64,000 nucleotides of DNA from a virus, in IMG/VR virus record IMGVR_UViG_3300028384_000673, positions 1-64,000 of that record, one strand, 5' to 3'. The position numbers and the translations under genes are program-made. Shown here piece after piece: positions 1 through 64,000 of this stretch (position 1 is the first letter of the stretch; each line of letters opens with the position of its first letter). A model generated the notes under the pieces. It ran no database searches. It had not been told where the DNA came from and was given only the letters and a program-made list of their open reading frames with translations.

Positions 1-651
1 ATGTCAAAACATCCTGCTGTAATGGGACCTCACATTTTAGATGCTTGTCAAAAATTCCTTCCATTTGAAGGATGTAGAGTGTTAGATCCTTTTGCGGGTT
101 TAGGAACAACCGCAAAACTACTACCAGAGTATGATGTAGTTGGCGTTGAAATAGAAAAAGAATGGGCTGATCAGTATGAGAAAACAATCTGTGGCGATTC
201 TTTAATCGTTGTCCCTACTCTTGAAAAATTTGATGCTGTTTTAACCAGTCCAACATATGGAAATCGTATGGCTGATGATTTTGAAGCATCTGATAAATCT
301 AAAAGAATAACCTATCGCCACAAATTGGGCAGAAAATTATCAGAAGGAACAACATCTAATTTGCATTATGGTAGAAAAAATAAAAAGTATGAAGACTTAC
401 ATACTAAAATTTGGAAAGTGTGCGTTGATGCCTTGAAGGATAATGGTGTTTTTATTTTGAACTGTAAAGATTTTATTTCTTCTGGGACAGTTATGGAAGT
501 GACCCAGTGGCACATCAAAACTCTTGAAGGATATGGGATGAGTGTGGTAGAATCTATTCGTGTTCCATCAAGAGGAATGCGATTTGGATCAAACTCTCAA
601 CAAAGAATTGATTATGAAAACGTCGTCTGTCTCCAAAAACTTCCAATCTGA
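1..651 (+). CDS. DNA methyltransferase (N4-cytosine/N6-adenine type), possibly 5'-partial
   Basis: Probable SAM-dependent DNA amino-methyltransferase of 216 residues. Motif I is DPFAGLGTT (residues 29-37), an acidic residue of motif II follows in VVGVEIE (46-52), and the catalytic motif is TSPTYGNR (82-89), a variant of TSPPYxNR. The SAM motif comes before the catalytic motif. The ATG is base 1 of the window, so codons upstream cannot be excluded, although the motif spacing suggests little is missing. Its last 38 bases overlap the next gene, a probable nuclease, in another frame, so the two are probably translated together. The role could be a modification enzyme protecting phage DNA, or an orphan regulatory methylase. 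The family is clear; the target sequence is unknown. Confidence 0.8.
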   Translation: MSKHPAVMGPHILDACQKFLPFEGCRVLDPFAGLGTTAKLLPEYDVVGVEIEKEWADQYEKTICGDSLIVVPTLEKFDAVLTSPTYGNRMADDFEASDKSKRITYRHKLGRKLSEGTTSNLHYGRKNKKYEDLHTKIWKVCVDALKDNGVFILNCKDFISSGTVMEVTQWHIKTLEGYGMSVVESIRVPSRGMRFGSNSQQRIDYENVVCLQKLPI

Positions 652-1054
652 AAGCACAGCATCTGGTGATGAATTTGAGCGTATTGTTAATGAGGATTTG
701 ATTAGTAAAGGATATACCATTCTAGAATCAAACGTAAAAATTCCTGGTATTGGAATCAACGTTGATTACATTGCAGAAAAAGATGGAGTTAAAGAATATG
801 GTGAAGACAAAGGTGGTAAGTCTGGTGGAAAAAAACGACCAGGAGCTCAACGCACAGATAACGTAAAGAAAGCAATTTGTAACGGTGCTCTCTTAAAAGC
901 AAAGTATCCAGATGCAAAATATGTTATTTACTTTTCCGCAAAACCAAAGGAAGGTAATTCTTCTGATGAAATGATTAAAACTGCTATTGAGGCGGGATAT
1001 GTTGATGAGGTTCGTTATTTGTCTTACAAAGATTTGGGTAGAATGACTTATTGA
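614..1054 (+). CDS. PD-(D/E)XK-like nuclease, candidate restriction endonuclease
   Basis: 146 residues from the ATG at 614, which lies inside the methyltransferase gene. An in-frame upstream ATG at 560 is less likely. Visible pattern: an N-terminal helix with GDEFE (18-22), then VDYIAEKDG containing D51, then EYGEDKGGK where E64-D65-K66 fits the (D/E)xK signature, then a basic, Gly-rich stretch and a helix (VKKAICNGALLKAKYP). A strand with YVIYFSA follows. This is the order of a PD-(D/E)XK core. Position directly behind a DNA methyltransferase argues for a restriction-type enzyme, but a DNA-repair or recombination nuclease is possible. The function is inferred from a short motif and from context only. 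Confidence 0.5.
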   Translation: MKTSSVSKNFQSESTASGDEFERIVNEDLISKGYTILESNVKIPGIGINVDYIAEKDGVKEYGEDKGGKSGGKKRPGAQRTDNVKKAICNGALLKAKYPDAKYVIYFSAKPKEGNSSDEMIKTAIEAGYVDEVRYLSYKDLGRMTY

Positions 1055-1105
1055 CTATTGCTGTAAAGTTATGTAAACTAAATATGTTAGATTACTACGG
1101 AGGTC

Positions 1106-1893
1106 ATGGCTTCTTCTACTCTTTCCCCGCCCATTTCACAACGAGGTTGGTTCGATGTCCTTGATGACTGGCTTAAACGAGATCGCTTTGTCTTTGTGGG
1201 TTGGTCTGGACTCCTTCTTTTTCCCACTGCTTATCTGGCCATTGGTGGCTGGCTTACTGGGCAATCGCTTTCTCTGGTCCTATTGCTGTCTTTGTCTCTG
1301 TTTTCCTTATCTACCCTCTGGGTCAAAGCAGTTGGTTCTTTGCTCCATCCTTCGGTGTCTCAGCAATCTTCCGCTTCCTACTCTTCCTCCAAGGATTTCA
1401 TAATTGGACCCTGAATCCCTTCCACATGATGGGTGTAGCAGGTATCCTGGGTGGTGCGTTGCTAAGTGCCATTCATGGTGTTACAGTAGAGAACACTCTG
1501 TATCAAGATGGTGAACAAGCAAACACATTTAAGGCATTCGATAGCACACAGGAAGAAGAAACTTACTCGATGGTTACAGCGAACCGTTATTGGTCGCAGA
1601 TTTTCGGGATCGCGTTTAGCAACAAAAGGTGGCTTCATTTCTTTATGTTGTTTGTTCCTGTTATGGGTCTCTGGACTTCATCCATTGGCATTATTGGTCT
1701 TGCCCTCAATCTCCGTGCTTACGATTTTGTTTCTCAGGAACTGAGAGCAGCAGAAGATCCAGAGTTCGAGACGTTCTACACTAAGAACATCCTTCTCAAT
1801 GAAGGTCTTCGTGCCTGGATGGCACCAGTGGATCAACCACATGAGCAGTTTGTATTTCCAGAGGAAGTTCTTCCGAGAGGCAATGCTCTATAA
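1106..1893 (+). pseudogene. psbD: psbD (photosystem II D2) with internal out-of-frame deletion
   Basis: The first 52 codons encode a normal D2 N-terminus ([17 protein letters not shown], then GGWLTG). At base 1261 the D2 sequence jumps to [15 protein letters not shown] in another frame and continues to the correct D2 C-terminus ([10 protein letters not shown]). Compared with an intact cyanophage D2 of about 351 residues, about 90 codons are missing, corresponding to residues about 53-142: the first lumenal loop, helix B and the start of helix C. The remaining length (788 nt) is not a multiple of three. Translation from 1106 would leave the D2 frame at the junction and stop at 1414. GGAGG lies at 1099-1103, only two bases before the ATG. 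The gene should be non-functional unless this is an assembly error. Confidence 0.88.
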
Positions 1894-1896
1894 ATA
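1889..1896 (+). promoter_or_regulatory. T4-type late promoter box TATAAATA
   Basis: Exact TATAAATA overlapping the psbD stop codon. This matches the T4 late-promoter consensus read by the gp55/gp33/gp45 system, and gene 33 is present at 13165. It could drive the exported HEXXH gene at 1977 and possibly the large virion gene behind it. Confidence 0.55.
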
Positions 1897-1952
1897 GATA
1901 CGTCGTCGCCGCTAAACTCGCTGGCAAAATCCAGTAGAGTGTGCTATACTTT

Positions 1953-1976
1953 GAGGGTCTTAGGACCCTCTTTTTT
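1953..1976 (+). terminator. Factor-independent terminator after psbD
   Basis: Perfect 7-bp stem GAGGGTC/GACCCTC (1953-1959 and 1964-1970) with a TTAG loop, followed by six T. It ends one base before the ATG of the next gene, so that gene's ribosome-binding region lies in the terminator hairpin. Confidence 0.85.
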
Positions 1977-2630
1977 ATGCTCAAATATATCCTACCTGCT
2001 TTACTGTTGGGAGCACCAGCAATGGCAGAACCCACTAAGGGATACTTCACCATGGATGCCATGGGGTGTATGCTCTTGAAAGAATGCACCAAAGATGTAG
2101 AACGCATCTACTCATCTGGCGATCTTCGTGCAGCATTTCCTGATTCTGATTGGGATGCAGTTGCTAATGAGTTTGACCAGATCATGGTTGCTTTCGGGCA
2201 GATTGGTGTTGATGTTCACCTTGCTGATGAAAAGTATTTCCCTGTTGGTCATCGTGGTGTTTATCATACTGTGAGTAATCACTTTTATCTCAACAGGACA
2301 TATGTACATCGTCCTCATGTACTCATGAGTGTTGTACGTCATGAAGGGTGGCACGCTGCACAAGATTGTATGGCAGGTACGATCAAAAATAATATGATTG
2401 CTATCATCAAACCTGAGGAAGATGTTCCTGAGATCTGGCAAGAGATGGTGCGTCGTACATATCCACCACAAGCACAACCTTGGGAGAAGGAAGCAACCTG
2501 GGCAGGTAAGACTGAGGGTATGACTCAGAAGGCACTTGAATCCTGTGCTCGTGGTACTATGTGGACTGACTATGAACCAACACCTTTAACAAGACAGTGG
2601 TTGGAAGAGAATAAATATATCGATAAGTGA
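1977..2630 (+). CDS. Exported HEXXH-containing protein (putative zinc metallopeptidase)
   Basis: 217 residues. The start at 1977 gives a clean signal peptide (MLKYILPALLLGAPAMA, cleavage likely after AMA at 17); an upstream in-frame ATG at 1941 would lie before and inside the terminator hairpin. The mature part contains RHEGWHAAQD, where HEGWH (122-126) is an HEXXH zinc-binding motif, and a later conserved-looking KEATWAGKTEG that could hold the third ligand. Several Cys (CMLLKEC, DCMAG, ESCARG) suggest disulphides outside the cytoplasm. A TATACT box at 1945-1950 and the TATAAATA at 1889 are possible promoters. The substrate is unknown; a periplasmic or envelope role in infection is inferred from the signal peptide. 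Confidence 0.72.
   Translation: MLKYILPALLLGAPAMAEPTKGYFTMDAMGCMLLKECTKDVERIYSSGDLRAAFPDSDWDAVANEFDQIMVAFGQIGVDVHLADEKYFPVGHRGVYHTVSNHFYLNRTYVHRPHVLMSVVRHEGWHAAQDCMAGTIKNNMIAIIKPEEDVPEIWQEMVRRTYPPQAQPWEKEATWAGKTEGMTQKALESCARGTMWTDYEPTPLTRQWLEENKYIDK
2610..2617 (+). promoter_or_regulatory. Late-promoter-like box AATAAATA
   Basis: AATAAATA, one mismatch from the T4 late consensus, 22 bases before the ATG of the 1489-residue virion gene and inside the end of the preceding gene. Confidence 0.35.
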
Positions 2631-2638
2631 ATTGATAA

Positions 2639-5600
2639 ATGGTAGCGGGTAATCCTTGTTATGGTGGTGAAATTCCGAGTCTTCCGAGTCGGACTACTTC
2701 TGCTGCCAATAACTACAAAAGATCTAGACAAGGAACTATTCCTCTTGCCACTGTCACTCAACCTGGTGACAGCATTAGGATCACGGTAGGTCGTTGTTAT
2801 GAAGCAACTGAACCTGTTGTTACTAACACACCTGCCCCCGCTAATTCACCTAGGAATACTATTCCTAGACCACCTACTGTCAATGACAGCACACCACCAC
2901 CTGCTGCTACTGCTGCTGACCTCATCAGAAATATAGTTGATAACTGCTATGGTGATGGTGATGATATTCCTCTTACTCCATCAGACAAGGGTAGGTTCCC
3001 TCGCCGTAGGCAAGGGGAGGTTGAACCTGAACCACCGACACCACCAGGTGAAAGAATTCGTCAGATTGTAGACCAGTGCTACGGACCTGACATTCCGCTT
3101 ACTCCACGCCCTCCTGGACCCCCTAGGGAGCGTCAGGGAGAGCCTGACCCAACCCCACGTATTCTTCCTGGTCAGGTTATCAGGGACATCGTTGATCGAT
3201 GCTATCCTGCTGTTCCTGATATTGAACTGCCAGATGATGTTCCCGATGACGCTATCAGTGTCATCGATATGGAACCTCTTGGTCCTACGGAGTGGTTATG
3301 TGAATTGTTCCCTGATCTGTGGATCTGTAAGAACAAACCGATTGGTCCTATCATTCCTGTTGGTCCTCTTGGTCCTAAGATTCCTTTCCCTGATGATGAT
3401 GGTGATAATGATGACTGTAAAAGAGTCATGGAAGGATTGGAAGATGAAAGTGTACTGATTTCTTCTGACCCTATTGAAGCAGAACAAGGTATCTATTATG
3501 TGATAGAGACTGGTGAGAAGTTAAAATGTAGAGGTCTCTGGGAAGGTTCTATTGATGATGAAGAAGACGATGAAGAGGACTGGGAGAAATGTGTTAAGGA
3601 AGCAGTCTCATGTATCTTCAAACCTTATATCACTGGCACTTATAGAACTCCTGGTGCTGATTGTAGTACGTTCTACTTCCGTGGTCAAAACAGCACGACT
3701 GGTGAGATCTGTGTGCAGAACTGTTATCCTGAAAGAATTCCTATATATGAATACATCAACGGTAGTAGTCAATTAAACGTACAGATTACTCCCTTTGCTA
3801 ATGAGGTAGACGGCACAAATTCCAATCCCAGACACAGTAGTCGTGTTATGACTACTGACACTATGGGTAATTGGAATGGTGGCAAGGTTCCCATGGAAGG
3901 TGGTAATCGTTACTTCAATAGTACTAGCGAGCAGACTCATACTATGACTCTTGGTGGTGCTAGTATCACCTTCAAGGTCAAACCTGTCTTGGATGGTAAT
4001 GAGTATGACTCCACCTGGTGGGTAACTGGTTGGACTGGAAATCTTCCTTCGGAAGGAACTACTTCGACTTACACTTTCAGTGCTGGTAGAAACCAGATGA
4101 CTGTTGAGGCTGAGGTTATTGGTGGTGTGGTTGATGATCATAGGTATGGGTTTACTCCTACACCTGATCTAGCAGGATATTCTGCTGTATCTACTGAACC
4201 TGCTTTTTATATTCTTCAAGATCAGGCAGAAGGATCAATCCCTCTGTTTAGATTCTATTCTTCATCTACTACTGACACCTTCCTTACAACTAACCCAGGC
4301 AGACCTGACAGTAAAGGTACAGGTGAACGTGCCACAATGAATGCTGCGGGTATGTCCCAAGGTACGATTATGGGATATGTATATAAGGATCCTAGTAAAG
4401 CACTTTCTGCTCTGACTCCAAGAGAAAAAGCAATACCTCTACACAGATACTACAAAGGTACTAGAAGTGAATTGTCTGCTGAATTTAATAGTAGCAACAA
4501 CCTAGTTGTCAGTGGATCTGGTAGTGGTAGATTGAAGATTGAAGTTAAGTGGAATGACAACCCCAACACTGCTGGTGTTTCATTTCAAACTATCTCTTGT
4601 AATGGTTTCTCAGTCACGAGACAGGGTGAAAGAGGTAGTGCTAGTGGTCTGATTGATGTTACTGGTGGTCAAACCTACCAGGTAAACATTACTGGATACC
4701 AGGGAAGTTCACGACGTAATAACAATAAAGAACTATGTTTACGTGATGGGGATGGTAATGATTGTAATGCCAACGTAAAAATTGGTGGCATGACTGGTGG
4801 TTCTACTAATGGTGACCACAAGTATTCGACAGTGCTTACAGGTACACCATCTATTCCTGTTGCATATGAACCTACTAGGTTGTCATATAAGATTCAATCT
4901 AATCCTCAGGCACCTGCTGTTATTTCTTACCACGTTAAGAAGGGTAGTGCATCATTCCAAAACTCTTGGGGTGTAGCAATCGCCAATAAAGCAGGTGATC
5001 AGATCTATTGGGCAAGAGTTATCCAACAAAATGTCACCGAGAATATTGATCTTAGTCAGTACAAGATTCCTCAGTCTGTACTGAGACAGTATGTCGGTAA
5101 AGAAATTGTGTTCTTCCTTATCCCTGATGGAAACCGTAATGGAGTTCCTTCTGGCACTATCACATTCACTCAGTCTGGTGATGGATTTAAGCACAGTTCT
5201 TCTAACCAAAATGATTGGGTATTCTTCTCTAACAAGAACATGAACCCAGATAACCGTTCAAAGGTTAGGTATCAAGGCAACAACTGGCAGTGGTGGGAAG
5301 ATCTTCTTGATGGTGATGATGATTATGATGACTTCAAGATCTACTATGAGTTCACTCAACCAGGTGGATCATACGATTATGAAGGTATTCAGTGCTATGT
5401 CTTTGGTGAAGAAGCACCTGTACCAGTAAAGATTCCTGTTATTGTTAGAGAAACATGTACCGATCCACTCTTTGAATCTAACTTCAAAGATGTACATTTG
5501 GGTAGAGGTGGTTGTGGTGGACCAGTTCCTAATGAGGATAATGGAGCACCCACTATTGGAACATGTAGTGGTCCTTACGCTGTTGAGGTGAATAGGAATC

Positions 5601-7108
5601 AGACTATCAAAGCAACCAGATCAGCATCGCTAGAACTCAAAGCATATGGTGCATTTATTCAGGCACCAGAATCTGAGGAGTTGAAGTTTGCGATCCAGTT
5701 CCAAAAGAATGGATCTAATATCTTAGACAAGTCTTACAAGGTTGGTGATTGGCCACAGATTGGTCAGACTCTTGCAACAGTCAATGTTGCTGCTGATGAT
5801 ACCTTGACATTTAAGGTGTCTAATATCAGCAGAGGACCTGCTTTGGGTCATACATCTCTTGGTCTGATTTTGTATGAACCTTCTGAGGAACTGTTTGAAA
5901 AACCATGGCAGATGAGATTGTTCACTACACCTGCTGCTACTGAGGCACAGGGTCGTAGTACAACTAACTCTAACTCTCCCAATACATCTGATGATGTTAC
6001 TGGTGATGGTGATCAAGGACGTATTAAGAGACTTCAAATTCAACTTTGGGATCACAGATCAAAGGAGTGGTCTGGAAAAGTTAGAGTTTGGAGCAATGGT
6101 CAGGTTGACACCAACGATGACAATGGTCAAAGAGCACAATTTGATGACACATATTATGGTGGCAATGAATGGGCAGTTGGTAAAGACAATCGGTATAATA
6201 GGGATCTTGGTTTCTATGAAGACAGCAACAGTCGTAACAGTCACATCCTAAGTAGTCAGCATGACTCTGATGGTGAGTGGGTTGGTAGAGATGCTGAGCG
6301 AGGTATTTACTACAACACATTGTTTGAATGTGGTCGTGGTCTTATCTGCAAACCTAGTACAAACAGGGATAAACTAAATTCAAACAACTATTATCATCAC
6401 TCTAATGGTGATGGGTTTACATCATGGTTTGCTCAGGTTGGTATCTATGAAAATGCTGATGATGAGGATTGGGAAGATTATTTTGATTCTATTAACGGAT
6501 ACTATGCAACTGGTATTAACTCTGGTGGTGGATTTCCGAAAGGTAGTGCGGTAAACTCTAATGGTCAGTACAGTAAGATGTCCTTCATGCATGATTATGT
6601 GTTAGGATTGCAGGGGGCAGAAGAAAAACAGACTGACAATAACCCAACAGGCAAAATTAGACTTGCCTTCTGGCCTTACACTGTTGCAGATCAGTACTAT
6701 GATGAAGATGAAGATCCTCGCTATGGCAACTATATCTTCTGGGCTTGTGCGGTTGAGTGTTTTGATGTCCTAGATAGAGGGACTGCATATCAAGTGGGTC
6801 AAGAGTTCATTTACGAATGGCCACCACGGCAACCAGATAAACCTAAGTATCGGAATCGAGGGGGTAACTTTACTCCATATTATCCAAGGGATCCTGGTGG
6901 TGATGAGTCACTACCTGATGAGATTACTGTCAGCACCAGAGGTATCGAGGATCGTGTGTCTCGTTACTTTGATGAAGACACTTACACTCCTAGGGAAGTT
7001 ATCTATCAAGAGTCTCATAACAGGGACTCAAACCTCTGGTATATCTGTCAGAATGATCGTAAACTCGATCGAGTTAAATTCAAAATCACTATTGAAGAAG
7101 TAGAATGA
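2639..7108 (+). CDS. Large virion structural protein with N-terminal CYG/IPLTP repeats and DUF5648-like module
   Basis: 1489 residues with no strong match recognised by eye to a named T4 protein. The first 200 residues carry an imperfect repeat of about 40-50 residues: CYG, then IPLTP, an RQG, a Pro-rich linker, then IRxIVDxCY. CY pairs occur near residues 7, 53, 103, 147 and 188. A Pro/Gly-rich, acidic segment follows. Around residues 530-610 there is a module of the form PLFRFY...TFLTT...MGYVY...IPLHRYY, resembling the DUF5648 type seen in phage and secreted proteins. The rest is Ser/Thr/Asn/Gly-rich beta-type sequence typical of fibres. The partial gene at 62411 has the same module. It is probably a virion or fibre protein expressed late. 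It overlaps the next gene by ATGA. Confidence 0.7.
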   Translation: MVAGNPCYGGEIPSLPSRTTSAANNYKRSRQGTIPLATVTQPGDSIRITVGRCYEATEPVVTNTPAPANSPRNTIPRPPTVNDSTPPPAATAADLIRNIVDNCYGDGDDIPLTPSDKGRFPRRRQGEVEPEPPTPPGERIRQIVDQCYGPDIPLTPRPPGPPRERQGEPDPTPRILPGQVIRDIVDRCYPAVPDIELPDDVPDDAISVIDMEPLGPTEWLCELFPDLWICKNKPIGPIIPVGPLGPKIPFPDDDGDNDDCKRVMEGLEDESVLISSDPIEAEQGIYYVIETGEKLKCRGLWEGSIDDEEDDEEDWEKCVKEAVSCIFKPYITGTYRTPGADCSTFYFRGQNSTTGEICVQNCYPERIPIYEYINGSSQLNVQITPFANEVDGTNSNPRHSSRVMTTDTMGNWNGGKVPMEGGNRYFNSTSEQTHTMTLGGASITFKVKPVLDGNEYDSTWWVTGWTGNLPSEGTTSTYTFSAGRNQMTVEAEVIGGVVDDHRYGFTPTPDLAGYSAVSTEPAFYILQDQAEGSIPLFRFYSSSTTDTFLTTNPGRPDSKGTGERATMNAAGMSQGTIMGYVYKDPSKALSALTPREKAIPLHRYYKGTRSELSAEFNSSNNLVVSGSGSGRLKIEVKWNDNPNTAGVSFQTISCNGFSVTRQGERGSASGLIDVTGGQTYQVNITGYQGSSRRNNNKELCLRDGDGNDCNANVKIGGMTGGSTNGDHKYSTVLTGTPSIPVAYEPTRLSYKIQSNPQAPAVISYHVKKGSASFQNSWGVAIANKAGDQIYWARVIQQNVTENIDLSQYKIPQSVLRQYVGKEIVFFLIPDGNRNGVPSGTITFTQSGDGFKHSSSNQNDWVFFSNKNMNPDNRSKVRYQGNNWQWWEDLLDGDDDYDDFKIYYEFTQPGGSYDYEGIQCYVFGEEAPVPVKIPVIVRETCTDPLFESNFKDVHLGRGGCGGPVPNEDNGAPTIGTCSGPYAVEVNRNQTIKATRSASLELKAYGAFIQAPESEELKFAIQFQKNGSNILDKSYKVGDWPQIGQTLATVNVAADDTLTFKVSNISRGPALGHTSLGLILYEPSEELFEKPWQMRLFTTPAATEAQGRSTTNSNSPNTSDDVTGDGDQGRIKRLQIQLWDHRSKEWSGKVRVWSNGQVDTNDDNGQRAQFDDTYYGGNEWAVGKDNRYNRDLGFYEDSNSRNSHILSSQHDSDGEWVGRDAERGIYYNTLFECGRGLICKPSTNRDKLNSNNYYHHSNGDGFTSWFAQVGIYENADDEDWEDYFDSINGYYATGINSGGGFPKGSAVNSNGQYSKMSFMHDYVLGLQGAEEKQTDNNPTGKIRLAFWPYTVADQYYDEDEDPRYGNYIFWACAVECFDVLDRGTAYQVGQEFIYEWPPRQPDKPKYRNRGGNFTPYYPRDPGGDESLPDEITVSTRGIEDRVSRYFDEDTYTPREVIYQESHNRDSNLWYICQNDRKLDRVKFKITIEEVE

Positions 7109-7401
7109 GTCAAGGATTTGGTAATTCAGCGGCGGACAGGAGTCTTATGCACTCTGCCCGTCGTCTCAATGCACTGCGTAAGGTGCTGGAAAAGTATGAG
7201 CATGACCCTAAGGGGAAGAAGAAGATGCTCAAACACATGAAGAAGTACTACCATGGGTGGCGTGGAGAGCTTGACAGAATTGATATGAAGGATCTAGAAT
7301 CATTTCCTGCTCCCGAACAGGTCACCGTTGAACATGTTGAAGCGGAGAAACCTGTCACTGAGGAGCAGCAAGAACAGGTCAGAGAATACTTGCAAAAGTA
7401 A
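7105..7401 (+). CDS. Small basic hypothetical protein
   Basis: 98 residues, start overlapping the previous stop by four bases (ATGA), so translational coupling is likely. The N-terminal two thirds is basic and helical (RRLNALRKVLEKY, KGKKKMLKHMKKYY), while the C-terminus is acidic (EEQQEQVREYLQK). No membrane segment or known motif. It may be a partner of the large virion protein before it. Not recognised. Confidence 0.7.
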   Translation: MSQGFGNSAADRSLMHSARRLNALRKVLEKYEHDPKGKKKMLKHMKKYYHGWRGELDRIDMKDLESFPAPEQVTVEHVEAEKPVTEEQQEQVREYLQK

Positions 7402-7485
7402 TCTCAACTGTCACAAGGTATTGCGTTTTGTGACAATTACTGTTATACATACTGGGTGTCGCACACTGTGCTACACTATACAAGC

Positions 7486-7529
7486 GATCGGGACAACCCG
7501 ATCCTCCATCTGCGGGTATCCATTCCGCA
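7486..7529 (+). promoter_or_regulatory. Structured 5' leader with two hairpins
   Basis: Hairpin 1: GATCGGG (7486-7492), loop ACAA, CCCGATC (7497-7503), a perfect 7-bp stem. Hairpin 2: TGCGG (7511-7515) and CCGCA (7525-7529). They sit between a probable promoter region (TATACA near 7475-7481) and the ATG at 7553, with no T tract, so an mRNA-stabilising or translational-control leader fits better than a terminator. Confidence 0.4.
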
Positions 7530-7552
7530 AGTAACTTAAAGGTAAAACTACA

Positions 7553-7921
7553 ATGATCAAAGCTACTCTTGCAGCACTCGCCGCTGCCCCCCTGTTCGCT
7601 GGTGCTGCTGTTGCAGGTCCCTATGTGAATATCGAAGCAAACTCAGGATTCACTGGCTCGGACTACAACGGCACCACGACAGACGCTCACATTGGATATG
7701 CTGGCACTGCTGGTGAAGATGTCTCCTGGTACGTCCAGGGTGGTCCTAGCCTGGTCGCTAATGATGGCGCTGATACCGAAACTGTCTTCTCTGGTAAGGC
7801 AGGTGCTTCGGTTGCTGCTACCGAGCGTCTCTCCCTCTACGGTGAAGTTTCGTTCGCAACTGGCATCGACGATGCTGACACTGGTTATGGCACCAAAGTG
7901 GGTGCAACCTTCTCCTTCTGA
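7553..7921 (+). CDS. Exported outer-membrane beta-barrel-like protein
   Basis: 122 residues. Signal peptide MIKATLAALAAAPLFAGAAVAG with cleavage near residue 21. The mature part has short alternating strands (YVNIEANSGFTGS, DVSWYVQGGPSLVA, ERLSLYGEVSFATG) and ends in Phe (GTKVGATFSF), as outer-membrane beta-barrels do. At about 100 mature residues it is far shorter than a bacterial porin, so it may oligomerise or be a barrel fragment. It has its own structured leader and a strong terminator, so it is an independent transcription unit. A porin-like or receptor-masking role is inference. Confidence 0.6.
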   Translation: MIKATLAALAAAPLFAGAAVAGPYVNIEANSGFTGSDYNGTTTDAHIGYAGTAGEDVSWYVQGGPSLVANDGADTETVFSGKAGASVAATERLSLYGEVSFATGIDDADTGYGTKVGATFSF

Positions 7922-7944
7922 TATAAATCATACAACTAAATACA

Positions 7945-7967
7945 GGGGGTCAATGACCCCCTTTTTT
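7945..7967 (+). terminator. Factor-independent terminator
   Basis: Stem GGGGGTC/GACCCCC (7945-7951 and 7955-7961) with AAT loop and six T. It closes the unit of the beta-barrel-like gene. The next gene starts 17 bases later. Confidence 0.88.
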
Positions 7968-7983
7968 ATTCTCTATAATAATC

Positions 7984-8235
7984 ATGGCAAAGAATCCTGG
8001 TGGCACCGTGATCTATACCCGTCCTGGGTGCCCGTACTGCACGAAGATCAAAGAGGTTTACAAGATGCGTGGATGGGCGTATACTGAATACGCACTCAAC
8101 CAGCAGTTCACTCGGGAACAGTTTAAGACTGAGTTTGGTCAGTCTGCAACCTTCCCTCAGGTTCTAATCAACGGAACCAAGATCGGTGGATGCACTGAGG
8201 CAATTAAATACCTACGTGAAGGCGCATTTCTCTGA
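7984..8235 (+). CDS. Glutaredoxin
   Basis: 83 residues. The sequence reads VIYTRPGCPYCTKIKEVYKMRG, giving the dithiol active site CPYC (residues 16-19), followed by the cis-proline motif FPQVLINGTKIGG, both standard for glutaredoxin. It would reduce ribonucleotide reductase or protein-glutathione disulphides during infection. A second, degenerate glutaredoxin-like gene lies at 15293. The stop overlaps the next start (TGATG). Confidence 0.92.
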   Translation: MAKNPGGTVIYTRPGCPYCTKIKEVYKMRGWAYTEYALNQQFTREQFKTEFGQSATFPQVLINGTKIGGCTEAIKYLREGAFL

Positions 8236-8612
8236 TGGCAGCATCTAACATTGATGAAGAAGAACTCTATCTCTTGGTTGACCGTGCCATTGACATGGCA
8301 ATGACAGAGCAAAAGTTCCTCTTTAAGATGGATACTTATTTGCGTGGAAACAAATGGACTCGACGTGCTACTAACATGTTCATCGAGTCCCAGACAGCAG
8401 CATCACTTAACGACATTATTCTGGAACTAGAAGGGTATATTAAGGGTGGTGACAAGACACTCCGAGAGGGGTATGGTTACCTCCCTAAACCCAAAGCACG
8501 AAAGATTAGAGATTATCTTTACAGTATTCTTAAAGAAGCATGGGATTATCATGCTGAACGTAAACCTGGTAGAAAACCAGGAACTAAGAACAGAAAGAAA
8601 CTGTCTAAATAA
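8235..8612 (+). CDS. Hypothetical protein, basic C-terminus
   Basis: 125 residues, start overlapping the glutaredoxin stop. The N-terminus is acidic and helical (DEEELYLLVDRAIDMAMTEQKFLFKM), the middle helical, and the C-terminus strongly basic (ERKPGRKPGTKNRKKLSK), which could contact nucleic acid. No catalytic motif seen. Not recognised; probably a conserved cyanophage early or middle gene. Confidence 0.75.
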   Translation: MAASNIDEEELYLLVDRAIDMAMTEQKFLFKMDTYLRGNKWTRRATNMFIESQTAASLNDIILELEGYIKGGDKTLREGYGYLPKPKARKIRDYLYSILKEAWDYHAERKPGRKPGTKNRKKLSK

Positions 8613-8635
8613 ACATATAACATAGGAGGTATGCT

Positions 8636-8881
8636 ATGGCAGACGTATCATTTCTTTACATTGCTTTCTTCCTGACTATCGGATCCTTCCTCCTAGGTGC
8701 TATTGCGGTTTGGAATTTGAAAGAGGTATACGATTCTTGGCGTGAACGTGCAGACTATGCACGAGTCATTATGCATCCTGAGATGTATGATGAAGACGGT
8801 GATCTAATCAACCCAGAGAACATGATTTACTTGCGTTACAATGGGTTTGATGATATGATGGATGACGAAGACGAAGACTGA
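8636..8881 (+). CDS. Small single-pass membrane protein
   Basis: 81 residues preceded by AGGAGG at good distance. One N-terminal hydrophobic segment (FLYIAFFLTIGSFLLGAIAVWNL, about residues 6-28), then a charged cytoplasmic-type region ending in an acidic tail (DDMMDDEDED). Function unknown. It lies just upstream of RNase H and may share its transcript. Confidence 0.75.
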   Translation: MADVSFLYIAFFLTIGSFLLGAIAVWNLKEVYDSWRERADYARVIMHPEMYDEDGDLINPENMIYLRYNGFDDMMDDEDED

Positions 8882-8883
8882 TC

Positions 8884-9765
8884 ATGATCCTTGTTGACAT
8901 GAATCAGGTTTGCATCAGCAACCTGATGGTTTCCTTGACTACTACATCAAATACAATTAGCGAAGACCTGGTTCGCCATATGGTCATGAAGTCTCTACGG
9001 TTTTACCGTAATAAGTTTCATGACGAGTATGGCGAACTTGTTCTTTGTTACGACTCTAAGAATTACTGGCGTCGTAAGGCATTTCCTTACTACAAAGGCA
9101 CACGAAAGAAAGATCGAGAGAAGTCTTCTCTTGATTGGTCTGCTATCTTTGAACTCCTGAATAAGATTCGGGATGAGATCAGAGAGAATCTACCCTACAA
9201 AGTGATTGAGGTGGATGGAGCAGAAGCAGATGATGTCATTGCATCTTTGGTAAAAGACCAAGCGATGCGTAACATTCGCTTGCAGAACAACATGCAACCA
9301 CCTCAGAAGATACTAATCCTCTCGGGTGATAAAGACTTCGTTCAACTGCAACGATTCAAGTGTGTCAATCAGTACAATCCCATTCAGAAAAAGTTTATGA
9401 ATGGAATCGATCCTAAGATTTATCTTCTTGAACACATCATCAAGGGTGATCGGGGTGATGGTATCCCTAACTTCCTCTCCGATGATGATACCTTTGTTGC
9501 TGAGAACAAGCGGCAACGACCACTATCCAAAGCAAAGATTGCAAAGTGGGTTGACATGTCACCTGAGGAGTTTGCTATGGGTGACCTGATGGAAAAGTAT
9601 GAACGCAATCGTAAACTCATCGACTTTTCTTGCATCCCCGATGAAGTATATTCAGACATCATAAATATGTTTGAATCGATTGAACCCCAACCGAGGGGTA
9701 AGATGTATCCTTATTTTGCTCGGCATTCGCTGAACGAAATGCTTGACCACATTACTGAATTCTGA
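8884..9765 (+). CDS. rnh: T4-type RNase H (5'-3' exonuclease, FEN-1 family)
   Basis: 293 residues, close to the 305 of T4 RNase H. Acidic metal-site motifs are visible in order: LVDMNQ at the N-terminus, LCYDSKNYWRRK, GAEADDVIASL, SGDKDFVQLQ and KGDRGDGIPNFLS. These define the FEN/5'-3' exonuclease fold that removes RNA primers and adjacent DNA from lagging-strand fragments, working with gp32, whose gene lies 4 kb downstream. The next ATG follows the stop by two bases. Confidence 0.92.
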   Translation: MILVDMNQVCISNLMVSLTTTSNTISEDLVRHMVMKSLRFYRNKFHDEYGELVLCYDSKNYWRRKAFPYYKGTRKKDREKSSLDWSAIFELLNKIRDEIRENLPYKVIEVDGAEADDVIASLVKDQAMRNIRLQNNMQPPQKILILSGDKDFVQLQRFKCVNQYNPIQKKFMNGIDPKIYLLEHIIKGDRGDGIPNFLSDDDTFVAENKRQRPLSKAKIAKWVDMSPEEFAMGDLMEKYERNRKLIDFSCIPDEVYSDIINMFESIEPQPRGKMYPYFARHSLNEMLDHITEF

Positions 9766-9767
9766 AA

Positions 9768-10199
9768 ATGAAACTGTTGATCTCTGAGGTGCTACAAAAA
9801 GCACACAACGCCAAGACAAAGGCAGAGAAGATCGCAATCCTCAAAGAGAATGACTCTCAGGCTCTGCGGTCCATCTTTATCATTAATTACGATGAGAGTA
9901 TTGTCTCTCTGCTCCCAGAAGGTGCTCCTCCATACACCCCAAACGAAGCACCTGCTGGTACTGAGCACACTAAACTAGAACACGAAGCACGCCTTCTGTT
10001 TCACTTCTTCAAAGGTGGTTCTAATATCCCCTCATTGAAGCGTGAAACTATGTTTGTCCAGATGCTGGAAGGACTGCATCCTGACGAAGCAAAGGTTGTT
10101 ATCGCTGCTAAGGATAAGAAACTGAACAAGCGTTATAAGGTCACCAAAGCGTGTGTCTCTGAGGCATTTCCCCAAATCAACTGGGGAGGTCGGACTTGA
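9768..10199 (+). CDS. DUF6433-like conserved phage protein
   Basis: 143 residues. The pattern KAHNAKTKAEKIAILKENDS, LRSIFIINYDESI, LPEGAPPYTPNEAP, a middle LLFHFFKGG, QMLEGLHPDEAKVVIAAKDKKL and a final VSEAFPQI matches from memory the DUF6433 family widespread in T4-like phages. No function is established for it as far as I know. Location directly behind rnh suggests a replication-linked role. It ends with GGGGAGG near its 3' end, which serves as ribosome-binding site for the next gene. Confidence 0.75.
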   Translation: MKLLISEVLQKAHNAKTKAEKIAILKENDSQALRSIFIINYDESIVSLLPEGAPPYTPNEAPAGTEHTKLEHEARLLFHFFKGGSNIPSLKRETMFVQMLEGLHPDEAKVVIAAKDKKLNKRYKVTKACVSEAFPQINWGGRT

Positions 10200-10450
10200 A
10201 AGTATTCAAGAAAGACTGTGATCCCTCAGAGGCAAAAGATAAGACGCTACCAGTCAACTCCTGGATCATTACCTACAATGATGGTGAAAAGATTTGTCAC
10301 GATATTGTCATCGCTGGCAAACAGTTAGACATCTTTGACTACTATTGGGATCGCTATCGTGATGATAAAATGAGTTGGGAGTACACTAGTGGTACTGTCA
10401 GCGCCAAGTTGTGGCAAGGTAGACAAGAATCTAATTCTAAAAAGAAATGA
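10196..10450 (+). CDS. Hypothetical protein with TTG start
   Basis: 84 residues. The start codon is TTG, overlapping the previous stop as TTGA and preceded by GGGGAGG about eight bases away, which supports it; there is no suitable ATG. Mixed alpha/beta, aromatic-rich middle (FDYYWDRYRDDKMSWEY), basic C-terminus. Not recognised. Confidence 0.65.
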   Translation: MKVFKKDCDPSEAKDKTLPVNSWIITYNDGEKICHDIVIAGKQLDIFDYYWDRYRDDKMSWEYTSGTVSAKLWQGRQESNSKKK

Positions 10451-10695
10451 CACAGCATCCCTACACCTTTAATTTGAAGACCGAGGAACAGAAAGAGGAA
10501 CAAGAGCATAGTGAAGCATACAAAATGGGACAAGCAGCAGCTCCTGCCATTGGTGCTACACTAGGTGCGTTGATCTTTGCTCCCCTTGTTCTTTGGGCAG
10601 CATGGAATTTTTGTATTCCTGCTCTGTTTGGTCTTCCCGCTATCGGATACTTACAGTCCGTAGCGTTGTATGTTCTCTTTAAGATTTTGTTTTAA
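10447..10695 (+). CDS. Small two-pass membrane protein
   Basis: 82 residues, start overlapping the previous stop (ATGA). Hydrophilic N-terminus rich in Glu/Gln, then two hydrophobic segments separated by a Pro/Gly turn (IGATLGALIFAPLVLWAAW and IGYLQSVALYVLFKILF). Probably in the cytoplasmic membrane. Function unknown. The last base of its stop is the first base of the thyX ATG. Confidence 0.7.
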   Translation: MTQHPYTFNLKTEEQKEEQEHSEAYKMGQAAAPAIGATLGALIFAPLVLWAAWNFCIPALFGLPAIGYLQSVALYVLFKILF

Positions 10696-11393
10696 TGAAA
10701 CCAAAAGTATGCCTCATCTCTGTTACCCCTGATGCAGAGAAGACTATCGGGTACATCGCTCGTGTAAGTAACCCAGCAAACCAGGACAACCCTAAGGTTG
10801 CTGGTCTGTTGAAGTATTGCATTAAGCATGGGCACTGGTCTGTGTTTGAGCAGGCAACCATGACGTTGCAGATTGAGACCACTAGGGGACTGGCAGCTCA
10901 AATCCTGAGGCACCGTTCATTCTGCTTCCAAGAGTTTTCCCAACGGTATGCAGACTCATCTGCACTGGGTGACATTCAACTGCCTCAACTGCGTCGTCAA
11001 GACGACAAGAACAGGCAGAACAGTATCGATGACCTGGATCCTTTTCTGGTTCAGAAGTATGAGATCCTCATGCAAGATTATTTCAAGCGTGGTATGGAAC
11101 TCTATCAACAGATGCTTGAAGATGATATTGCAAAGGAGTGTGCTCGCTTCGTGCTTCCCCTCGCCGTGGGAACAAAACTCTACATGACAGGAAATCTCAG
11201 GTCATGGATCCATTATATCAATCTGCGTACTGCTAACGGTACACAGAAAGAACACATGGAGATCGCTAAACTCTGTAAGCGTCACTTTGTTTGTCAGTTC
11301 CCTACTATTGCTGAGGCATTGGACTGGTGTGAAGGTGACTGTGGTTGTCCTGATGGATATGATGATCTCCAACCATGCCTTCGTATCGATTGA
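10695..11393 (+). CDS. thyX: Flavin-dependent thymidylate synthase ThyX
   Basis: 232 residues. Contains the ThyX signature RHRSFCFQEFSQRY (72-85), matching RHRxxSxxxxSxRY except that Cys-Phe replaces the first Ser region, plus ARVSN near the N-terminus, HWSVFEQ and the LRSWIHYINLR substrate/FAD region. It makes dTMP from dUMP with FADH2 and methylenetetrahydrofolate and feeds phage DNA synthesis. A common cyanophage gene. Overlaps the next small ORF as TGATGA. Confidence 0.93.
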   Translation: MKPKVCLISVTPDAEKTIGYIARVSNPANQDNPKVAGLLKYCIKHGHWSVFEQATMTLQIETTRGLAAQILRHRSFCFQEFSQRYADSSALGDIQLPQLRRQDDKNRQNSIDDLDPFLVQKYEILMQDYFKRGMELYQQMLEDDIAKECARFVLPLAVGTKLYMTGNLRSWIHYINLRTANGTQKEHMEIAKLCKRHFVCQFPTIAEALDWCEGDCGCPDGYDDLQPCLRID

Positions 11394-11542
11394 TGAAAAA
11401 CAAAAAGATGCGAAAGTTAATTCAGAAACCTCTAAGGTTTCATCATCAGGATATCCATGAAGAGTTGGATTCTATTAAACAAAGTATCGAGGAAATCAAA
11501 TGCCTACTTATGAGTTTCGAGACAAAGCAACAGGAGAAATAA
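11393..11542 (+). CDS. Short basic/coiled-coil ORF
   Basis: 49 residues with an ATG inside the thyX stop (TGATGA). N-terminus basic (MKNKKMRKLIQKPLRF), then a heptad-like helix (HEELDSIKQSIEEIKCLL). It overlaps the next gene by 43 bases in another frame. The coupling geometry and helix support a real gene, but the overlap and length leave doubt. Confidence 0.4.
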   Translation: MKNKKMRKLIQKPLRFHHQDIHEELDSIKQSIEEIKCLLMSFETKQQEK

Positions 11543-11730
11543 CTGAGGTAAGGATGTCCATTCATGATCTCGATAAATATAAAGACGAGCACCCAGAATT
11601 AGAGAGATACCTGGGCAATCAAAGTAATGGTACTGTCTATGGTAAACCAAAACAATCTGATGGATTCAAAGATGTAATGTCTAAGATTCAATCATCCCAC
11701 CCTGGTGCTAACTTGTCACGATACACTTGA
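11500..11730 (+). CDS. FmdB-like small protein without zinc cysteines
   Basis: 76 residues beginning MPTYEFRDKATGEITEVRMSI, which resembles the start of FmdB-type zinc-ribbon proteins, and ending DGFKDVMSKIQSSHPGANL, as in cyanophage homologues. No cysteines at all, so no zinc site. Possibly a small regulatory or structural protein. It sits between thyX and phoH. Confidence 0.6.
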   Translation: MPTYEFRDKATGEITEVRMSIHDLDKYKDEHPELERYLGNQSNGTVYGKPKQSDGFKDVMSKIQSSHPGANLSRYT

Positions 11731-11732
11731 TT

Positions 11733-12488
11733 ATGCCTGTCAAAAGTAAGAGAAAGACCCCTGTCGGATCTGGTATGAGTGCAAAACAAATGAGGCGTAA
11801 GAAGCCAATCAATCTGGAACATCTGAAACAGATTGAACCATTGACCGAAAACCAAGAGAAGGTATTCAGTGCATATGCAGAGGGCAAAAATGTAGTTCTT
11901 CATGGTGCTGCTGGTACTGGTAAAACATTTATCAGTTTGTACCTTGCAATGCAACAAGTACTCGACCCCGAGTCTCCATACGAAAAGATCTATATGGTCC
12001 GATCTCTGGTTCCTACTCGTGAGATTGGTTTCCTTCCTGGTGACCATGAAGATAAGAGTAACTTGTACCAGATTCCGTACAAGAACATGGTTAAATACAT
12101 GTTCACTATGCCTGATGATGCATCCTTTGAGATGCTCTATGATAATTTGAGAGCACAAGAAACTGTGTCATTCTGGTCTACATCATTCATCCGTGGTGTT
12201 ACACTTGACAAGTGTATTATAATTGTAGATGAGTTCTCTAACTTGAACTTTCATGAACTTGACTCTATCATCACTCGTGTGGGTGAAGACGCTAAGATTA
12301 TTTTCTCGGGTGACTATACTCAGTCTGACTTGCAGAAAAGTAACGAGCGTAATGGTGTGTTAGACTTCATGAAGATTCTTCAATCGATGCCCTCTTTTGA
12401 GTGTGTTGAGTTTGGCATTGAGGACATCGTAAGATCTGGTATGGTTCGTGAATACCTGGTCTCCAAGATTAACCTAGGATTTACTTGA
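11733..12488 (+). CDS. phoH: PhoH-like ATPase
   Basis: 251 residues from the ATG at 11733; an in-frame TTG six bases earlier is less likely. Walker A is GAAGTGKT (58-65), Walker B is IIIVDEFSNL, and IIFSGDYTQSDL and GIEDIVRSG follow as in PhoH proteins. The basic N-terminal 30 residues are phage-specific. PhoH is frequent in marine phages; its role (RNA metabolism or phosphate-stress link) is unresolved. The stop overlaps the next start by one base. Confidence 0.92.
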   Translation: MPVKSKRKTPVGSGMSAKQMRRKKPINLEHLKQIEPLTENQEKVFSAYAEGKNVVLHGAAGTGKTFISLYLAMQQVLDPESPYEKIYMVRSLVPTREIGFLPGDHEDKSNLYQIPYKNMVKYMFTMPDDASFEMLYDNLRAQETVSFWSTSFIRGVTLDKCIIIVDEFSNLNFHELDSIITRVGEDAKIIFSGDYTQSDLQKSNERNGVLDFMKILQSMPSFECVEFGIEDIVRSGMVREYLVSKINLGFT

Positions 12489-13168
12489 TGAAATCATTTA
12501 ATTATGTGGGTCCCGCTGGTGAGTTATCAGAACTCTCAGCGACCCAGGTGGAAGGACGACGCTTTTATAAAGCACCCAACGGAAATTGGTATCCTTCTGT
12601 AACTACGGTGGTGGGTCACATCTCTGCACCCAACATCAAACAGTGGGAAGAACGTGTAGGTTGGGAGCAAGCAGAGAAGGTCCGACGTACATCATCATTG
12701 AGAGGAACTAAGTATCATGGCATCGTTGAACAGTATCTCAAAGGGAATCTACAAAAAGTTGAGGAGGGCGAAGGTCTTCCCAAGATCCTTTTTGGGTTTG
12801 CTCGTAAGGATCTTGATCGTATTGACAATATTCATATTCTTGAAGCCCCTCTTTATTCTGACGATCTACGGGTTGCTGGTCGTGTTGACTGCATTGCTGA
12901 GTTTGATGGTGAACTAGCAATCATAGACTTCAAGACCACAGGAACATTAAAGAAGGAGAAGTACTTGGAGAAGTACTTTGTTCAAGAGGCAGCATACGCT
13001 TACATGTATTGGGAGCGTACTGGTTGTGAGGTTAAGAAACTCGTTACTCTTTCTATCGCAGAAGACGGTCAGACCCAAGTCGTACAAAAGTATGATAAGA
13101 TATCGTACATTGATACTCTCTGTGAGTGGATCAAAGAGTTCCGCTATTACATTGGGAGCATCAAGTGA
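12488..13168 (+). CDS. PD-(D/E)XK exonuclease (RecB-like)
   Basis: 226 residues from the ATG overlapping the phoH stop. RGTKYHGIVEQYL is the N-terminal nuclease motif with His, and VAGRVDCIAEFDGELAIIDFKTTG carries the D...DFK catalytic core, followed by YFVQEAAYAYMYW with the QxxxY motif typical of RecB-family nucleases. Probably processes DNA ends in phage recombination or replication. Common in T4-like cyanophages near phoH and gene 33. Confidence 0.85.
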   Translation: MKSFNYVGPAGELSELSATQVEGRRFYKAPNGNWYPSVTTVVGHISAPNIKQWEERVGWEQAEKVRRTSSLRGTKYHGIVEQYLKGNLQKVEEGEGLPKILFGFARKDLDRIDNIHILEAPLYSDDLRVAGRVDCIAEFDGELAIIDFKTTGTLKKEKYLEKYFVQEAAYAYMYWERTGCEVKKLVTLSIAEDGQTQVVQKYDKISYIDTLCEWIKEFRYYIGSIK

Positions 13169-13410
13169 AAAATCTAGAAGAAAACTTCATGACACAGAAC
13201 AAGTTCAGCGCCCTCGTAGAGCATACGGTGCAGAACAATAATGGTCTCATCAATTACATCGAAGCAGTTGCATCTGTCTGTGAAGAGTATGAGATCGAAC
13301 TTGAAATGGTCGGTAAACTAATCAGCAAACCACTTAAAGATAAAATCAAAGCGAATGCACAACACCTCAACTGTATCAAACGAACCAGTCGTGGAGTCCT
13401 TCCACTCTAA
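13165..13410 (+). CDS. 33: Late-promoter transcription accessory protein gp33
   Basis: 81 residues from a GTG overlapping the previous stop (GTGA) with GGGAG six bases upstream; an ATG at 13189 is the alternative. The pattern INYIEAVASVCEEYEIELEMVGKLISKPLKDKIKANAQHLN resembles T4 gp33, the coactivator that bridges RNA polymerase and the sliding clamp at late promoters. It fits the TATAAATA boxes found across the structural genes. The next gene begins after its own strong AGGAGG. Confidence 0.75.
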   Translation: MKNLEENFMTQNKFSALVEHTVQNNNGLINYIEAVASVCEEYEIELEMVGKLISKPLKDKIKANAQHLNCIKRTSRGVLPL

Positions 13411-13442
13411 ACTTGCTAAATCATTGTGGTAGGAGGAAAACT

Positions 13443-13829
13443 ATGACAGAAGATTTCTTTAAGTCTGAGGTTGTTCAGGCTGAACTAGACGACCTCCAAG
13501 AAACATACACAGAACTGCTGAGAATGTCTCAGAACTTTCAGGACTTTGAACCTGAGAGAAAGATTGAACACATCAACAAAACATTAGAGTTGATCTCTAA
13601 GCAAAAAGTGTTCTACTCACGCTTGCAAATGATGGTGAACTACGTGGAGGAAGACGGTGACGACCCCTCCGAAGTAGCACAGATGAAAGAGCGTATAGAT
13701 ACATTGTCGTCACTTTACTCTGGCGGCACTGGTAACCTATTAGGTGTCCTCCAAGTAATGGAAGACAAACTCCTGGGGTGGAAGAAGGAGTTGCAGAGTG
13801 GCAGTATGCCAACTGACCTAGAAGGTTGA
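13443..13829 (+). CDS. DUF1825-like protein
   Basis: 128 residues from the ATG at 13443, preceded by AGGAGG. Beginning DFFKSEVVQAELDDLQETYTELLRMSQNF and continuing with KIEHINKTLELISKQKVFYSRLQMM, it resembles the cyanobacterial DUF1825 family, all-helical and of unknown function. Host-type gene carried by the phage, placed between genes 33 and 32. The TTGACA of the gene 32 promoter overlaps its stop codon. Confidence 0.6.
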   Translation: MTEDFFKSEVVQAELDDLQETYTELLRMSQNFQDFEPERKIEHINKTLELISKQKVFYSRLQMMVNYVEEDGDDPSEVAQMKERIDTLSSLYSGGTGNLLGVLQVMEDKLLGWKKELQSGSMPTDLEG

Positions 13830-13854
13830 CACCCCACCCAATACACGATACTAT
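13826..13854 (+). promoter_or_regulatory. Sigma70-type promoter of gene 32
   Basis: TTGACA at 13826-13831, a 17-bp spacer and TACTAT at 13849-13854, directly upstream of the structured gene 32 leader. Confidence 0.75.
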
Positions 13855-13860
13855 TAACTC

Positions 13861-13906
13861 ACTGGGCAGACGGGACTAGGAGACTAGTTCGCACGTAAGA
13901 CCCAGT
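13861..13906 (+). promoter_or_regulatory. Structured gene 32 mRNA leader (possible autoregulatory operator)
   Basis: Outer stem ACTGGG (13861-13866) with CCCAGT (13901-13906), enclosing a perfect hairpin ACTAG-GAGA-CTAGT (13875-13888). It is followed by about 25 A-rich, unstructured bases up to the start codon. T4 gene 32 is repressed by gp32 binding an unstructured leader nucleated by a 5' pseudoknot; the layout here is similar, but the pseudoknot itself is not demonstrated. Confidence 0.45.
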
Positions 13907-13933
13907 AATACAAACCAAATACGGAGAATACAA

Positions 13934-14851
13934 ATGTCCTTTTCCTCGCTCAAAAAGTCCTCACTCAGCAGCATCAGCAACCTGACTAAGGAACTCGACA
14001 AGATGAACACCAAAGGTTCTGGTCGTGGTCCTGATGAGCGCCTCTGGAAACCCGAAGTCGATAAGGCAGGCAATGGTTATGCTGTCATTCGCTTCCTCCC
14101 TGCACCTGCAAAGGAAGAACTGCCCTGGGCACAGGTGTGGTCTCATGCCTTCCAAGGTACTGGTGGTTGGTACATCGAGAACTCCCTGACTACTCTTGGT
14201 CAGCAGGATCCTGTTGGTGATCTGAACCGTGTCCTTTGGAACTCTGGTCTCGACTCGGATAAAGATGTTGCACGTAAGCAGAAGCGTAAACTCTCTTACT
14301 ACTCGAACATCTATGTGGTGAAGGACCCTCTTCATCCTGAGAACGAAGGTCGTGTCTTCCTCTACAAGTATGGTAAGAAGATCCACGACAAGATTGCCGA
14401 GAGCATGAAACCTCAGTTTGAAGATGAAGATCCGATCAATCCTTTCTGCTTCTGGAAAGGTGCTGACTTCAAGTTGAAGATCGTCAAGCAAGATGGTTAC
14501 TGGAACTACGATCGTTCCGAGTTTGCATCTGCTAGCACCCTTGGTGACTTTGATGATGAGAAACTTGAAGAAATCTACAACCAGGAATACTCTCTGGCAG
14601 ACTTCACTGACCCGAAGAACTTCAAGTCCTACGAAGAACTGGAAGCACGTCTGAACCTTGTCCTTGGCAAGACCTCTCGTGCCGCAGTTGCTCAGGAAGA
14701 AGAGCAAGAGATGGACAATCCCATCTCCTTTGAAGAGACAGCTAAGCAAGCGTCCCCTGACTTCAACAGTGGGTTCGGTAGCAGTGTAGAATCTATGAAG
14801 GAAGAAGAGGACCCTGACCTCTCTTACTTCTCTCGTCTCGCTGAGGGATGA
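13934..14851 (+). CDS. 32: Single-stranded DNA-binding protein gp32
   Basis: 305 residues, close to T4 gp32 (301). Basic/Ser-rich N-terminus for cooperative binding (SFSSLKKSSLSSISNLTKEL), a core with WKPEVDKAGNGYAVIRFLPAP and KLSYYSNIYVVKDP..GRVFLYKYGKKI, and a very acidic C-terminal tail (MKEEEDPDLSYFSRLAEG) for partner proteins. The core has a single Cys (PFCFW), so the zinc site of T4 gp32 is not conserved. It coats ssDNA in replication and recombination. Expressed from its own promoter and closed by a hairpin terminator. Confidence 0.93.
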   Translation: MSFSSLKKSSLSSISNLTKELDKMNTKGSGRGPDERLWKPEVDKAGNGYAVIRFLPAPAKEELPWAQVWSHAFQGTGGWYIENSLTTLGQQDPVGDLNRVLWNSGLDSDKDVARKQKRKLSYYSNIYVVKDPLHPENEGRVFLYKYGKKIHDKIAESMKPQFEDEDPINPFCFWKGADFKLKIVKQDGYWNYDRSEFASASTLGDFDDEKLEEIYNQEYSLADFTDPKNFKSYEELEARLNLVLGKTSRAAVAQEEEQEMDNPISFEETAKQASPDFNSGFGSSVESMKEEEDPDLSYFSRLAEG

Positions 14852-14863
14852 GGTGGACTTATG

Positions 14864-14884
14864 AGAGGGTCTGCTTGACCCTCT
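14864..14884 (+). terminator. Terminator hairpin after gene 32
   Basis: Perfect 8-bp stem AGAGGGTC/GACCCTCT (14864-14871 and 14877-14884) with TGCTT loop. The following T tract is short, so termination may be partial. Confidence 0.65.
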
Positions 14885-14918
14885 TAGTCCTTGCAACCTA
14901 TTACTCGCTTCTGTTCCA

Positions 14919-15182
14919 ATGAAACGTCTCCTAGCCCTCCCATTAATGTTGCTGACAGCAACACCTGCCAGTGCAATCACTTGGGAGGAGTTCTGGGAAC
15001 CATTGGACCGTGATAAAGTAGAGGTTCACCACTACCATCATGGACACCATGGACTTCGTAAAAAGAGGTGCTGGGGTATGAGATGGAAGTATTATGAAGG
15101 TGATTTTTATCATGAAGGTTACTGGAAGAAGAAGATGGTAAGGGTAAGGTGTCACCGACCTCACCGCCATCATCTATATTGA
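14919..15182 (+). CDS. Small exported His/basic-rich protein
   Basis: 87 residues. Signal peptide MKRLLALPLMLLTATPASA, cleavage near residue 19. The mature 68 residues are rich in His, Tyr, Trp, Arg and Lys (VEVHHYHHGHHGLRKKRCW, RCHRPHRHHLY) with two Cys. The His clusters suggest metal binding. Location between gene 32 and the second glutaredoxin-like gene gives no clear role. Not recognised. Confidence 0.6.
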   Translation: MKRLLALPLMLLTATPASAITWEEFWEPLDRDKVEVHHYHHGHHGLRKKRCWGMRWKYYEGDFYHEGYWKKKMVRVRCHRPHRHHLY

Positions 15183-15231
15183 CCCAAAACCAAATTCGAC
15201 TTTTGATTCCAAAAAAGGTCGAAAAAAAACT

Positions 15232-15260
15232 CTGGGTATTTTTTGATCCCCAGGGTTTTT
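15232..15260 (+). terminator. Weak terminator-like hairpin
   Basis: CTGGG (15232-15236) and CCCAG (15249-15253) with a 12-base loop, followed by GG and a T run. Just upstream, TTCGAC and GTCGAA (15197-15226) form another imperfect hairpin ending in an A run, which would look like a terminator on the minus strand. Together they may insulate the surrounding units. Confidence 0.35.
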
Positions 15261-15261
15261 C

Positions 15262-15269
15262 AATAAATA
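15262..15269 (+). promoter_or_regulatory. Late-promoter-like box AATAAATA
   Basis: AATAAATA 24 bases before the ATG at 15293, one mismatch from the T4 late consensus. It could drive the glutaredoxin-like gene and run into the tRNA. Confidence 0.35.
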
Positions 15270-15292
15270 TAACTGGTAATAGTACCCGACAA

Positions 15293-15547
15293 ATGGTGCC
15301 CACCATGATTCCCAACACAGCAGTCATTTACTCTAATGGTAGTATCGAGTGTCAGAGAGCAGGATCACTATTGAAATCGTTGGGTGGCGAATATCTCGAA
15401 TATCGCCTAGACCAACATTTTGATCAAAGGGCATTTGAAGAAGAATTTGGCAAAGATGCCGAATATCCTCAAATTGCACTAGGTGCCAAACATGTGGGTC
15501 ATTTGAAGGAACTCTTGCAATATGGAAAAGATCACGATCTTTTCTAA
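15293..15547 (+). CDS. Glutaredoxin-like protein lacking the nucleophilic cysteine
   Basis: 84 residues (or 80 from ATG 15305). It aligns by eye with the glutaredoxin at 7984: VIYSNGSIECQRAGSLLKSLGG versus VIYTRPGCPYCTKIKEVYKMRG, and keeps the cis-proline motif YPQIALGAKHVG. The CPYC motif is replaced by SIEC, so the N-terminal nucleophilic Cys is a Ser. It cannot work as a classical dithiol glutaredoxin. It may bind glutathione without catalysis, or act as a regulator. tRNA-Asn follows seven bases later. Confidence 0.75.
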   Translation: MVPTMIPNTAVIYSNGSIECQRAGSLLKSLGGEYLEYRLDQHFDQRAFEEEFGKDAEYPQIALGAKHVGHLKELLQYGKDHDLF

Positions 15548-15554
15548 CCTACAT

Positions 15555-15626
15555 TCCTCCTTAGCTCAGCGGTAGAGCGAACGACTGTTAATCGTTTGGT
15601 CCCTGGTTCGATCCCAGGAGGGGGAG
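15555..15626 (+). tRNA. tRNA-Asn (GTT)
   Basis: 72-nt cloverleaf. Acceptor TCCTCCT/AGGGGGA with one G-U pair, D arm GCTC-AGCGGTA-GAGC, anticodon arm AACGA-CTGTTAA-TCGTT with anticodon GTT at 15587-15589, T arm CCTGG-TTCGATC-CCAGG, discriminator G. CCA is not encoded. It ends one base before the gene 53 stop codon on the opposite strand. The virion proteins in this window are rich in Asn, so it may support late translation. Confidence 0.95.
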
Positions 15627-16562
15627 TTAATAACCGCCGTATCCACCACCACTAGATCCGCCCGAGGATCCACTATCAGAACTAGAATCGGAACTAGAAG
15701 CACTAGAACCACCACTGGTGCCAGAGGAGTCTTCTGATCCTGCTACAACGCCAGAAGACGTTACAACGGCACCTGCGGATGAATCACTAGTACTGGTCTC
15801 AACAGCACCAGATTCAGTTACAGTTCTTGTAACGACTTTATTAACCAGTTCCAAACCAGAAGCGAACTGTATACTAGAAGTACGACCATAAGGACTAGTG
15901 TAAGAGATCTTATGGGATCTGAATATTTCATCCACTGCCTGAGGAGTGAACTTAATACCAGTAGTGTCTTCAATTTCAGCGTTAGGAACATATTGAAGAA
16001 GTTCTTCAAACTCATCGATGAACTCTTCAACGTATTCTTCTTTCAAGATCCAAATATTAGATTTTGCGTCATTTATCCCCTTTTCGTATTCCCAGTTAGA
16101 AATAGGAATACTGGCATTTGGAACTATATTTCCATTTGGACGATAATATCTGAAAGTAGAATTTACCTGCATACCCTTTTTGAGTATGATTCTATTACTA
16201 TCATCACGAATTTCATTTGTTTCATAATGATGAACTCCATTCAAATTCTGGTACTTCTTGGAGACTAAATTTGTGAGTTCTACCTCAGAGAGAGGCCAAT
16301 CATTATACATGTTGATAACGTTATTACACAGGAGAATAATCCAGTCTAGATTAGTATCTCCGTATTGATCAAAGGCAACTTGATCAGGTCTTTCGTTATT
16401 ACCAATAGTAATCTGTTCAAAACCAAGAATAGAATCAGCAATGCTATCTACTATCTTGATACGTCTGAATATATTCTTTGCAACAACGTAAGGTTCAATG
16501 TTATTTTCACGAAAAGTGTTAACACGTACCTTAACGTCAGGGAGATAACTGAAATAACTCAT
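15627..16562 (-). CDS. 53: Baseplate wedge subunit gp53 with Ser/Gly tail
   Basis: 311 residues. The N-terminal part (SYFSYLPDV, NIFRRIKIVDSI, RPDQVAFDQYGDTNLDWIILLCNNVINMYNDWPLS) matches the gp53/LysM-less wedge family of T4-like phages. T4 gp53 is about 196 residues; the extra C-terminus here is a low-complexity Ser/Gly tail of about 60 residues ending GGGYGGY. The start overlaps the gene 48 stop by four bases, so the two form a minus-strand unit running towards the tRNA. Confidence 0.85.
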   Translation of the reverse strand: MSYFSYLPDVKVRVNTFRENNIEPYVVAKNIFRRIKIVDSIADSILGFEQITIGNNERPDQVAFDQYGDTNLDWIILLCNNVINMYNDWPLSEVELTNLVSKKYQNLNGVHHYETNEIRDDSNRIILKKGMQVNSTFRYYRPNGNIVPNASIPISNWEYEKGINDAKSNIWILKEEYVEEFIDEFEELLQYVPNAEIEDTTGIKFTPQAVDEIFRSHKISYTSPYGRTSSIQFASGLELVNKVVTRTVTESGAVETSTSDSSAGAVVTSSGVVAGSEDSSGTSGGSSASSSDSSSDSGSSGGSSGGGYGGY

Positions 16563-17584
16563 AATTGTTCTACCTGCGAAGCGGGACTAGTGTAACCAGT
16601 GCTTTCTTTATACACTGAACGAGTGATAAATGCTGTTTCATCAAAAGTCAATGACATACGGAACGCAGCAGGACCATAGTCTTTGCCATCATCACCAATC
16701 CTCAGAGAGGTATTCTGACCATTAGGAGTCATGTTTACCTGCATGTTGGTGAGAACCATATTCACAGGATAAGTCAACAAAGTTGCAAGAGTATCAGTTC
16801 TTGCTAATTTATCTGCTTTTTTATCCAGACGTTTCTTGAAACTTCCAGGGGTATAACGTACAATCTCTGCACGGAAGAATCTAGGAATAGTCAACCATCT
16901 AGCAGCAGCACCATCAGTACCAGGCAACATAGAATCACGCAGTTCAAGGATGATCTGGTGAATTGCTTGTGCTTCTGCTGGATTGCGTGGTGACATATCA
17001 AAGTCAAAGTTATGTGAACGATAGTTCACACCTTTGAATACAGTTTCTTCATATGGGTTGAATACCTTACCTTTGGCAAGAGCAGCAAGTTGGTTTTTAC
17101 TCAGACTGCCGTCTACACCAACCAGACCAGAGATACCATTGAAGATCTTAGAGACTCCACTGAAAGCAATCTCAGGTTTAGCAGAATTAGCACCACTTTG
17201 AATGGCGTCTACAAATGCTTGTCCTGCACCTTCCGATCCAGCACTACGGACTGCCTCAACAGCAGCAGCACCGAAAGGACCCAAAACTGCTCTCTCATAA
17301 GAGGTAGAGAACTGTTCAGTTAGATTTTGGGGTAGGTATAAGTAGATGGTTTTGTAGATTTTCTTCTTACTCTGCCCATCACCACTTTTGCCACCATTCA
17401 CATAACTGTAAGAGTTAGACCCCTCATCAGATTCATAAATAGTAAACTTCAAGTAGTCAACTACTTTCGTGGGGTATGACTCGCTACGGCGAACAGATCC
17501 ATCTCCTCCTGAGGGTCCTCTTGGAGTAATCAGCGGATACATTAGGCGACTTGGTGCGCCGTTTGCTTTTGACTTTTTTGCCAT
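16559..17584 (-). CDS. 48: Baseplate tail-tube cap gp48
   Basis: 341 residues, near T4 gp48 (364). Basic N-terminus, then LMYPLITPRG, YLKFTIYES, TIYLYLPQNLTEQFSTSYERAVLGPFG, and the conserved KGVNYRSHNFDFDMSPRNPAEAQAIHQIILELRDSMLP followed by YPVNMVLTNMQVNMTPNG. This is the tube-like fold that caps the baseplate and starts the tail tube with gp54. Its ATG lies two bases from the ATG of gene 4 on the other strand. Confidence 0.85.
   Translation of the reverse strand: MAKKSKANGAPSRLMYPLITPRGPSGGDGSVRRSESYPTKVVDYLKFTIYESDEGSNSYSYVNGGKSGDGQSKKKIYKTIYLYLPQNLTEQFSTSYERAVLGPFGAAAVEAVRSAGSEGAGQAFVDAIQSGANSAKPEIAFSGVSKIFNGISGLVGVDGSLSKNQLAALAKGKVFNPYEETVFKGVNYRSHNFDFDMSPRNPAEAQAIHQIILELRDSMLPGTDGAAARWLTIPRFFRAEIVRYTPGSFKKRLDKKADKLARTDTLATLLTYPVNMVLTNMQVNMTPNGQNTSLRIGDDGKDYGPAAFRMSLTFDETAFITRSVYKESTGYTSPASQVEQL
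17434..17441 (+). promoter_or_regulatory. Candidate late promoter for gene 4 inside gene 48
   Basis: CATAAATA on the plus strand, one mismatch from TATAAATA, 146 bases before the gene 4 start and inside the antisense strand of gene 48. No other room for a gene 4 promoter exists. Confidence 0.35.
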
Positions 17585-17586
17585 CT

Positions 17587-18024
17587 ATGCCATATTCTGG
17601 AAGATACAGACCCTCAAACAGACATAAGTATAAGGGGGATCCCACAAATATTATTTATAGAAGTTTATGGGAAAGAAAGTTCATGGTCTGGTGTGATAAG
17701 AATGAAAATATTCTTGAATGGGGTTCGGAAGAAATTGTTATCCCCTACGTCAGTCCTGTTGATAATAGGGTTCATCGCTATTTCCCCGATTTCTACCTCA
17801 GAGCAAGAACAAGGGACGGAGGGACTCAGAAGTTCATTATTGAAGTTAAACCGCAAAAACAGACTGTACCGCCAAAGAAGAAATCTAAGCGTATAACTAG
17901 ACAATATTTGAGTGAAGTGAAGACCTATGCTGTCAATGAAGCGAAGTGGAAGGCAGCAGAGGAGTATTGTAAAGACCGTAGAATGACATTCAGGATACTT
18001 ACCGAAAATGAGTTGAAGGTATGA
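17587..18024 (+). CDS. 4: Head completion protein gp4
   Basis: 145 residues from ATG 17587 (T4 gp4 is about 150). IIYRSLWERKFMVWCDKNENILEWGSEEIVIPY and HRYFPDFYLRAR..GGTQKFIIEVKP carry a TnsA/PD-(D/E)XK-like core (E, D, ExK). This is the head-completion protein that acts on filled heads before tail joining. The protein is basic. It overlaps the next gene by four bases. Confidence 0.85.
   Translation: MPYSGRYRPSNRHKYKGDPTNIIYRSLWERKFMVWCDKNENILEWGSEEIVIPYVSPVDNRVHRYFPDFYLRARTRDGGTQKFIIEVKPQKQTVPPKKKSKRITRQYLSEVKTYAVNEAKWKAAEEYCKDRRMTFRILTENELKV
17652..17659 (-). promoter_or_regulatory. Late promoter TATAAATA for genes 48-53, inside gene 4
   Basis: The plus strand reads TATTTATA, so the minus strand has exact TATAAATA, about 68 bases upstream of the gene 48 ATG. 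It lies within the gene 4 coding region. Confidence 0.65.
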
Positions 18025-18488
18025 GCATCTTTACCGACATCAAAGATCTAGCAGGAGGGCAGAAGAAGTCTAAGGACTGGTATCGCTCTCAGGCGTTCTA
18101 TGGGTTCCAAGACTCCAAGGGATTTAATGTTGGAGATGTTATCTATTTTGCTTATACTGCCCAAACAGAGAGGTTACCTTTCTATGATCGGTATCCGATG
18201 GTATTGATAACTGACATCGATTTGCCCAATAAACAGTTCTCTGGTGGTAATTTACATTATCTGAGACCTAACGTTAGACGAAGTGTTGCTAAGAGTTGGG
18301 GTGGGGGATCTGTATCATATCCTATGAGATGCCATCATAAATACTTTATGTCAAATGCTAGTAATATTAAAACTGTGCCCGCCGTTGACTTATTAGATAT
18401 GACACCTTTGCCCTTAGAGCAATTCGTAACTGATGTTGCAGGTCGATTATTGGACACCCCGAGCAGTTTTATTTGGAGTAGAGTTTAA
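18021..18488 (+). CDS. Conserved protein of the baseplate block
   Basis: 155 residues between genes 4 and 54, overlapping both neighbours by one to four bases. KDWYRSQAFYGFQ, VGDVIYFAYTAQTERLPFYDRYPMVLITDI and PMRCHHKYFMSNASNI suggest a compact beta-rich domain with an SH3/OB-like start (GDVIYFAYTA). Not identified with a named T4 protein. Position argues for a baseplate or tail assembly role. Confidence 0.7.
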   Translation: MSIFTDIKDLAGGQKKSKDWYRSQAFYGFQDSKGFNVGDVIYFAYTAQTERLPFYDRYPMVLITDIDLPNKQFSGGNLHYLRPNVRRSVAKSWGGGSVSYPMRCHHKYFMSNASNIKTVPAVDLLDMTPLPLEQFVTDVAGRLLDTPSSFIWSRV

Positions 18489-19198
18489 TGGGAAATCCCA
18501 ATAGATTTCAGGATTTTAGGGAGCAGATTGCTACTAATCAACTCGCACCTGCTACTAGTAACCTCTTTGAGGTTCGTATTCCACCTCCGTCGATTATGGG
18601 AGATACTAATCTTTCCAGAAAGGCATCCAGTACCATTAACTATTTTGCTTCCACGGTCACTGTTCCTAGCAGAGCAATCACTACTGGCGAAATCAATAAT
18701 GTTGGTATGATGAGGAGGTTTGCCACTGGTCAGACGAACTCAGAAATTAGTATGTCATTCCTTGTCACCAAGGATCAGAGACATCGTAGATTCTTTGAGA
18801 AGTGGATGCACAGCGCAGCATCTGATTCTGATAACACGGTTGCATTCTATGATCAATATGTTGTTGACATGGAGATCATTAAGTGGGAAAATGGTGCTAA
18901 TTTTAGAGTTATAAAAAGAGAAGGAGATATAGGTTTATTCAACCCAGCACAATCCACTGCTGTATATAAGATCTTTGGTGCTTTTCCTACTAATATCAGC
19001 ACGATGCAGTTTGACAACGAACAAACTAGTCTAGTTCAGATGGACGTTCAGTTCTATTTTGAACGTTATAGAATGGATCAAGTATCTGCTGGTACTCTTA
19101 AATATGATGGAAGACCTCAGAAGACTATTCTGTGGGATGAACTTCCTGATAAGATTGCTGGATCTGGTAACCCAGACGTTCAGCGATTTAGTGTATAA
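18488..19198 (+). CDS. 54: Baseplate tail-tube initiator gp54
   Basis: 236 residues (T4 gp54 is 320). Tail-tube-like fold: SNLFEVRIPPPS, INYFASTVTVPSRAITTGEINNVGMMRRFATGQTNSEISMSFLVTKDQRHRRFFEKWM, then FGAFPTNISTMQFDNEQTSLVQMDVQFYFERYRM. This is the pattern of gp54 and gp19-like tube proteins, which start tail tube polymerisation on the gp48 ring. The late promoter of the next unit overlaps its stop. Confidence 0.8.
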   Translation: MGNPNRFQDFREQIATNQLAPATSNLFEVRIPPPSIMGDTNLSRKASSTINYFASTVTVPSRAITTGEINNVGMMRRFATGQTNSEISMSFLVTKDQRHRRFFEKWMHSAASDSDNTVAFYDQYVVDMEIIKWENGANFRVIKREGDIGLFNPAQSTAVYKIFGAFPTNISTMQFDNEQTSLVQMDVQFYFERYRMDQVSAGTLKYDGRPQKTILWDELPDKIAGSGNPDVQRFSV

Positions 19199-19201
19199 AT
19201 A
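19194..19201 (+). promoter_or_regulatory. T4-type late promoter TATAAATA
   Basis: Exact consensus at the end of gene 54, 23 bases before the gene 26 ATG. Confidence 0.7.
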
Positions 19202-19223
19202 ATTTTATCGTAATTTTCACATC

Positions 19224-19925
19224 ATGCCTTTACCCAAACTTGCAGTGCCTGAATACGACTGCAAACTGCCTGTTAGTGGGCAGAAAGTCTCTTACCGTCC
19301 TTTTCTTGTAAAAGAAGAGAAACTGCTGTATCTCGCTATGGAGACACAGAAAGAGAAAGAGATGATCAAAGCGGTCAAGAATATCCTCAAAGCATGTACT
19401 GACCTCAAAAGTGTAGATTCACTTCCTACCTTTGAACTTGAATATCTGTTCTTGCAGATTCGTTCTAAGGCAGTTGGTGAGACTAGTGAATTCAAGATCG
19501 TCTGTCAAGATGATGGAGAAACTGAGGTTGAAATTGAACTGAACCTCAATGATATTGAAGTTCAGATTCCTAAGGATCATAAGAAGATCGTCGCTCTCAC
19601 TGATGAAGTGAAGATTCAAATGAAGTATCCTGCTCTGGATGCTTTCGTTGAGCGTAACATGACTGATGATCCCGACATCGAGGATGTCTTTGAACTTGCA
19701 GCATCATGTATCGATAAAGTATACGATGGTGATGAAATCTTTGACTCTTTCACTAAGAAAGAAGCAACTGACTTCATCGGTGAAATGAATAATGAACAGT
19801 TCGCCAAGATTCAAAAGTTCTTTGAAACTATGCCCAAACTGTCCCACACTATGGTAGTTACTAATCCCAAAACGGGAGTAGATAATGAAATCGTGTTGGA
19901 AGGACTGGCATCTTTTTTCGCATAG
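19224..19925 (+). CDS. 26: Baseplate hub/tail assembly protein gp26-like
   Basis: 233 residues (T4 gp26 is 208). LPKLAVPEYDCKLPVSGQKVSYRPFLVKEEKLLYLAM at the N-terminus is the hallmark of the T4 baseplate protein family that includes gp26. The middle is acidic, and the C-terminus is helical. The last codons read TCT TTT TTC GCA TAG, which contain the slippery heptamer T TTT TTC. A -1 slip there enters the frame of the next gene. In siphophages and other tailed phages the gene just before the tape measure is often a chaperone made in two forms this way. Confidence 0.8.
   Translation: MPLPKLAVPEYDCKLPVSGQKVSYRPFLVKEEKLLYLAMETQKEKEMIKAVKNILKACTDLKSVDSLPTFELEYLFLQIRSKAVGETSEFKIVCQDDGETEVEIELNLNDIEVQIPKDHKKIVALTDEVKIQMKYPALDAFVERNMTDDPDIEDVFELAASCIDKVYDGDEIFDSFTKKEATDFIGEMNNEQFAKIQKFFETMPKLSHTMVVTNPKTGVDNEIVLEGLASFFA
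19913..19919 (+). other. Candidate programmed -1 frameshift site (T TTT TTC)
   Basis: Heptamer in the X XXY YYZ register relative to the gene 26 frame, two codons before its stop. The -1 frame continues CGC ATA GCA TTG ATG with no stop into the 61-residue gene at 19931. A perfect 8-bp inverted repeat TAGTCTTA/TAAGACTA (19939-19946 and 19957-19964) lies 19 bases downstream; this spacing is longer than usual for a stimulator and the stem is AT-rich. Confidence 0.6.
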
Positions 19926-19930
19926 CATTG

Positions 19931-20116
19931 ATGCATGATAGTCTTATGAATCACTATAAGACTAACTTTGCATTAATGCAACATCATAAGTACAGTCTAA
20001 CTGAACTTAATGACATGATGCCTTGGGAACGTGACGTTTACGTCAACCTTTTGATTGCACACCTAGCAGAAGAAGAGAGACGTATGAACAAAAACGATAA
20101 CAGCGTACCACTCTAA
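19931..20116 (+). CDS. 51: gp51-like baseplate hub assembly protein / -1 extension of gp26
   Basis: 61 residues from ATG 19931. HYKTNFALMQHHKYSLTELNDMMPWERDVYVNLLIAHLAEEERRM resembles the small tail-assembly-chaperone extension (helical, with MPWERD) encoded right before tape-measure genes; cyanophage annotations call this position gp51. It lies in the -1 frame of gene 26, so it may be made alone from its ATG, as a gp26-51 fusion, or both. The stop overlaps the next ATG (TAATG). Confidence 0.6.
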   Translation: MHDSLMNHYKTNFALMQHHKYSLTELNDMMPWERDVYVNLLIAHLAEEERRMNKNDNSVPL

Positions 20117-22863
20117 TGGCAGCAACGCTTAGAAAATACCTTAGTGTAAAACCAACAAGCGGTAGTGGGTCTCTAAATGAGGCAGTAAAGACTATCACAG
20201 TCGCCCACAACCGACTTGGTGGTGCCATTACATATATGGGTCAGCAAGTTATTGACTTCAAAGAAGTCTTTAATATCCATAGAGATTTCACTCTGGATTA
20301 CTTCAAGAGTGAGCAAGAATTATTACAAAAAGAGCACGAATTTAAGCAAGAATTAATTGAGAAGAAGACCGATATTCTTGGTAGAAAGAAAGGACTAGAA
20401 CAGGATAAGAAAGCAGAAGAACAGCAAGAAAAAGTAACAGATAAGCAGGCAAAAGATCAAGGTAAGAAGTTAGCGAAGAAAGAGAAGAAGAAGTTTGGTT
20501 GGTTCAAAGCATTCTTTGATGGATTAAAACCAATATTTGAGGTTATCGCTCAATACGTAGCAATTTTTGCTGCTTACCAGTTTATGGACTGGTTGAGTGA
20601 TCCGAAGAATAAGAAAGCGATTGAGACGATCACACGTTTTGTTGGTGCGTTGTGGTCATTCAGCAGGAAACTTGCTGAATTTGGTATCAATAATGTCATG
20701 GATGGTATCACGAGAGTGTTTACCGATGATCCAACCAAAGAAGGCGTAGCAGAAGTCTTCGATGACATGTTTGGTGTTCTTCAAATCATTGGAGGACTTG
20801 CAGGACTGTGGGCAGCATCTCGTGTGCTGATGCCATGGAAACTGATTGGTGATGTGAAGTTCATGACCAGTCTTGGTCGTGCTGTTTCTGTTGCAGAAGA
20901 AACTGACGGTGGTGGCAAGAAAGGGAGACCCAAATCTAAACCAGATAAGAAACTCAAAGCAAAGAGACCCCAAGCAAAGACGAAGAAACCCAAAGCACCC
21001 AAAGTTAGTCCCAAAGGAAAGGGTGTATTTGGACGCACTTTTGATGGTCTGAGAAACTTTGGATCAAAAGCAAAGAGAAACATTTTTGCAGCAGGTAGTG
21101 CAGTTAAGAACGTCTCTGTTGGTGCAATCAATTTTATTGGAGACAAAGCAAGAGGTCTCTGGTCTGGTGCTAAGGAGTTTGCTGGATCTGCATGGAAGCA
21201 AGGTGAAAAGATTGCTAAATCTATCGGCAATCTTGCAGAACTCGCCAAAGATCCGAAGAAACTTGGACAAGTCGTAAAATCAAAATTAAAAGCATCCTTA
21301 CAAGGCGTCGTTGAAAAGAACGACACTATTAAGAAAATTAAGGATGTTGCCAAGAATCCGAAAGGGTCAGGTAAGAAGTTAATTGTTGACCTCTTCAAAG
21401 GTGCAATTAAGAATCCAGGATTTAAGAATTTCAGAGAGTTCTTGGGTGGTGTCAAGGCAAACTTCAAGATCGGTGGTATTGATACTGTTATCGCCGCTTT
21501 GCTGGGTTTGCTTGATTATGGTATGTTCGGTGAGTCACCTATCAACGCTATTGTTAATGCATTAGCAGGTCTGCTTGGGTATTCTGCTGGTTTTGCTATT
21601 GGTGCTCCCTTCGGTGGTGTCCCTGGTTTCATTACTGGTGCTGCTGGTGCATTTGCTGGTGAATGGATTGGTAACAAACTGTTGGAAGGTTTGGGTACAG
21701 CATTCCCAAATCTCTTAGAAATTGATGATCCTGTCGCCAAAATGATCGCTGAGAGTGGTGAAGGTGGATTCAATGAGATGTTCAAGAATCGCAAACTGCT
21801 GCGTGATCCTAGTACCGAAATGCCTGGGTTTGAGGAAGCAGCAGAACAAGAACTCGCCGCAGGTGGTTCGATTCATCCATATCTAACTAAAATGGATGAT
21901 CAGAATATCAAAAAAGCATATGCTCCAATAGGAAGGTGTGTTACAGGTAGTCTTGATACTATGTTGAAGAGTGGAGTTCCTGAACCCGCTGCTACTGGAA
22001 ATGATGTTGGTAACAATCCCCGAGGTGCAATTTCTCAGTTGATGCAAGCACCTTTTAACTGGAAGAGCATGGGTGGCGCTTCTAAGACACTTAATAGTCC
22101 ATATGGTACTGTTCAAGCAGGTGTTTATACTAAGAATCAGTATGGAGAATTAGTAAATAGCGGTAAAGTTCCTTCTGGTGCATTAGTATTCCAGTCTAGG
22201 TATAACGATTGGAACGGAACTGCTAAGAATAGTAGTGGTTATGATATGGCGATTGCTCAGAAAGGTGGTAAAGAGCACTGGAATGGGCAAAAGATGCCAC
22301 AATATGTTTATGGTGGTTCAACTAAAAAGATTATTGTTTTGACTCCAAATGGCAAGAAAGGAGATGGTAAATCTGCACCTATAATCGGTAAGGATGAATC
22401 GACGAGTGATCAAATTACACCAGGTGAGGCACCATCTGGTACTGATTATGCTACTGGACTTACGGGAGTAGAATCTCCATCAGTAGCAGGTGAAACTACA
22501 CCCCAACCACCTAGCAAACCGATGACTGCCATGGAGGCATTTCAGTCGGTTGGTGGATTGGATATGCTCAATTCATTCCTGGGTGATATTGGAGGATCCG
22601 ATTTAGGTCGGAGTGGTTTTGGCACAAGTCCCAGTCCCAGTCCCGTTGCTACACCTACGGAGATAAAGCAAGAGGAATCCCTAATAAATACCAAGAGTAG
22701 TCAACTTGCAACAGCATCAGCAGATAAGGTGAGAAGAGATAAGCAACAAGGTCAAGCAAATACTGCTGTTCTGATGTATAGACAACAGATTGGTGTCCCT
22801 GGTCCACCAGGAACACAAGTTGTTAAGTCATCTCCTTCACCATCACCTTTGGTTATTAAGTAA
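20116..22863 (+). CDS. Tape-measure-like tail/hub protein 1 (possible C-terminal cysteine hydrolase)
   Basis: 915 residues. The N-terminus is helical and coiled-coil (FTLDYFKSEQELLQKEHEFKQELIEKK, then a KK/EE-rich stretch, residues 60-140). AYQFMDWLSDPKNKKAIETITRF (155-180) is shared with the next protein. A Lys/Pro-rich linker (about 270-315) and a Gly/Ala-rich hydrophobic region (about 455-535) follow, as in tape measures. Residues about 605-735 (GRCVTGSLDTMLKSG, SGALVFQSRYNDW, SSGYDMAIAQKGG) loosely resemble a CHAP/NlpC-type hydrolase, but the usual His is not evident. KPMTAMEAFQSVGGLDML near the C-terminus recurs in the next protein. It is probably the tape measure or a hub protein equivalent in place to gp29. 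Confidence 0.65.
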   Translation: MAATLRKYLSVKPTSGSGSLNEAVKTITVAHNRLGGAITYMGQQVIDFKEVFNIHRDFTLDYFKSEQELLQKEHEFKQELIEKKTDILGRKKGLEQDKKAEEQQEKVTDKQAKDQGKKLAKKEKKKFGWFKAFFDGLKPIFEVIAQYVAIFAAYQFMDWLSDPKNKKAIETITRFVGALWSFSRKLAEFGINNVMDGITRVFTDDPTKEGVAEVFDDMFGVLQIIGGLAGLWAASRVLMPWKLIGDVKFMTSLGRAVSVAEETDGGGKKGRPKSKPDKKLKAKRPQAKTKKPKAPKVSPKGKGVFGRTFDGLRNFGSKAKRNIFAAGSAVKNVSVGAINFIGDKARGLWSGAKEFAGSAWKQGEKIAKSIGNLAELAKDPKKLGQVVKSKLKASLQGVVEKNDTIKKIKDVAKNPKGSGKKLIVDLFKGAIKNPGFKNFREFLGGVKANFKIGGIDTVIAALLGLLDYGMFGESPINAIVNALAGLLGYSAGFAIGAPFGGVPGFITGAAGAFAGEWIGNKLLEGLGTAFPNLLEIDDPVAKMIAESGEGGFNEMFKNRKLLRDPSTEMPGFEEAAEQELAAGGSIHPYLTKMDDQNIKKAYAPIGRCVTGSLDTMLKSGVPEPAATGNDVGNNPRGAISQLMQAPFNWKSMGGASKTLNSPYGTVQAGVYTKNQYGELVNSGKVPSGALVFQSRYNDWNGTAKNSSGYDMAIAQKGGKEHWNGQKMPQYVYGGSTKKIIVLTPNGKKGDGKSAPIIGKDESTSDQITPGEAPSGTDYATGLTGVESPSVAGETTPQPPSKPMTAMEAFQSVGGLDMLNSFLGDIGGSDLGRSGFGTSPSPSPVATPTEIKQEESLINTKSSQLATASADKVRRDKQQGQANTAVLMYRQQIGVPGPPGTQVVKSSPSPSPLVIK

Positions 22864-25352
22864 TGGCACAGGCAAGACTATATAAAATGATCACACCTCC
22901 CAAACTCAGTGGAAGGGGAGGAGGAATCACTGTAAAGATTGGTGGTAAGACTGTCACATCTCCTGCTGACGGATTTAGAAAGAATGTATCGGCAATCAAT
23001 AGTCTTGGTGCAACTATCAATAGTATTGCTATTGTCCTAGAAGAACTCAAAGAGTCTTTTGCTAGTTACACTTTCCAGCACATGAGTTTGTTGGAAAGTA
23101 TCAGAGACATGAGAGAGGATCACCTCTTGGATGAGAAGACTCGTCTTAAAAATGTCGAAAAAGAGGAAAGAAGAGAAGAAGGACTACGACAAGACACACA
23201 AGCAGAGGAGAAGCAAGAAAAGATAAAACCAAAGAACAATAGTGTCATTAATGGTGCTAAGGCAGTAGCAAAGACCTCTCTGGGTTTCTTTGAAGCATTA
23301 GCATCATTGTTTGACGGTATCTTCAAATCTCTGGTGGTCTACCAGTTGATGGATTGGTTGGGAAAGAAAGAAAATAGAAAGAAAGTTGAACGATTATTAA
23401 GCACCATCAAAACGATGGTAAAGTGGTTTGCTGAGAAGGCAGCATTTGTAATTAGTTTTGGATTAGAAGGTCTGACTGATTTTCTTGAAAATCCACTAAG
23501 TTTTGAAGGTATATTTGGTTTAGTTAAATTCCTCGGTGTTCTGGGTGCAGTATTTGCCCCAGTTGCCATGATAAAACTGGGTCTCCTTGGTGCTGGTGGT
23601 GTTTTAACACTATTCCGCAAGGGTGGACTATTCAAGGCAATTAAAGGTCTCTTCCGAGGTATTGGGGGAATGATCAAGGGTCTTATAGGATTTGTTAAAG
23701 GCAGAGGACTTGGTGGTCTTCTGGTAGGTGCAGCAGTGCTTGGTGCTGGTGTTGGTCTTAGTTATATGCTTGGATCGAATGAAGAAGAAGAAGAAGATCT
23801 CGAACCTGACACAGAAGAACCTGCCACACCGATGTCGAAGGGCGGTAAAATTCCAGAACTGGCAAAGGGTGGTTGGATTACTGGTCCTCAGTCTGGATAT
23901 CCCGTGTCTCTGGATGGTGGAAAGTCCACGTCATTCATTGGTCATGGAACTGAATATGTTGCAACTAGATCTGCTGGTGGTGGACTAGGTGCAGGATTCG
24001 TTGTACCATTTGATACTCCTGCAACTAAAAAAGATCCTGGTTTGACTTCACGTCGTATCGGTGAAGCAACTGGTAAAGGATTTAGTTTACCTAAGTTCGC
24101 TAGTGGCGGTGAAGCAACTGGTAAAGGTAAAGGATTTAGTTTACCTAAGTTCGCCAGCGGTGGTGAAGCAACTGGTAAAGGATTTAGTTTACCTAAGTTC
24201 GCCAGCGGTGGTGATATGGACTTCTTGGGCAATCTGTCTCGTGCCATGGGTGGCATGTTGCAGACGTTTAGACCTCCCGAGTATGCTGCTGGTGGTCTCC
24301 TTGATTTCATCGCATCTGGTGAAGGTGGATATAACTCCATGAATCAGGGTACGATTGGTAATAGTATTGTTGGTTCTACTCACGATTCTTCTTCCATTAT
24401 TGGTAAGAAACTCACCGACATGACAGTTAGTGAAATTATAAAGCGTCAGGATTATCTGATGAATCCTTCCAATCCACAAAAGAGTAACTATGGTGCTTTT
24501 GCTGTGGGTCGCTATCAGGTTATTCCTGGTACTATGAAGACCATCGTGAAGCAGATGGGTATTGATAAGAACCAGAAGTTTGATAAGAAACTCCAAGATA
24601 AGATTGGTATGGGATTGATCCAATACAAGAGACCTTACGCTTGGGATTATATCAAAGGAAAGCATAATGATAGAGCAGGTGCTATGAAGGCACTTGCAGC
24701 AGAGTGGGCGTCTCTACCTGATCCTGCAACAGGTAAATCCATGTATGGAGGTGGCAATGCATCCTCACATACTGTTGGTGAGGTTGCTGCCGCTCTGGAC
24801 GCTGCTAGGGGCGGTGCTCCGATGGTCTCTGATGATCCTAATATGAATCTAGCATCAGCATCACCTTCTGCTGGGGGTGCTACTGCTCTTGCTGGTGCTA
24901 CTGCTCCTGGTGGTGCTACTGCTCCTGCTGGTGCTGCTGGTTCCCCAAGTGCAAGTGCTCCGCCACCTGCACCTATGTCTACTGAGGACGCTATTGCTAG
25001 TGCTCAACCTAAAAAACCCATGACTGCCGCAGAGGCATTCCAACAAATGGGTGGTGTAGATCTTCTGAATCAATATCTTGCCGATATTGGTGGGATGGAT
25101 AAGAATAACTCTGGTGAGAAACTTAGTCAAGCAGAATTAAAAGAGAAAGAAAAACAAGCAGAGGGTGGTGCTGGCGGCAAAGTAAGTGTCCAAGCAACAG
25201 ATCTTCCTCCTGTTCAACCACCAGTTATAGAACCTCCACCGCCAGTTGCAGCAGGTGGTTCTGGTGAATACATAGTTCCAGCAAATGAATATCTGCAACC
25301 TCGTTTTGGTTTATTCTCTGACCTATCATCTACTGCTCGTGAATTAACATGA
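22863..25352 (+). CDS. Tape-measure-like tail/hub protein 2 with muramidase-like domain
   Basis: 829 residues, a paralogue of the preceding protein: YQLMDWLGKKENRKKVERLL near residues 160-180 and KPMTAAEAFQQMGGVDLL near the C-terminus match its neighbour. A hydrophobic Gly-rich segment (about 225-305) follows. Three tandem copies of EATGKGFSLPKFASGG come next. Residues about 480-635 look like a phage muramidase: FIASGEGGYNSMNQGTIG, LTDMTVSEIIKRQ, GAFAVGRYQVIPGTMKTIVKQMG, with Glu487 as candidate acid. The C-terminus is Pro/Ala-rich. It probably opens peptidoglycan during DNA entry, replacing the lysozyme that T4 has in gp5. Confidence 0.7.
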   Translation: MAQARLYKMITPPKLSGRGGGITVKIGGKTVTSPADGFRKNVSAINSLGATINSIAIVLEELKESFASYTFQHMSLLESIRDMREDHLLDEKTRLKNVEKEERREEGLRQDTQAEEKQEKIKPKNNSVINGAKAVAKTSLGFFEALASLFDGIFKSLVVYQLMDWLGKKENRKKVERLLSTIKTMVKWFAEKAAFVISFGLEGLTDFLENPLSFEGIFGLVKFLGVLGAVFAPVAMIKLGLLGAGGVLTLFRKGGLFKAIKGLFRGIGGMIKGLIGFVKGRGLGGLLVGAAVLGAGVGLSYMLGSNEEEEEDLEPDTEEPATPMSKGGKIPELAKGGWITGPQSGYPVSLDGGKSTSFIGHGTEYVATRSAGGGLGAGFVVPFDTPATKKDPGLTSRRIGEATGKGFSLPKFASGGEATGKGKGFSLPKFASGGEATGKGFSLPKFASGGDMDFLGNLSRAMGGMLQTFRPPEYAAGGLLDFIASGEGGYNSMNQGTIGNSIVGSTHDSSSIIGKKLTDMTVSEIIKRQDYLMNPSNPQKSNYGAFAVGRYQVIPGTMKTIVKQMGIDKNQKFDKKLQDKIGMGLIQYKRPYAWDYIKGKHNDRAGAMKALAAEWASLPDPATGKSMYGGGNASSHTVGEVAAALDAARGGAPMVSDDPNMNLASASPSAGGATALAGATAPGGATAPAGAAGSPSASAPPPAPMSTEDAIASAQPKKPMTAAEAFQQMGGVDLLNQYLADIGGMDKNNSGEKLSQAELKEKEKQAEGGAGGKVSVQATDLPPVQPPVIEPPPPVAAGGSGEYIVPANEYLQPRFGLFSDLSSTARELT
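24060..24209 (+). repeat. In-frame tandem repeat in muramidase-like tail gene
   Basis: Three near-identical 48-54-bp units (starts about 24060, 24108, 24162), each coding EATGKGFSLPKFASGG; the middle copy has two extra codons (GK). The DNA identity is high, so copy number could change by slippage without breaking the frame. Confidence 0.8.
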
Positions 25353-26971
25353 CAACAGCAAAATCCTTCAAACTAAGTAAAGTTGATGTTATTTTTGCTG
25401 ATGGTAGTAAATCAGACATCAGAGATTTGGTAGGTGAGTTTAATTGGTTTGAATCTATTGATTCTCCTTTTATTAGATGCGACTTCGCTATTCTGGATTC
25501 TATTCAATTTGATGATAATCTCTTAGGTAGTGAACTGATAGATATTACCTTTGAATCTTATGCTGGAACGGCATCAGATACATCTAAGACTTATAACAAA
25601 AGAACTAAGAAAGAAGTTATCAAGCATCAACTACAAATCTATAAGATTGGTAGTGTTGTGAAGCAAGAGCGTGTCAAGATGTATATCTTACACACTGCAT
25701 CACCTGAAATCTATAAGAACGAATCTGAGAGAGCATTTGGTCAATTTGGTCCAGCGTCTGGTCGTGCCGACATCGTAGAACGCATGTTGTTGAAGAATCT
25801 AGATGCCAATAAGAAGAAACTGTATATTGAAGGATATTCAAAGATGAATGTCTTATCTCCTAGTTGGCGTCCTGTTGATCTGATTAGTTATATTTCAGAT
25901 AAGGTTGTAAGAACTGATGCATCCAATAAAAAGAAGAGATCAATGCAGAAGGGCGGTAATGCTCAATCTGGATTCTTGTTTTTTGAAAACAGACTTGGGT
26001 GGAACTTCTTGTCTATGGATTATCTGTGTGAGCAGGATCCTGCAATAACATATATCTATGCACAGTCTAATGTAAATGATAACTCTGCTGCTGCCAATGC
26101 ATATACTATTGAGAACATTAAGTTCCCTGATAGAGCAAATCAATTAGAAAAATTAAGATTGGGTGTGTACAAAAGTGTCACCCATGGTATCTCTATGTCT
26201 CAATCAACTGATAGTCATACGACACAACCAGGTGCTTCTAGTAGTTTGCAGTTTGATAACTATTTCCGAACGCTTGGAGATGATTATGAACCACCAGCAA
26301 CTGATGAATTGAATAGTCTTAGTGCTGATCAATTAAAGAAACTGTACAATAAAGAGGAGACACAAGAGAACAGATTCTTTACTGCTGGTCTTGATAAATC
26401 TTGGTCATGGGAGCCTCAAAAAACAGGCAAGAAAGGTACAAGAACTGACAAACAGATTGAGGTTGACGAGAAACTAGGTAAACCATCAGGAACAATCACT
26501 GGACCTCACGTCTCCAATATCTTCTCGGTATTTCAAAAAGCATCTACGATTCATAAAGGATTTCCTTACGAACCAGATAAAGCAGAAGCAATTACGAAGT
26601 TGCATCCAACTAGAACTAAATTTAAGATTCTTCCTACTAATATAAATCAAACCGCTAGTGCCCCCAATGGTGGTGCTGATCAAGCACCTGTTAATGTGAT
26701 TCAAGCAGCAGCATACTCAGCAGCACGTTGGAGTCTTCTTAATACGCATACCCTGACAATAACGGTGCCAGGCAATACAGCACTGTACGCTGGTGCTATC
26801 ATCAAAGTGAAGTTACCATCATCTCAACAGAAAGGATCTAAAAAGGTCAAACGTGATGAGATGTATAGCGGTAACTATCTGATCAAGGGATTGCGTCATC
26901 TTTGGAAGAAAGACGGTATTACAACTGAATTGTTCCTGTGTAGGGACTCTCTCCCAGTGTCAGATAAATAA
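25349..26971 (+). CDS. Baseplate hub protein, gp27-like
   Basis: 540 residues (T4 gp27 is 391). N-terminus KLSKVDVIFADGSKSDIRDLVGEFNWFESIDSPFIRCDFAILDS and C-terminal LTITVPGNTALYAGAIIKVKLPS..YSGNYLIKGLRHLWKKDGITTELFLCRDSLP fit the gp27/phage tail hub (Gp44-like) architecture: beta-barrel domains that form the hub ring holding the spike. It lies upstream of gene 5, whose product would sit on it. The assignment is by pattern and position, so other hub proteins are possible. Overlaps the preceding stop by ATGA. Confidence 0.6.
   Translation: MTTAKSFKLSKVDVIFADGSKSDIRDLVGEFNWFESIDSPFIRCDFAILDSIQFDDNLLGSELIDITFESYAGTASDTSKTYNKRTKKEVIKHQLQIYKIGSVVKQERVKMYILHTASPEIYKNESERAFGQFGPASGRADIVERMLLKNLDANKKKLYIEGYSKMNVLSPSWRPVDLISYISDKVVRTDASNKKKRSMQKGGNAQSGFLFFENRLGWNFLSMDYLCEQDPAITYIYAQSNVNDNSAAANAYTIENIKFPDRANQLEKLRLGVYKSVTHGISMSQSTDSHTTQPGASSSLQFDNYFRTLGDDYEPPATDELNSLSADQLKKLYNKEETQENRFFTAGLDKSWSWEPQKTGKKGTRTDKQIEVDEKLGKPSGTITGPHVSNIFSVFQKASTIHKGFPYEPDKAEAITKLHPTRTKFKILPTNINQTASAPNGGADQAPVNVIQAAAYSAARWSLLNTHTLTITVPGNTALYAGAIIKVKLPSSQQKGSKKVKRDEMYSGNYLIKGLRHLWKKDGITTELFLCRDSLPVSDK
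26963..26970 (+). promoter_or_regulatory. Late-promoter-like box GATAAATA
   Basis: One mismatch from TATAAATA at the end of the hub gene, 32 bases before the cp12 ATG. Confidence 0.3.
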
Positions 26972-27001
26972 TAACTAGACATCTAATTGGAGGTGTAACA
27001 C

Positions 27002-27229
27002 ATGGATAGTATCGAGCAACATATCGAAGAGGATAAGAAAATCCTTCAAGATCCCACCACAAATCCACAACAACGTCGTCACATCGAAGAAGAACTGCAC
27101 GAACTGGAAGTTTATGCAGAAAATCATAAAGAAGAAATCGAAAGTGGTGACCATCACGATCCAACCGCACTAGAACTGTATTGCGAAGTGGAACCAGGCG
27201 CACCTGAATGTAAGACGCACGACAACTGA
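27002..27229 (+). CDS. cp12: CP12, Calvin-cycle inhibitor
   Basis: 75 residues, preceded by GGAGG. The N-terminus SIEQHIEEDKKILQDPTTNPQQRRHIEEELHELEVY is helical, and the C-terminus DPTALELYCEVEPGAPEC has the Cys pair and Asp/Pro spacing of CP12's GAPDH-binding end. The N-terminal Cys pair used for PRK is absent, as in many cyanophage CP12s. It would bind GAPDH/PRK and shift carbon flow from the Calvin cycle towards the pentose phosphate pathway and NADPH for nucleotide synthesis. Confidence 0.9.
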   Translation: MDSIEQHIEEDKKILQDPTTNPQQRRHIEEELHELEVYAENHKEEIESGDHHDPTALELYCEVEPGAPECKTHDN

Positions 27230-27230
27230 C

Positions 27231-27259
27231 TTGACAAGAGTCTTATAAATCATTATACT
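27231..27259 (+). promoter_or_regulatory. Consensus sigma70 promoter
   Basis: TTGACA (27231-27236), 17-bp spacer, TATACT (27254-27259), 36 bases before the ATG at 27296. Near-perfect host-type early promoter within the structural block. Confidence 0.85.
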
Positions 27260-27295
27260 CAACACTGTCAGGGTTGAAAGGGCAGTCTCTTAGCT

Positions 27296-27901
27296 ATGAT
27301 TGGTGAATACATCGATATTGATGCCCCATTCTCTTTTATTGGTGGTGGTATAATGGAACCTGAGATCTGTGATGGTCTCATTGAGTTCTGGCACGACTGT
27401 GACTATTTGGAGAAGACTCCTGGTCACAGTGGTGGTGCTAATGGCGGTAAAGGTGGTGTTGATAAAACTATCAAAGATAGTATTGATATGACTATTCCTA
27501 GGTATCATAAAGATCCTAGGATTCTAAACTTCATCGACGGTCTTGGTGAAATCACACGTGAGTATGTCAATTATTGGCCTATGTTGCGTACGATTCACTG
27601 GGATCTGATGGAGGATTTTAATATGCAGTGGTATCCTCCTGGTGGTGGATTCCATATGATGCATTGTGAACGTAATAGCGCACATCCTGAGTGTGTACGA
27701 CGTGTCATGGCATGGATGACATACCTAAATGATATTGAGGAAGGTGGTGAAACTTTCTTCGATGTTCAGAACTGTAAGGTTAAACCAAAGAAAGGATTGA
27801 CTCTTATTTGGCCTGCTGACTGGACACATTTTCATAAAGGTATAGCAGCACCCAATGAAGAAAAGATTATTGTGACTGGTTGGTATGACCTCATTATTTG
27901 A
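27296..27901 (+). CDS. Prolyl-4-hydroxylase-like 2OG-Fe(II) oxygenase
   Basis: 201 residues. MQWYPPGGGFHMMHCERN supplies the first metal ligands (HxE-type), RRVMAWMTYLNDIEEGGETFF the strand typical of P4H, and LTLIWPADWTHFHKG the distal His, with KIIVTGW near the C-terminus for 2-oxoglutarate binding. It probably hydroxylates a protein or peptide side chain; the target is unknown. It has its own consensus sigma70 promoter and overlaps cpeT by 17 bases. Confidence 0.85.
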   Translation: MIGEYIDIDAPFSFIGGGIMEPEICDGLIEFWHDCDYLEKTPGHSGGANGGKGGVDKTIKDSIDMTIPRYHKDPRILNFIDGLGEITREYVNYWPMLRTIHWDLMEDFNMQWYPPGGGFHMMHCERNSAHPECVRRVMAWMTYLNDIEEGGETFFDVQNCKVKPKKGLTLIWPADWTHFHKGIAAPNEEKIIVTGWYDLII

Positions 27902-28373
27902 AAGAATGATCCTGGGACATTATCGCAACAGGAGACAAGCATTTACTGATCCTAGTAAATGGCCTCAAATCAACATCTTGTATACCAAAATTGGTGAAAA
28001 TGTGTTAGAATTAAAGCAATGGTACAACTACGAATCAGAAGATAAACCATATCGACACTATCACGTCAACTGTGAATATATTGGTGGTGATACTGTTATT
28101 ACACATCCAATCAATCAAGAAACTGGTGAACCTGGGTGTGATCTTGAATGGGGTTACTTTGATGGTTGGTGGTTTGGTCAAATTAGAGGTGAATGTATCC
28201 TAAGAAACACAAAAGTAATTTCAGAGATTCAATTCAACGGTGACTTGTATATGTCTCGTGATACAGGATATGACATTGAAACAGGTAAGTTCTCTTGGGG
28301 TAAAGAACCAGAAGAGGGTTTATTTGAATTTGACCGACTAAATAATGGAAGGCAACTAGACTTTACACTTTAA
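27885..28373 (+). CDS. cpeT: CpeT/CpcT-type phycobiliprotein lyase
   Basis: 162 residues. GHYRNRRQAFTDPSKWPQINILYTKI is the family's N-terminal strand, followed by PYRHYHVNCEYIGG, PGCDLEWGYFDGWWFGQIRGECI and SEIQFNGDLYMSRDTGYDIETGKF. CpeT-type lyases attach phycoerythrobilin to phycoerythrin; the phage version may maintain or remodel antennae during infection. An internal ATG at 27906 is an alternative start. It implies a phycoerythrin-containing host. Confidence 0.85.
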   Translation: MTSLFERMILGHYRNRRQAFTDPSKWPQINILYTKIGENVLELKQWYNYESEDKPYRHYHVNCEYIGGDTVITHPINQETGEPGCDLEWGYFDGWWFGQIRGECILRNTKVISEIQFNGDLYMSRDTGYDIETGKFSWGKEPEEGLFEFDRLNNGRQLDFTL

Positions 28374-28375
28374 TA

Positions 28376-30961
28376 ATGTCACTCGGAACAAAGACAGATT
28401 TTGCTGGCAGAGATGGATTTCACTGGTGGATTGGTGAAGTAGAGGATCATATGGATCCTGCCCAACTGGGTAGAGTCAAGGTTCGTATTATTGGTTGGTA
28501 TACTGATAGTAAGACTCGTGAAGATGGATCTGGTAGTTATCTACAAACGTTGCCAACGGAGATGTTACCTTGGGCAACTGTTCTGCTGCCTACTGATAAA
28601 CCCCAGACAAAGAACGCTGGTACAACAACTGAACTACAACCTGGTGCTCAGGTTCTTGGATTCTTCCTTGATGGTGAAGAAGCACAGTTGCCTTGTGTGA
28701 TGGGTTCTTTCCGTTCTTTCCGTAAACCTGAGGGCAATCCTTCTGGTCAGGATAGTCGTGGATCAGATAATGAAATGTCACGCACAATGGTGGCAGATCC
28801 GAAGATAGCGAACGAGAACGCTACTGACACCGCAACACAGAAGAGTTATAATAACGAACCTGCACTTGGTGGTCACCCCTTTGCGAAATCGCAGGGTCAA
28901 ACTCCTGGTAGTATTACTGGCGGTGAAGAAGCATCTCGTGGTGCTGTTAGTAGAGCAGAAGTAGAAACACCATTTAACGTCTTTACTAATCCTATTGGTG
29001 TGCCTTCCATGGAAGGTGGTATCGCTAATGGTTTCAAGGGTCCTTTGGATGATGGATTCATGAAGGACTTGAAGCGTATGCTTACTGAAATGGGAATGGC
29101 AGTTGGTAGTGTTGCTAAGAGTAGTGATGGCAACATGGTATCTGCTATTACTGGTCATGTAATTCAGGGAAAGGCAATCCTCAATCAACTGAGTAATCTT
29201 ACTAACTTCATTACTAATGCCATCTCTGGTATGCTTGCGCCATTCAAGGAATGGTTGGCACAGCAAATGCAACAGGCAATCGAGACTTTGATGGGTCTTG
29301 TGTCTAGTTTTGTTCCTCTGGTCATCGTCAAGAAGATCATGGACATCATCAACCAGATCATTTCTGAGATTTTCTGTGCTGAACCTCCTGGTTTCCTGAC
29401 AGCAATATCAGATATTATGGGGGATCTAGGAGGGTTCATGGATAGTATCATGGACTTTGTTTTAGATCAAATTGATAATATGATTGCTGGTGTTCTCGAC
29501 TTTGTTGAGAAGGCAATGTCTGGTATTCAAAGACAGATCTGTAAAGCACTTAACAAGTTCAACAAGATTGCTGATATAGTTTTGGGTGCATTGAATACTT
29601 TCAAGCAAGCAGGTAAGGCGATTGAAGATCTCAAAAATATGAAAGAGATCTTCCAACTGAACTTCTCTGCTCTGAACTGGGGTTCTGTTCTTGATATTAT
29701 CGCTGCTATTGTTGGTATTATTGCTGGTTTTGTTAAGTGTGGAAGGAAAGTACGAGAACCAAGATCTAAGGGGTGGTTACCACTATTAGGGACCACAGAA
29801 TGTAGTAATATCGGTGATGCTCTGGGTGGTCCTGGTGGTGGTGACTATGGAGATTGTGGATCAGATTCTTTTGGTGGATCGGCAGGTGGCAATATCTTTG
29901 ATTCTTACTTCCAAGAGATGAACCCATTCTTGATGCAGACTCAGCAGTTCTTGAATGGTGCAAGAGATATTGATGATGCAACTCCTGGTAAAGAAAAGCG
30001 TGTCCGTTCTGGTCCTGGTGGTGTTACTACATTTGAAGATAAGCGTGGTAACCAACACAAGAACGTTCCCAATAATGAAACTGCTATCTATGGTCGTGAT
30101 CTAGTACAGAATGTTAAGAATAATCTTGTTCATACTATCGAGGGTGATTACTATCTGAAAGTGATGGGTGACTTCCATCTTGAAGTTGCTGGTTCTGTTA
30201 ATGAGCACACATCTAATGGTCCTAGTGCAAAAGCAGAAGCAAAAGGTGGAAAGAAAGGTTTCTTTGGTGGAAAGAGCGATAAGTGGTTAGATCAAACTAT
30301 TAGTTCTGCACTGAAATCTGCTGGTGGTGGTAAGAACTTTAATGTTAAGACTGGTCAGAAAGAAGCAAAATCTGCCCAAACCAAAGCAGGTGACCATGAT
30401 ATTTCCTATCAGGGTGACATCACTATCCAGGGTTCACGTATTGAATTGAAAGGTATCAATGCTATCAATATTGACGCACCTGAGGTTAATACTAGTGCTA
30501 ACGCTATTTCTCTGAAAGCAACTGGTGAGATCATTAACGAAGCAAACTGGATCACATCTTTCCTTGCATGTGGTAGATTTGACATCGTTGGTATCTTCTC
30601 CTCTGCTCTTACTAGTGCTGTTACAGGTCAGTACAGTTTGGTGAAAGGTGCTATTGTGGATGTGGCAATGGACTTGCCTTTTCCTGGTCCGACCCCCGCA
30701 TCTCAGATCCGTATGACTGTTGGTCAAAATAGTCCTTCCGCCATGGCAGACATCGTTACTGGTGGATCTCCTGGTGCTCACATGACCATGGTAGCCACTT
30801 CAACAGGTGGCATCGGTGAGATTGTCACGGGCGGACAAGGTGCTATTATTAATCAGGTGACGACTGGTCTCGTATCCTATGGTGTGGGTACTGGTCTCGC
30901 TGCTCTGGGTTCGGGTCTCGGTCCAACTCAGATTTATGGTCTCCCTGTGATGCTCAACTAA
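28376..30961 (+). CDS. 5: Baseplate central spike/hub gp5-like, without lysozyme domain
   Basis: 861 residues. The N-terminal OB-fold (GFHWWIGEVEDHMDPAQLGRVKVRIIGWY, LPWATVLLPTD, PGAQVLGFFLDGEEAQLPCVMGSF) matches gp5. In T4 a lysozyme domain follows; here there is instead a hydrophobic helical region (about residues 260-460, e.g. GHVIQGKAILNQLSNLTNFITNAISGML). The C-terminus has strand repeats (DYYLKVMGDFHLEVAGSV, DISYQGDITIQGSRIELKG) of a spike beta-helix. It trimerises to pierce the outer membrane. Muramidase activity seems to have moved to the tail gene at 22863. Confidence 0.85.
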   Translation: MSLGTKTDFAGRDGFHWWIGEVEDHMDPAQLGRVKVRIIGWYTDSKTREDGSGSYLQTLPTEMLPWATVLLPTDKPQTKNAGTTTELQPGAQVLGFFLDGEEAQLPCVMGSFRSFRKPEGNPSGQDSRGSDNEMSRTMVADPKIANENATDTATQKSYNNEPALGGHPFAKSQGQTPGSITGGEEASRGAVSRAEVETPFNVFTNPIGVPSMEGGIANGFKGPLDDGFMKDLKRMLTEMGMAVGSVAKSSDGNMVSAITGHVIQGKAILNQLSNLTNFITNAISGMLAPFKEWLAQQMQQAIETLMGLVSSFVPLVIVKKIMDIINQIISEIFCAEPPGFLTAISDIMGDLGGFMDSIMDFVLDQIDNMIAGVLDFVEKAMSGIQRQICKALNKFNKIADIVLGALNTFKQAGKAIEDLKNMKEIFQLNFSALNWGSVLDIIAAIVGIIAGFVKCGRKVREPRSKGWLPLLGTTECSNIGDALGGPGGGDYGDCGSDSFGGSAGGNIFDSYFQEMNPFLMQTQQFLNGARDIDDATPGKEKRVRSGPGGVTTFEDKRGNQHKNVPNNETAIYGRDLVQNVKNNLVHTIEGDYYLKVMGDFHLEVAGSVNEHTSNGPSAKAEAKGGKKGFFGGKSDKWLDQTISSALKSAGGGKNFNVKTGQKEAKSAQTKAGDHDISYQGDITIQGSRIELKGINAINIDAPEVNTSANAISLKATGEIINEANWITSFLACGRFDIVGIFSSALTSAVTGQYSLVKGAIVDVAMDLPFPGPTPASQIRMTVGQNSPSAMADIVTGGSPGAHMTMVATSTGGIGEIVTGGQGAIINQVTTGLVSYGVGTGLAALGSGLGPTQIYGLPVMLN

Positions 30962-31149
30962 TGGATCAATTCGTCGATCACGCCTTCTTCCACTTCAACG
31001 ATCGTCGTATCGTTATTCAGGATGAAGATGGTTATACTGAGACAGTTCAGTTTGAATTTAGTGAAGATGGTGCTGAGGGATTTCAGTCCATCGTTGAACT
31101 CCTTCAAGACAAACTGGACTCTGACCAACGTACTTACTGCTTTGACTAA
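30961..31149 (+). CDS. Small acidic hypothetical protein
   Basis: 62 residues, ATG sharing a base with the gene 5 stop (TAATG). Mixed alpha/beta with many Asp/Glu and aromatics (HAFFHFNDRRIVIQDEDGYTETVQFEF). Tight coupling to gene 5 on one side and to the next gene on the other. Not recognised. Confidence 0.65.
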   Translation: MDQFVDHAFFHFNDRRIVIQDEDGYTETVQFEFSEDGAEGFQSIVELLQDKLDSDQRTYCFD

Positions 31150-31424
31150 TGACTGGTATTATTGAATTGAAAATTGAAGAAGTTCAGGACAATCTTGAAT
31201 TTTGCTTGACTCTCTGTGAAAGAGGTCATACAATTAAAATCGTCCAGGAAGGAAAACCCTCTGTTCTTATGGTTCCAGTTCCTGAATATGTCAATAAGTA
31301 TGCAGCAGCAAATGGGGAATTGCCTGATTTGCCTATGCCAAACGATTGGCAACCAGATCCAGTAGGAGTAAAACAGTATGTCACAGAAGAACTCAGCACC
31401 ATGCAGGAAGAACTTAACAGTTGA
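31149..31424 (+). CDS. Phd/YefM-like antitoxin-fold protein
   Basis: 91 residues. IEEVQDNLEFCLTLCERGHTIKIVQEGKPSVLMVPVPEY follows the Phd/YefM pattern (N-L-x3-L-x3-E-x-G, then strand, GKP, hydrophobic strand ending VPV). These are DNA-binding antitoxin or repressor folds. The C-terminus is Pro-rich then acidic helical, where a toxin would bind. No toxin gene with a recognisable fold is adjacent. It may be an orphan regulator or neutralise a host toxin. Confidence 0.5.
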   Translation: MTGIIELKIEEVQDNLEFCLTLCERGHTIKIVQEGKPSVLMVPVPEYVNKYAAANGELPDLPMPNDWQPDPVGVKQYVTEELSTMQEELNS

Positions 31425-31593
31425 CATCAAACTGTGGTATTCTGAAATAGATTGTAACTGGCATGGTACATTGTTAGGTTATGAAGACACTTCACACCTA
31501 CATAGTATTAAGTCAGATACTGTCAAGGGTGTTTTGACTCAATGCCAAGAGAGAATTTCCGCAATGATGGAACATGAAGCTAAGAGTAACTAA
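31378..31593 (+). CDS. Hypothetical protein overlapping the antitoxin-like gene
   Basis: 71 residues starting 47 bases before the previous stop. NLTVDIKLWYSEIDCNWHGTLLGYEDTSHLHSI then a helix (KGVLTQCQERISAMMEHEAKSN). The overlap in another frame at both ends (20 bases with the next gene) is typical of compressed phage operons. Not recognised. Confidence 0.55.
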   Translation: MSQKNSAPCRKNLTVDIKLWYSEIDCNWHGTLLGYEDTSHLHSIKSDTVKGVLTQCQERISAMMEHEAKSN

Positions 31594-31840
31594 TCAGTAT
31601 TGCTTCTTAGAAGAGGTAGGCATTGTCAAAGCGTTCTTAATTGCTGGTGTACCATTCACATTCGAGGATGAGGGATTCGATCCTACGGATGCTGAGGTTA
31701 TTGCAGCAGCAAATTGTAATCCAAGAATAACGATGGAAGACCTCTATCGTTACTCTAACTATTTGATTCTGGAAGAAGCACATCCCGTGCTTTTTAATAT
31801 GGAAAATCTAATTGAAAACTATCAAGATGTCCCAGACTAA
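31574..31840 (+). CDS. Hypothetical protein
   Basis: 88 residues, overlapping both neighbours. Acidic alpha/beta (VGIVKAFLIAGVPFTFEDEGFDPTDAEVIAAANC, then MEDLYRYSNYLILEE). No motif recognised. Confidence 0.6.
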   Translation: MKLRVTNQYCFLEEVGIVKAFLIAGVPFTFEDEGFDPTDAEVIAAANCNPRITMEDLYRYSNYLILEEAHPVLFNMENLIENYQDVPD

Positions 31841-32060
31841 ACCATTCTTTACTGAACCTGACAAGACTTACGCTCAGCAGCGTAAGGGACGTATGCAGGA
31901 TGCTATCGATGATTACCTCCAAGATGACAAAGTATCAGCACGAGAAGCATATGAAGAGATGATCTCCTGCATTAACGATGTAATTAAGTATCATGAGGAA
32001 GGAGCTACTCGTGCTCGAAATCTTCGTTCTTTAATCTTTGGTGAACGTCCCGTGTTATAA
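31827..32060 (+). CDS. Small helical hypothetical protein
   Basis: 77 residues from ATG 31827, 14 bases before the previous stop; an upstream TTG is less likely. All-helical and charged (KTYAQQRKGRMQDAIDDYLQDDKVSAREAYEEMISCINDVIKYHEEGATRARNLRSLI in pattern). Its stop overlaps the TATAAATA of the next unit. Resembles small conserved T4-like cyanophage proteins; function unknown. Confidence 0.65.
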   Translation: MSQTKPFFTEPDKTYAQQRKGRMQDAIDDYLQDDKVSAREAYEEMISCINDVIKYHEEGATRARNLRSLIFGERPVL

Positions 32061-32063
32061 ATA
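32056..32063 (+). promoter_or_regulatory. T4-type late promoter TATAAATA
   Basis: Exact consensus across the preceding stop codon, 28 bases before the GTG of the first large fibre-region gene. Confidence 0.7.
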
Positions 32064-32091
32064 ACAGGGAACAACAGCACCCTTGTGAATA

Positions 32092-33426
32092 GTGGGAACC
32101 AAAAGAATATCACAACTTGAAACGGTTGCTGACGCACTGGTAACGGGCGAGGCAGTATTGCCTATCGTTATCTCTGACCCGTTGATCCCGAATAGAAAAG
32201 CAAAGGTTAACCAACTTTTTCGTTCGGTATCAGCAGGTAGTGCAGCAGCGCCAGGACTAGCTTTCAATTTGGACCGTGACACTGGACTATATCAGAGTGC
32301 GGTTGATGAAATTGGATTGACGTTTGGTACTGCCTCACTGTATAATACAAGGCAAGCAAACAATGATGGTTCTGCCACTCTTGAAATTCGTGCTATTGAC
32401 ACTGCGTCCGCTAATGCTAACGTAGAGATTACTCCTCAGGGTAGTGGTTACTTCACTGTTGATGGTACTACAATCTTTACTGATAACACCTTCTTCTTCC
32501 AGGATGATCAAAACTCTGGAAAGAGGGTGTTCTTTAATGTAGGTACTATCTCTACTTCTGGTGGTACGAAGCGTTTTGACTTCCCTAATTTGGGTGTAAA
32601 CACTTCCACCACGTTCCTTGCAACGGATACCAACCAGACGATTACTAATAAAACTATCATTATCAAAGATAGTGATTTTAGTATTACTGGTTCTACTAAC
32701 GCTGCAAAGATTGCAAAGTTTGAGTGTGACGCATGGGATGCTCCTGGTCTCCATACTTATAGATTGCCTGACTTTGGCGCTGGTCAAACTCAGTCTACAA
32801 TTCTGGACGACATCAGCGAACAGAATGTGTATAATAAGAACATGGTTAACCCCACGTTCTCTAATACACCCTCTACCGATGAGAATAATCCCACTCGTTT
32901 TGTTATCTTCGATTCATCTGAACTGACTCAGGACAGAACTGTTACCTTCCCTGACTTGAATGTCAAGATTGTTGGTGAAGCAGCAACTCAGGTCCTGACT
33001 AACAAGACCATTGAAGGTCTGATTCTGGGTGATACTACTGACAGCAGTAAGAAGATTACTTTTGAACTTAGTAATCTCAATACTAATACTAATCTTAACT
33101 ATACTTTCCCAGGTGGTAGTGTTACTGCCCCTCTAAATAATGGTACGAGCACAAATGTGCTGGTGACAGAGCGAGCAACTCAAACAGTTGCTTATAAAAC
33201 TCTTGAATATGTAAGCATCAACAACCCTGATAATGTCAACGGTATTATCAACATCGATGCGACGAACATTACTGAGTCAGTGAACATTCAGTTCCCTGAT
33301 GGTGATGCAACCCTTCTCTCTACTAACAACATCGACGCGGTGGGTGTTAGCTTTGGTGGTCCGATTGCGGCACCAACTCTCGGAGGTAGACTCCGACTCC
33401 AATCGTATTTCCAGGCAGGATGGTAA
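32092..33426 (+). CDS. Virion structural protein (fibre-region 1)
   Basis: 444 residues with a GTG start; no ATG fits. N-terminus RISQLETVADALVTGEAVLPIVISD..RKAKVNQLFRSV and DRDTGLYQSAVDEIGLTFGTA resemble N-terminal attachment modules of cyanophage tail-associated proteins. The rest is repetitive beta: strand units separated by TNKTI motifs (ITNKTIIIKDSDFSIT, LTNKTIEGLILGDTTDSS). Such repeats usually form trimeric fibre shafts. Exact T4 counterpart not identified. Driven by the late promoter just upstream. Confidence 0.7.
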   Translation: MGTKRISQLETVADALVTGEAVLPIVISDPLIPNRKAKVNQLFRSVSAGSAAAPGLAFNLDRDTGLYQSAVDEIGLTFGTASLYNTRQANNDGSATLEIRAIDTASANANVEITPQGSGYFTVDGTTIFTDNTFFFQDDQNSGKRVFFNVGTISTSGGTKRFDFPNLGVNTSTTFLATDTNQTITNKTIIIKDSDFSITGSTNAAKIAKFECDAWDAPGLHTYRLPDFGAGQTQSTILDDISEQNVYNKNMVNPTFSNTPSTDENNPTRFVIFDSSELTQDRTVTFPDLNVKIVGEAATQVLTNKTIEGLILGDTTDSSKKITFELSNLNTNTNLNYTFPGGSVTAPLNNGTSTNVLVTERATQTVAYKTLEYVSINNPDNVNGIINIDATNITESVNIQFPDGDATLLSTNNIDAVGVSFGGPIAAPTLGGRLRLQSYFQAGW

Positions 33427-33433
33427 TTAACAA

Positions 33434-35644
33434 ATGACAGCAGGAAGACTCGCCGCTGCAAAACCAGGGGCAACAACCAACACTTCTCTTTATCGATGCA
33501 ATATCGATAACACTGCATCGGCAGTGCTAACCGCTACGAACCAGGGTGGTAGTGCTACAACTTATCGTGCTGCCGTAAGAAATTACGATCAGATTCTCAC
33601 CATGAATGGTGATGAACCTAGTACTCTTGAATTTACCAAGGGAAATCCGATCTCAAACTATAAGTTAAAGATCGCTCCTGGTATTTCCTTTGCAGATTCT
33701 ACCCCTGGTGCTGATATTACATCAACCTCAGGTGCAACTGCTAAACTTCTTGATGTATTCAAGGACACCGCTAATATCACTCGTTATGTTCAAGTTGATA
33801 AAGTTCTCAGTACTGAAACTAACGTAGATAACCTTATTGGTTTGTTTGAAATTGGTGAAACTGTTACTGGTGGTACTTCTAGTTTCACTGGCACTGTTCG
33901 TTCTTTCGATAACACTACTGGTACTCTGAATATGAGTATCGCTGATGTTAGCAACTCCGCCACTTCCATCAAGGTTTCTAGAAACACTGGTCTGGCGATT
34001 GCAACTAAATTGTTTATTTCGGATGATCCTACTGCAACTGGCACCGAAATTATTCAGATCGATCCTTCTGGTATTGACACGGCAACTAACACTCTGACTG
34101 TTACTCGTGGTGTTCATGGCACTACTGCATCTGCTATTCCTGCTGGTGCATATGCTAAGTCTTTTATTGAGTCTGCTACCAGTTCTACTATCAACGAAGG
34201 TGCAACCTTTGCTGCTGCTGACCTCACGCTGACTCTGACTGATGCTACTGGTTTCCTTGAAGGATCTTATGTTCTGATTGGTAACGAGATTGCTGGTATC
34301 AATGCTGTTGCTGGTAACGACATCACCATTGATCGTGGTCGTTATGGTACTTCTGCTGTTGACCACTCTGATGGTACTACTGTCACTCAACTGACTGATT
34401 CTGGTGACTATTATCTGAACTTCTTTACTGAGTTGGAAACCATCACTGGTGGTACTTCTAATGCTCAGATCAGCATGAACTTCACCCAGGGTGCTGATCC
34501 TGTTCCTAACCAGGATCGTTTCATTATTAGCACCTCTTCCAGTGGTCCTTTTGAGTTTCCTCTTGCAGGTGCAACTATTGCTGGTCTTGATAACGAAAGA
34601 ACTTATATCTATGATCAGTCCCATGTTTCAAACACTGGACATACTCTGCGTCTTTCGGAAGAAGAAGATGGCACCCAGGGTTTGACTGGTGTTGAATATA
34701 CAACTGGTGTTACCAAGACTGGTACTGCTGGAAGTAATGGTTTGATTCAGATTGACATCACTGATAGCACTCCTCTGAGTCTTAACATTTATGCAGAACC
34801 TGCTGTTGCCAACACCGCTGACGGTAATGCTGGTTTTGGTCATGCACTAGAAACCTCACTGGATCCTGAATACCAAGAAATCTTTATCTATAAGTTGGGT
34901 GGTGAAGGATTTGCTGCTGCTGATACTTTTGATCTTGCTGGTGTAACTTACACCGTACAAACTAATGGTGTTACTGCTGGTTCTTACGGTTATGTTCATG
35001 ACTGGGATGCAACACGCAATGTGTTGAAGGTTTCTCTTGATGTTGGATCTCCTGCTTTCGCAGTTGGTGATACTTTCTATGACACTCCGACCCGTGCTAA
35101 CGAGAATCGTTACATGGCAGAAGTTGTAACTGGTAAGATTCTTGCCATTGATACTGTTGGCGCTGCTGATGCATCTCGTAGTGCTGGAACCTACGATGTA
35201 TCTCCTACTGGCGGTAGTGGATCTGGTGCTAAGGTACAGATTGTTGTTGATGGTTCTGGTGATGCTACTGTTACTTTGGTTAATGGTGGTAAGGACTATG
35301 CTGATGGTGAGACTCTGACAGCAACTGATGCTGTTCTTGGTGGTGGTGGTGGTGCAAACCTTACCTTCGCTGTTGATGGTATTGGTACTGGTGATAAAGC
35401 AGGCGCAACTGCTACAACTTATGCTAATGCAGAGGACTTTATCCACTATGATACTGCCCTTGCTGCTAACACCCTAGATAGAACAACGGGTATTGTTGTT
35501 GGTCCTGGTCAGAATGTTCTGGTTTACAGCGGTAGTGCTGATGTTTCATATTCCGTGAGTGGGTTTGAATCTGCATCAGATGATTACACCATTATTCTGA
35601 ACACCAAGTCATCTGATGATGGCGGCGGCGGTGTTACCCCATAA
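33434..35644 (+). CDS. Virion structural protein (fibre-region 2)
   Basis: 736 residues, rich in Thr, Ser, Gly, Asp and Asn. N-terminal AGRLAAAKPGATTNTSLYRCNI is a compact module common in cyanophage particle proteins. Repeat-like strands follow (VTGGTSSFTGTVRSFDNTTGTL, TRGVHGTTASAIPAGAYAKSF, DRGRYGTSAVDHSDGTTVTQL), with a Gly-rich end (DDGGGGVTP). No enzyme motif. Probably a long tail-fibre or capsid-decoration protein. Confidence 0.65.
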   Translation: MTAGRLAAAKPGATTNTSLYRCNIDNTASAVLTATNQGGSATTYRAAVRNYDQILTMNGDEPSTLEFTKGNPISNYKLKIAPGISFADSTPGADITSTSGATAKLLDVFKDTANITRYVQVDKVLSTETNVDNLIGLFEIGETVTGGTSSFTGTVRSFDNTTGTLNMSIADVSNSATSIKVSRNTGLAIATKLFISDDPTATGTEIIQIDPSGIDTATNTLTVTRGVHGTTASAIPAGAYAKSFIESATSSTINEGATFAAADLTLTLTDATGFLEGSYVLIGNEIAGINAVAGNDITIDRGRYGTSAVDHSDGTTVTQLTDSGDYYLNFFTELETITGGTSNAQISMNFTQGADPVPNQDRFIISTSSSGPFEFPLAGATIAGLDNERTYIYDQSHVSNTGHTLRLSEEEDGTQGLTGVEYTTGVTKTGTAGSNGLIQIDITDSTPLSLNIYAEPAVANTADGNAGFGHALETSLDPEYQEIFIYKLGGEGFAAADTFDLAGVTYTVQTNGVTAGSYGYVHDWDATRNVLKVSLDVGSPAFAVGDTFYDTPTRANENRYMAEVVTGKILAIDTVGAADASRSAGTYDVSPTGGSGSGAKVQIVVDGSGDATVTLVNGGKDYADGETLTATDAVLGGGGGANLTFAVDGIGTGDKAGATATTYANAEDFIHYDTALAANTLDRTTGIVVGPGQNVLVYSGSADVSYSVSGFESASDDYTIILNTKSSDDGGGGVTP

Positions 35645-35674
35645 TAAATACAGGTATAAGAGGCAACCAAGTAA

Positions 35675-38600
35675 ATGGCACTTACTCGTCTTAAAAATAT
35701 CATCACGTCGAGAACGGGACGTATTATCTACGTTAACCCTGACGACTTTGATGCATCGGACGCATATGACAATAGAGGTAACTCGGCACTGCGTCCGTTC
35801 AAGACGTTGCAACGTGCTTTCCTTGAAGTAGCAAGGTTCTCCTATCGAGTGGGTCTGTCGAATGACGAATTCGACGCCTTCTCGATTTACTTGTATCCGT
35901 CTGAATATGTTCTGGATAATCGTCCTGGTGTAACAGACTACAATGATGTGCAACCATTTGATGCTAATACTAACTTTGATCTAACTAGTAGTAGCAATGT
36001 TCTTTATAAATTTAATTCAACTCGTGGTGGCATTATTGTCCCTCGTGGTGCTTCTGTTGTTGGTTCGGACCTACGTCGAACCAAGTTCATTCCAAAATAC
36101 GTCCCTTATCCCACAGTACAGGGTTCGCTCGGTATTACTGCTGCTAACGAACCTGGTCCTACTGCTATGTTTAGGTTGACTGGTGGTTGCTATTTTTGGC
36201 AGGCATCTTTCTTCGACGGCGATACCAACGGTGTATATTATCGTGGTGACGATAATGCTACTATTGCACCTAACTTCTCTCACCATAAGATTACTTGTTT
36301 TGAGTATGCTAACCCCGAAGATCTAAATCTGTACTACCAGAAGATCTCGAAAGCATATGCTACGATTCCTGATTCCTCTGGTGTTATTGCACAGGACCAG
36401 TTGCAGGCACGAGTCGAAGAAAATAGAATTGTGGGTCCGATTTCGGACGAATTTGCTGTATCGCAGATTATTAGAAATGGACAAACTGCAACAGCATTTA
36501 CGGTCGATGAACTTGGTAACCCGAAGAATCATGGATTCTCCGTGGGTGTCGCTGTTAATATTTCTGGCGTTACTGGTCCTACTGAGCAGGATCAATTACT
36601 CTATAATGGATCATTCCTGGTAACATCTGCACAGGGTAACCAGTTTACTTATCAGATGAGTTCTGAACCATCGGGTAATGCAATCGGTTCTAACATCCTG
36701 GTGAAGGTTGAAATTGACACGGTTGACTCTGCGTCACCATATGTGTTTAACATGTCCCTACGTTCTGTGTGGGGTATCAATGGTATGCACGCCGATGGTT
36801 CCCAGGCAACTGGTTTCAAATCAATGGTGGTTGCACAGTTCACGGGTATCTCTCTACAAAAAGATGACCGTGCATTTGTGATCTATAACCAATCAACTGG
36901 ACAATATGAACCTCAGGCAGCAGGTTCAGGTGCCCACATTAACGGTCTTGCTGAATACCGTAGGGGGTGGAGACATGCTCACATTAAAGCATCTAATGAT
37001 TCGTTCATTCAGGTGGTGTCCGTGTTCGCTGTGGGATTCGGTGATCACTTCTTCTCTGATAGTGGTGGTGACCTCTCAATTACGAACTCTAACTCAAACT
37101 TTGGTAACACCTCACTGAGATCCAAAGGATTCAAATCAGCATCTTTTACTAAGGATAAGGCGGGTCAAATCACTCACGTTATTCCTCCTAAGTCTCTGTC
37201 AGATGTAGAAGAAATCTCTATCAACTGGGTGACTATTGATATTACTGCAACTAAGGCAGAAGCAGATCAGGCAAGACTGTATCTGTATGGATATACTGCC
37301 GAAGCAGGTAGACCGCCTAGTAAGATTCAGGGTTACACTATTGGCGCAAGACGTGATGATGTCAATACTCCTGATAAGATCTATGTTGCACTTGTTGCGT
37401 CTGGTGCATCTGAACCCACTACACACTACGCAAACATCTCACCTTCTGGTCCCGATGTTACTGGAACCAGAGCAGGTGCTGATGAAAGCCCACTGAAATG
37501 GGATAGTAATCGTGGTCAGTGGTATTTGCAAGTTGATAGTGGTAACAACACTATCTACACTACACTGCAAGCGAACTCCCTGTATAATAACCTGGGATTC
37601 ACACCCACTACGTTCATCAGACGTGTGCCCGATGCTCGTGACCTGAATGATAGAACTTATCGTTTCAGATATGTACTGGACAAGGATGCTTTCCCTGTTC
37701 CTCGTCCTCCCATTACTGGTTTCGTTCTGCAACCCAGATCATCCGAAACTAACTCACCTTCATATTCAAAGACTTACTATGTGTATGATGTAGAGACTTA
37801 TCAGACATTTGAACGTGGTGTTACTGATGGTGTTTATTATCTGACAGTTTTGTCTGCATCAGTATCACCTGCTGCACAGAACTTCAATGACTTTGAGTTC
37901 TCTCAGCAGACTGTTGACATCTATCCTGCATTTGACAGAGATAACCCTGTTGCTGACCCTGCTGCTGCCGTATCTGTGGCAGACAATGAAACTCTGGGTC
38001 TGGTTAGAACTACTGATGGTGCATCACCCACTCCTAATGAAGACACTCAGTTGTCTATTACTAAGGAGACTGCACAGTTCTTCCTTCAAGAGAATGAGAA
38101 CAACTTAGGTTATACAACTACCACCAATACTTTGACTGGTATTGTTGTTACTGCACGTCTTGGTGATGAGGAAGAGCGTAAGATTCCTTTGCAACTTAAC
38201 CCTGATAGTTCTGTTGCTCCTCTGGCAATCGAACTGAGAAGATATTCTATTCTTCGTGCATCTGGTCACACGTTTGAGTATCTTGGTTTCGGTCCTGGTA
38301 ACTATTCAACTGCGTTCCCATCTACTCAGGTGGAAGTGCTCAAACCTGAACAGGTTAGACTGTCTCAGTCACTCAAAGAAGCAGCAGGTGTTGCATACTA
38401 CTCTGGTGTGAACTCTGATGGTGAACTGTTCGTTGGTAACCAGGTGATTAACCCTGTTACGGGTCAGATCACTAACGAAGATATTGCACAGTTGAATGTG
38501 TTGGGTGAAGAAGGTACAACGATTGAGACATTCTCTGAACTGGTGTTGACTGATAAACTGACTGTTATCGGTGGTGCATCTAACCAGTTGGAATCAGTCT

Positions 38601-39256
38601 TTTCTGGTCCTGTGACTATGCAGAAGAAACTGACATCACAGGATGAGATTCAATCTTTGAAGTTTACCTACTCGAACGATGATGGTACTGTTCTAAGACA
38701 GACTTTCCTTGCCGAAGAGACTGATGGTGGTCTTCCTGATCTTGAAGTTGGTCTTGCATTTAATAGTGGTGACATCTGCTATAACATTGATTGGACACCT
38801 GGTCAATCTTTGGGATGGGTTTATGATTCTGGAACCTGGTATAAGTTTGGTCTGAGTGATACCACTCCGATCACATCTCAACGTTATAGTGGTGTTACTA
38901 ACTACGGTATTGGTATGGCACCTGATGCCTCCAACCGTTTGAAGATCAGTGGCAATACATACTTCAATGGTGATATTGATGTCACTGGTAAGTATGGTTG
39001 TGCTGATAAATATAGATTAGCGACGGGTATTGCCAATAGTAACAATGGTGTTACCTATAATGGCAATGGTTCTCAGGTAACCTTCGCAATCTCCGCTGGT
39101 CACACTGCTTATTCTGTTCTGGTATTCTTGAATGGTGTCTGTCAAGTACCTGGTATTGATTACACCGTGACTGGTAATGCTGTTGATTTTAGTATTTCGG
39201 GTGCAACTATTCCCGCAACTGGTGATGTGATTCAAATTCGTGAACTCGTTATCTAA
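35675..39256 (+). CDS. Large virion structural protein (fibre-region 3)
   Basis: 1193 residues, the second largest complete gene here. The N-terminus MALTRLKNIITSRTGRII then YVNPDDFDASDAYDNRGNSALRPFKTLQRAFLEVARFS resembles a pectate-lyase/beta-helix entry (NSALRPFKTLQRA). GGIIVPRGASVVGSDLRRTKFIP also fits a beta-helix. The remainder is beta-rich with a C-terminal FNGDIDVTGKYGCADKYRLATGI and a carbohydrate-like end domain. No catalytic residues could be assigned. AATAAATA at 35643-35650 is a possible late promoter. Probably a tail-fibre or tailspike-like protein. Confidence 0.65.
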   Translation: MALTRLKNIITSRTGRIIYVNPDDFDASDAYDNRGNSALRPFKTLQRAFLEVARFSYRVGLSNDEFDAFSIYLYPSEYVLDNRPGVTDYNDVQPFDANTNFDLTSSSNVLYKFNSTRGGIIVPRGASVVGSDLRRTKFIPKYVPYPTVQGSLGITAANEPGPTAMFRLTGGCYFWQASFFDGDTNGVYYRGDDNATIAPNFSHHKITCFEYANPEDLNLYYQKISKAYATIPDSSGVIAQDQLQARVEENRIVGPISDEFAVSQIIRNGQTATAFTVDELGNPKNHGFSVGVAVNISGVTGPTEQDQLLYNGSFLVTSAQGNQFTYQMSSEPSGNAIGSNILVKVEIDTVDSASPYVFNMSLRSVWGINGMHADGSQATGFKSMVVAQFTGISLQKDDRAFVIYNQSTGQYEPQAAGSGAHINGLAEYRRGWRHAHIKASNDSFIQVVSVFAVGFGDHFFSDSGGDLSITNSNSNFGNTSLRSKGFKSASFTKDKAGQITHVIPPKSLSDVEEISINWVTIDITATKAEADQARLYLYGYTAEAGRPPSKIQGYTIGARRDDVNTPDKIYVALVASGASEPTTHYANISPSGPDVTGTRAGADESPLKWDSNRGQWYLQVDSGNNTIYTTLQANSLYNNLGFTPTTFIRRVPDARDLNDRTYRFRYVLDKDAFPVPRPPITGFVLQPRSSETNSPSYSKTYYVYDVETYQTFERGVTDGVYYLTVLSASVSPAAQNFNDFEFSQQTVDIYPAFDRDNPVADPAAAVSVADNETLGLVRTTDGASPTPNEDTQLSITKETAQFFLQENENNLGYTTTTNTLTGIVVTARLGDEEERKIPLQLNPDSSVAPLAIELRRYSILRASGHTFEYLGFGPGNYSTAFPSTQVEVLKPEQVRLSQSLKEAAGVAYYSGVNSDGELFVGNQVINPVTGQITNEDIAQLNVLGEEGTTIETFSELVLTDKLTVIGGASNQLESVFSGPVTMQKKLTSQDEIQSLKFTYSNDDGTVLRQTFLAEETDGGLPDLEVGLAFNSGDICYNIDWTPGQSLGWVYDSGTWYKFGLSDTTPITSQRYSGVTNYGIGMAPDASNRLKISGNTYFNGDIDVTGKYGCADKYRLATGIANSNNGVTYNGNGSQVTFAISAGHTAYSVLVFLNGVCQVPGIDYTVTGNAVDFSISGATIPATGDVIQIRELVI

Positions 39257-39275
39257 CGTTTAGCAAGAGAATCAA

Positions 39276-40139
39276 ATGTCCACAAAAATCATAGGCAATC
39301 AGATTAGTGATGCGACTCGTGCGATCGTCACTGCCCTGAGTGTCACTGAACAAATTAATGTTCCTCCACTAAACCAAACCGAAATCGATGCCTTAGGCAC
39401 TGTTGCTCTTGGTACTCTTGTATATAACGAGACCGAGAAAATGTTTCAGGGTTATCTCCCTGACGTAAATGGTCCTGGTAATCCTGGTTGGGATGATGTT
39501 GGTGGTGGTGGACCTTCTGTGGGCGAAGATTCCATCATCCGAACTAATGGTACTACTATTAGTGAGAACCTTACGGTTGGTCCTAGTGCCAATAATGGTG
39601 TAGAGTTTACTAACGGTTTCTCTGCTGCTCCGATTACTATTGCCAATGGTTATACAGTTACCATTGAGAACGGTTCAGCATGGACACTGATTGGTGCTGA
39701 CGAAGATCTGTCAGCATATAGATATTTTAACTATGCAGCAGTTAATAACCATCTGCGTATGGTTGCTGGTTCATCTTTTGAGTTTGGACAAGTTAAAGAG
39801 AGAATGGTCTCTTTCTCTATGTCAAGCACAATTACTTTGGATCATAGTCAAGCGAATATCTTTGAAACTCAGAACCCCACTAGTTATAATGGTAACTTCT
39901 CTCTGAGATTTACTAATGTTCCTAATGAAGGTGGTTTTGTGTTCACTTCCCAAGTGATTATTAGACAGTCAACCATTACTTCTGGTGGATTGACTGATGT
40001 TAGAATTAATGGTCAGGTTGCTATATTGAACGGTGGATTTGCTCCTGGCAATGGTTATGATGTACTTAATATGTTCTTCTATCTTGATGGTGCATCTTGG
40101 AAGGTATTCCTGAAACAGTCCCAATACGACGATAACTGA
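39276..40139 (+). CDS. Virion structural/fibre protein (fibre-region 4)
   Basis: 287 residues. N-terminal KIIGNQISDATRAIVTALSVTEQINVPPLNQTEIDALG followed by LGTLVYNETEKMFQGYLPDVNGPGNPGWDDVGGG looks like a fibre attachment module with a parameter-like beta unit. The C-terminal part (YRYFNYAAVNNHLRMVAGSSFEFG, IDLRF-like strands) is a beta sandwich. Not recognised beyond that. Confidence 0.65.
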   Translation: MSTKIIGNQISDATRAIVTALSVTEQINVPPLNQTEIDALGTVALGTLVYNETEKMFQGYLPDVNGPGNPGWDDVGGGGPSVGEDSIIRTNGTTISENLTVGPSANNGVEFTNGFSAAPITIANGYTVTIENGSAWTLIGADEDLSAYRYFNYAAVNNHLRMVAGSSFEFGQVKERMVSFSMSSTITLDHSQANIFETQNPTSYNGNFSLRFTNVPNEGGFVFTSQVIIRQSTITSGGLTDVRINGQVAILNGGFAPGNGYDVLNMFFYLDGASWKVFLKQSQYDDN

Positions 40140-40141
40140 TT

Positions 40142-41389
40142 ATGGCGATTGGAATGAACAAACTCCTCCAAGGTGGAGGTGAAGGATCATCATATGCTCG
40201 CAAGACTGTTGTTCTTGACGAAGGAAATGATTGTCGTCCTACAATCGGTCTTTGGAATAGAAGTGAATATTCCAGCATGTTTGGGCGTCCAGATATTCAG
40301 GACGGTGGATATTGGCATGGTTGGGGTGGATCTGCAAGGTCATATGACCTGAATATGAGTGATCTACCACCACACAATTATATCAACTATTCTTGTTTTT
40401 ATCATCATGTTGATTCATGGGATAATGAATTTCAATATGTAAACGTTGATGGTCAACGTATTGGGCAGTGGCGTAAGCAGTGGAATGAGAATAGATTCCG
40501 TGAGATGGTTTGTGATCATAATCAATCAGAAACATCTCCTGTTCTGTTAGCACGATTTGGTATTGATTATAGTTATGAACCATGGAATGGTTCTAACGAT
40601 TCTACTAATGGATATATCAAGTTCTCTACTGGATGGATTCCTCACACAGCATCTAGTGTAAGTATTGTCAACTACACTGGTTTGGACCAGGGTAGAAGTG
40701 ACGAAGCATATTATATTTCTCATGCCAAAGTGATGGTGGCAGATTCTACCGAACTGAACTTTGGTAATGGTCAATCTTCTTCATCTCCACTAGAATCTGG
40801 TAAGTTTGGTGTAGCATATGGTCATTGTCAGACCAGTGGACTGTACTGGATTCAGTCTCATAGTATGCCCAACCCGTTGCAGATGTATGTTGATGTAACG
40901 GAAGATGGTGGTGGATATGACTTCTATCCGATCAATGGTGGTGGTCGTAGTGTGAATTACAATGGTCAGTATCACTCTGGTGTTGACTTTGGTCTCGATA
41001 TGTTCTATGGTCGCTCCAAGTTTGCATGGCGTGCTGCTGCAAACTATGCTACAATCGTCAATGGAGGTAACTGGCCCAACTTCTTTGTTGGGTGTGGTGC
41101 TGTATTCAAAACTGGTGGTGGAGGTAACTATACCTCTCGTATTATGAGATCATCGGATTACGGTGGTAACAATGTTGGTAGTTGGCGTGTACCTGATGGT
41201 GGTAAGTGGTGGTTGAGAGATAACAACCACTCTGAACCTAATGGAGACTATGCTGCTGACGGTTATCTCAACATGTATGGTGGATCTAGAAACAACTTGA
41301 AGAACCTCAGCAACATCGGATTCAATGACGGTGGTGCATACAGTATCGGAAGTTACTACTTGTTATCAACTAATCAACACAATAGATGA
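40142..41389 (+). CDS. Tail-fibre/adhesin with fibrinogen-like C-terminal domain
   Basis: 415 residues. The first part (YWHGWGGSARSYDLNMSDLP, YSCFYHHVDSWDNEFQYVNVDGQRI, RSDEAYYISHAKVMVA) looks like a beta-sandwich lectin-type fold. The C-terminal half reads SGLYWIQ..NPLQMYVDVTEDGGGYDFYPI and, near the end, PNGDYAADGYLNMYG and FNDGGAYSIGSYYLL, the layout of the fibrinogen-like YCDxxxxGGGW family, but the usual Cys are replaced (YVD for YCD). Such domains bind glycans or acetyl groups in animals and bacteria. Probably a receptor-binding protein. Overlaps an oxygenase gene by ATGA. Confidence 0.65.
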   Translation: MAIGMNKLLQGGGEGSSYARKTVVLDEGNDCRPTIGLWNRSEYSSMFGRPDIQDGGYWHGWGGSARSYDLNMSDLPPHNYINYSCFYHHVDSWDNEFQYVNVDGQRIGQWRKQWNENRFREMVCDHNQSETSPVLLARFGIDYSYEPWNGSNDSTNGYIKFSTGWIPHTASSVSIVNYTGLDQGRSDEAYYISHAKVMVADSTELNFGNGQSSSSPLESGKFGVAYGHCQTSGLYWIQSHSMPNPLQMYVDVTEDGGGYDFYPINGGGRSVNYNGQYHSGVDFGLDMFYGRSKFAWRAAANYATIVNGGNWPNFFVGCGAVFKTGGGGNYTSRIMRSSDYGGNNVGSWRVPDGGKWWLRDNNHSEPNGDYAADGYLNMYGGSRNNLKNLSNIGFNDGGAYSIGSYYLLSTNQHNR

Positions 41390-42129
41390 AACGTGAACTT
41401 GAAGAATACTTCCCACAAGTCTTCGGGAAGTATTATTATGATGGAGATCAACAAGTTATCAAAGATGTCTGTGATCGGATCTTAGAAGAGATTCAACCAG
41501 GACATGATGAGTGGAATAATAATGTTGCAGAAGAGAACTTACATCACTTCTTTAACATTTCCAACAGTAGTCTGTTAGACTTTGATGACAGATTAGGAGA
41601 CTTTGGTAAGTTTCTTGTAGAAGCAGCAGAAGACTTCTTCACTGATGTGATGGAGTATGATCTTAATGGTTCTAGAATGTTGGTTACTGACTGCTGGATG
41701 AACTATTGTTCTAAGGAACATTGCTGGCAGATCAAACACAATCACAACAACTGTATCATTGTTGGTACATACTTTGTTGATTTTGATGAGAAACTGCACT
41801 CTCCGTTGGACTTCTATCGTCCCGCTAAGAGAGAACATGCACCATCTATTGCACAGTTGAGGCAACCACGTCTAGCAAACGAAGGTAATAAATATACAAA
41901 GGAAGTACACCAAACTCATCCACAAGAAGGATGCTTATTCATATGGTCAGCAGAGACCGTACATGGGTATGAAGGTGTATATAATCTCTGGAAAGGTCGC
42001 CGTACCATTAGTATGAACTTCATTCCTGAGATCCTTGATAATGGTAAGTATGCGTTCAAGGTTGTTCCGCTTCAACATATCGATGCTGAGCAACTAAATA
42101 AAAGAAAAGAGTTAGATCAGCAACAATGA
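41386..42129 (+). CDS. 2OG-Fe(II) oxygenase-like protein embedded among adhesin genes
   Basis: 247 residues. CWMNYCSKEHCWQIKHNHNNCIIVGTYFVDFDEK gives the first ligand region (HNHNN), GCLFIWSAETVHGYEG the distal His, and RRTISMNFIPE the Arg plus C-terminal strand for 2-oxoglutarate. This is the PF13759-like pattern, although the usual HxHP is HNHN. It overlaps the adhesin genes on both sides by four bases, so it is co-translated with them; modification of an adhesin is a plausible job but unproven. Confidence 0.65.
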   Translation: MKRELEEYFPQVFGKYYYDGDQQVIKDVCDRILEEIQPGHDEWNNNVAEENLHHFFNISNSSLLDFDDRLGDFGKFLVEAAEDFFTDVMEYDLNGSRMLVTDCWMNYCSKEHCWQIKHNHNNCIIVGTYFVDFDEKLHSPLDFYRPAKREHAPSIAQLRQPRLANEGNKYTKEVHQTHPQEGCLFIWSAETVHGYEGVYNLWKGRRTISMNFIPEILDNGKYAFKVVPLQHIDAEQLNKRKELDQQQ

Positions 42130-42929
42130 CTCGATTAAATGTAGCACAAGTTAAGGACCTGAATAATCAGGGTGGCATGTCCTTCTCGGGCGGTGCTATT
42201 ACTGCTAACGGTCCTATTACTGTCACCAATATTGTTATTAATGGTACTGTTTCAGGATCTTCTGGTTATATTATTCCATCACAGTCTGGTCAAGGTGGTA
42301 AGTTTCTATATACCAACGGATCTACTATTTCTTGGCAAGAAGGCGGTGGTAACAAGGGTATTCCCAATAGTATCTCTGTATATAATGGTAACTCTACTTG
42401 GAACAAACCCAGTAATGTAAAACGTATTTGGGTTATGTGTACTGGTGGTGGTGGCGGTGGATCAGGTTATGGTGAATCAGGTGCTGCTGGTGCTCACACT
42501 GAGACATTTGTTGATGTTACTAATATCAACTCTATCTCTGTTACAGTTGGTGGTGCTGGTGGTGGTACTAACTATAATGCTCGTGGTGGCAATGGTGGAA
42601 CGTCATCATTTGGTAACTACTGCTCCTCTGGTGGTGGTCAAGGTGCCAATCGTCGTCAACAACATGATGGATCTACTGGTGGTAACCCTTCCCAAGGTTC
42701 TGTAAGAATCTATGGTGGATCTTCTCAGGGTCACCGCAATCCCCCTGGTCTTGGTCATGGTGGTGGTTCATACTGGGGTGGTGCTGCTCCAACTGCACAC
42801 AGACAGCAGCAATGGGCACAACGTCACAGAGCACATGCTGCCTATGGTGCTGGTGGTTCCTCAGGTAGAAACAACGAACGTGGTGGTGATGGACGCCAGG
42901 GCATCGTCGTCGTCTACGAATTCATTTGA
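42126..42929 (+). CDS. Glycine-rich adhesin/fibre-tip protein A
   Basis: 267 residues. N-terminus (VKDLNNQGGMSFSGGAITANGPITVTNIVINGTV) is a fibre-attachment type, with a phage-tail-repeat-like IPSQSGQGGKFLYTNGSTISW. From about residue 80 the protein is strongly Gly-rich (TGGGGGGSGYGESGAAGAH, RGGNGGTSSFGNYCSSGGG, HRNPPGLGHGGGSYWGG) with Arg/His/Gln patches and ends GIVVVYEFI. This is reminiscent of the poly-Gly loops of gp38-type receptor-binding adhesins. A paralogue follows 32 bases downstream. Confidence 0.7.
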   Translation: MTRLNVAQVKDLNNQGGMSFSGGAITANGPITVTNIVINGTVSGSSGYIIPSQSGQGGKFLYTNGSTISWQEGGGNKGIPNSISVYNGNSTWNKPSNVKRIWVMCTGGGGGGSGYGESGAAGAHTETFVDVTNINSISVTVGGAGGGTNYNARGGNGGTSSFGNYCSSGGGQGANRRQQHDGSTGGNPSQGSVRIYGGSSQGHRNPPGLGHGGGSYWGGAAPTAHRQQQWAQRHRAHAAYGAGGSSGRNNERGGDGRQGIVVVYEFI

Positions 42930-42937
42930 TATAAATA
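42930..42937 (+). promoter_or_regulatory. T4-type late promoter TATAAATA
   Basis: Exact consensus between the two adhesin genes, followed by AAGGAGA and the ATG at 42962. It gives the second copy its own late transcription. Confidence 0.7.
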
Positions 42938-42961
42938 GCAACGAAGGAGACCAAGTAATCA

Positions 42962-43762
42962 ATGAGTACCCTCAAAGTATCTTCAATTAGAGACCTATCT
43001 GGTTCTGGCGGACTTAACCTCAGTTCTGGTTCTATTACGGTGAACGGTACTCTTACCGTCAGTAATATCACTATTAACGGAACTATTGCTGGTTCGTCCT
43101 CACAGGTGATCCCGTCTATTTCTGGACAGGCAGGTAAGTATCTTTCAACTAACGGCACATCGATGTCGTGGGCAACCATTCAATCTGGTGGTGGACCTAA
43201 GTCCATCTCAGTGTATAATGGTAACTCCACATGGAATAAACCCACTGGTATTAAACGTATCTGGGTTAAGTGTACTGCTGGCGGCGGCGGTGGTTCAGGT
43301 TATGGTGAGTCTGGCGCTGCTGGTGCTCACACTGAACAGATTGTCAACGTAGAGAACATCAACTCTATTTCTGTCACCGTTGGTGGTGGCGGTGGTGGTA
43401 CTAATTACTCTGGTCGCGCTGGCAATGGTGGTACATCAAGTTTCGGTAACTACTGTTCATCTGGTGGTGGACAGGGTGCAAACCGTAGACAACAACATGA
43501 TGGATCTACTGGTGGTAACCCCTCTCAGGGTGCTGTAAGAATCTATGGTGGTTCTTCACAGGGTCACCGTAATCCACCTGGTCTCGGTCATGGTGGACAC
43601 TCCTTCTGGGGTGGTTCTTCACCAACTTCTCACAGACAGCAACAGTGGGCGCAGCGTCACAGAGCGCACGCTGCTTATGGTGCTGGCGGTTCTTCTGCTA
43701 GAAACAGAGAACGTGGCGGCGACGGTCGTCAGGGTATTGTTGTAGTTTACGAATTCGATTAA
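42962..43762 (+). CDS. Glycine-rich adhesin/fibre-tip protein B
   Basis: 266 residues, tandem paralogue of the previous gene. The N-terminal 75 residues are only partly similar (SSIRDLSGSGGLNLSSGSITVNGTL), while the Gly-rich C-terminal 190 are nearly the same, including GNPSQGAVRIYGGSSQGHR and the end GIVVVYEFD. At DNA level many synonymous codons differ, so the copy is not recent and the C-terminal protein sequence has been held by selection or matched by conversion. Own TATAAATA and ribosome-binding site. Confidence 0.72.
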   Translation: MSTLKVSSIRDLSGSGGLNLSSGSITVNGTLTVSNITINGTIAGSSSQVIPSISGQAGKYLSTNGTSMSWATIQSGGGPKSISVYNGNSTWNKPTGIKRIWVKCTAGGGGGSGYGESGAAGAHTEQIVNVENINSISVTVGGGGGGTNYSGRAGNGGTSSFGNYCSSGGGQGANRRQQHDGSTGGNPSQGAVRIYGGSSQGHRNPPGLGHGGHSFWGGSSPTSHRQQQWAQRHRAHAAYGAGGSSARNRERGGDGRQGIVVVYEFD

Positions 43763-43766
43763 TCCA

Positions 43767-44366
43767 ATGAAAAGAGCACTTGTCCGCGCAGACGGATTTA
43801 TTACCGACATTATCGAAGAAGGTGAAGAGTTTGATGTCTATACTGGACCTGGTTCTGGTCTACGTTGGATTGATATGCCTGAGGATGGCAATATCGATTG
43901 GAAACTAGAACTGGGTGAGTGGATTCCTAATTTTGAATTCCATGATCCTGAGACTCTCCGTATCGTCGCATATGGTGATCCTGGTATGCAACTGTCTATG
44001 TTGTATAAGGACATCAATAACGGATTGTTTGGTGAAGCAGCAAAAGAAGGTGAGTTCTTCAAGCATATTGCTGGGGTGAAGAATAATCTTCCTACGGTTG
44101 AATATGATGAAGAAGGTAATAAGGTTGTTCCTAATGAACCCTTCCCACATAATGAAGATATGCCTGCATGGTTGTCTCCCGAAGAACTTCCTGCTGAGGT
44201 GCAAGAAGAATTCAAGATTGGTGTTTATGACCCCGAACTTGTTGCTGAGAAAGCAGCAACTGGTGAGCGTTATGAAGATCAACCTGCTACAATGAATGAT
44301 GCTGGTGAAGCATTAGATACTAACCCTGATCTTGGCGAAGCAGCAACTGAACATCCTCCTGAATAA
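43767..44366 (+). CDS. Putative tail-fibre assembly/chaperone-like protein
   Basis: 199 residues, four bases after the second adhesin gene. The middle (LRIVAYGDPGMQLSMLYKDINNGLFGEAAKEGEFFKHIAGVKNNLP) has the Y(G/P)xxxxQLxMLxxDIxxGxFG..K..FF..I..VK..xP pattern of small tail-fibre assembly proteins found behind fibre genes. The C-terminus is acidic and Pro/Glu-rich, probably disordered. Function by pattern and position only. Confidence 0.5.
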   Translation: MKRALVRADGFITDIIEEGEEFDVYTGPGSGLRWIDMPEDGNIDWKLELGEWIPNFEFHDPETLRIVAYGDPGMQLSMLYKDINNGLFGEAAKEGEFFKHIAGVKNNLPTVEYDEEGNKVVPNEPFPHNEDMPAWLSPEELPAEVQEEFKIGVYDPELVAEKAATGERYEDQPATMNDAGEALDTNPDLGEAATEHPPE

Positions 44367-44369
44367 TAT

Positions 44370-45953
44370 ATGCACATTCGTAATGTTCTGATTGTTGGGG
44401 GCGGCACAGCAGGTTGGATGACCGCTGCCGCCCTTCTTAAACTCTGCCCTCATATTAAAGTTTCTCTAATTGAATCACCCGATCACCCTGTAATTGGTGT
44501 AGGAGAATCTACACTGGGTCAGATCAATGACTTTTTTCAGACTCTTGGTTTGAAAGATGACATGTGGATGAAAGACACAGGATCCACATATAAAGTCAAC
44601 ATTAGATTCAATGATTTCTACAAGAAAGGTGAGACCTGGGACTATCCTTTTGGTAGTGCTGTTGAGAGACTAGAAACATGTCCACAAGGTTGGATGTCAT
44701 GGTTTACATTGAACCTGTTGAAACCCGATAAGTTCACTCGTAATACATTTGCAAGATCACATAACTTAGTTGGTCAACTTGCTCACTACAATAAACTAAC
44801 TGACGATCCTAGATTTTACTTTGAACAAGATACTGCATACCACATGGATGCAATCAAGTTCGGACAATGGTTGAAGAATAATTTCACCGAAGGTCTTAAC
44901 TATCATCAGGGTAACATTGTTAGATGTGAGAAAGATGATCTTGGTTATATTACTAAACTAATTACTGATGATGATAGAGAGTTTGAAGCAGATCTATTTG
45001 TAGACTGTACTGGATTCAAATCTTTATTGCTTGAAAGGTTTATGCATGAACCATTCATCTCTTACCATGTTGATGGTGGTGGTGAATTGTTGAATGATGC
45101 TGCTGTGACATGTCACATGCCGCATGAAGATAAAGAGAAAGAAATTGTCAATAGCACCAACTGCACTGCTATTGAAAGTGGATGGGTTTGGGATGTTCCC
45201 TTGTGGGAAAGATCTGGTGTTGGATATGTATATTCGTCTGGATTTGCCACGAAGGATCAGGCAGAGCAACACATCCATGATTACCTAGTAAAGACTAGGG
45301 GTAAGGACCGTGCCAATAAAGCATCATTCAAACATGTACCATTTAGAAATGGTAAGCATAAGCGTTCATGGGTAAAGAATGTATGTGCAGTTGGTCTTTC
45401 TAACTGTTTCGTTGAACCTTTGGAGGCAACTGGTTTACTTGTCACACATGAACAGATTCTGAGATTGTGTAATAACTTGGCAGGGCGTGATGGATATGTT
45501 CCTCGTGTTGAAGTTGACATGCTAAACTTAGTATGTGACTTAGAGATTGATGGGTTCAAGAACTTCATTGCTGCCCATTATGCCTTCTCTCAACATGATA
45601 CTGCATATTGGCGTCATGTTGCTAACGAGATTGAATATGATTTTGTAAGAGGTGCATTAGATAATCTCTTTATGAGATATGCATCTGAGAAACATGTAAT
45701 TTATGAATTTGCTGGTGATCCAGCACATAATGATGGTCTGCGTTATATTGCAGCAGGCATGGGATTCAATCCACTAAATAAACATACGTTACATTTGAAA
45801 CGATTGCAGAATAGTCTTGATCCAAGGGAAGATGAAGAGAACCTCATCATTGCCGAAGAAAGATTTGACGCATGGAACAAAGAGATGTATGATTGGTGCA
45901 AGACACTACCGTCTTCGTACCAATATCAGAAAGAAACTATCTACAAGGAGTGA
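44370..45953 (+). CDS. Flavin-dependent halogenase (tryptophan-halogenase family, VirX1-like)
   Basis: 527 residues. FAD-binding GGGTAGW (10-16), GVGEST (43-48), Lys75 in GSTYKVNIRFND at the position of the catalytic Lys that forms the haloamine, WVWDVP (about 272-277, the family WxWxIP variant) and GLSNCFVEPLEATGL with the Glu of the active site (about 345-355). It would use FADH2, oxygen and halide to halogenate an aromatic substrate. A characterised relative, VirX1, comes from cyanophage Syn10 and prefers iodide. It sits directly behind the adhesin and assembly genes and in front of the oxygenase cluster. Confidence 0.92.
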   Translation: MHIRNVLIVGGGTAGWMTAAALLKLCPHIKVSLIESPDHPVIGVGESTLGQINDFFQTLGLKDDMWMKDTGSTYKVNIRFNDFYKKGETWDYPFGSAVERLETCPQGWMSWFTLNLLKPDKFTRNTFARSHNLVGQLAHYNKLTDDPRFYFEQDTAYHMDAIKFGQWLKNNFTEGLNYHQGNIVRCEKDDLGYITKLITDDDREFEADLFVDCTGFKSLLLERFMHEPFISYHVDGGGELLNDAAVTCHMPHEDKEKEIVNSTNCTAIESGWVWDVPLWERSGVGYVYSSGFATKDQAEQHIHDYLVKTRGKDRANKASFKHVPFRNGKHKRSWVKNVCAVGLSNCFVEPLEATGLLVTHEQILRLCNNLAGRDGYVPRVEVDMLNLVCDLEIDGFKNFIAAHYAFSQHDTAYWRHVANEIEYDFVRGALDNLFMRYASEKHVIYEFAGDPAHNDGLRYIAAGMGFNPLNKHTLHLKRLQNSLDPREDEENLIIAEERFDAWNKEMYDWCKTLPSSYQYQKETIYKE

Positions 45954-45955
45954 TT

Positions 45956-46429
45956 ATGTCTGATCAAACCGTGTCTGAGGAGGTCCTTGATAACCTTCCC
46001 GAACAACCCCCTGAGTTGATTGAAGCAGTTGAATCTGCAAAGGAAGCAATCAAGTCCTTCGACGATCTGTGGAAGAATCTTGCATATCAACATCGTGAAA
46101 AGTATGCAGAGTATTCTTCTCTTCAAGAATCTCTCAGTTCTATGAACTTTGATCGTGCAGAGACTCGTGTTGACTTCACCAGAGTGAATGATCTCCGAGA
46201 TGAGATTGTCAAACTGGAAGGTGGTCTAGAAACTCTCAATCTGTATCGTGTATTTGTTCTCGAACAGGATCCAGAACCTTGGGTTCAATCTGAGATTGAA
46301 GAGAAGAAAAAGAAGATCAAAGTTAAAACTAATTCCCCTCATAGTAAGAAAGGTATCGACTACACCAAGTATACTGATTGGGAAGCAGACCAAGCAAAGA
46401 CTGATGCTAAACTGAATAAAACTGTCTGA
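45956..46429 (+). CDS. Hypothetical coiled-coil protein
   Basis: 157 residues from ATG 45956, preceded by AAGGAG. Highly charged and helical (ELIEAVESAKEAIKSFDDLWKNLAYQHREKYAEYSSLQESL, RVNDLRDEIVKLEGGLETLNLYRVF), with a Lys-rich stretch (EEKKKKIKVK) and acidic end. It lies between the halogenase and the first oxygenase, sharing a base with the latter's start, so it may be a partner or scaffold. Not recognised. Confidence 0.7.
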   Translation: MSDQTVSEEVLDNLPEQPPELIEAVESAKEAIKSFDDLWKNLAYQHREKYAEYSSLQESLSSMNFDRAETRVDFTRVNDLRDEIVKLEGGLETLNLYRVFVLEQDPEPWVQSEIEEKKKKIKVKTNSPHSKKGIDYTKYTDWEADQAKTDAKLNKTV

Positions 46430-47100
46430 TGAATCTTGACTATATCTTTCCCACCCCTGTTTGGTGGGTTGATCTTCCTGAGATTGATCTCAAAAAGATG
46501 GAAGAAATTGTCATCAGCGTTGCAGAAAACAATGAGAGTCAATACCGTAGTAATCGTGGGGGACTGAACTATCAGTCCCCTGATTATATGGGTGAGCAGA
46601 TTCTTGCTAACGAAGAACTTGATGGTGATGAATTTCAGAAACTTCTAAGAGTCATCAAAGAGAAGGCAGAACAATCATTCGGAACATATGGGGCAGAGAT
46701 GTCACATATTGAGTATGCAAATGCATGGATGAACATCAACGGACGTGGTGGATATAATGAAGTCCACGTACATCCTGGTGCTGTAATGTCTGGTGTTTTC
46801 TATGTTAAAGTACCAGATGGTGAGTGTGGTAAGTTAGTCTTCTATAAAGATCATACTGAGGGATATTTGATACATTCCCTTGGTATTGCTGAGGATATGT
46901 CTACATCATCTACACCTCATACAGATACTACATTTGAATATCCTCCTTCACCTGGTAGACTATTCTTATTCCCTGCTTGGGTTCCTCACGCTGTGCGAGA
47001 TAATCAAACAGATGATGAGAGAATCAGTATCTCATTCAACTTTGTACCAATGAGAAATAGGGAGAACCTTTATAAAACTATCAAGAAAAATGCAGCATGA
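46429..47100 (+). CDS. 2OG-Fe(II) oxygenase (PF13759-like)
   Basis: 223 residues. Starts YIFPTPVWWVDLPEIDL as usual for the family. NAWMNINGRGGYNEVHVHPGAVMSGVFYV holds the first ligand cluster (HVH), GRLFLFPAWVPHAV the distal His, and ERISISFNF the Arg/C-terminal strand. All key residues are present, so activity is likely. Overlaps the next oxygenase gene by 11 bases. Confidence 0.85.
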   Translation: MNLDYIFPTPVWWVDLPEIDLKKMEEIVISVAENNESQYRSNRGGLNYQSPDYMGEQILANEELDGDEFQKLLRVIKEKAEQSFGTYGAEMSHIEYANAWMNINGRGGYNEVHVHPGAVMSGVFYVKVPDGECGKLVFYKDHTEGYLIHSLGIAEDMSTSSTPHTDTTFEYPPSPGRLFLFPAWVPHAVRDNQTDDERISISFNFVPMRNRENLYKTIKKNAA

Positions 47101-47746
47101 TCTATTCTCAACACCTGTAATCAAGGGACATGTAGAACCTACACAAGAACAATATAATGCCTGTATTGCTCTCCTTGATGGGTGTTGGGATAAGTGTAAC
47201 TCTGGATCTTGGACATTAGAGAGTGGTAAATCAACAGGTGAATTGCCTGGTGGTTCTATTCTTTATGACCATGAAGAGTTTGATTGGTTGACACATCCAA
47301 TCATGATTACTGTCAAAGAATACTGGAACTGGACACTACGTTATAGACGAGACTGGCACCTTTATATTGATAGTATGTGGTGTAACAAGCATGAGACTGG
47401 TGACACTACTGGTGAGCATTGTCATATTGGTGGTGGTCGTAGTAAGTCACATGTCAGTGTGGTATATTATTTGAAGAAAGATATTGCAGGTGGTCATCTT
47501 CTGTTCAAGAATCCATTAGAACAGATACATCGCATGACACCACTTAATGATCCTTATGATACATGGGGTGGTGATGGTAGGTATACACCTTATGACTATC
47601 ATGTGATGGAAGCAGAGACTTTCGATTACCTAATCTTTCCATCTTGGTTGATGCATAAGACACAACCTGCTGTGGGTGACCGTCTTGCTATCAGTATAAA
47701 TGTAGCAGGATTTCCACATGATATTACTGACGGCGACTTTACATGA
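47090..47746 (+). CDS. 2OG-Fe(II) oxygenase-like protein
   Basis: 218 residues. DLFSTPVIKGHV at the start, GEHCHIGGGRSKSHVSVVYYLK with HCH ligands, FDYLIFPSWLMHKTQP with the distal His and DRLAISINV. It differs from its neighbours by a longer insert between strands (residues about 140-175). Part of a chain of overlapping genes from 46429 to 49507. Confidence 0.8.
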   Translation: MQHDLFSTPVIKGHVEPTQEQYNACIALLDGCWDKCNSGSWTLESGKSTGELPGGSILYDHEEFDWLTHPIMITVKEYWNWTLRYRRDWHLYIDSMWCNKHETGDTTGEHCHIGGGRSKSHVSVVYYLKKDIAGGHLLFKNPLEQIHRMTPLNDPYDTWGGDGRYTPYDYHVMEAETFDYLIFPSWLMHKTQPAVGDRLAISINVAGFPHDITDGDFT

Positions 47747-48834
47747 ACAGATTGCACTTACCATTCTTAAATCCTAATGAGTTCATGTGTGGTGATAAAC
47801 CACGGGTGTGGCGTAATTGTTTGGAAGATCCCACACAATATGTCAACTGGGATACAGTTACTCATTGTTTCAATAATCCATGGTATTATAGAACTCAGAT
47901 CCTTAATATGGAGGGTCGTCGTTTACTACTACCTGAGAAGTTTGAAGTATGGTATGAGAAAGGTGTACCACATAAAGAAGAACTATTTGCTGCTATCAAT
48001 GAAGGACACACGTTCATTATTGAACAGTATGGTCATTACAATGCAGCAGTAGATAACCTGCTCGATAACATCGAAGCAGTCTACGATTGTAACTGTGACG
48101 CTCACATCTTCGGTGCTGCTAAACCTGGTAGCAAGTCATTTGGTGCTCATTGGGATCTACCACCAAACTTTATTTGTCAGATTGAAGGTGAAACTCACTG
48201 GAATGTATACGAAGAAAGATGTAGTAGTCTGATCAAAATGACAGATGAACCTTATCTACCTGATAAAGCAGGTCAAGTTCTCACTGTTGCATTGGATGTT
48301 ACATTAGAACCAGGTGATGTAATGTATATTCCTTCTAGAACTTATCACAAACCATATCCAGGTGGTAAGCGATTGTCTATGTCTATCCCTTGCATGTATC
48401 CCCTTGATGTACCCAGCGACCGCAGACAATATGTTATTGAGTTCGACGACTATCAACCTGTTTCACAATACTATGATCTATTTGAATCTGCGTTGAGGTT
48501 AATTGCTGATGCTGCTGGTCAAGATTTTTCTGATGTTTATCGGGTCCGTCTTGGTTGCCTACTACCTGACAAACTAGAACATCACTGTCCACATGTAGAT
48601 TTTCAGGAGGATCACATCACTGCATTATATTATGTGAATGGTAGTGATGGTGATACTATCTTCTTTACTGATGAGATGAGTATATTTCAGCGTCAATGTC
48701 AGTTGAGAGTGTCACCTGAGCGTGGCAAGATGGTTGTATTTAAGGGTGATGTATTACATGCATCATCATCGCCCACGAAAGGATATAGGATTGCACTTAA
48801 TGTTAATTTCAAACCCAGAGTTTCTCAATCCTGA
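47743..48834 (+). CDS. Fused JmjC/cupin and 2OG-Fe(II) oxygenase
   Basis: 363 residues, two catalytic-looking domains. Domain 1 (about 1-230) is JmjC/cupin_4-like: FGAHWDLPPNFICQIEGETHWNVYEE with HxD (HWD), and LEPGDVMYIPSRTYHKPYPGG with the distal His. Domain 2 (about 240-360) is a small 2OG-Fe(II) fold: HHCPHVDFQEDHITALYYVNGSDGDTIFF with HVD, and GKMVVFKGDVLHASSS, then RIALNVNF. Domain 1 is a paralogue of the next gene (shared PRVWRN), and domain 2 resembles the gene at 49692. A two-step hydroxylase is a reasonable guess. Confidence 0.78.
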   Translation: MNRLHLPFLNPNEFMCGDKPRVWRNCLEDPTQYVNWDTVTHCFNNPWYYRTQILNMEGRRLLLPEKFEVWYEKGVPHKEELFAAINEGHTFIIEQYGHYNAAVDNLLDNIEAVYDCNCDAHIFGAAKPGSKSFGAHWDLPPNFICQIEGETHWNVYEERCSSLIKMTDEPYLPDKAGQVLTVALDVTLEPGDVMYIPSRTYHKPYPGGKRLSMSIPCMYPLDVPSDRRQYVIEFDDYQPVSQYYDLFESALRLIADAAGQDFSDVYRVRLGCLLPDKLEHHCPHVDFQEDHITALYYVNGSDGDTIFFTDEMSIFQRQCQLRVSPERGKMVVFKGDVLHASSSPTKGYRIALNVNFKPRVSQS

Positions 48835-49507
48835 GGTATATCAGGCAGACGATCGTCCACGAGTGTGGCGTAATGCTGTTGAACCATTTGTTACATGGAA
48901 GGACGCCGAAGATGCCCTGAATGCTCCATGGAATCACGTTATCACAGTGATTGATGATGATGGTAGACGTATGGATCTAGAACAGGTGGAAGAACCATGG
49001 TTTTATATGGGTGTACCAAAGAAGCAAGAACTCTTTGAACTTGCTAATATGGGTTATACTATTAACATATGTAAATATGGTCATGGTAAACCACAAGTTG
49101 ATGAACTACTGTCAAAGATTGAAGAGACCTTTGATGGATGCGCTGACTGTCATATTTTTATTACTAATGGCGCTGACAATTCGCACCCAAGTTTCAAACC
49201 ACACTGGGACAAACCAGTCAACTTCATCATACAAATGGATGGAGAAACGAGGTGGCAAGTATATAACGAACGAGCATCACATCTTATTGAAGGAGAAGAT
49301 CCTCCCTACACACCAAGTGAGGATGAGTTGACAATAGCAATAGACACTTTACTTACGCCTGGGGATGTGCTATACTTCCCTTCTAGGGCATACCACAATA
49401 CCCTGCACACCAAAGGACCGAGACTTTCATTATCTCTTCCGATTTGGACCCCTAAAAGGTGTTGCTGTTCTGACAGGAAACGCTACAATCTATTGGTCCA
49501 CCGTTAA
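48800..49507 (+). CDS. JmjC/cupin-type oxygenase, paralogue of the preceding N-terminal domain
   Basis: 235 residues from ATG 48800, which overlaps the previous gene by 35 bases and aligns with its paralogue's start (NPEFLNPEVYQADDRPRVWRN). KPHWDKPVNFIIQMDGETRWQVYNE holds HxD, and LTPGDVLYFPSRAYHNTLHTKGPRLSLSLP the distal His and Arg. Family relatives hydroxylate ribosomal or other proteins. The last residues include KRCCCSDRK, an odd Cys triplet. Confidence 0.78.
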   Translation: MLISNPEFLNPEVYQADDRPRVWRNAVEPFVTWKDAEDALNAPWNHVITVIDDDGRRMDLEQVEEPWFYMGVPKKQELFELANMGYTINICKYGHGKPQVDELLSKIEETFDGCADCHIFITNGADNSHPSFKPHWDKPVNFIIQMDGETRWQVYNERASHLIEGEDPPYTPSEDELTIAIDTLLTPGDVLYFPSRAYHNTLHTKGPRLSLSLPIWTPKRCCCSDRKRYNLLVHR

Positions 49508-49528
49508 ATAGTAGTGGTCTCTGCCGCC

Positions 49529-49705
49529 ATGACAATGTTCCTCAAAAGCGCATCACTTACCAAAGAACAGAAAGTCCTTCTTCGTCATGCATTATTTTCA
49601 CTTCAAAAGGATTACTACCGTCAATATGGTGAACTTCCTATTCAAAAGAGGAAACTAATTGATGATATTGCGTCCACTCTCCATCTCAGGGATGAATATA
49701 ATTGA
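49529..49705 (+). CDS. Small basic helical protein
   Basis: 58 residues from ATG 49529. LKSASLTKEQKVLLRHALFSLQKDYYRQYGELPIQKRKLIDDIASTLHLRDEYN, seen as three short helices, basic. Overlaps the next oxygenase by 14 bases. A TTAAATA just upstream (49504-49510) is a weak late-box candidate. Not recognised. Confidence 0.55.
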   Translation: MTMFLKSASLTKEQKVLLRHALFSLQKDYYRQYGELPIQKRKLIDDIASTLHLRDEYN

Positions 49706-50189
49706 TAACTTCCTAGATAAGGATTATCATCAACAACTGCTCAGTATACTTAATGGGTGGGAGTTTCCTTGGTATTATCAAGACACTCTCACTCATGGCA
49801 GTCATGCTGTTCAAGCACATGGATTTAATCACTGGTTGACACATGAGGATAGTCCAGTATTTGGTGACTTAGTTGCATCGATGCAGCAAGTAATCAATGC
49901 ATCTGAGTGTTTTCGTGTGCGAGCAGATATGACACTATACAACCCTGAGGGATACAGACATGAGTTTCATGTTGATAGCGAAGATGCACATATGGTGTGC
50001 ATCTACTATTGTAATGACTCAGATGGAGATACTATTATTCTTGGCGATCCTACCGACAGTCGCTTTCAACGAGTACAACCAAAAGCAAATAGGTTGTTGA
50101 TATTCAATGGTCAACACATGCACACTGGTCATTCACCCTCACGTCACAAGAATAGGATCTTAATTAATGCTAACTTCTCTACCTACTGA
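49692..50189 (+). CDS. 2OG-Fe(II) oxygenase
   Basis: 165 residues from ATG 49692 (NIIDNFLDKDYHQQLLSIL is the usual beginning). YRHEFHVDSEDAHMVCIYYCNDSDGDTIIL has HxD (HVD), NRLLIFNGQHMHTGHSP the distal His, and KNRILINANF the Arg. Closest in pattern to the C-terminal domain of the fused protein at 47743. Overlaps both neighbours. Confidence 0.8.
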   Translation: MNIIDNFLDKDYHQQLLSILNGWEFPWYYQDTLTHGSHAVQAHGFNHWLTHEDSPVFGDLVASMQQVINASECFRVRADMTLYNPEGYRHEFHVDSEDAHMVCIYYCNDSDGDTIILGDPTDSRFQRVQPKANRLLIFNGQHMHTGHSPSRHKNRILINANFSTY

Positions 50190-50778
50190 GGTCATACCAC
50201 TATTTTCGTCACCAATATATGTGACAGTTGATGATGCTATGCCCAACATTATTCCTCAGGTTGAGGAAATGGTGTATCAGAACTTTGCTGGATATAATCT
50301 TGGGGCACAAACTACCGAGATGAATGTGTTAGACACTGTGCCAGACTTCAAGGCATGGTTACAACAACATGTAGATGAATACATGTATGGTGTTCAGTGT
50401 ATTGATAGACAATCACACACTGGGGAGTTTACATGTTCTTGGGTTAATATGCATCAGCACATGGAACGTGCTCACGATCATTCACATCGTAACAGTTTGT
50501 ATAGTGGTGTAGTGTATCTTCAAACACATCCAAATTGTGGTGATATAATGTTCATGAACCAACACCATCGTCACCTTGATCCTAGACGTGCAGAGGTTAA
50601 TGTTTACTCTGCTAAATCATGGAGAATCACACCACAAACAGGCATGGTTCTAATCTTCCCTAGTGAACTTGTTCACTGTGTAGAACCAAACATGGACCAC
50701 AATCGTAGGTATTCACTAGCATTTAATGTGATGGTGAAGGGTGATTATGGCAACCCTACATCTTATTTGAGTTTATGA
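50167..50778 (+). CDS. 2OG-Fe(II) oxygenase (PF13759-like)
   Basis: 203 residues. VIPLFSSPIYVTVDD at the start, SWVNMHQHMERAHDHSHRNSLYSGVVYL with the HDHSH cluster, GMVLIFPSELVHCVEPN with the distal His, and RRYSLAFNV. It overlaps the previous gene by 23 bases and the next by four. Confidence 0.8.
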   Translation: MLTSLPTEVIPLFSSPIYVTVDDAMPNIIPQVEEMVYQNFAGYNLGAQTTEMNVLDTVPDFKAWLQQHVDEYMYGVQCIDRQSHTGEFTCSWVNMHQHMERAHDHSHRNSLYSGVVYLQTHPNCGDIMFMNQHHRHLDPRRAEVNVYSAKSWRITPQTGMVLIFPSELVHCVEPNMDHNRRYSLAFNVMVKGDYGNPTSYLSL

Positions 50779-51107
50779 GCACTCCCCTCTTTATCTCCGA
50801 GTCAGTACCATTGGAAATTAGGAACATTCTAAAAGCAGTACAACCTGGGTGTCCTGCTAGGTATAAAACATTTGAAGGAACTATTGAGTTTGTATCTGAT
50901 GAATACATTACTCTCTGTGTGTCTAGTAAACCAAATGAAGATCCATATGCTAAAACTACACACAATAAGTGTTGTTTATTGGTATATGAGCATCAATGGG
51001 ATGAACTAGAATTAGATCCTAAGTATTTCCAACACAAGAGAAATTATAGAGGCAAGACTAACGATCACCCAGGTAACGAAATGCTCCCCGACATGACAGA
51101 ACGATGA
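50775..51107 (+). CDS. Hypothetical protein
   Basis: 110 residues, ATGA overlap with the oxygenase before it. RYKTFEGTIEFVSDEYITLCVSSKPN looks like a small beta-barrel, then NKCCLLVYEHQWDELELDPKYF and a basic, polar end. No known motif. Last gene before the terminator at 51131, so it closes the oxygenase transcript. Confidence 0.65.
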   Translation: MSTPLFISESVPLEIRNILKAVQPGCPARYKTFEGTIEFVSDEYITLCVSSKPNEDPYAKTTHNKCCLLVYEHQWDELELDPKYFQHKRNYRGKTNDHPGNEMLPDMTER

Positions 51108-51130
51108 TTACAGTCAATGAACTGGTACAA

Positions 51131-51152
51131 GGGGCGCACAGCGTCCCTTTTT
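51131..51152 (+). terminator. Factor-independent terminator
   Basis: GGGGCGC/GCGTCCC (51131-51137 and 51141-51147, one G-U pair) with ACA loop and five T. It ends the adhesin-halogenase-oxygenase run. Confidence 0.78.
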
Positions 51153-51162
51153 GCTGTATAAT
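51135..51162 (+). promoter_or_regulatory. Promoter of GCACA-N16-TATAAT type
   Basis: CGCACA (51135-51140, inside the terminator stem), 16 bases, TATAAT (51157-51162), 21 bases before the helicase ATG. Same layout as five promoters further downstream. Confidence 0.6.
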
Positions 51163-51183
51163 TAAGGAAGTTCAGACCACAGC

Positions 51184-52425
51184 ATGACCATCACCCTTCG
51201 CCCCCATCAGCAGCGTTCCCTGACTGCTATGCAGAGCGCCCGTAAGGGTCAGGTCATCGTGCCTACTGGCGGTGGCAAGACCATCATCATGATTCAGCAC
51301 GCTATGGAACTGCTTGCAGAATCTGCTCGCACCATTGTTGTTGTTGCACCTCGCATCCTGCTTGCTAACCAACTCTGTGAAGAGTTCATGCAGTTTGTTG
51401 ATACTAAGAATGTGCATGTTTGTCATGCTCATAGTGGTGAGACTGTGCATTTCAGCAGCACCAAACCTGCAATGATTGAACTGTTCGCTAACACTGCACG
51501 AGCAGCAGGTGAGTCTTGCATTATCTTCACTACCTACCACAGTCTGCCCAAGGTTGTTGATGCTGGCATTGACATCGATTGTGCATACTTTGACGAGGCA
51601 CATAACAGCGTTGCTAAGCAGTTCTTCATCGGCACTGCTGCTACATCTTATGTGGCAGATCGTACCTATTTCTTTACTGCTACTCCTCGCATCTCTCGTC
51701 GTCATGATCGTAGCATGAACAACACTGAGGTTTATGGTAGTGTTATCTGCAATGTTCCTGCTCCTGAGTTGATCGAGCAGGGTCACATTCTGCGTCCTAC
51801 TATTGTTCCTTTCGAGACTGAGAATACTCGTAACAAGGTCAATGCTCACGATGTTGATGCTGACACTGTGCGTGATATTGTTGACAATCTCGATGAACAG
51901 TCTGCTAGCAAGATCCTTGTCGCTGTGCCATCTTCTCGTGTGCTCGGTAACATGATCTCCAAGACTACTCTCCTGCATGATCTCAAAGAGCGTGGTTATT
52001 CTGTCATGCACGTTACCTCTAAGTTCGGTGCAATCATCGACGGTCAGAAAGTATCTCGTGAGACTTTCTTCAACACTCTCACTCAATGGGGCATGGAGAA
52101 AGGTCGTAAGTTTATTGTCTTCCACTACTCTATTCTGAGCGAAGGTATCAACGTCCCTGGTTTGACTCATTGTATCCTTCTGCGTAATCTTAACGTGGTT
52201 GAGATGGCACAGACCATCGGTCGTGTGATTCGTCTAGATAAGGATGACGCTGCACGTTTGCAGTCTGGTGATCTCAAACCCCAGCAGTGGGGTTTCTACA
52301 ACAAACCGACTGGTTTCGTTACTGTTCCTGTCCACAAGACTTATGGTGCTCATGTTATCAAGCGTCTGCAAAATGTCGTTGAGTGCATCTTTGTCAAGGG
52401 CATCCCTCCTCTCTCCCTGGTTTGA
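51184..52425 (+). CDS. SF2 DEAH-box helicase
   Basis: 413 residues. RPHQQRSLTAM (Q-like), VPTGGGKTIIMI (Walker A), YFDEAHNSV (DEAH), FFTATPR (motif III), SEGINVPGLTHCILL (motif V) and QTIGRVIR (motif VI), the full SF2 set of the type shared by UvsW and restriction-type helicases. It is shorter than T4 UvsW (about 500), so it may be UvsW-like without the N-terminal domain or another recombination/repair helicase. The coding sequence uses many GC-ending codons compared with the AT-rich oxygenases around it. Confidence 0.85.
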   Translation: MTITLRPHQQRSLTAMQSARKGQVIVPTGGGKTIIMIQHAMELLAESARTIVVVAPRILLANQLCEEFMQFVDTKNVHVCHAHSGETVHFSSTKPAMIELFANTARAAGESCIIFTTYHSLPKVVDAGIDIDCAYFDEAHNSVAKQFFIGTAATSYVADRTYFFTATPRISRRHDRSMNNTEVYGSVICNVPAPELIEQGHILRPTIVPFETENTRNKVNAHDVDADTVRDIVDNLDEQSASKILVAVPSSRVLGNMISKTTLLHDLKERGYSVMHVTSKFGAIIDGQKVSRETFFNTLTQWGMEKGRKFIVFHYSILSEGINVPGLTHCILLRNLNVVEMAQTIGRVIRLDKDDAARLQSGDLKPQQWGFYNKPTGFVTVPVHKTYGAHVIKRLQNVVECIFVKGIPPLSLV

Positions 52426-52427
52426 TT

Positions 52428-53021
52428 ATGGGTCAAGTTTGTACTTTATTTCCTAAGTTCTACTATCATGGTGAGGTAGAGTCTCACGCATATCTCAAAC
52501 AGTTATTCCTAACTGAATTGTGTGAGGCACGACTATCACAACCATCTGAGTGGAACTGTACTCTGCAATCATCTTTTGAAAGTAACACCAATGAGACAGA
52601 CTTCTCATGGGATGTGTTTAAGAGGGCGATTGAACCCAATTTAATTGAGATGCATGAGCAACTGGGTGGAAACCCCCAAGCATCGATTAAAATGCTGGAA
52701 AGTTGGATAAATGTATACATGAAGGGTGATTCGCAAGAAGTGCATACACATTGTGGTGGAAGTAATCCCACATTTAGTTGTGCTTACTTCATGCAATATG
52801 ATCCTGATGTAGATGCTAAGTTCATCTTCTATGATCCGTCACAAGAGAAGCATTTGGGTGAGTTTAGTGGATACTACAACTGTCTCAATACTTGGTTTCC
52901 TGATGTGAAAGAAGGTGATATAATTATTTTCCCATCATACATACAACATCAGGTAGATGTGCAACGTGAACAGAGTGAGCGCATCACTATTAGTGCAAAC
53001 TTTAAGGTAATGAGAGAATGA
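52428..53021 (+). CDS. 2OG-Fe(II) oxygenase (PF13759-like)
   Basis: 197 residues from ATG 52428, two bases after the helicase stop. QVCTLFPKFYYHGEV start, ESWINVYMKGDSQEVHTHCGGSNPTFSCAYFMQ with HTH ligands, GDIIIFPSYIQHQVDVQ with the distal His and ERITISANF. Complete motif set. Confidence 0.83.
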   Translation: MGQVCTLFPKFYYHGEVESHAYLKQLFLTELCEARLSQPSEWNCTLQSSFESNTNETDFSWDVFKRAIEPNLIEMHEQLGGNPQASIKMLESWINVYMKGDSQEVHTHCGGSNPTFSCAYFMQYDPDVDAKFIFYDPSQEKHLGEFSGYYNCLNTWFPDVKEGDIIIFPSYIQHQVDVQREQSERITISANFKVMRE

Positions 53022-53551
53022 GTCATCCCTACGGTACAGAAGTAAGAGTTATTGATAACTACTTTCCTGATTGGTTAGTAGATAGTTTTGGAACATGGTT
53101 GGTAGAGTATTGTCCATTGTTCTACAACAATACACCTTACGGTGACTACAACAAGGCACGATTCTTCGGTAACACTGTTATTAGAAACAATGAATTCACT
53201 GACACTACGCCGTGGCATTACTTTTATGCTTACCTCAATGAGTGCATTATGCATGATATTTGTAAAGATTTGCCTTTGTCTCATATTCACCGTGTACTTG
53301 TTAATGCTCAATGTCCTGGTCAAACTTCACAGACTCATACTGACCATGACATCGAGGCAACATCTATCATTTACCATGCTTATGGGAAGTCTGGTGCTAC
53401 AACATTTAAGACTGGCGAGAAAGTTCAATTTAAGAAAGGTAGATTGGTATTATTTGACTCGTTTTTAGAGCATGATGGTGAACCACCTAACGAAGATATT
53501 CGTATCTCATTAGGTATCATTGCACCACACAAGGGTGTCCACTTGTCCTAG
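53018..53551 (+). CDS. 2OG-Fe(II) oxygenase
   Basis: 177 residues. VRVIDNYFPDWLVDSF start, PGQTSQTHTDHDIEATSIIYH with HxD (HTD), GRLVLFDSFLEHDGEPP with the distal His and DIRISLGII. P4H-like rather than PF13759-like. Overlaps the previous gene by four bases. Its stop codon lies in the inverted repeat that precedes the next promoter. Confidence 0.8.
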   Translation: MSHPYGTEVRVIDNYFPDWLVDSFGTWLVEYCPLFYNNTPYGDYNKARFFGNTVIRNNEFTDTTPWHYFYAYLNECIMHDICKDLPLSHIHRVLVNAQCPGQTSQTHTDHDIEATSIIYHAYGKSGATTFKTGEKVQFKKGRLVLFDSFLEHDGEPPNEDIRISLGIIAPHKGVHLS

Positions 53552-53565
53552 TGGCACACTAAATA

Positions 53566-53605
53566 GGCACAGGGTCCAATCTCGTGTATTCTATAAGAGT
53601 CAAAG
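53566..53605 (+). promoter_or_regulatory. Early-type promoter cassette (GCACA-N15-TATTCT)
   Basis: GGCACA (53566-53571), 15 bases, TATTCTATAAGAGTCAAAG (53587-53605). The downstream block is identical to that at 57275-57293. An imperfect inverted repeat (53535-53557) lies upstream. Confidence 0.65.
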
Positions 53606-53614
53606 GAACACACC

Positions 53615-53821
53615 ATGCTCTTCAAAGGTCCAAACGGTCGCACTTGCTCCACTCTCAGCGGTCCTGAAATCCTCGCACTGTCTAACACTGATGACTTCAT
53701 TGAAAACACCAAAATTGTTGCTGAAAAGACTGGTTCGCTGGACCTCTGGCGTGAAATGTTCGGTGATGATGATGGGAGAGGACAAGACTCTGCCTTTATG
53801 GATGACAACTTCGGAGGGTAA
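53615..53821 (+). CDS. Small acidic hypothetical protein
   Basis: 68 residues, first gene behind a cassette promoter. LSGPEILALSNTDDFIENTKIVAEKTGSLDLWREMFG then an acidic Gly-rich tail (DDDGRGQDSAFMDDNFGG). Probably an early protein. Not recognised. Confidence 0.65.
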   Translation: MLFKGPNGRTCSTLSGPEILALSNTDDFIENTKIVAEKTGSLDLWREMFGDDDGRGQDSAFMDDNFGG

Positions 53822-53833
53822 TTTCGACGACTA

Positions 53834-53989
53834 ATGCATAACATTCAACCATCAAAGTATACTTACGAGGAACTAATAGAGCAGTCTCGTGCTATTCTTA
53901 GAAAGCGAGATGATGTTCCTTCGACTAGATCTTTCCTTTGGTCATCTTCTGATGGTAAGTGGATCCCTAACCCTGAATTAAATCAATGA
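53834..53989 (+). CDS. Short hypothetical protein
   Basis: 51 residues. NIQPSKYTYEELIEQSRAILRKRDDVPS then TRSFLWSSSDGKWIPNPELN. Its stop overlaps the next ATG (ATGA), which supports it. Not recognised. Confidence 0.55.
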   Translation: MHNIQPSKYTYEELIEQSRAILRKRDDVPSTRSFLWSSSDGKWIPNPELNQ

Positions 53990-54186
53990 CTGGTCTGCCA
54001 CAATTCTTCAAACAAACATGTGATAAACCATACAATCGACATAGATACAAAATATTCTGTGCCGACAATAGTGTAAAGGTTGTTGATGACTACATGCAAG
54101 TCATGGAGGCATGGTGGAACTATCCACAGTATTGTATTACTGTTGATGTTATCGATCAAAAGACAAAAGGAGGAGGATTCGCATGA
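53986..54186 (+). CDS. Short hypothetical protein
   Basis: 66 residues, coupled to both neighbours by four-base overlaps. RHRYKIFCADNSVKVVDDYMQVMEAWWNYPQYCITVDVIDQ suggests a small alpha/beta fold. GGAGGA near its end is the ribosome-binding site of the next gene. Confidence 0.6.
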   Translation: MTGLPQFFKQTCDKPYNRHRYKIFCADNSVKVVDDYMQVMEAWWNYPQYCITVDVIDQKTKGGGFA

Positions 54187-54380
54187 GTATTGATGTTCGT
54201 ACAAATGAGTGTTACCACATCGAAAAAGCGAAGCGTCATGTTCTAGAATTGAAGAGCATGGTATCACAGTTAAAGCATCAATCTTATGTTGATGGATTGA
54301 TTGATTCCCTATATAATGAACTTGAATACCAACATGATGTGCTCCGATCCCCACACTTGTCCCAGTTGGATTCAGAGTAA
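54183..54380 (+). CDS. Small helical hypothetical protein
   Basis: 65 residues behind AGGAGGA. Helical throughout (YHIEKAKRHVLELKSMVSQLKHQ, VDGLIDSLYNELEYQHDVLRS). Not recognised. Confidence 0.6.
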   Translation: MSIDVRTNECYHIEKAKRHVLELKSMVSQLKHQSYVDGLIDSLYNELEYQHDVLRSPHLSQLDSE

Positions 54381-54412
54381 CATTGACATCCTGAACCTCG
54401 TCGATTTATCCA

Positions 54413-54985
54413 ATGTTTGTTACACAAACCCCACCCCCGATAGTTTGTCTGGACTGCACACCAAAAGAACAAAAGGTGTTGAAGTTCCTCCAAACACGGG
54501 GGATTTCTGATAAGAATGCTCTTGCTGTTGTGCTTGGCAACATCAAGCAGGAGAGTAATTTTCAACACAATGTATGTGAAGGTGGTGCAATCGTACCATA
54601 CGATCAATGTCTTCGTGGTGGATATGGTCTCATTCAATGGACCTCACAGAACAGATATGACGGTCTTGCTTACTTTGCTCGTAAATATGCGGGAGATGTC
54701 AATACATTTGAGACGCAACTTCGCTACATGGTTAATGAACCTCAGTGGACTAAATTTGAACTCGCATTGAAAGGTAGAGGACAAACTGTTCAGTATTATA
54801 TGAATGAAGCATACTACTGGTTAGGGTGGGGAATCCACGGCAATCGTACCAAGTATGCATATGACTACACCAAGAAACTTACCTATGACGTTGAACCTGT
54901 TCCCAGTAAAGTATCACCACGCAAGAGTACACAATCACCAGCAGGTATTCGGTTCCCTTTTGGATTCCGCTCGGCATTTGCTTAG
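54413..54985 (+). CDS. Phage tail-lysozyme-type peptidoglycan hydrolase
   Basis: 190 residues. TRGISDKNALAVVLGNIKQESNFQHNVCEGGA and GGYGLIQWTSQNRYDGLAYFAR match the phage_lysozyme2 family (PF18013), with Glu in KQESNF as candidate catalytic acid. No signal peptide. It may be the endolysin or an accessory virion lysozyme. The last 33 codons (Pro/Ser/Arg-rich, outside the domain) overlap the next gene's start by 101 bases. Confidence 0.8.
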   Translation: MFVTQTPPPIVCLDCTPKEQKVLKFLQTRGISDKNALAVVLGNIKQESNFQHNVCEGGAIVPYDQCLRGGYGLIQWTSQNRYDGLAYFARKYAGDVNTFETQLRYMVNEPQWTKFELALKGRGQTVQYYMNEAYYWLGWGIHGNRTKYAYDYTKKLTYDVEPVPSKVSPRKSTQSPAGIRFPFGFRSAFA

Positions 54986-55466
54986 CAATGCTGAGGGTAA
55001 GTGGAATTGTTCGGTAGAAACTACACACTTCGACGAGAAAGATGTAGTTGATCCAGTTGAACTGGGTGAGATACTTGGTCCATATTTGTATCAGTATTTT
55101 CCAAGAGATTGTGACATTGATATTGTTAATAGTTGGTTGAATCTCTACAACTCTGGTCATGCTCAGGAACCACATCATCATGTGAACTTTCCTGATATGG
55201 TGAACTTTTCAGGAGTTGTATTCATTCAGTACGATAAAGAGAAGGATGGAAGGTTCTACTTTGAGAATATGAATCTGGATCACACTGTTCTCGGTTACAC
55301 TCACATTTTCAAGCAGTCACCAGTATTAGAACCAGATATTAGTGAGGGAGATATTATCATCTTCCCATCATTTGTACGACATGGTGTTAGATTGCAGAAA
55401 CATGATACTAATCGTCTCACGCTAAGTTTCAACCTAAGTGTTATGCCACATGACCTGAGTTTCTAA
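54885..55466 (+). CDS. 2OG-Fe(II) oxygenase (PF13759-like)
   Basis: 193 residues from ATG 54885, inside the lysozyme gene. The N-terminus TLNLFPVKYHHARV is the usual family beginning, so the long overlap is real. NSWLNLYNSGHAQEPHHHVNFPDMVNFSGVVFIQ has the HHH ligand cluster, GDIIIFPSFVRHGVRLQ the distal His and NRLTLSFNL. Ends 8 bases before a perfect inverted repeat and a cassette promoter. Confidence 0.83.
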   Translation: MTLNLFPVKYHHARVHNHQQVFGSLLDSARHLLSNAEGKWNCSVETTHFDEKDVVDPVELGEILGPYLYQYFPRDCDIDIVNSWLNLYNSGHAQEPHHHVNFPDMVNFSGVVFIQYDKEKDGRFYFENMNLDHTVLGYTHIFKQSPVLEPDISEGDIIIFPSFVRHGVRLQKHDTNRLTLSFNLSVMPHDLSF

Positions 55467-55473
55467 CATCGAT

Positions 55474-55495
55474 GTGCCACAAGTATTAGTGGCAC
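55474..55495 (+). repeat. Inverted repeat between units
   Basis: Perfect 7-bp stem GTGCCAC/GTGGCAC (55474-55480 and 55489-55495) with loop AAGTATTA, eight bases after a stop and nine before a promoter -35 element. No T tract; it could be a weak terminator or an operator. Confidence 0.6.
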
Positions 55496-55503
55496 AGTAA
55501 ATG

Positions 55504-55535
55504 AGCACAGCATCCCAAATCGTGTATTGTATACA
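55504..55535 (+). promoter_or_regulatory. Early-type promoter cassette (GCACA-N15-TATTGT)
   Basis: AGCACA (55504-55509), 15 bases, TATTGTATACA (55525-55535), 18 bases before the ATG at 55553. Confidence 0.55.
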
Positions 55536-55552
55536 CATTGAGACACAAACCG

Positions 55553-56146
55553 ATGTCCTTCCTCTCCGAGTTTCTGACTACTTCCTTCCAGAATGTTCGC
55601 TCTAAGAAGCGTACTGATCGACTGCACAAAGCACTGCTGAATGAGATCCTGAACGCTAATCCTGACCTCGCAGAGTATACTTGGAAGTTTGAATACAAAC
55701 TGAAAAAAGATGCTTTTGGTGGCACGTTTGATATTGACATCGCAGGATTTGATGCTGATGGTGATATTCGTGTTGCTATTCTTGCCAAGGCAATCAACAG
55801 CAACGTGAACAAAAATATCAAGAACTACGCAAATACTACCATCGGAGAAGCAGCACGACTGTATTATGCTCCTGATTGTAACAGCATCGAAAAGATTCTC
55901 TTCGTAAGTGTTCTCCCACGTCTTGCGCCACGATTCAACATTCTGGGAAGAGTTAAGGGTTTTGATGATGTTCTGAGTGCTAAGAGTCGCACAAAGATCG
56001 ATGATGTTCTGCAACGTCAATATCATGGCGCTGTTGATACCATTGATCTGTTCTTTGATATTGATAACGTGAAGGAGCAAAAGAGCAAAAAAGACTATCA
56101 ACAAATCGGTGTGAGCAATCTTACTCCCTGCCCTATGATCTGGTGA
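55553..56146 (+). CDS. Hypothetical protein, possible degenerate PD-(D/E)XK fold
   Basis: 197 residues from ATG 55553. Basic N-terminus (RSKKRTDRLHKALLNEIL), then KKDAFGGTFDIDIAGFDADGDIRVAILAKAINSNVNKNIKNYANTTIGEAARLYYA, where D-x-D...AK resembles a nuclease core but the acidic residue before Lys is missing. Later KILFVSVLPRLAPRF. An early protein by its promoter. The nuclease-fold idea is weak. Confidence 0.55.
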   Translation: MSFLSEFLTTSFQNVRSKKRTDRLHKALLNEILNANPDLAEYTWKFEYKLKKDAFGGTFDIDIAGFDADGDIRVAILAKAINSNVNKNIKNYANTTIGEAARLYYAPDCNSIEKILFVSVLPRLAPRFNILGRVKGFDDVLSAKSRTKIDDVLQRQYHGAVDTIDLFFDIDNVKEQKSKKDYQQIGVSNLTPCPMIW

Positions 56147-56171
56147 CAGTTGGCAAGGTGTCCACTATTCA

Positions 56172-56212
56172 CGCACAGGGCACCTAAAACCTGTATATTA
56201 AAAGAGTCAAAG
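56172..56212 (+). promoter_or_regulatory. Early-type promoter cassette (GCACA-N16-TATATT)
   Basis: CGCACA (56172-56177), 16 bases, TATATTAAAAGAGTCAAAG (56194-56212), 12 bases before the ATG at 56224. Shares AAGAGTCAAAG with the promoters at 53587 and 57275. Confidence 0.6.
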
Positions 56213-56223
56213 GGATTCACACC

Positions 56224-56490
56224 ATGCAACTCACAAACTCCGCCACCATTGTTGACTTCTTCCCTGAGGCATTTGTTGCCGAGTCATGTAACATCAAGGG
56301 CATGAAAGTTGTCATCAAACGTTTCACCAAGCGTGTTACTTTCCGTGCTAATGGTGCAAAATCATACAGCACTATTGTTGCAACTGATGCCAAGAATGAG
56401 TGGGCACAGCGTATTGCTAAGGGTGCTGAGGTTACTGACTTCAACACCAACAAAATGCCTTCTTCTGAGTATATGCCACTGTACTGCTGA
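56224..56490 (+). CDS. Small basic hypothetical protein
   Basis: 88 residues. MKVVIKRFTKRVTFRANGAKSYSTIVATDAKNEWAQRIAKG suggests a small basic alpha/beta protein. First gene behind a cassette promoter. Not recognised. Confidence 0.65.
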   Translation: MQLTNSATIVDFFPEAFVAESCNIKGMKVVIKRFTKRVTFRANGAKSYSTIVATDAKNEWAQRIAKGAEVTDFNTNKMPSSEYMPLYC

Positions 56491-56514
56491 TTCGTTCTCT
56501 TAATTAACATCAAC

Positions 56515-56688
56515 ATGCTCAATCCTTACGTCGAAAACTTAGTTGCAATGGGTTACGATCGTGCTGACTGTGAGACAGTTGCAGTCGCAGGAGTTGATAA
56601 GACTTTCCCACTGAACATCCATGGGAGAGTATATCAAACTCAGGAAGAGTACGATGAAGCACTTTACGATTTTATCAACGGACAATAA
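56515..56688 (+). CDS. Short hypothetical protein
   Basis: 57 residues. NPYVENLVAMGYDRADCETVAVAGVDKTFPLNIHGRVYQTQEEYDEALYDF in pattern: a UBA-like MGYDR helix start, then a small beta part. Conserved-looking but not recognised. Confidence 0.55.
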   Translation: MLNPYVENLVAMGYDRADCETVAVAGVDKTFPLNIHGRVYQTQEEYDEALYDFINGQ

Positions 56689-56724
56689 ACACAACTATCG
56701 ACATTTCACTCCTTGACTAACACC

Positions 56725-56913
56725 ATGACTGACAAAATCATTGACCGTGATGCACTCCAAGACAGCATGATTCAGCAAATGCTGGATGACATGGACATCA
56801 AAACTATGATGGCGATGTTGTATGATATGATGGATGAGAGTTATGATAAGTATTCGGTTGATGAATTGATTGCAGAAGTAGAAGAATACTACCCACATTT
56901 GTTAGAGGAATAA
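56725..56913 (+). CDS. Small acidic helical protein
   Basis: 62 residues from ATG 56725; an in-frame TTG at 56713 is less likely. DMDIKTMMAMLYDMMDESYDKYSVDELIAEVEEYYPHLLEE, acidic, helical; of a type seen often in T4-like cyanophages. Shares a base with the next start (TAATG). Confidence 0.65.
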   Translation: MTDKIIDRDALQDSMIQQMLDDMDIKTMMAMLYDMMDESYDKYSVDELIAEVEEYYPHLLEE

Positions 56914-57227
56914 TGTCACTTATCAAACAGCATTTACATCAACAACAACGCAACATGGATCAACTGATTATCACCAAGGCAGAACGTCGAATAGATGCTG
57001 TTGGATATATTGAGGACATTTGGGTAACAAATAGCGACCACGATAGTGATCCCGTGTTTATTATTGACAGTTGCGGAACAGGACATCAATACTCCGTATT
57101 GTCACGCAAAGGTGATAACTATTGCATTACATATACGGCACAGACTGTATGTGAGTGCAAGGAATTTATCGAACAATGGATAAACAATGAGATCACACAA
57201 GAGATCTTAAATCTTTCTCCTGTGTGA
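56913..57227 (+). CDS. Hypothetical protein
   Basis: 104 residues. Helical start (IKQHLHQQQRNMDQLIITKAERRI), then strands DPVFIIDSCGTGHQYSVLSRKGDNYCITYTAQ and a helix (CKEFIEQWIN). Four Cys. Not recognised. Confidence 0.6.
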   Translation: MSLIKQHLHQQQRNMDQLIITKAERRIDAVGYIEDIWVTNSDHDSDPVFIIDSCGTGHQYSVLSRKGDNYCITYTAQTVCECKEFIEQWINNEITQEILNLSPV

Positions 57228-57253
57228 CAGTTAAACTACCTGCACACGGTGAT

Positions 57254-57293
57254 GGCACAACTCCCAAAATCGTGTATTCTATAAGAGTCAAAG
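57254..57293 (+). promoter_or_regulatory. Early-type promoter cassette (GCACA-N15-TATTCT)
   Basis: GGCACA (57254-57259), 15 bases, TATTCTATAAGAGTCAAAG (57275-57293). Upstream GTGTG/CACAC (57222-57226 and 57243-57247) forms a short inverted repeat across the previous stop. Confidence 0.65.
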
Positions 57294-57305
57294 CAACGCA
57301 CCACA

Positions 57306-57512
57306 ATGGTCTCACTTCTCCAAGATTCTAAGTTCATCGATGCCATTCAATCGATGCAATCGTTCGCCTTTGAGATGAATCCTGACATTGATATGTGTTA
57401 CGATTATGTGTGTGAAATGGCAGGCATTTCCACCTTCGTTGCTGATGGTCCTGCATGGGATTTGTTCTATGATATGTGGGAACTTGTGAAGGAAGAAAAT
57501 GGACTTAATTGA
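57306..57512 (+). CDS. Small acidic hypothetical protein
   Basis: 68 residues. LQDSKFIDAIQSMQSFAFEMNPDIDMCYDYVCEMAGIS then DGPAWDLFYDMWELVKEENG. Helical, acidic, with two Cys. First gene behind a cassette promoter. Confidence 0.6.
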   Translation: MVSLLQDSKFIDAIQSMQSFAFEMNPDIDMCYDYVCEMAGISTFVADGPAWDLFYDMWELVKEENGLN

Positions 57513-57554
57513 TACTAAACACTACCCACTTTTCGCTGAATTAACTAAACTAAC

Positions 57555-57701
57555 ATGTCTGGAATCAAAGCAATCGATCAATTCAACAACATCTACGAAA
57601 GTGCAAACAACGGAGACACAATCATGCTCCGAGAGTATACCTACTGGGAAGCAGATCAATACTTGATCGACGAAGATTCTCTCACTGAGGTAGAAGAATG
57701 A
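57555..57701 (+). CDS. Short acidic ORF
   Basis: 48 residues, SGIKAIDQFNNIYESANNGDTIMLREYTYWEADQYLIDEDSLTEVEE in outline. Overlaps the next start by ATGA, which supports translation. Not recognised. Confidence 0.5.
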   Translation: MSGIKAIDQFNNIYESANNGDTIMLREYTYWEADQYLIDEDSLTEVEE

Positions 57702-57862
57702 GAATCATACTTTTATTCTTCACTGTTATCGTTGGTAGCATTATTGGTGTTAATGGTATCAACGCCATCTCAGATCTTCAAGATCAAAGGCAACAACGTT
57801 TCTGCAAACAAGTCTCATCGATATATTCATCTTACGATGAAATGTGTAAAGACTTTCGCTAA
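57698..57862 (+). CDS. Small membrane-anchored ORF
   Basis: 54 residues. N-terminal hydrophobic segment IILLFFTVIVGSIIGVNGI (residues 3-21), signal anchor or signal peptide, then a short polar part with two Cys. Coupled to the previous ORF by ATGA. Confidence 0.5.
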   Translation: MRIILLFFTVIVGSIIGVNGINAISDLQDQRQQRFCKQVSSIYSSYDEMCKDFR

Positions 57863-57869
57863 TCATTCA

Positions 57870-58070
57870 ATGAAATTCCAAGTCACTTCACTAACACTCA
57901 ATTTTGAAGATGATGATTTTGAGTGTCCTCCCACCATACAATCTGAGATCTATGAGGACATCATCGGATCATTCTGGGATGCTGCTGATAAAGAAGATTT
58001 AATTGAAGAGATTACCACAGTCGCAGGATTTACGGTGAAAGATATTGATTATCGCCACATTCTCATTTAA
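57870..58070 (+). CDS. Small acidic hypothetical protein
   Basis: 66 residues from ATG 57870; a longer in-frame extension would overlap the membrane ORF. KFQVTSLTLNFEDDDFECPPTIQSEIYEDIIGSFWDAADKEDLIEEITTVAGFTVKDIDYRHI, a pattern seen in several small cyanophage proteins. Function unknown. Confidence 0.6.
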   Translation: MKFQVTSLTLNFEDDDFECPPTIQSEIYEDIIGSFWDAADKEDLIEEITTVAGFTVKDIDYRHILI

Positions 58071-58083
58071 GTAAAGAGAAATT

Positions 58084-58150
58084 GTGCCAGTGAACTAAGT
58101 GGCACACAACTGGTAGACCTGCACCCCATATGGTCTATTATATGTTCATC
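58084..58150 (+). promoter_or_regulatory. Inverted repeat plus promoter-like region
   Basis: GTGCCA/TGGCAC inverted repeat (58084-58089 and 58100-58105), then TGCACC (58120-58125) and TATTATAT (58136-58143) 48 bases before the ATG at 58191. A divergent member of the repeat-plus-promoter series. Confidence 0.45.
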
Positions 58151-58190
58151 GGGGGAGGAAACGACCCCAACCAACACTAACTCCACTCTC

Positions 58191-58538
58191 ATGCGTAAGA
58201 TCGAATCCCAAATGTGTGCCGCTGTTCAGAAGAACATCGACTGGCAGTCTGGCAACACTAGTGTTCACTTTGATCCTGAAACTGGTGTCTCTGTTGTGCG
58301 TCTTCATGGCAACAAGATCGCTGAGGTTTCTGATAACGACATGACCATTTTTGATGGTGGTTGGCAGACTACCACCACAAAATCACGCCTTAATGCACTT
58401 TGCACTGAATTCTGCATTGCTGGTGAAGGTGTTTTCCAGAAAGACTTCACCTGGTTTGTGCGTAAGTTTGTCGGCAAGATCAACGGACAATCTAAGTTTG
58501 TCACCGAATCTTTCGACAACGGTTACATCTTCGCCTGA
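58191..58538 (+). CDS. Hypothetical protein
   Basis: 115 residues. SGNTSVHFDPETGVSVVRLHGNKIAEVSDNDMTIFDGGWQTTTTKSRLNALCTEFC then FTWFVRKFVGKINGQSKFVTESFDNGYIFA. Beta-rich, compact. It has the look of a small conserved cyanophage early protein of unknown role. Confidence 0.65.
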   Translation: MRKIESQMCAAVQKNIDWQSGNTSVHFDPETGVSVVRLHGNKIAEVSDNDMTIFDGGWQTTTTKSRLNALCTEFCIAGEGVFQKDFTWFVRKFVGKINGQSKFVTESFDNGYIFA

Positions 58539-58547
58539 TTATTACCA

Positions 58548-58709
58548 ATGCTTAAAGTAAACATCCAAAAGGTGATTCGTGAAACTGTTGGTAACACCCA
58601 ACTCACGAAAGAACAAAAACATCAAGTCTTCGAGTATGTGTGTCATGGTTTAATGAAAGAAGGACGAATCTCCTCTATTCAGTATGAACGCTGGACTAAC
58701 GCATTTTAA
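58548..58709 (+). CDS. Short basic ORF
   Basis: 53 residues, helical (VNIQKVIRETVGNTQLTKEQKHQVFEYVCHGLMKEGRISSIQYERW in outline), basic. Good start spacing to the previous gene. Not recognised. Confidence 0.5.
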   Translation: MLKVNIQKVIRETVGNTQLTKEQKHQVFEYVCHGLMKEGRISSIQYERWTNAF

Positions 58710-58723
58710 TCAAACAAACTCAA

Positions 58724-58858
58724 ATGAAATTCGTCCTCCTCGTTGTTATTGGCATCCTAATCTACAATTCTAACGACTCACGATTCTTCATCTCCGATCA
58801 ACTTAATAATGCAGCAGAAATCATCAGACCACAACCACAATTAAAACTCTCTTATTGA
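58724..58858 (+). CDS. Very small membrane-anchored ORF
   Basis: 44 residues with an N-terminal hydrophobic segment (KFVLLVVIGILIYN) followed by a polar tail. Similar layout to the ORF at 57698. Weak support beyond the hydrophobic segment and its place in a chain of short genes. Confidence 0.4.
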   Translation: MKFVLLVVIGILIYNSNDSRFFISDQLNNAAEIIRPQPQLKLSY

Positions 58859-58926
58859 TGCCTGTAAGCGTCTACAACGCCCTTAAACATCGAAGACCTA
58901 CATAGTACACCATCCAAACCATTATT

Positions 58927-59550
58927 ATGGAAGAAACTATCAATCTATCAGACAATCTCCCTCAACCAGATTTTGAAACTTACGGTCTTTTCATGACCCC
59001 AGTTACAAAACTCTCCCTGAAAGATCACGTTGATTCTATTCTTAAATGGATGAGAAATGAAGACTTCGTAGATATTGGCGAACGTAATGCATTATGTCAT
59101 AATGTTCAACAAGTAGGCGAAACTAATAAGATCCTCGAAGATCTTCCCGCCCTTAAAGCATCATTACTCGAAGCAGCAAGAAAACATAATGAATCAGGTT
59201 TGTGCTATGCCTCTAATTTCCAAATCTCAGATTGTTATATCGAACTAGCACATAAAGGCGCAATCTATGCTCCTCATGAACATTCAAACTGTCTATTCTC
59301 TGGCACCCTATTCGTAAACTACAATCCACAATCACACTCCTATCTTAAATTCAAACGTAATGTAGTTTCTAACATGTATCCCGTTATGATGCTCCCTTAT
59401 GAACAAATGACTGCATTCAATCTACAAGAAGCAACTATTCCTTACTCTAATGGTGATGTAGTCATCTATCCTTCAAACCTTACCCATGGTTATGAATCAA
59501 ACCCATCAGATGAACGTATTACACTAACATTTAATGTTATTCCCGTGTAA
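58927..59550 (+). CDS. 2OG-Fe(II) oxygenase (PF13759-like)
   Basis: 207 residues. YGLFMTPVTKLSLKDHVDSIL start, DCYIELAHKGAIYAPHEHSNCLFSGTLFVNY with the HEH ligand cluster, GDVVIYPSNLTHGYESNPSDERITLTFNV with the distal His and Arg. Complete. It lies among small early genes, away from the main oxygenase island, and just upstream of the DnaA-box region. Confidence 0.83.
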   Translation: MEETINLSDNLPQPDFETYGLFMTPVTKLSLKDHVDSILKWMRNEDFVDIGERNALCHNVQQVGETNKILEDLPALKASLLEAARKHNESGLCYASNFQISDCYIELAHKGAIYAPHEHSNCLFSGTLFVNYNPQSHSYLKFKRNVVSNMYPVMMLPYEQMTAFNLQEATIPYSNGDVVIYPSNLTHGYESNPSDERITLTFNVIPV

Positions 59551-59587
59551 TACTTAATCACTCACAATCCTACACGCCAACACATCT

Positions 59588-59664
59588 TTTTCCACAATCA
59601 TGCCTCTTAGTTATCCACAACTCTATAAGAGTTTTCCACAATTAAGAGGCATTTCTGTGGATAA
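59588..59664 (+). other. Cluster of four DnaA-box-like sites (origin-like region)
   Basis: TTTTCCACA (59588-59596), TTATCCACA (59611-59619, the perfect DnaA box), TTTTCCACA (59632-59640) and TGTGGATAA (59656-59664, perfect box inverted). Their starts are 23, 21 and 24 bases apart, about two helical turns. Inverted repeats TGCCTCTTA/TAAGAGGCA (59601-59609, 59643-59651) and AACTCT/AGAGTT (59619-59633) interleave with them. An AT-rich stretch follows. The 372-base gap 59551-59922 contains no gene; 59781-59853 shows nothing recognisable. Confidence 0.6.
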
Positions 59665-59740
59665 TTAAAATACCTCAATAAACATACCTTTGTGTAAGAT
59701 AAGGGTGTTTGAAAGAGTGATAAATACCCTGATTTGTAGT

Positions 59741-59780
59741 CTATTTGGGTCTATTTGTTGCTATTTGGGTCTATTTGTTG
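59741..59780 (+). repeat. Iteron-like tandem repeat (2 x 20 bp, 4 x CTATTTG)
   Basis: A 20-bp unit made of CTATTTGGGT and CTATTTGTTG occurs twice in direct succession, so CTATTTG recurs every 10 bp, once per helical turn. It lies 76 bases after the DnaA-box cluster. A hairpin AGGGTGTTT/AAATACCCT (59702-59730) lies between them. Confidence 0.7.
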
Positions 59781-59853
59781 TTGCCTTGGAGTGTAACCTA
59801 TCATCGCCTAGTTGTCAACACATAGGAGACACTCAGAAACTGTCACAAACCCC

Positions 59854-59882
59854 TTGACATTACTTGCACTTTCATACATAAT
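59854..59882 (+). promoter_or_regulatory. Sigma70-type promoter
   Basis: TTGACA (59854-59859), 17-bp spacer, CATAAT (59877-59882), 40 bases before the ATG at 59923. Strong host-type promoter reading away from the origin-like region. Confidence 0.8.
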
Positions 59883-59922
59883 TACATTGTTCAACTCAGT
59901 CACTTTCAACTGACAATCTTCC

Positions 59923-60102
59923 ATGGGTCGCACATACAAACGCAACGATCTGCATAACAGCAGACGCCCTAAGTCCATCCGAGAAAAGAGACAGTTTTCT
60001 GATCGTAAATCATCAGACAAATATGATGATTTTTCCACAGATTATTCCACAAGTAAGTACACACAAAAGAACCAACGATTTGACTCCCAAGATTATGAAT
60101 GA
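59923..60102 (+). CDS. Small basic protein
   Basis: 59 residues. Very basic first half (GRTYKRNDLHNSRRPKSIREKRQF), polar second half (SDKYDDFSTDYSTSKYTQKNQ). Likely binds nucleic acid or polymerase. Its coding sequence contains two further DnaA-box-like words (TTTTCCACA at 60031-60039 and a TTCCACA at 60045-60051). First gene behind a consensus promoter, so very early expression is expected. Confidence 0.6.
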   Translation: MGRTYKRNDLHNSRRPKSIREKRQFSDRKSSDKYDDFSTDYSTSKYTQKNQRFDSQDYE

Positions 60103-60226
60103 AGCGATGATGGATGACTGGATTGATGACATGCTCAACGATGAATCATTCGATGATATTGTTGACTTCGATGCACTTATTGTTGAAAGTCTAGATGAAC
60201 AACCAGAGGGAGATTATAGTGCATAA
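60095..60226 (+). CDS. Very small acidic protein
   Basis: 43 residues from ATG 60095, overlapping the basic protein by eight bases. MMDDWIDDMLNDESFDDIVDFDALIVESLDEQPEGDYSA in outline: strongly acidic with hydrophobic spacing, like a small binding peptide or DNA mimic. A longer in-frame start at 60023 is less likely. Confidence 0.5.
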   Translation: MNEAMMDDWIDDMLNDESFDDIVDFDALIVESLDEQPEGDYSA

Positions 60227-60389
60227 ACTAATAGAACTTGAAACAACTCCCCCAGTAAGTGTTAAGATCTGGGAAGACCGTAAAGGACACTTTTGGCGCT
60301 ATGCTTATGGCACTTGTCCTAAGAATGGTCCATTCCCTAACTATCAACAAGCACTCGCTGATTGTGTCTCCTATTCTACACAACTATGA
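60219..60389 (+). CDS. Small hypothetical protein with GTG start
   Basis: 56 residues from GTG 60219, with GAGGGAG six bases upstream; an ATG at 60195 without such a site is the alternative. HKLIELETTPPVSVKIWEDRKGHFWRYAYGTCPKNGPFPNYQQAL looks like a small beta protein conserved in cyanophages. Function unknown. Confidence 0.6.
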   Translation: MHKLIELETTPPVSVKIWEDRKGHFWRYAYGTCPKNGPFPNYQQALADCVSYSTQL

Positions 60390-60580
60390 ACATCCCAGTT
60401 AAGTATGAAAATCTATTAGATCTTTATGATGCTGGTAGTCTCCCACCTGATGAACAGATAGAGTTAGCACAATTCCTAATTGACACTGATCTGTATCAAC
60501 AACTCACACAATATACACAGTGGTGTGATTACCTAATCATGGAAGGTTTGTGCTATGATGTAGTCATCGGGGACAGTTAA
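60386..60580 (+). CDS. DUF7417-like small protein
   Basis: 64 residues from ATG 60386 (ATGA overlap). VKYENLLDLYDAGSLPPDEQIELAQFLIDTDLYQQLTQYTQWCDYLIMEGLCY is a pattern I recall from conserved phage proteins (DUF7417 type). Helical. Function unknown. It closes the unit before a hairpin terminator. Confidence 0.6.
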   Translation: MNIPVKYENLLDLYDAGSLPPDEQIELAQFLIDTDLYQQLTQYTQWCDYLIMEGLCYDVVIGDS

Positions 60581-60588
60581 TCTGTCCC
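60569..60588 (+). terminator. Terminator hairpin
   Basis: GGGACAG/CTGTCCC (60570-60576, 60582-60588), loop TTAAT, overlapping the previous stop codon. The T tract is weak (TCTATTT). A TTGACA at 60594 and TATATT at 60638 follow, a possible promoter region for the gene at 60808; the rest of the 227-base gap shows nothing clear. Confidence 0.55.
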
Positions 60589-60807
60589 TCTATTTGACAG
60601 TTATTTGTTGCCCTTGTTTGTTATTAGCGGTAGCGGGTATATTAAAAAGTACCTTCTCTCTAACCTACAACAGTATCCCAGGGCGGTCGATATATTATTC
60701 ATGAATTCGATTCCCCCAGTATCAAAAAATTTCCCAGGTAGTAAGATCACTCTCAGGGTCGAACTACAATATATCTGGATATGTCTGAGAGAAACCATTA
60801 AGATAGT

Positions 60808-61488
60808 ATGTCAACATTAATCTGTAATTTGCCGTCTGAGACAGTCTGGGTACGTAAGGAGTATCTAACAGACTTTCAGAGTGGGTTTGGAGAGTTTGTG
60901 GAGGGCGTTTGGGTAACGGCGAAGTCGATGCCTGGACGTGCTTTTTATTTTGAGACATACTTGCCAGAGTATGCAGCAATGTATGACAAGTTACCTATCA
61001 GTGCATTTGTTAGTAAACCAGAGACTCCAACACCTGATTTAGATCTAAAAAACTTACAGTTTTGGAACTGTATGGATTATGGTGTAACTGCTGTGTATAA
61101 GCAGTTTATTGGTTCAATGGATATCGAAGTATATACGAGAGACTTTGGACGCCTTACAGGGGCGTACGTGAGCACTCTGGACAATTATCACGACGACATT
61201 GATAGGATAGATTACAGCACTGCTGAGACACCAGCGGAGCATAAGAGTCATAACATCATTAAACTTGACAATGGGCAGTATGCATTGTATCCTAATAATA
61301 GGATGAGAGTTTATGATAACTCTTTAACACCTACTGAACCAAAGATGCCATTCTTCAAAGTCAGTACGAATGTATATGATGTAGAGAGGGGACACATGAC
61401 ACGTTATGGGGACACTGATGACTACCACTATGGAATCCAGACCGACGATAGAGGAGATGAGGGGGATATGGTCTCAGTGGGTGGATAG
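60808..61488 (+). CDS. Hypothetical protein
   Basis: 226 residues. Aromatic-rich N-terminal half (ETVWVRKEYLTDFQSGFGEFVEGVWVTAKSMPGRAFYFETYLPEYAAMY), then LQFWNCMDYGVTAVYKQFIGSMDIEVYTRDFG and a long Asp-rich, probably flexible C-terminus. No catalytic motif. Its last 83 bases overlap the hydrolase gene if that starts at 61406. Confidence 0.65.
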   Translation: MSTLICNLPSETVWVRKEYLTDFQSGFGEFVEGVWVTAKSMPGRAFYFETYLPEYAAMYDKLPISAFVSKPETPTPDLDLKNLQFWNCMDYGVTAVYKQFIGSMDIEVYTRDFGRLTGAYVSTLDNYHDDIDRIDYSTAETPAEHKSHNIIKLDNGQYALYPNNRMRVYDNSLTPTEPKMPFFKVSTNVYDVERGHMTRYGDTDDYHYGIQTDDRGDEGDMVSVGG

Positions 61489-61951
61489 ACCGTGGTATCG
61501 TGAAAAGATGAAGGTGGGTGATTGTTATGGAATTTGTATGGAGTTCTATGATAAGGTTTTTGGTATAGAACTAAGAGACTATCCAAAGATTCATCGGAAG
61601 GCATTATTTGATCCAGAGTTTATTGAGGATCAAGCAGAGCGATTAGAGGATGGAGTGATTCATGTCTATGCAGGTGATTGTAATAGTGATCCACCACCTT
61701 TATCGGACTTACAGTATGGTGACATGTTGGTCATGAGACTGCACTTAGAGCGTCTAGAAGGGGGTTATTCCACCCGTCGTGGTAGATTGTGTAACCACAG
61801 CGGTATATACCTAGGACATGGGTATATGTTGCATCATGCATGGTTAGATCCATCGGAGATTGTGGACCTTACACAGTCTGTCTGGTTATACCGTTCAGTG
61901 GAACTTGTGTTACGATCACCACACACCGCAAATATTGTACCTCCTATATAA
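61406..61951 (+). CDS. NlpC/P60-like peptidoglycan hydrolase
   Basis: 181 residues from ATG 61406; starts at 61430 or 61457 are possible and would shorten the overlap with the previous gene. KVGDCYGICMEFYDKVFG supplies the catalytic Cys, LQYGDMLVMRL the usual strand, and CNHSGIYLGHGYMLHHAW the catalytic His and a third polar residue. The fold cleaves peptide cross-links in the cell wall. Together with the lysozyme at 54413 and the tail muramidase at 22863 this makes three candidate wall-degrading activities. Confidence 0.7.
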   Translation: MGTLMTTTMESRPTIEEMRGIWSQWVDRPWYREKMKVGDCYGICMEFYDKVFGIELRDYPKIHRKALFDPEFIEDQAERLEDGVIHVYAGDCNSDPPPLSDLQYGDMLVMRLHLERLEGGYSTRRGRLCNHSGIYLGHGYMLHHAWLDPSEIVDLTQSVWLYRSVELVLRSPHTANIVPPI

Positions 61952-61974
61952 GGTGATGGTCGATACAGACGATT

Positions 61975-62139
61975 ATGAGTAAAAGATTTACGGTGCCTGT
62001 TGAGGAAGATGACTTCGGTGATCTTATTATTACGTTGCCTGCTGAGGTTGTGAATGATCTTGGGTGGTATGAGGGGATGGATTTGGAGTGGAGTGAGGAG
62101 ATTGATGGTTCGGTTGTGTTGAAGAAGTGTGAGGGTTGA
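61975..62139 (+). CDS. AbrB/SpoVT-like swapped-hairpin regulator
   Basis: 54 residues. FTVPVEEDDFGDLIITLPAEVVNDLGWYEGMDLEWSEEIDGSVVLKK has the AbrB/SpoVT pattern: a D/EGD...ITLP segment, V.. LGW.EGD-like turn, then two strands. Such dimers bind DNA as transition-state regulators or antitoxins. It starts 23 bases after the hydrolase gene and is small enough to be overlooked. Confidence 0.65.
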   Translation: MSKRFTVPVEEDDFGDLIITLPAEVVNDLGWYEGMDLEWSEEIDGSVVLKKCEG

Positions 62140-62171
62140 AAAAACCCCGAAAAAACCCGTCGTGAAACTTT

Positions 62172-62411
62172 ATGGAATTTGAAGAGGTTTACAAAGAACA
62201 CATGGAGATGATTAGTAAGGCGATTGAAAACCTTGCTAGTCGTATCTCTGTTGTTGAAGGTGCATTAGGTAAGATGCCTCCACCAGGGGCAGAAATGATT
62301 AAATACAAACCAGAAGGGTACGAAGACTATTTGAATATTCGTGAACTGTTTGATGATTTGTATATGCGGATAAATATGATCGAAGACCGCATCAAAGTCC
62401 TAGAACCCTAA
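62172..62411 (+). CDS. Small coiled-coil protein
   Basis: 79 residues. Two heptad-type helices (VYKEHMEMISKAIENLASRISVVEGAL and NIRELFDDLYMRINMIEDRIKVLEP) flank a Pro/Gly linker (GKMPPPGAEMIKY). Its stop shares a base with the ATG of the large virion gene (TAATG), so it may be a chaperone or oligomerisation partner of that protein. Confidence 0.65.
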   Translation: MEFEEVYKEHMEMISKAIENLASRISVVEGALGKMPPPGAEMIKYKPEGYEDYLNIRELFDDLYMRINMIEDRIKVLEP

Positions 62412-64000
62412 TGGCAATTTATATTCGTGAAACGGGTCGTGGATTCCCTAATGTAGATTCTGGTGGCGAGTACCAGAAAGTATGGCAACGACCCGAATAT
62501 GGTAAGTATAAGTCTCACAAACACCATAGTGGTCCTGGGACAAACTATACTATTACATTTAATGATGAGGGTCCTGGCACCTCTATTTTTGGTGAGGATA
62601 AGGTTTACTACATTGGTGACCAGGAAGTCCAGTGCGTTGGTGAATGTGATACGGAGCGTGTAGGTATCCATCGCTTCTATCGTCCTGGAATGGATCACAA
62701 ATATTCTACATATGAAAATCTCAGGGATGATGATGTTCCTGGTGAAAAAGAAAAGAGTAAAGTAAAGAAAGGATATATCAAAGAACCTCGTAGTGGTGTT
62801 CCTGTTTTCTACTTGGCACGTTCGGAGAAAAGTGGTAGAACACAACCTTTATATGCTCACTACGAAAATGACAGAAATGATAGTCTGTTATCTACTTCTG
62901 ATTTTGTAGGTAATGGTTATGTACGAACAGGTCTTCTTGGATATGTGTATACATCCGCAGCAAATGCAGCAGCAGATGCTTCTATCAATGAAACTGCGGT
63001 TCCTTTGTATCATTATTTCAGAAGTACCAGTACAGAAAAGCGTGATAACTTCTATACAATCGATCCTGCGGCAGAAGTAAACCTAAATGGTGGACCTATT
63101 GCACCAAAAGATCCTCATGACCGTGAATATGAGTACCAAGGTATCATAGGATATGTTTGGGCAGATGACTTTGGATCAGGAAATGTCAAGCAAATCCGTG
63201 AACAAGGTCTACTCGGTCCTGTTGGATATGGATCTCCTGTTGATTATGCAACAAGATCTGGTTGGTATGACTGGGATTTTGATGGTAGTGGCATTTACAC
63301 TCATGAAAATTATGAGTATCAGTATGATGCTGATGCTGGACCATTAGAACCAACGCCTATTGAGCGTTCTGGAAGAAATTATCGCTATTATGGAGCACCA
63401 TCCGTACATAAGCATCCTGATTTTGGTTGGGGTAATCCAACTTTATGCCCTAATCTGAATACAGATGCGTATTTTGAATGGTTATACGGTAAGAATGGTG
63501 CTGTTAAAGCAGCAGTTCCTCGCTTCTTAGAGTTTCATTCCGCTTTTGACTCTCAGTTTGTATATTATATCTACGATACTTCCTATCCATGGAAGGGTCC
63601 TATCTTCTCAATTCAGTATGCATTGAGTGATAGACACTGTTGTCCTAATCAATCCGTTACGGTTGATGAAGATGAGACATGTGTATGTAATGAAAGTCTA
63701 CTTAACAAGACTTATCACTCTCATTTTTACGAAATCCGTGAAGATAGTTGGAGAACCACTCGAACTAGACTTGACATTACACAGGGTGGCGGCGCAGTAG
63801 GCGTTGAAGACTCATTCAGACCAGTAGATACTGACACCAAACGTATCTTTTTCCGCTATTTGAGCAGAGAAGGTACTCCATATCAAGAAGGTGACACTAT
63901 TAATGGGTGGGAAATTAGTGAAGTTGCCTATTTTGGTAACAAACTTCGTTGTGGTTACATGGAATTGACTGGTGATGGTGATAAATTTAGCGCAGGACAG
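62411..64000 (+). CDS. Large virion protein with DUF5648-like modules, 3'-partial
   Basis: 530 codons open to the window edge. At least three units of the type VHRFY...DHKYST, PLYAHYEN...LLGYVY and PLYHYFRSTSTEKRDNFYT...IIGYVW are visible in the first 270 residues, a DUF5648-like pattern also present in the 1489-residue protein at 2639. Later FSIQYALSDRHCCPNQSVTVDEDETCVC is Cys-rich. KRIFFRYLSREGTPYQEGDTINGWEISEV near the edge. Likely a particle or fibre protein related to the one at 2639. Confidence 0.7.
   Translation, partial: MAIYIRETGRGFPNVDSGGEYQKVWQRPEYGKYKSHKHHSGPGTNYTITFNDEGPGTSIFGEDKVYYIGDQEVQCVGECDTERVGIHRFYRPGMDHKYSTYENLRDDDVPGEKEKSKVKKGYIKEPRSGVPVFYLARSEKSGRTQPLYAHYENDRNDSLLSTSDFVGNGYVRTGLLGYVYTSAANAAADASINETAVPLYHYFRSTSTEKRDNFYTIDPAAEVNLNGGPIAPKDPHDREYEYQGIIGYVWADDFGSGNVKQIREQGLLGPVGYGSPVDYATRSGWYDWDFDGSGIYTHENYEYQYDADAGPLEPTPIERSGRNYRYYGAPSVHKHPDFGWGNPTLCPNLNTDAYFEWLYGKNGAVKAAVPRFLEFHSAFDSQFVYYIYDTSYPWKGPIFSIQYALSDRHCCPNQSVTVDEDETCVCNESLLNKTYHSHFYEIREDSWRTTRTRLDITQGGGAVGVEDSFRPVDTDTKRIFFRYLSREGTPYQEGDTINGWEISEVAYFGNKLRCGYMELTGDGDKFSAGQ

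Follow-up and report, generated by a model that had tools for sequence, protein, structure and literature searches.

The window, i.e., the whole stretch of viral DNA analysed here (64,000 nt), contains a tail-tube-like gene (18488-19198; phrog_45, 8.7e-44), followed by gene 26, a short reading frame conventionally annotated as gene 51 and a large tape-measure-like gene (Table 1). The product of gene 26 matched PF12322 (T4_baseplate, 4.7e-72) and phrog_150 (3.8e-77). By direct reading, bases 19908-19925 are GCA TCT TTT TTC GCA TAG, preceded by GAA GGA CTG and followed by CAT TGA TGC. As claimed in a preliminary description of this DNA, T TTT TTC stands here in the -1 register. It is an in-register heptamer of the X XXY YYZ type, with the zero-frame codons TTT (19914-19916) for the P-site and TTC (19917-19919) for the A-site, and it lies one codon upstream of the gene 26 stop TAG (19923-19925). 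Both tRNA sites would be able to re-pair on TTT TTT after a -1 slip.

The first codon after a simultaneous -1 slip would be CGC at 19919. The -1 frame, which reads FFRIALMHDSL..., is open until TAA at 20114-20116, and the statement of the same description that it runs without a stop into the 61-residue gene at 19931 was borne out. The extension encoded by this frame matched phrog_634 (1.6e-27), and its stop is overlapped by the start of the next gene at 20116. The predicted gp26-gp51 fusion comprises 232 + 65 = 297 aa and includes two predicted fusion-specific peptides, namely TGVDNEIVLEGLASFFR, which ends in Arg and not in the C-terminal FFA, and IALMHDSLMNHYK, which includes residues upstream of the gp51 ATG.

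Table 1. Coordinates of the genes and features at the junction of genes 26 and 51 in the window.
Feature	Position	Strand	Basis or remark
Gene 26, short form of the putative tail assembly chaperone (TAC-N, lambda gpG-like), 233 aa	19224..19925	+	PF12322, phrog_150
AAGGA, Shine-Dalgarno-like	19900..19904	+	8 nt upstream of heptamer; possible stimulator, weak
Slippery heptamer T TTT TTC	19913..19919	+	-1 register; direct reading and conservation in relatives
-1 frame extension, 65 codons (putative TAC-NC, lambda gpGT-like)	19919..20116	+	Reading frame; phrog_634; alignment with T4 gp51
Predicted stimulatory stem-loop	19925..19979	+	Folding; z values in near clade; spacing peak; modest covariation
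Gene 51 as conventionally annotated, 61 aa from ATG	19931..20116	+	Probably not a separate gene
Tape-measure-like gene, 915 aa, presumed chaperone client	20116..22863	+	Position and length

The gene pair lies just before the tape-measure-like gene, as had been described, and this downstream gene was assigned by position and length; its product gave PHROG matches to large phage proteins, mostly of unknown function. The pair is located after the tail-tube-like gene and, on this assignment, before the tape measure gene. The products of 20116-22863 and 22863-25352 show 27% identity along 211 residues (1e-15) and have a PKPMTAxEAFQ motif in common (64% over 36 residues); the two genes are paralogues, and we read them as encoding two tandem tape-measure-like proteins. 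Several relatives of these proteins are labelled 'endolysin' in PHROG.

Taken by itself, the window does not set this junction apart from chance. The frequency of in-frame X XXY YYZ heptamers in it is 0.0012 per codon, and about one slippery heptamer is expected in the last 10 codons of its 84 ORFs; two were found, the other of which sits in a spurious ORF. Since chance was not excludable from a single window, relatives were used for comparison, and it is conservation among them that exceeds chance. The string TTTTTTC is somewhat avoided across the whole window, with 8 occurrences vs 14.25 expected (this number was reached or exceeded in 96 of 100 shuffles).

Using gp26, 80 loci with 50-87% identity were found in viral contigs in the first round. 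All 80 carry T TTT TTC in an identical register, with a single codon between it and TAG, and in all of them the -1 frame runs into gp51. The full comparison covered 263 loci, including those of distant phages, which gave 153 distinct junctions. An in-frame T TTT TTN is kept in 152 of these, and the proposal of the preliminary description, which had been made to depend on the heptamer being conserved in relatives that keep both genes, withstood this comparison. The lineages with the heptamer include Kyanoviridae, Eurybiavirus and phages of Vibrio, Aeromonas, Rhizobium, Agrobacterium, Sinorhizobium, Stenotrophomonas and Delftia. The last base of the heptamer is C in 139, A in 8, G in 3 and T in 2 of the 152 junctions, and the preceding codon is variable (AGT, GAT, GCT, AAT, TCT, ACT, CGT), with T always as its third base. 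When 58 distinct near relatives were aligned by codon, TTT and TTC proved fixed in all sequences with zero synonymous change, the mean synonymous-difference fraction over conserved columns being 0.44. The codon after the heptamer starts with G in 58 of 58 near relatives and encodes Ala, Gly, Glu or Asp, so that Arg (CGN) is retained in the -1 frame. The sole junction without a slippery heptamer belongs to Vibrio phage K369 (L090, 2540-2600), which has TCA CTT TTC AAG TAATG at this place. Its gp51-like -1 frame is still open, and the overlap of an ATG with the gp26 stop suggests a switch to coupled translation.

PF12322 was found in both T4 gp26 (8.8e-64) and T4 gp51 (3.9e-52), and T4 gp51 ends in a gp51 domain (phrog_634, 1.2e-23). 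From the junction Phe, the product of the -1 frame is collinear with residues 200-244 of T4 gp51 (2e-5), with FRIALM.. aligned to FKLLVN.., so the alignment covers residues before the supposed gp51 ATG. The PF12322 domain together with the gp51 C-terminal domain places the proteins in the T4 gp26/gp51 family, and T4 gp51 is the in-frame equivalent of the predicted gp26-gp51 frameshift fusion. The two systems are alike in that the proteins are homologous and the gp26 domain is present in both forms, whereas they differ in that T4 has two divergently transcribed genes without a slip site and the cyanophage has one gene with a putative frameshift. T TTT TTN is absent from nine T4-type gp26 genes, and those phages have a separate fused gp51; the counterpart sequence in T4 gp26 is GAG TTC TTT GAG. 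Only one PF12322 gene is present in the 111,559-base record from which the window comes. By this comparison, T4 produces the same two forms from a pair of genes and, with regard to the slip site, is a natural negative control.

In the phylogenetic tree, frameshifting gp26, T4-type gp26 and T4-type gp51 each fall on one side of a branch; the tree has long branches and no reliable root and does not show the ancestral arrangement. In one public viral contig (L100, 2501-3246), a T4-type gp51 is split over two frames, which is probably an assembly or sequencing error.

A stem-loop was predicted downstream of the heptamer, with an outer stem at 19925-19935/19969-19979 and an inner stem at 19939-19948/19955-19964. 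It rests on the G of the TAG stop, which gives a spacing of 5 nt from the heptamer, and its folding energy is -26.1 kcal/mol (z -5.2; none of 200 shuffles folded as well). The 8-bp hairpin noted earlier (19940-19947/19956-19963) is present, but it is the tip of this larger structure, and its allegedly unusual distance of 19 bases gives way to the canonical spacing of the full stem-loop, which replaces the hairpin as the candidate stimulator. The near clade keeps the stem-loop, with z mostly about -4.8 to -6.8 and weaker cases to -2.6. Three stem pairs are changed on both sides and the covariation score is above all 500 shuffles, which, given closely related and coding sequences, lends the stem-loop modest support. 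In 39 representatives at <80% identity, helices of at least 5 bp starting at spacer 5 had a mean probability of 0.155 vs 0.031 in shuffles (15 shuffle sets, maximum 0.109). Other lineages have unrelated hairpins at 5-nt spacing, e.g., GCCCTC...GAGGGC in the P-HM1 clade. The stem-loop is missing from many lineages, with none in L040-L080, for instance; a universal stimulatory structure was rejected for this reason, and the structure is optional. A structure 5-9 nt downstream of the heptamer was predicted for the window (at 5 nt) as well as for several, though not all, lineages.

Both arms of the outer stem encode Ala-Leu-Met, which makes it nearly palindromic (GCATTAATGC). TAG is the stop in 137 of the 153 junctions, and the role of the stop-codon G as the base of the stem may contribute to this preference. 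As for the Shine-Dalgarno-like AAGGA upstream of the heptamer, it is encoded by conserved Glu-Gly codons, and the amino-acid constraint accounts for it equally well. A similar string, AGAGG, persists in T4 gp26 though the slip site is lacking there. AAGGA was not separable from Glu-Gly conservation and is kept as a weakly supported possible stimulator.

Based on the above results, we consider programmed -1 ribosomal frameshifting at the junction highly probable, with both tail assembly chaperones being made from one gene. According to the annotation in database records, gp51 begins at a start codon, and in many cyanophage genomes it is listed separately or missed entirely (e.g., S-WAM1, S-CAM7). 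In an alternative reading, gp51 is an ordinary gene of its own whose translation begins at ATG 19931 after the stop of gene 26 (coupling or reinitiation), and the T run is incidental. This reading would agree with the annotation, with the presence of the ATG in the window and the near clade and with the overlap of the gp26 stop and a gp51-frame ATG (TGATG or TAATG) in several distant relatives. However, the gp51 ATG is not conserved across relatives. For 79 of the 152 junctions, the -1 frame has its first ATG only after codon 15, within the conserved core, and 66 junctions have no earlier ATG, GTG or TTG. Since about half of the gp51 frames have no ATG in the first 15 codons, the fusion would be the sole simple route to the full domain. 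Furthermore, the residues FRIAL preceding the ATG are conserved as well as collinear with T4 gp51, and a separate gp51 leaves unexplained both the invariant heptamer and its absence in T4-type phages. No Shine-Dalgarno-like sequence was found upstream of ATG 19931, and among 56 near-relative junctions only 2 have one ahead of the first ATG; this argument is weakened by the start of gene 26, which is likewise without an obvious Shine-Dalgarno sequence. Taken together, this evidence makes a separate gp51 in place of the fusion very improbable. In distant phages with an ATG overlapping the gp26 stop, an extra separate gp51 may exist.

The run of six T could also be a place where RNA polymerase, and not the ribosome, slips to produce a shifted mRNA. 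Six T is short for bacterial transcriptional slippage, however, and the strict codon register, the A/C/G/T variants of the last base and the hairpin at 5 nt better fit ribosomal tandem slippage, so that slippage of the polymerase is very improbable. Even less credible is the retention of T TTT TTC solely because the end of gp26 needs a Phe-Phe motif. Phe-Phe is indeed conserved and is also kept by T4 gp26, but T4 encodes it as TTC TTT, and in relatives with A or G as the last heptamer base the second residue switches from Phe to Leu while T6 is kept, which indicates that the string and not the residue is under conservation. In addition, TTT and TTC are mixed in all of the eight other conserved Phe columns of the 58 near relatives, and none of the 153 junctions combines free TTC TTC or TTC TTT coding with the presence of both genes. 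The heptamer is therefore conserved beyond protein constraint.

We suggest the following scheme for programmed frameshifting in this phage. Most ribosomes would stop at 19923 and release gp26 as the short form, while a presumed minority would shift by -1 on T TTT TTC, with the stem-loop assisting in this clade, and continue to the end of the gp26-gp51 fusion as the long form. The earlier proposal that both gp26 and the fusion are made is supported by the heptamer counts, the gp51 frames without a nearby start and the position of the genes. The short and long forms share the N-terminal domain, as read from the reading frame here and from two genes in T4. Based on the gene order and the analogy with lambda, the gp26 forms are read as putative chaperones of the downstream tape-measure-like protein. 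Following the lambda gpG/gpGT model, the role of gp26 may be to coat the tape measure protein and that of the gp51 portion of the fusion to recruit tail tube subunits, and presumably neither protein stays in the virion. In T4, gp51 is an essential protein that the virion does not contain, and gp26 as well as gp51 is listed among the hub assembly chaperones (PMC3004832).

Judging from sequence features, the cyanophage junction is probably a tail-assembly-chaperone frameshift of the lambda G/GT type, a kind already known in other phages. Lambda gpG/gpGT, P2 E/E+E', Mu and others correspond to the predicted cyanophage case in that the ribosome slips by -1 shortly before the short gene ends, the long form is minor and the gene pair is placed directly after the tail tube gene and ahead of the tape measure gene. 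P2 uses T TTT TTG, and this slip site also occurs among the relatives of the gp26 studied here. Unlike these features, the proteins themselves showed no sequence similarity to the lambda, P2 and Mu chaperones in our analysis. The AlphaFold2 model of gp26 (pLDDT 82) gave no significant match in a PDB fold search, and its similarity to HK97 gp13 was weak (chaperone structure 2ob9, probability 0.14-0.21, E about 2). The model of a T4-type gp51 also had no significant match in the PDB, and 2ob9 was not among the matches listed. A viral fold search returned gp26-type phage baseplate-hub proteins and unnamed phage proteins. A scan for distant relatives with the Ahp1 protein found none, and that with the AF3 protein found one locus. 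Phage Adele and the Vandenendeviridae/Andersonviridae resemble our case in that the chaperone gene of a myovirus carries a conserved slip signal of the poly-T type, followed by a -1 extension that had been overlooked, whereas their motif is GTTTTT and they belong to other phage families (PMC12846349).

In a 2016 review, the G-T frameshift was described as widespread, with T4 listed as an exception (PMC5009743). A 2010 comparison noted that cyanophage gp51 has about 20% of the length of T4 gp51, with ~200 N-terminal residues missing, and also covered the shortness of vibriophage gp51, with no frameshift mentioned (PMC3037559). The preliminary description knew of no account of such a frameshift in T4-like cyanophages, and this did not hold. 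Vladimirov et al. 2022 (Virology 566:9-15) is cited in PMC10885494 for the combination of one short gene with one long fusion gene in some T4-like phages; in PMC12846349 it is the reference for T4-like TAC-N genes with poly-T slip signals. Judging from these citations, the T4-like chaperone genes, poly-T slip sites included, had apparently already been named in that work. Our literature search, in which Vladimirov et al. 2022 was represented by citations of it, found no paper describing the frameshift in cyanophages.

More tentatively, it is conceivable that the T4 superfamily has two interchangeable routes to the chaperone pair: either a near-universal poly-T frameshift with lineage-specific hairpins at 5 nt that have arisen repeatedly, or duplicated genes of the T-even type, with gp51 as an in-frame fusion and no slip site left. 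Frameshifting would account for the short gp51 of cyanophages and vibriophages, the absent part being supplied by gp26, and would resolve the T4 'exception', with T4 producing both forms via two genes. Many cyanophage annotations would then need correcting at gp51. Furthermore, it becomes possible to test the chaperone ratio, and through it perhaps tail assembly, in one of the major groups of marine phages.
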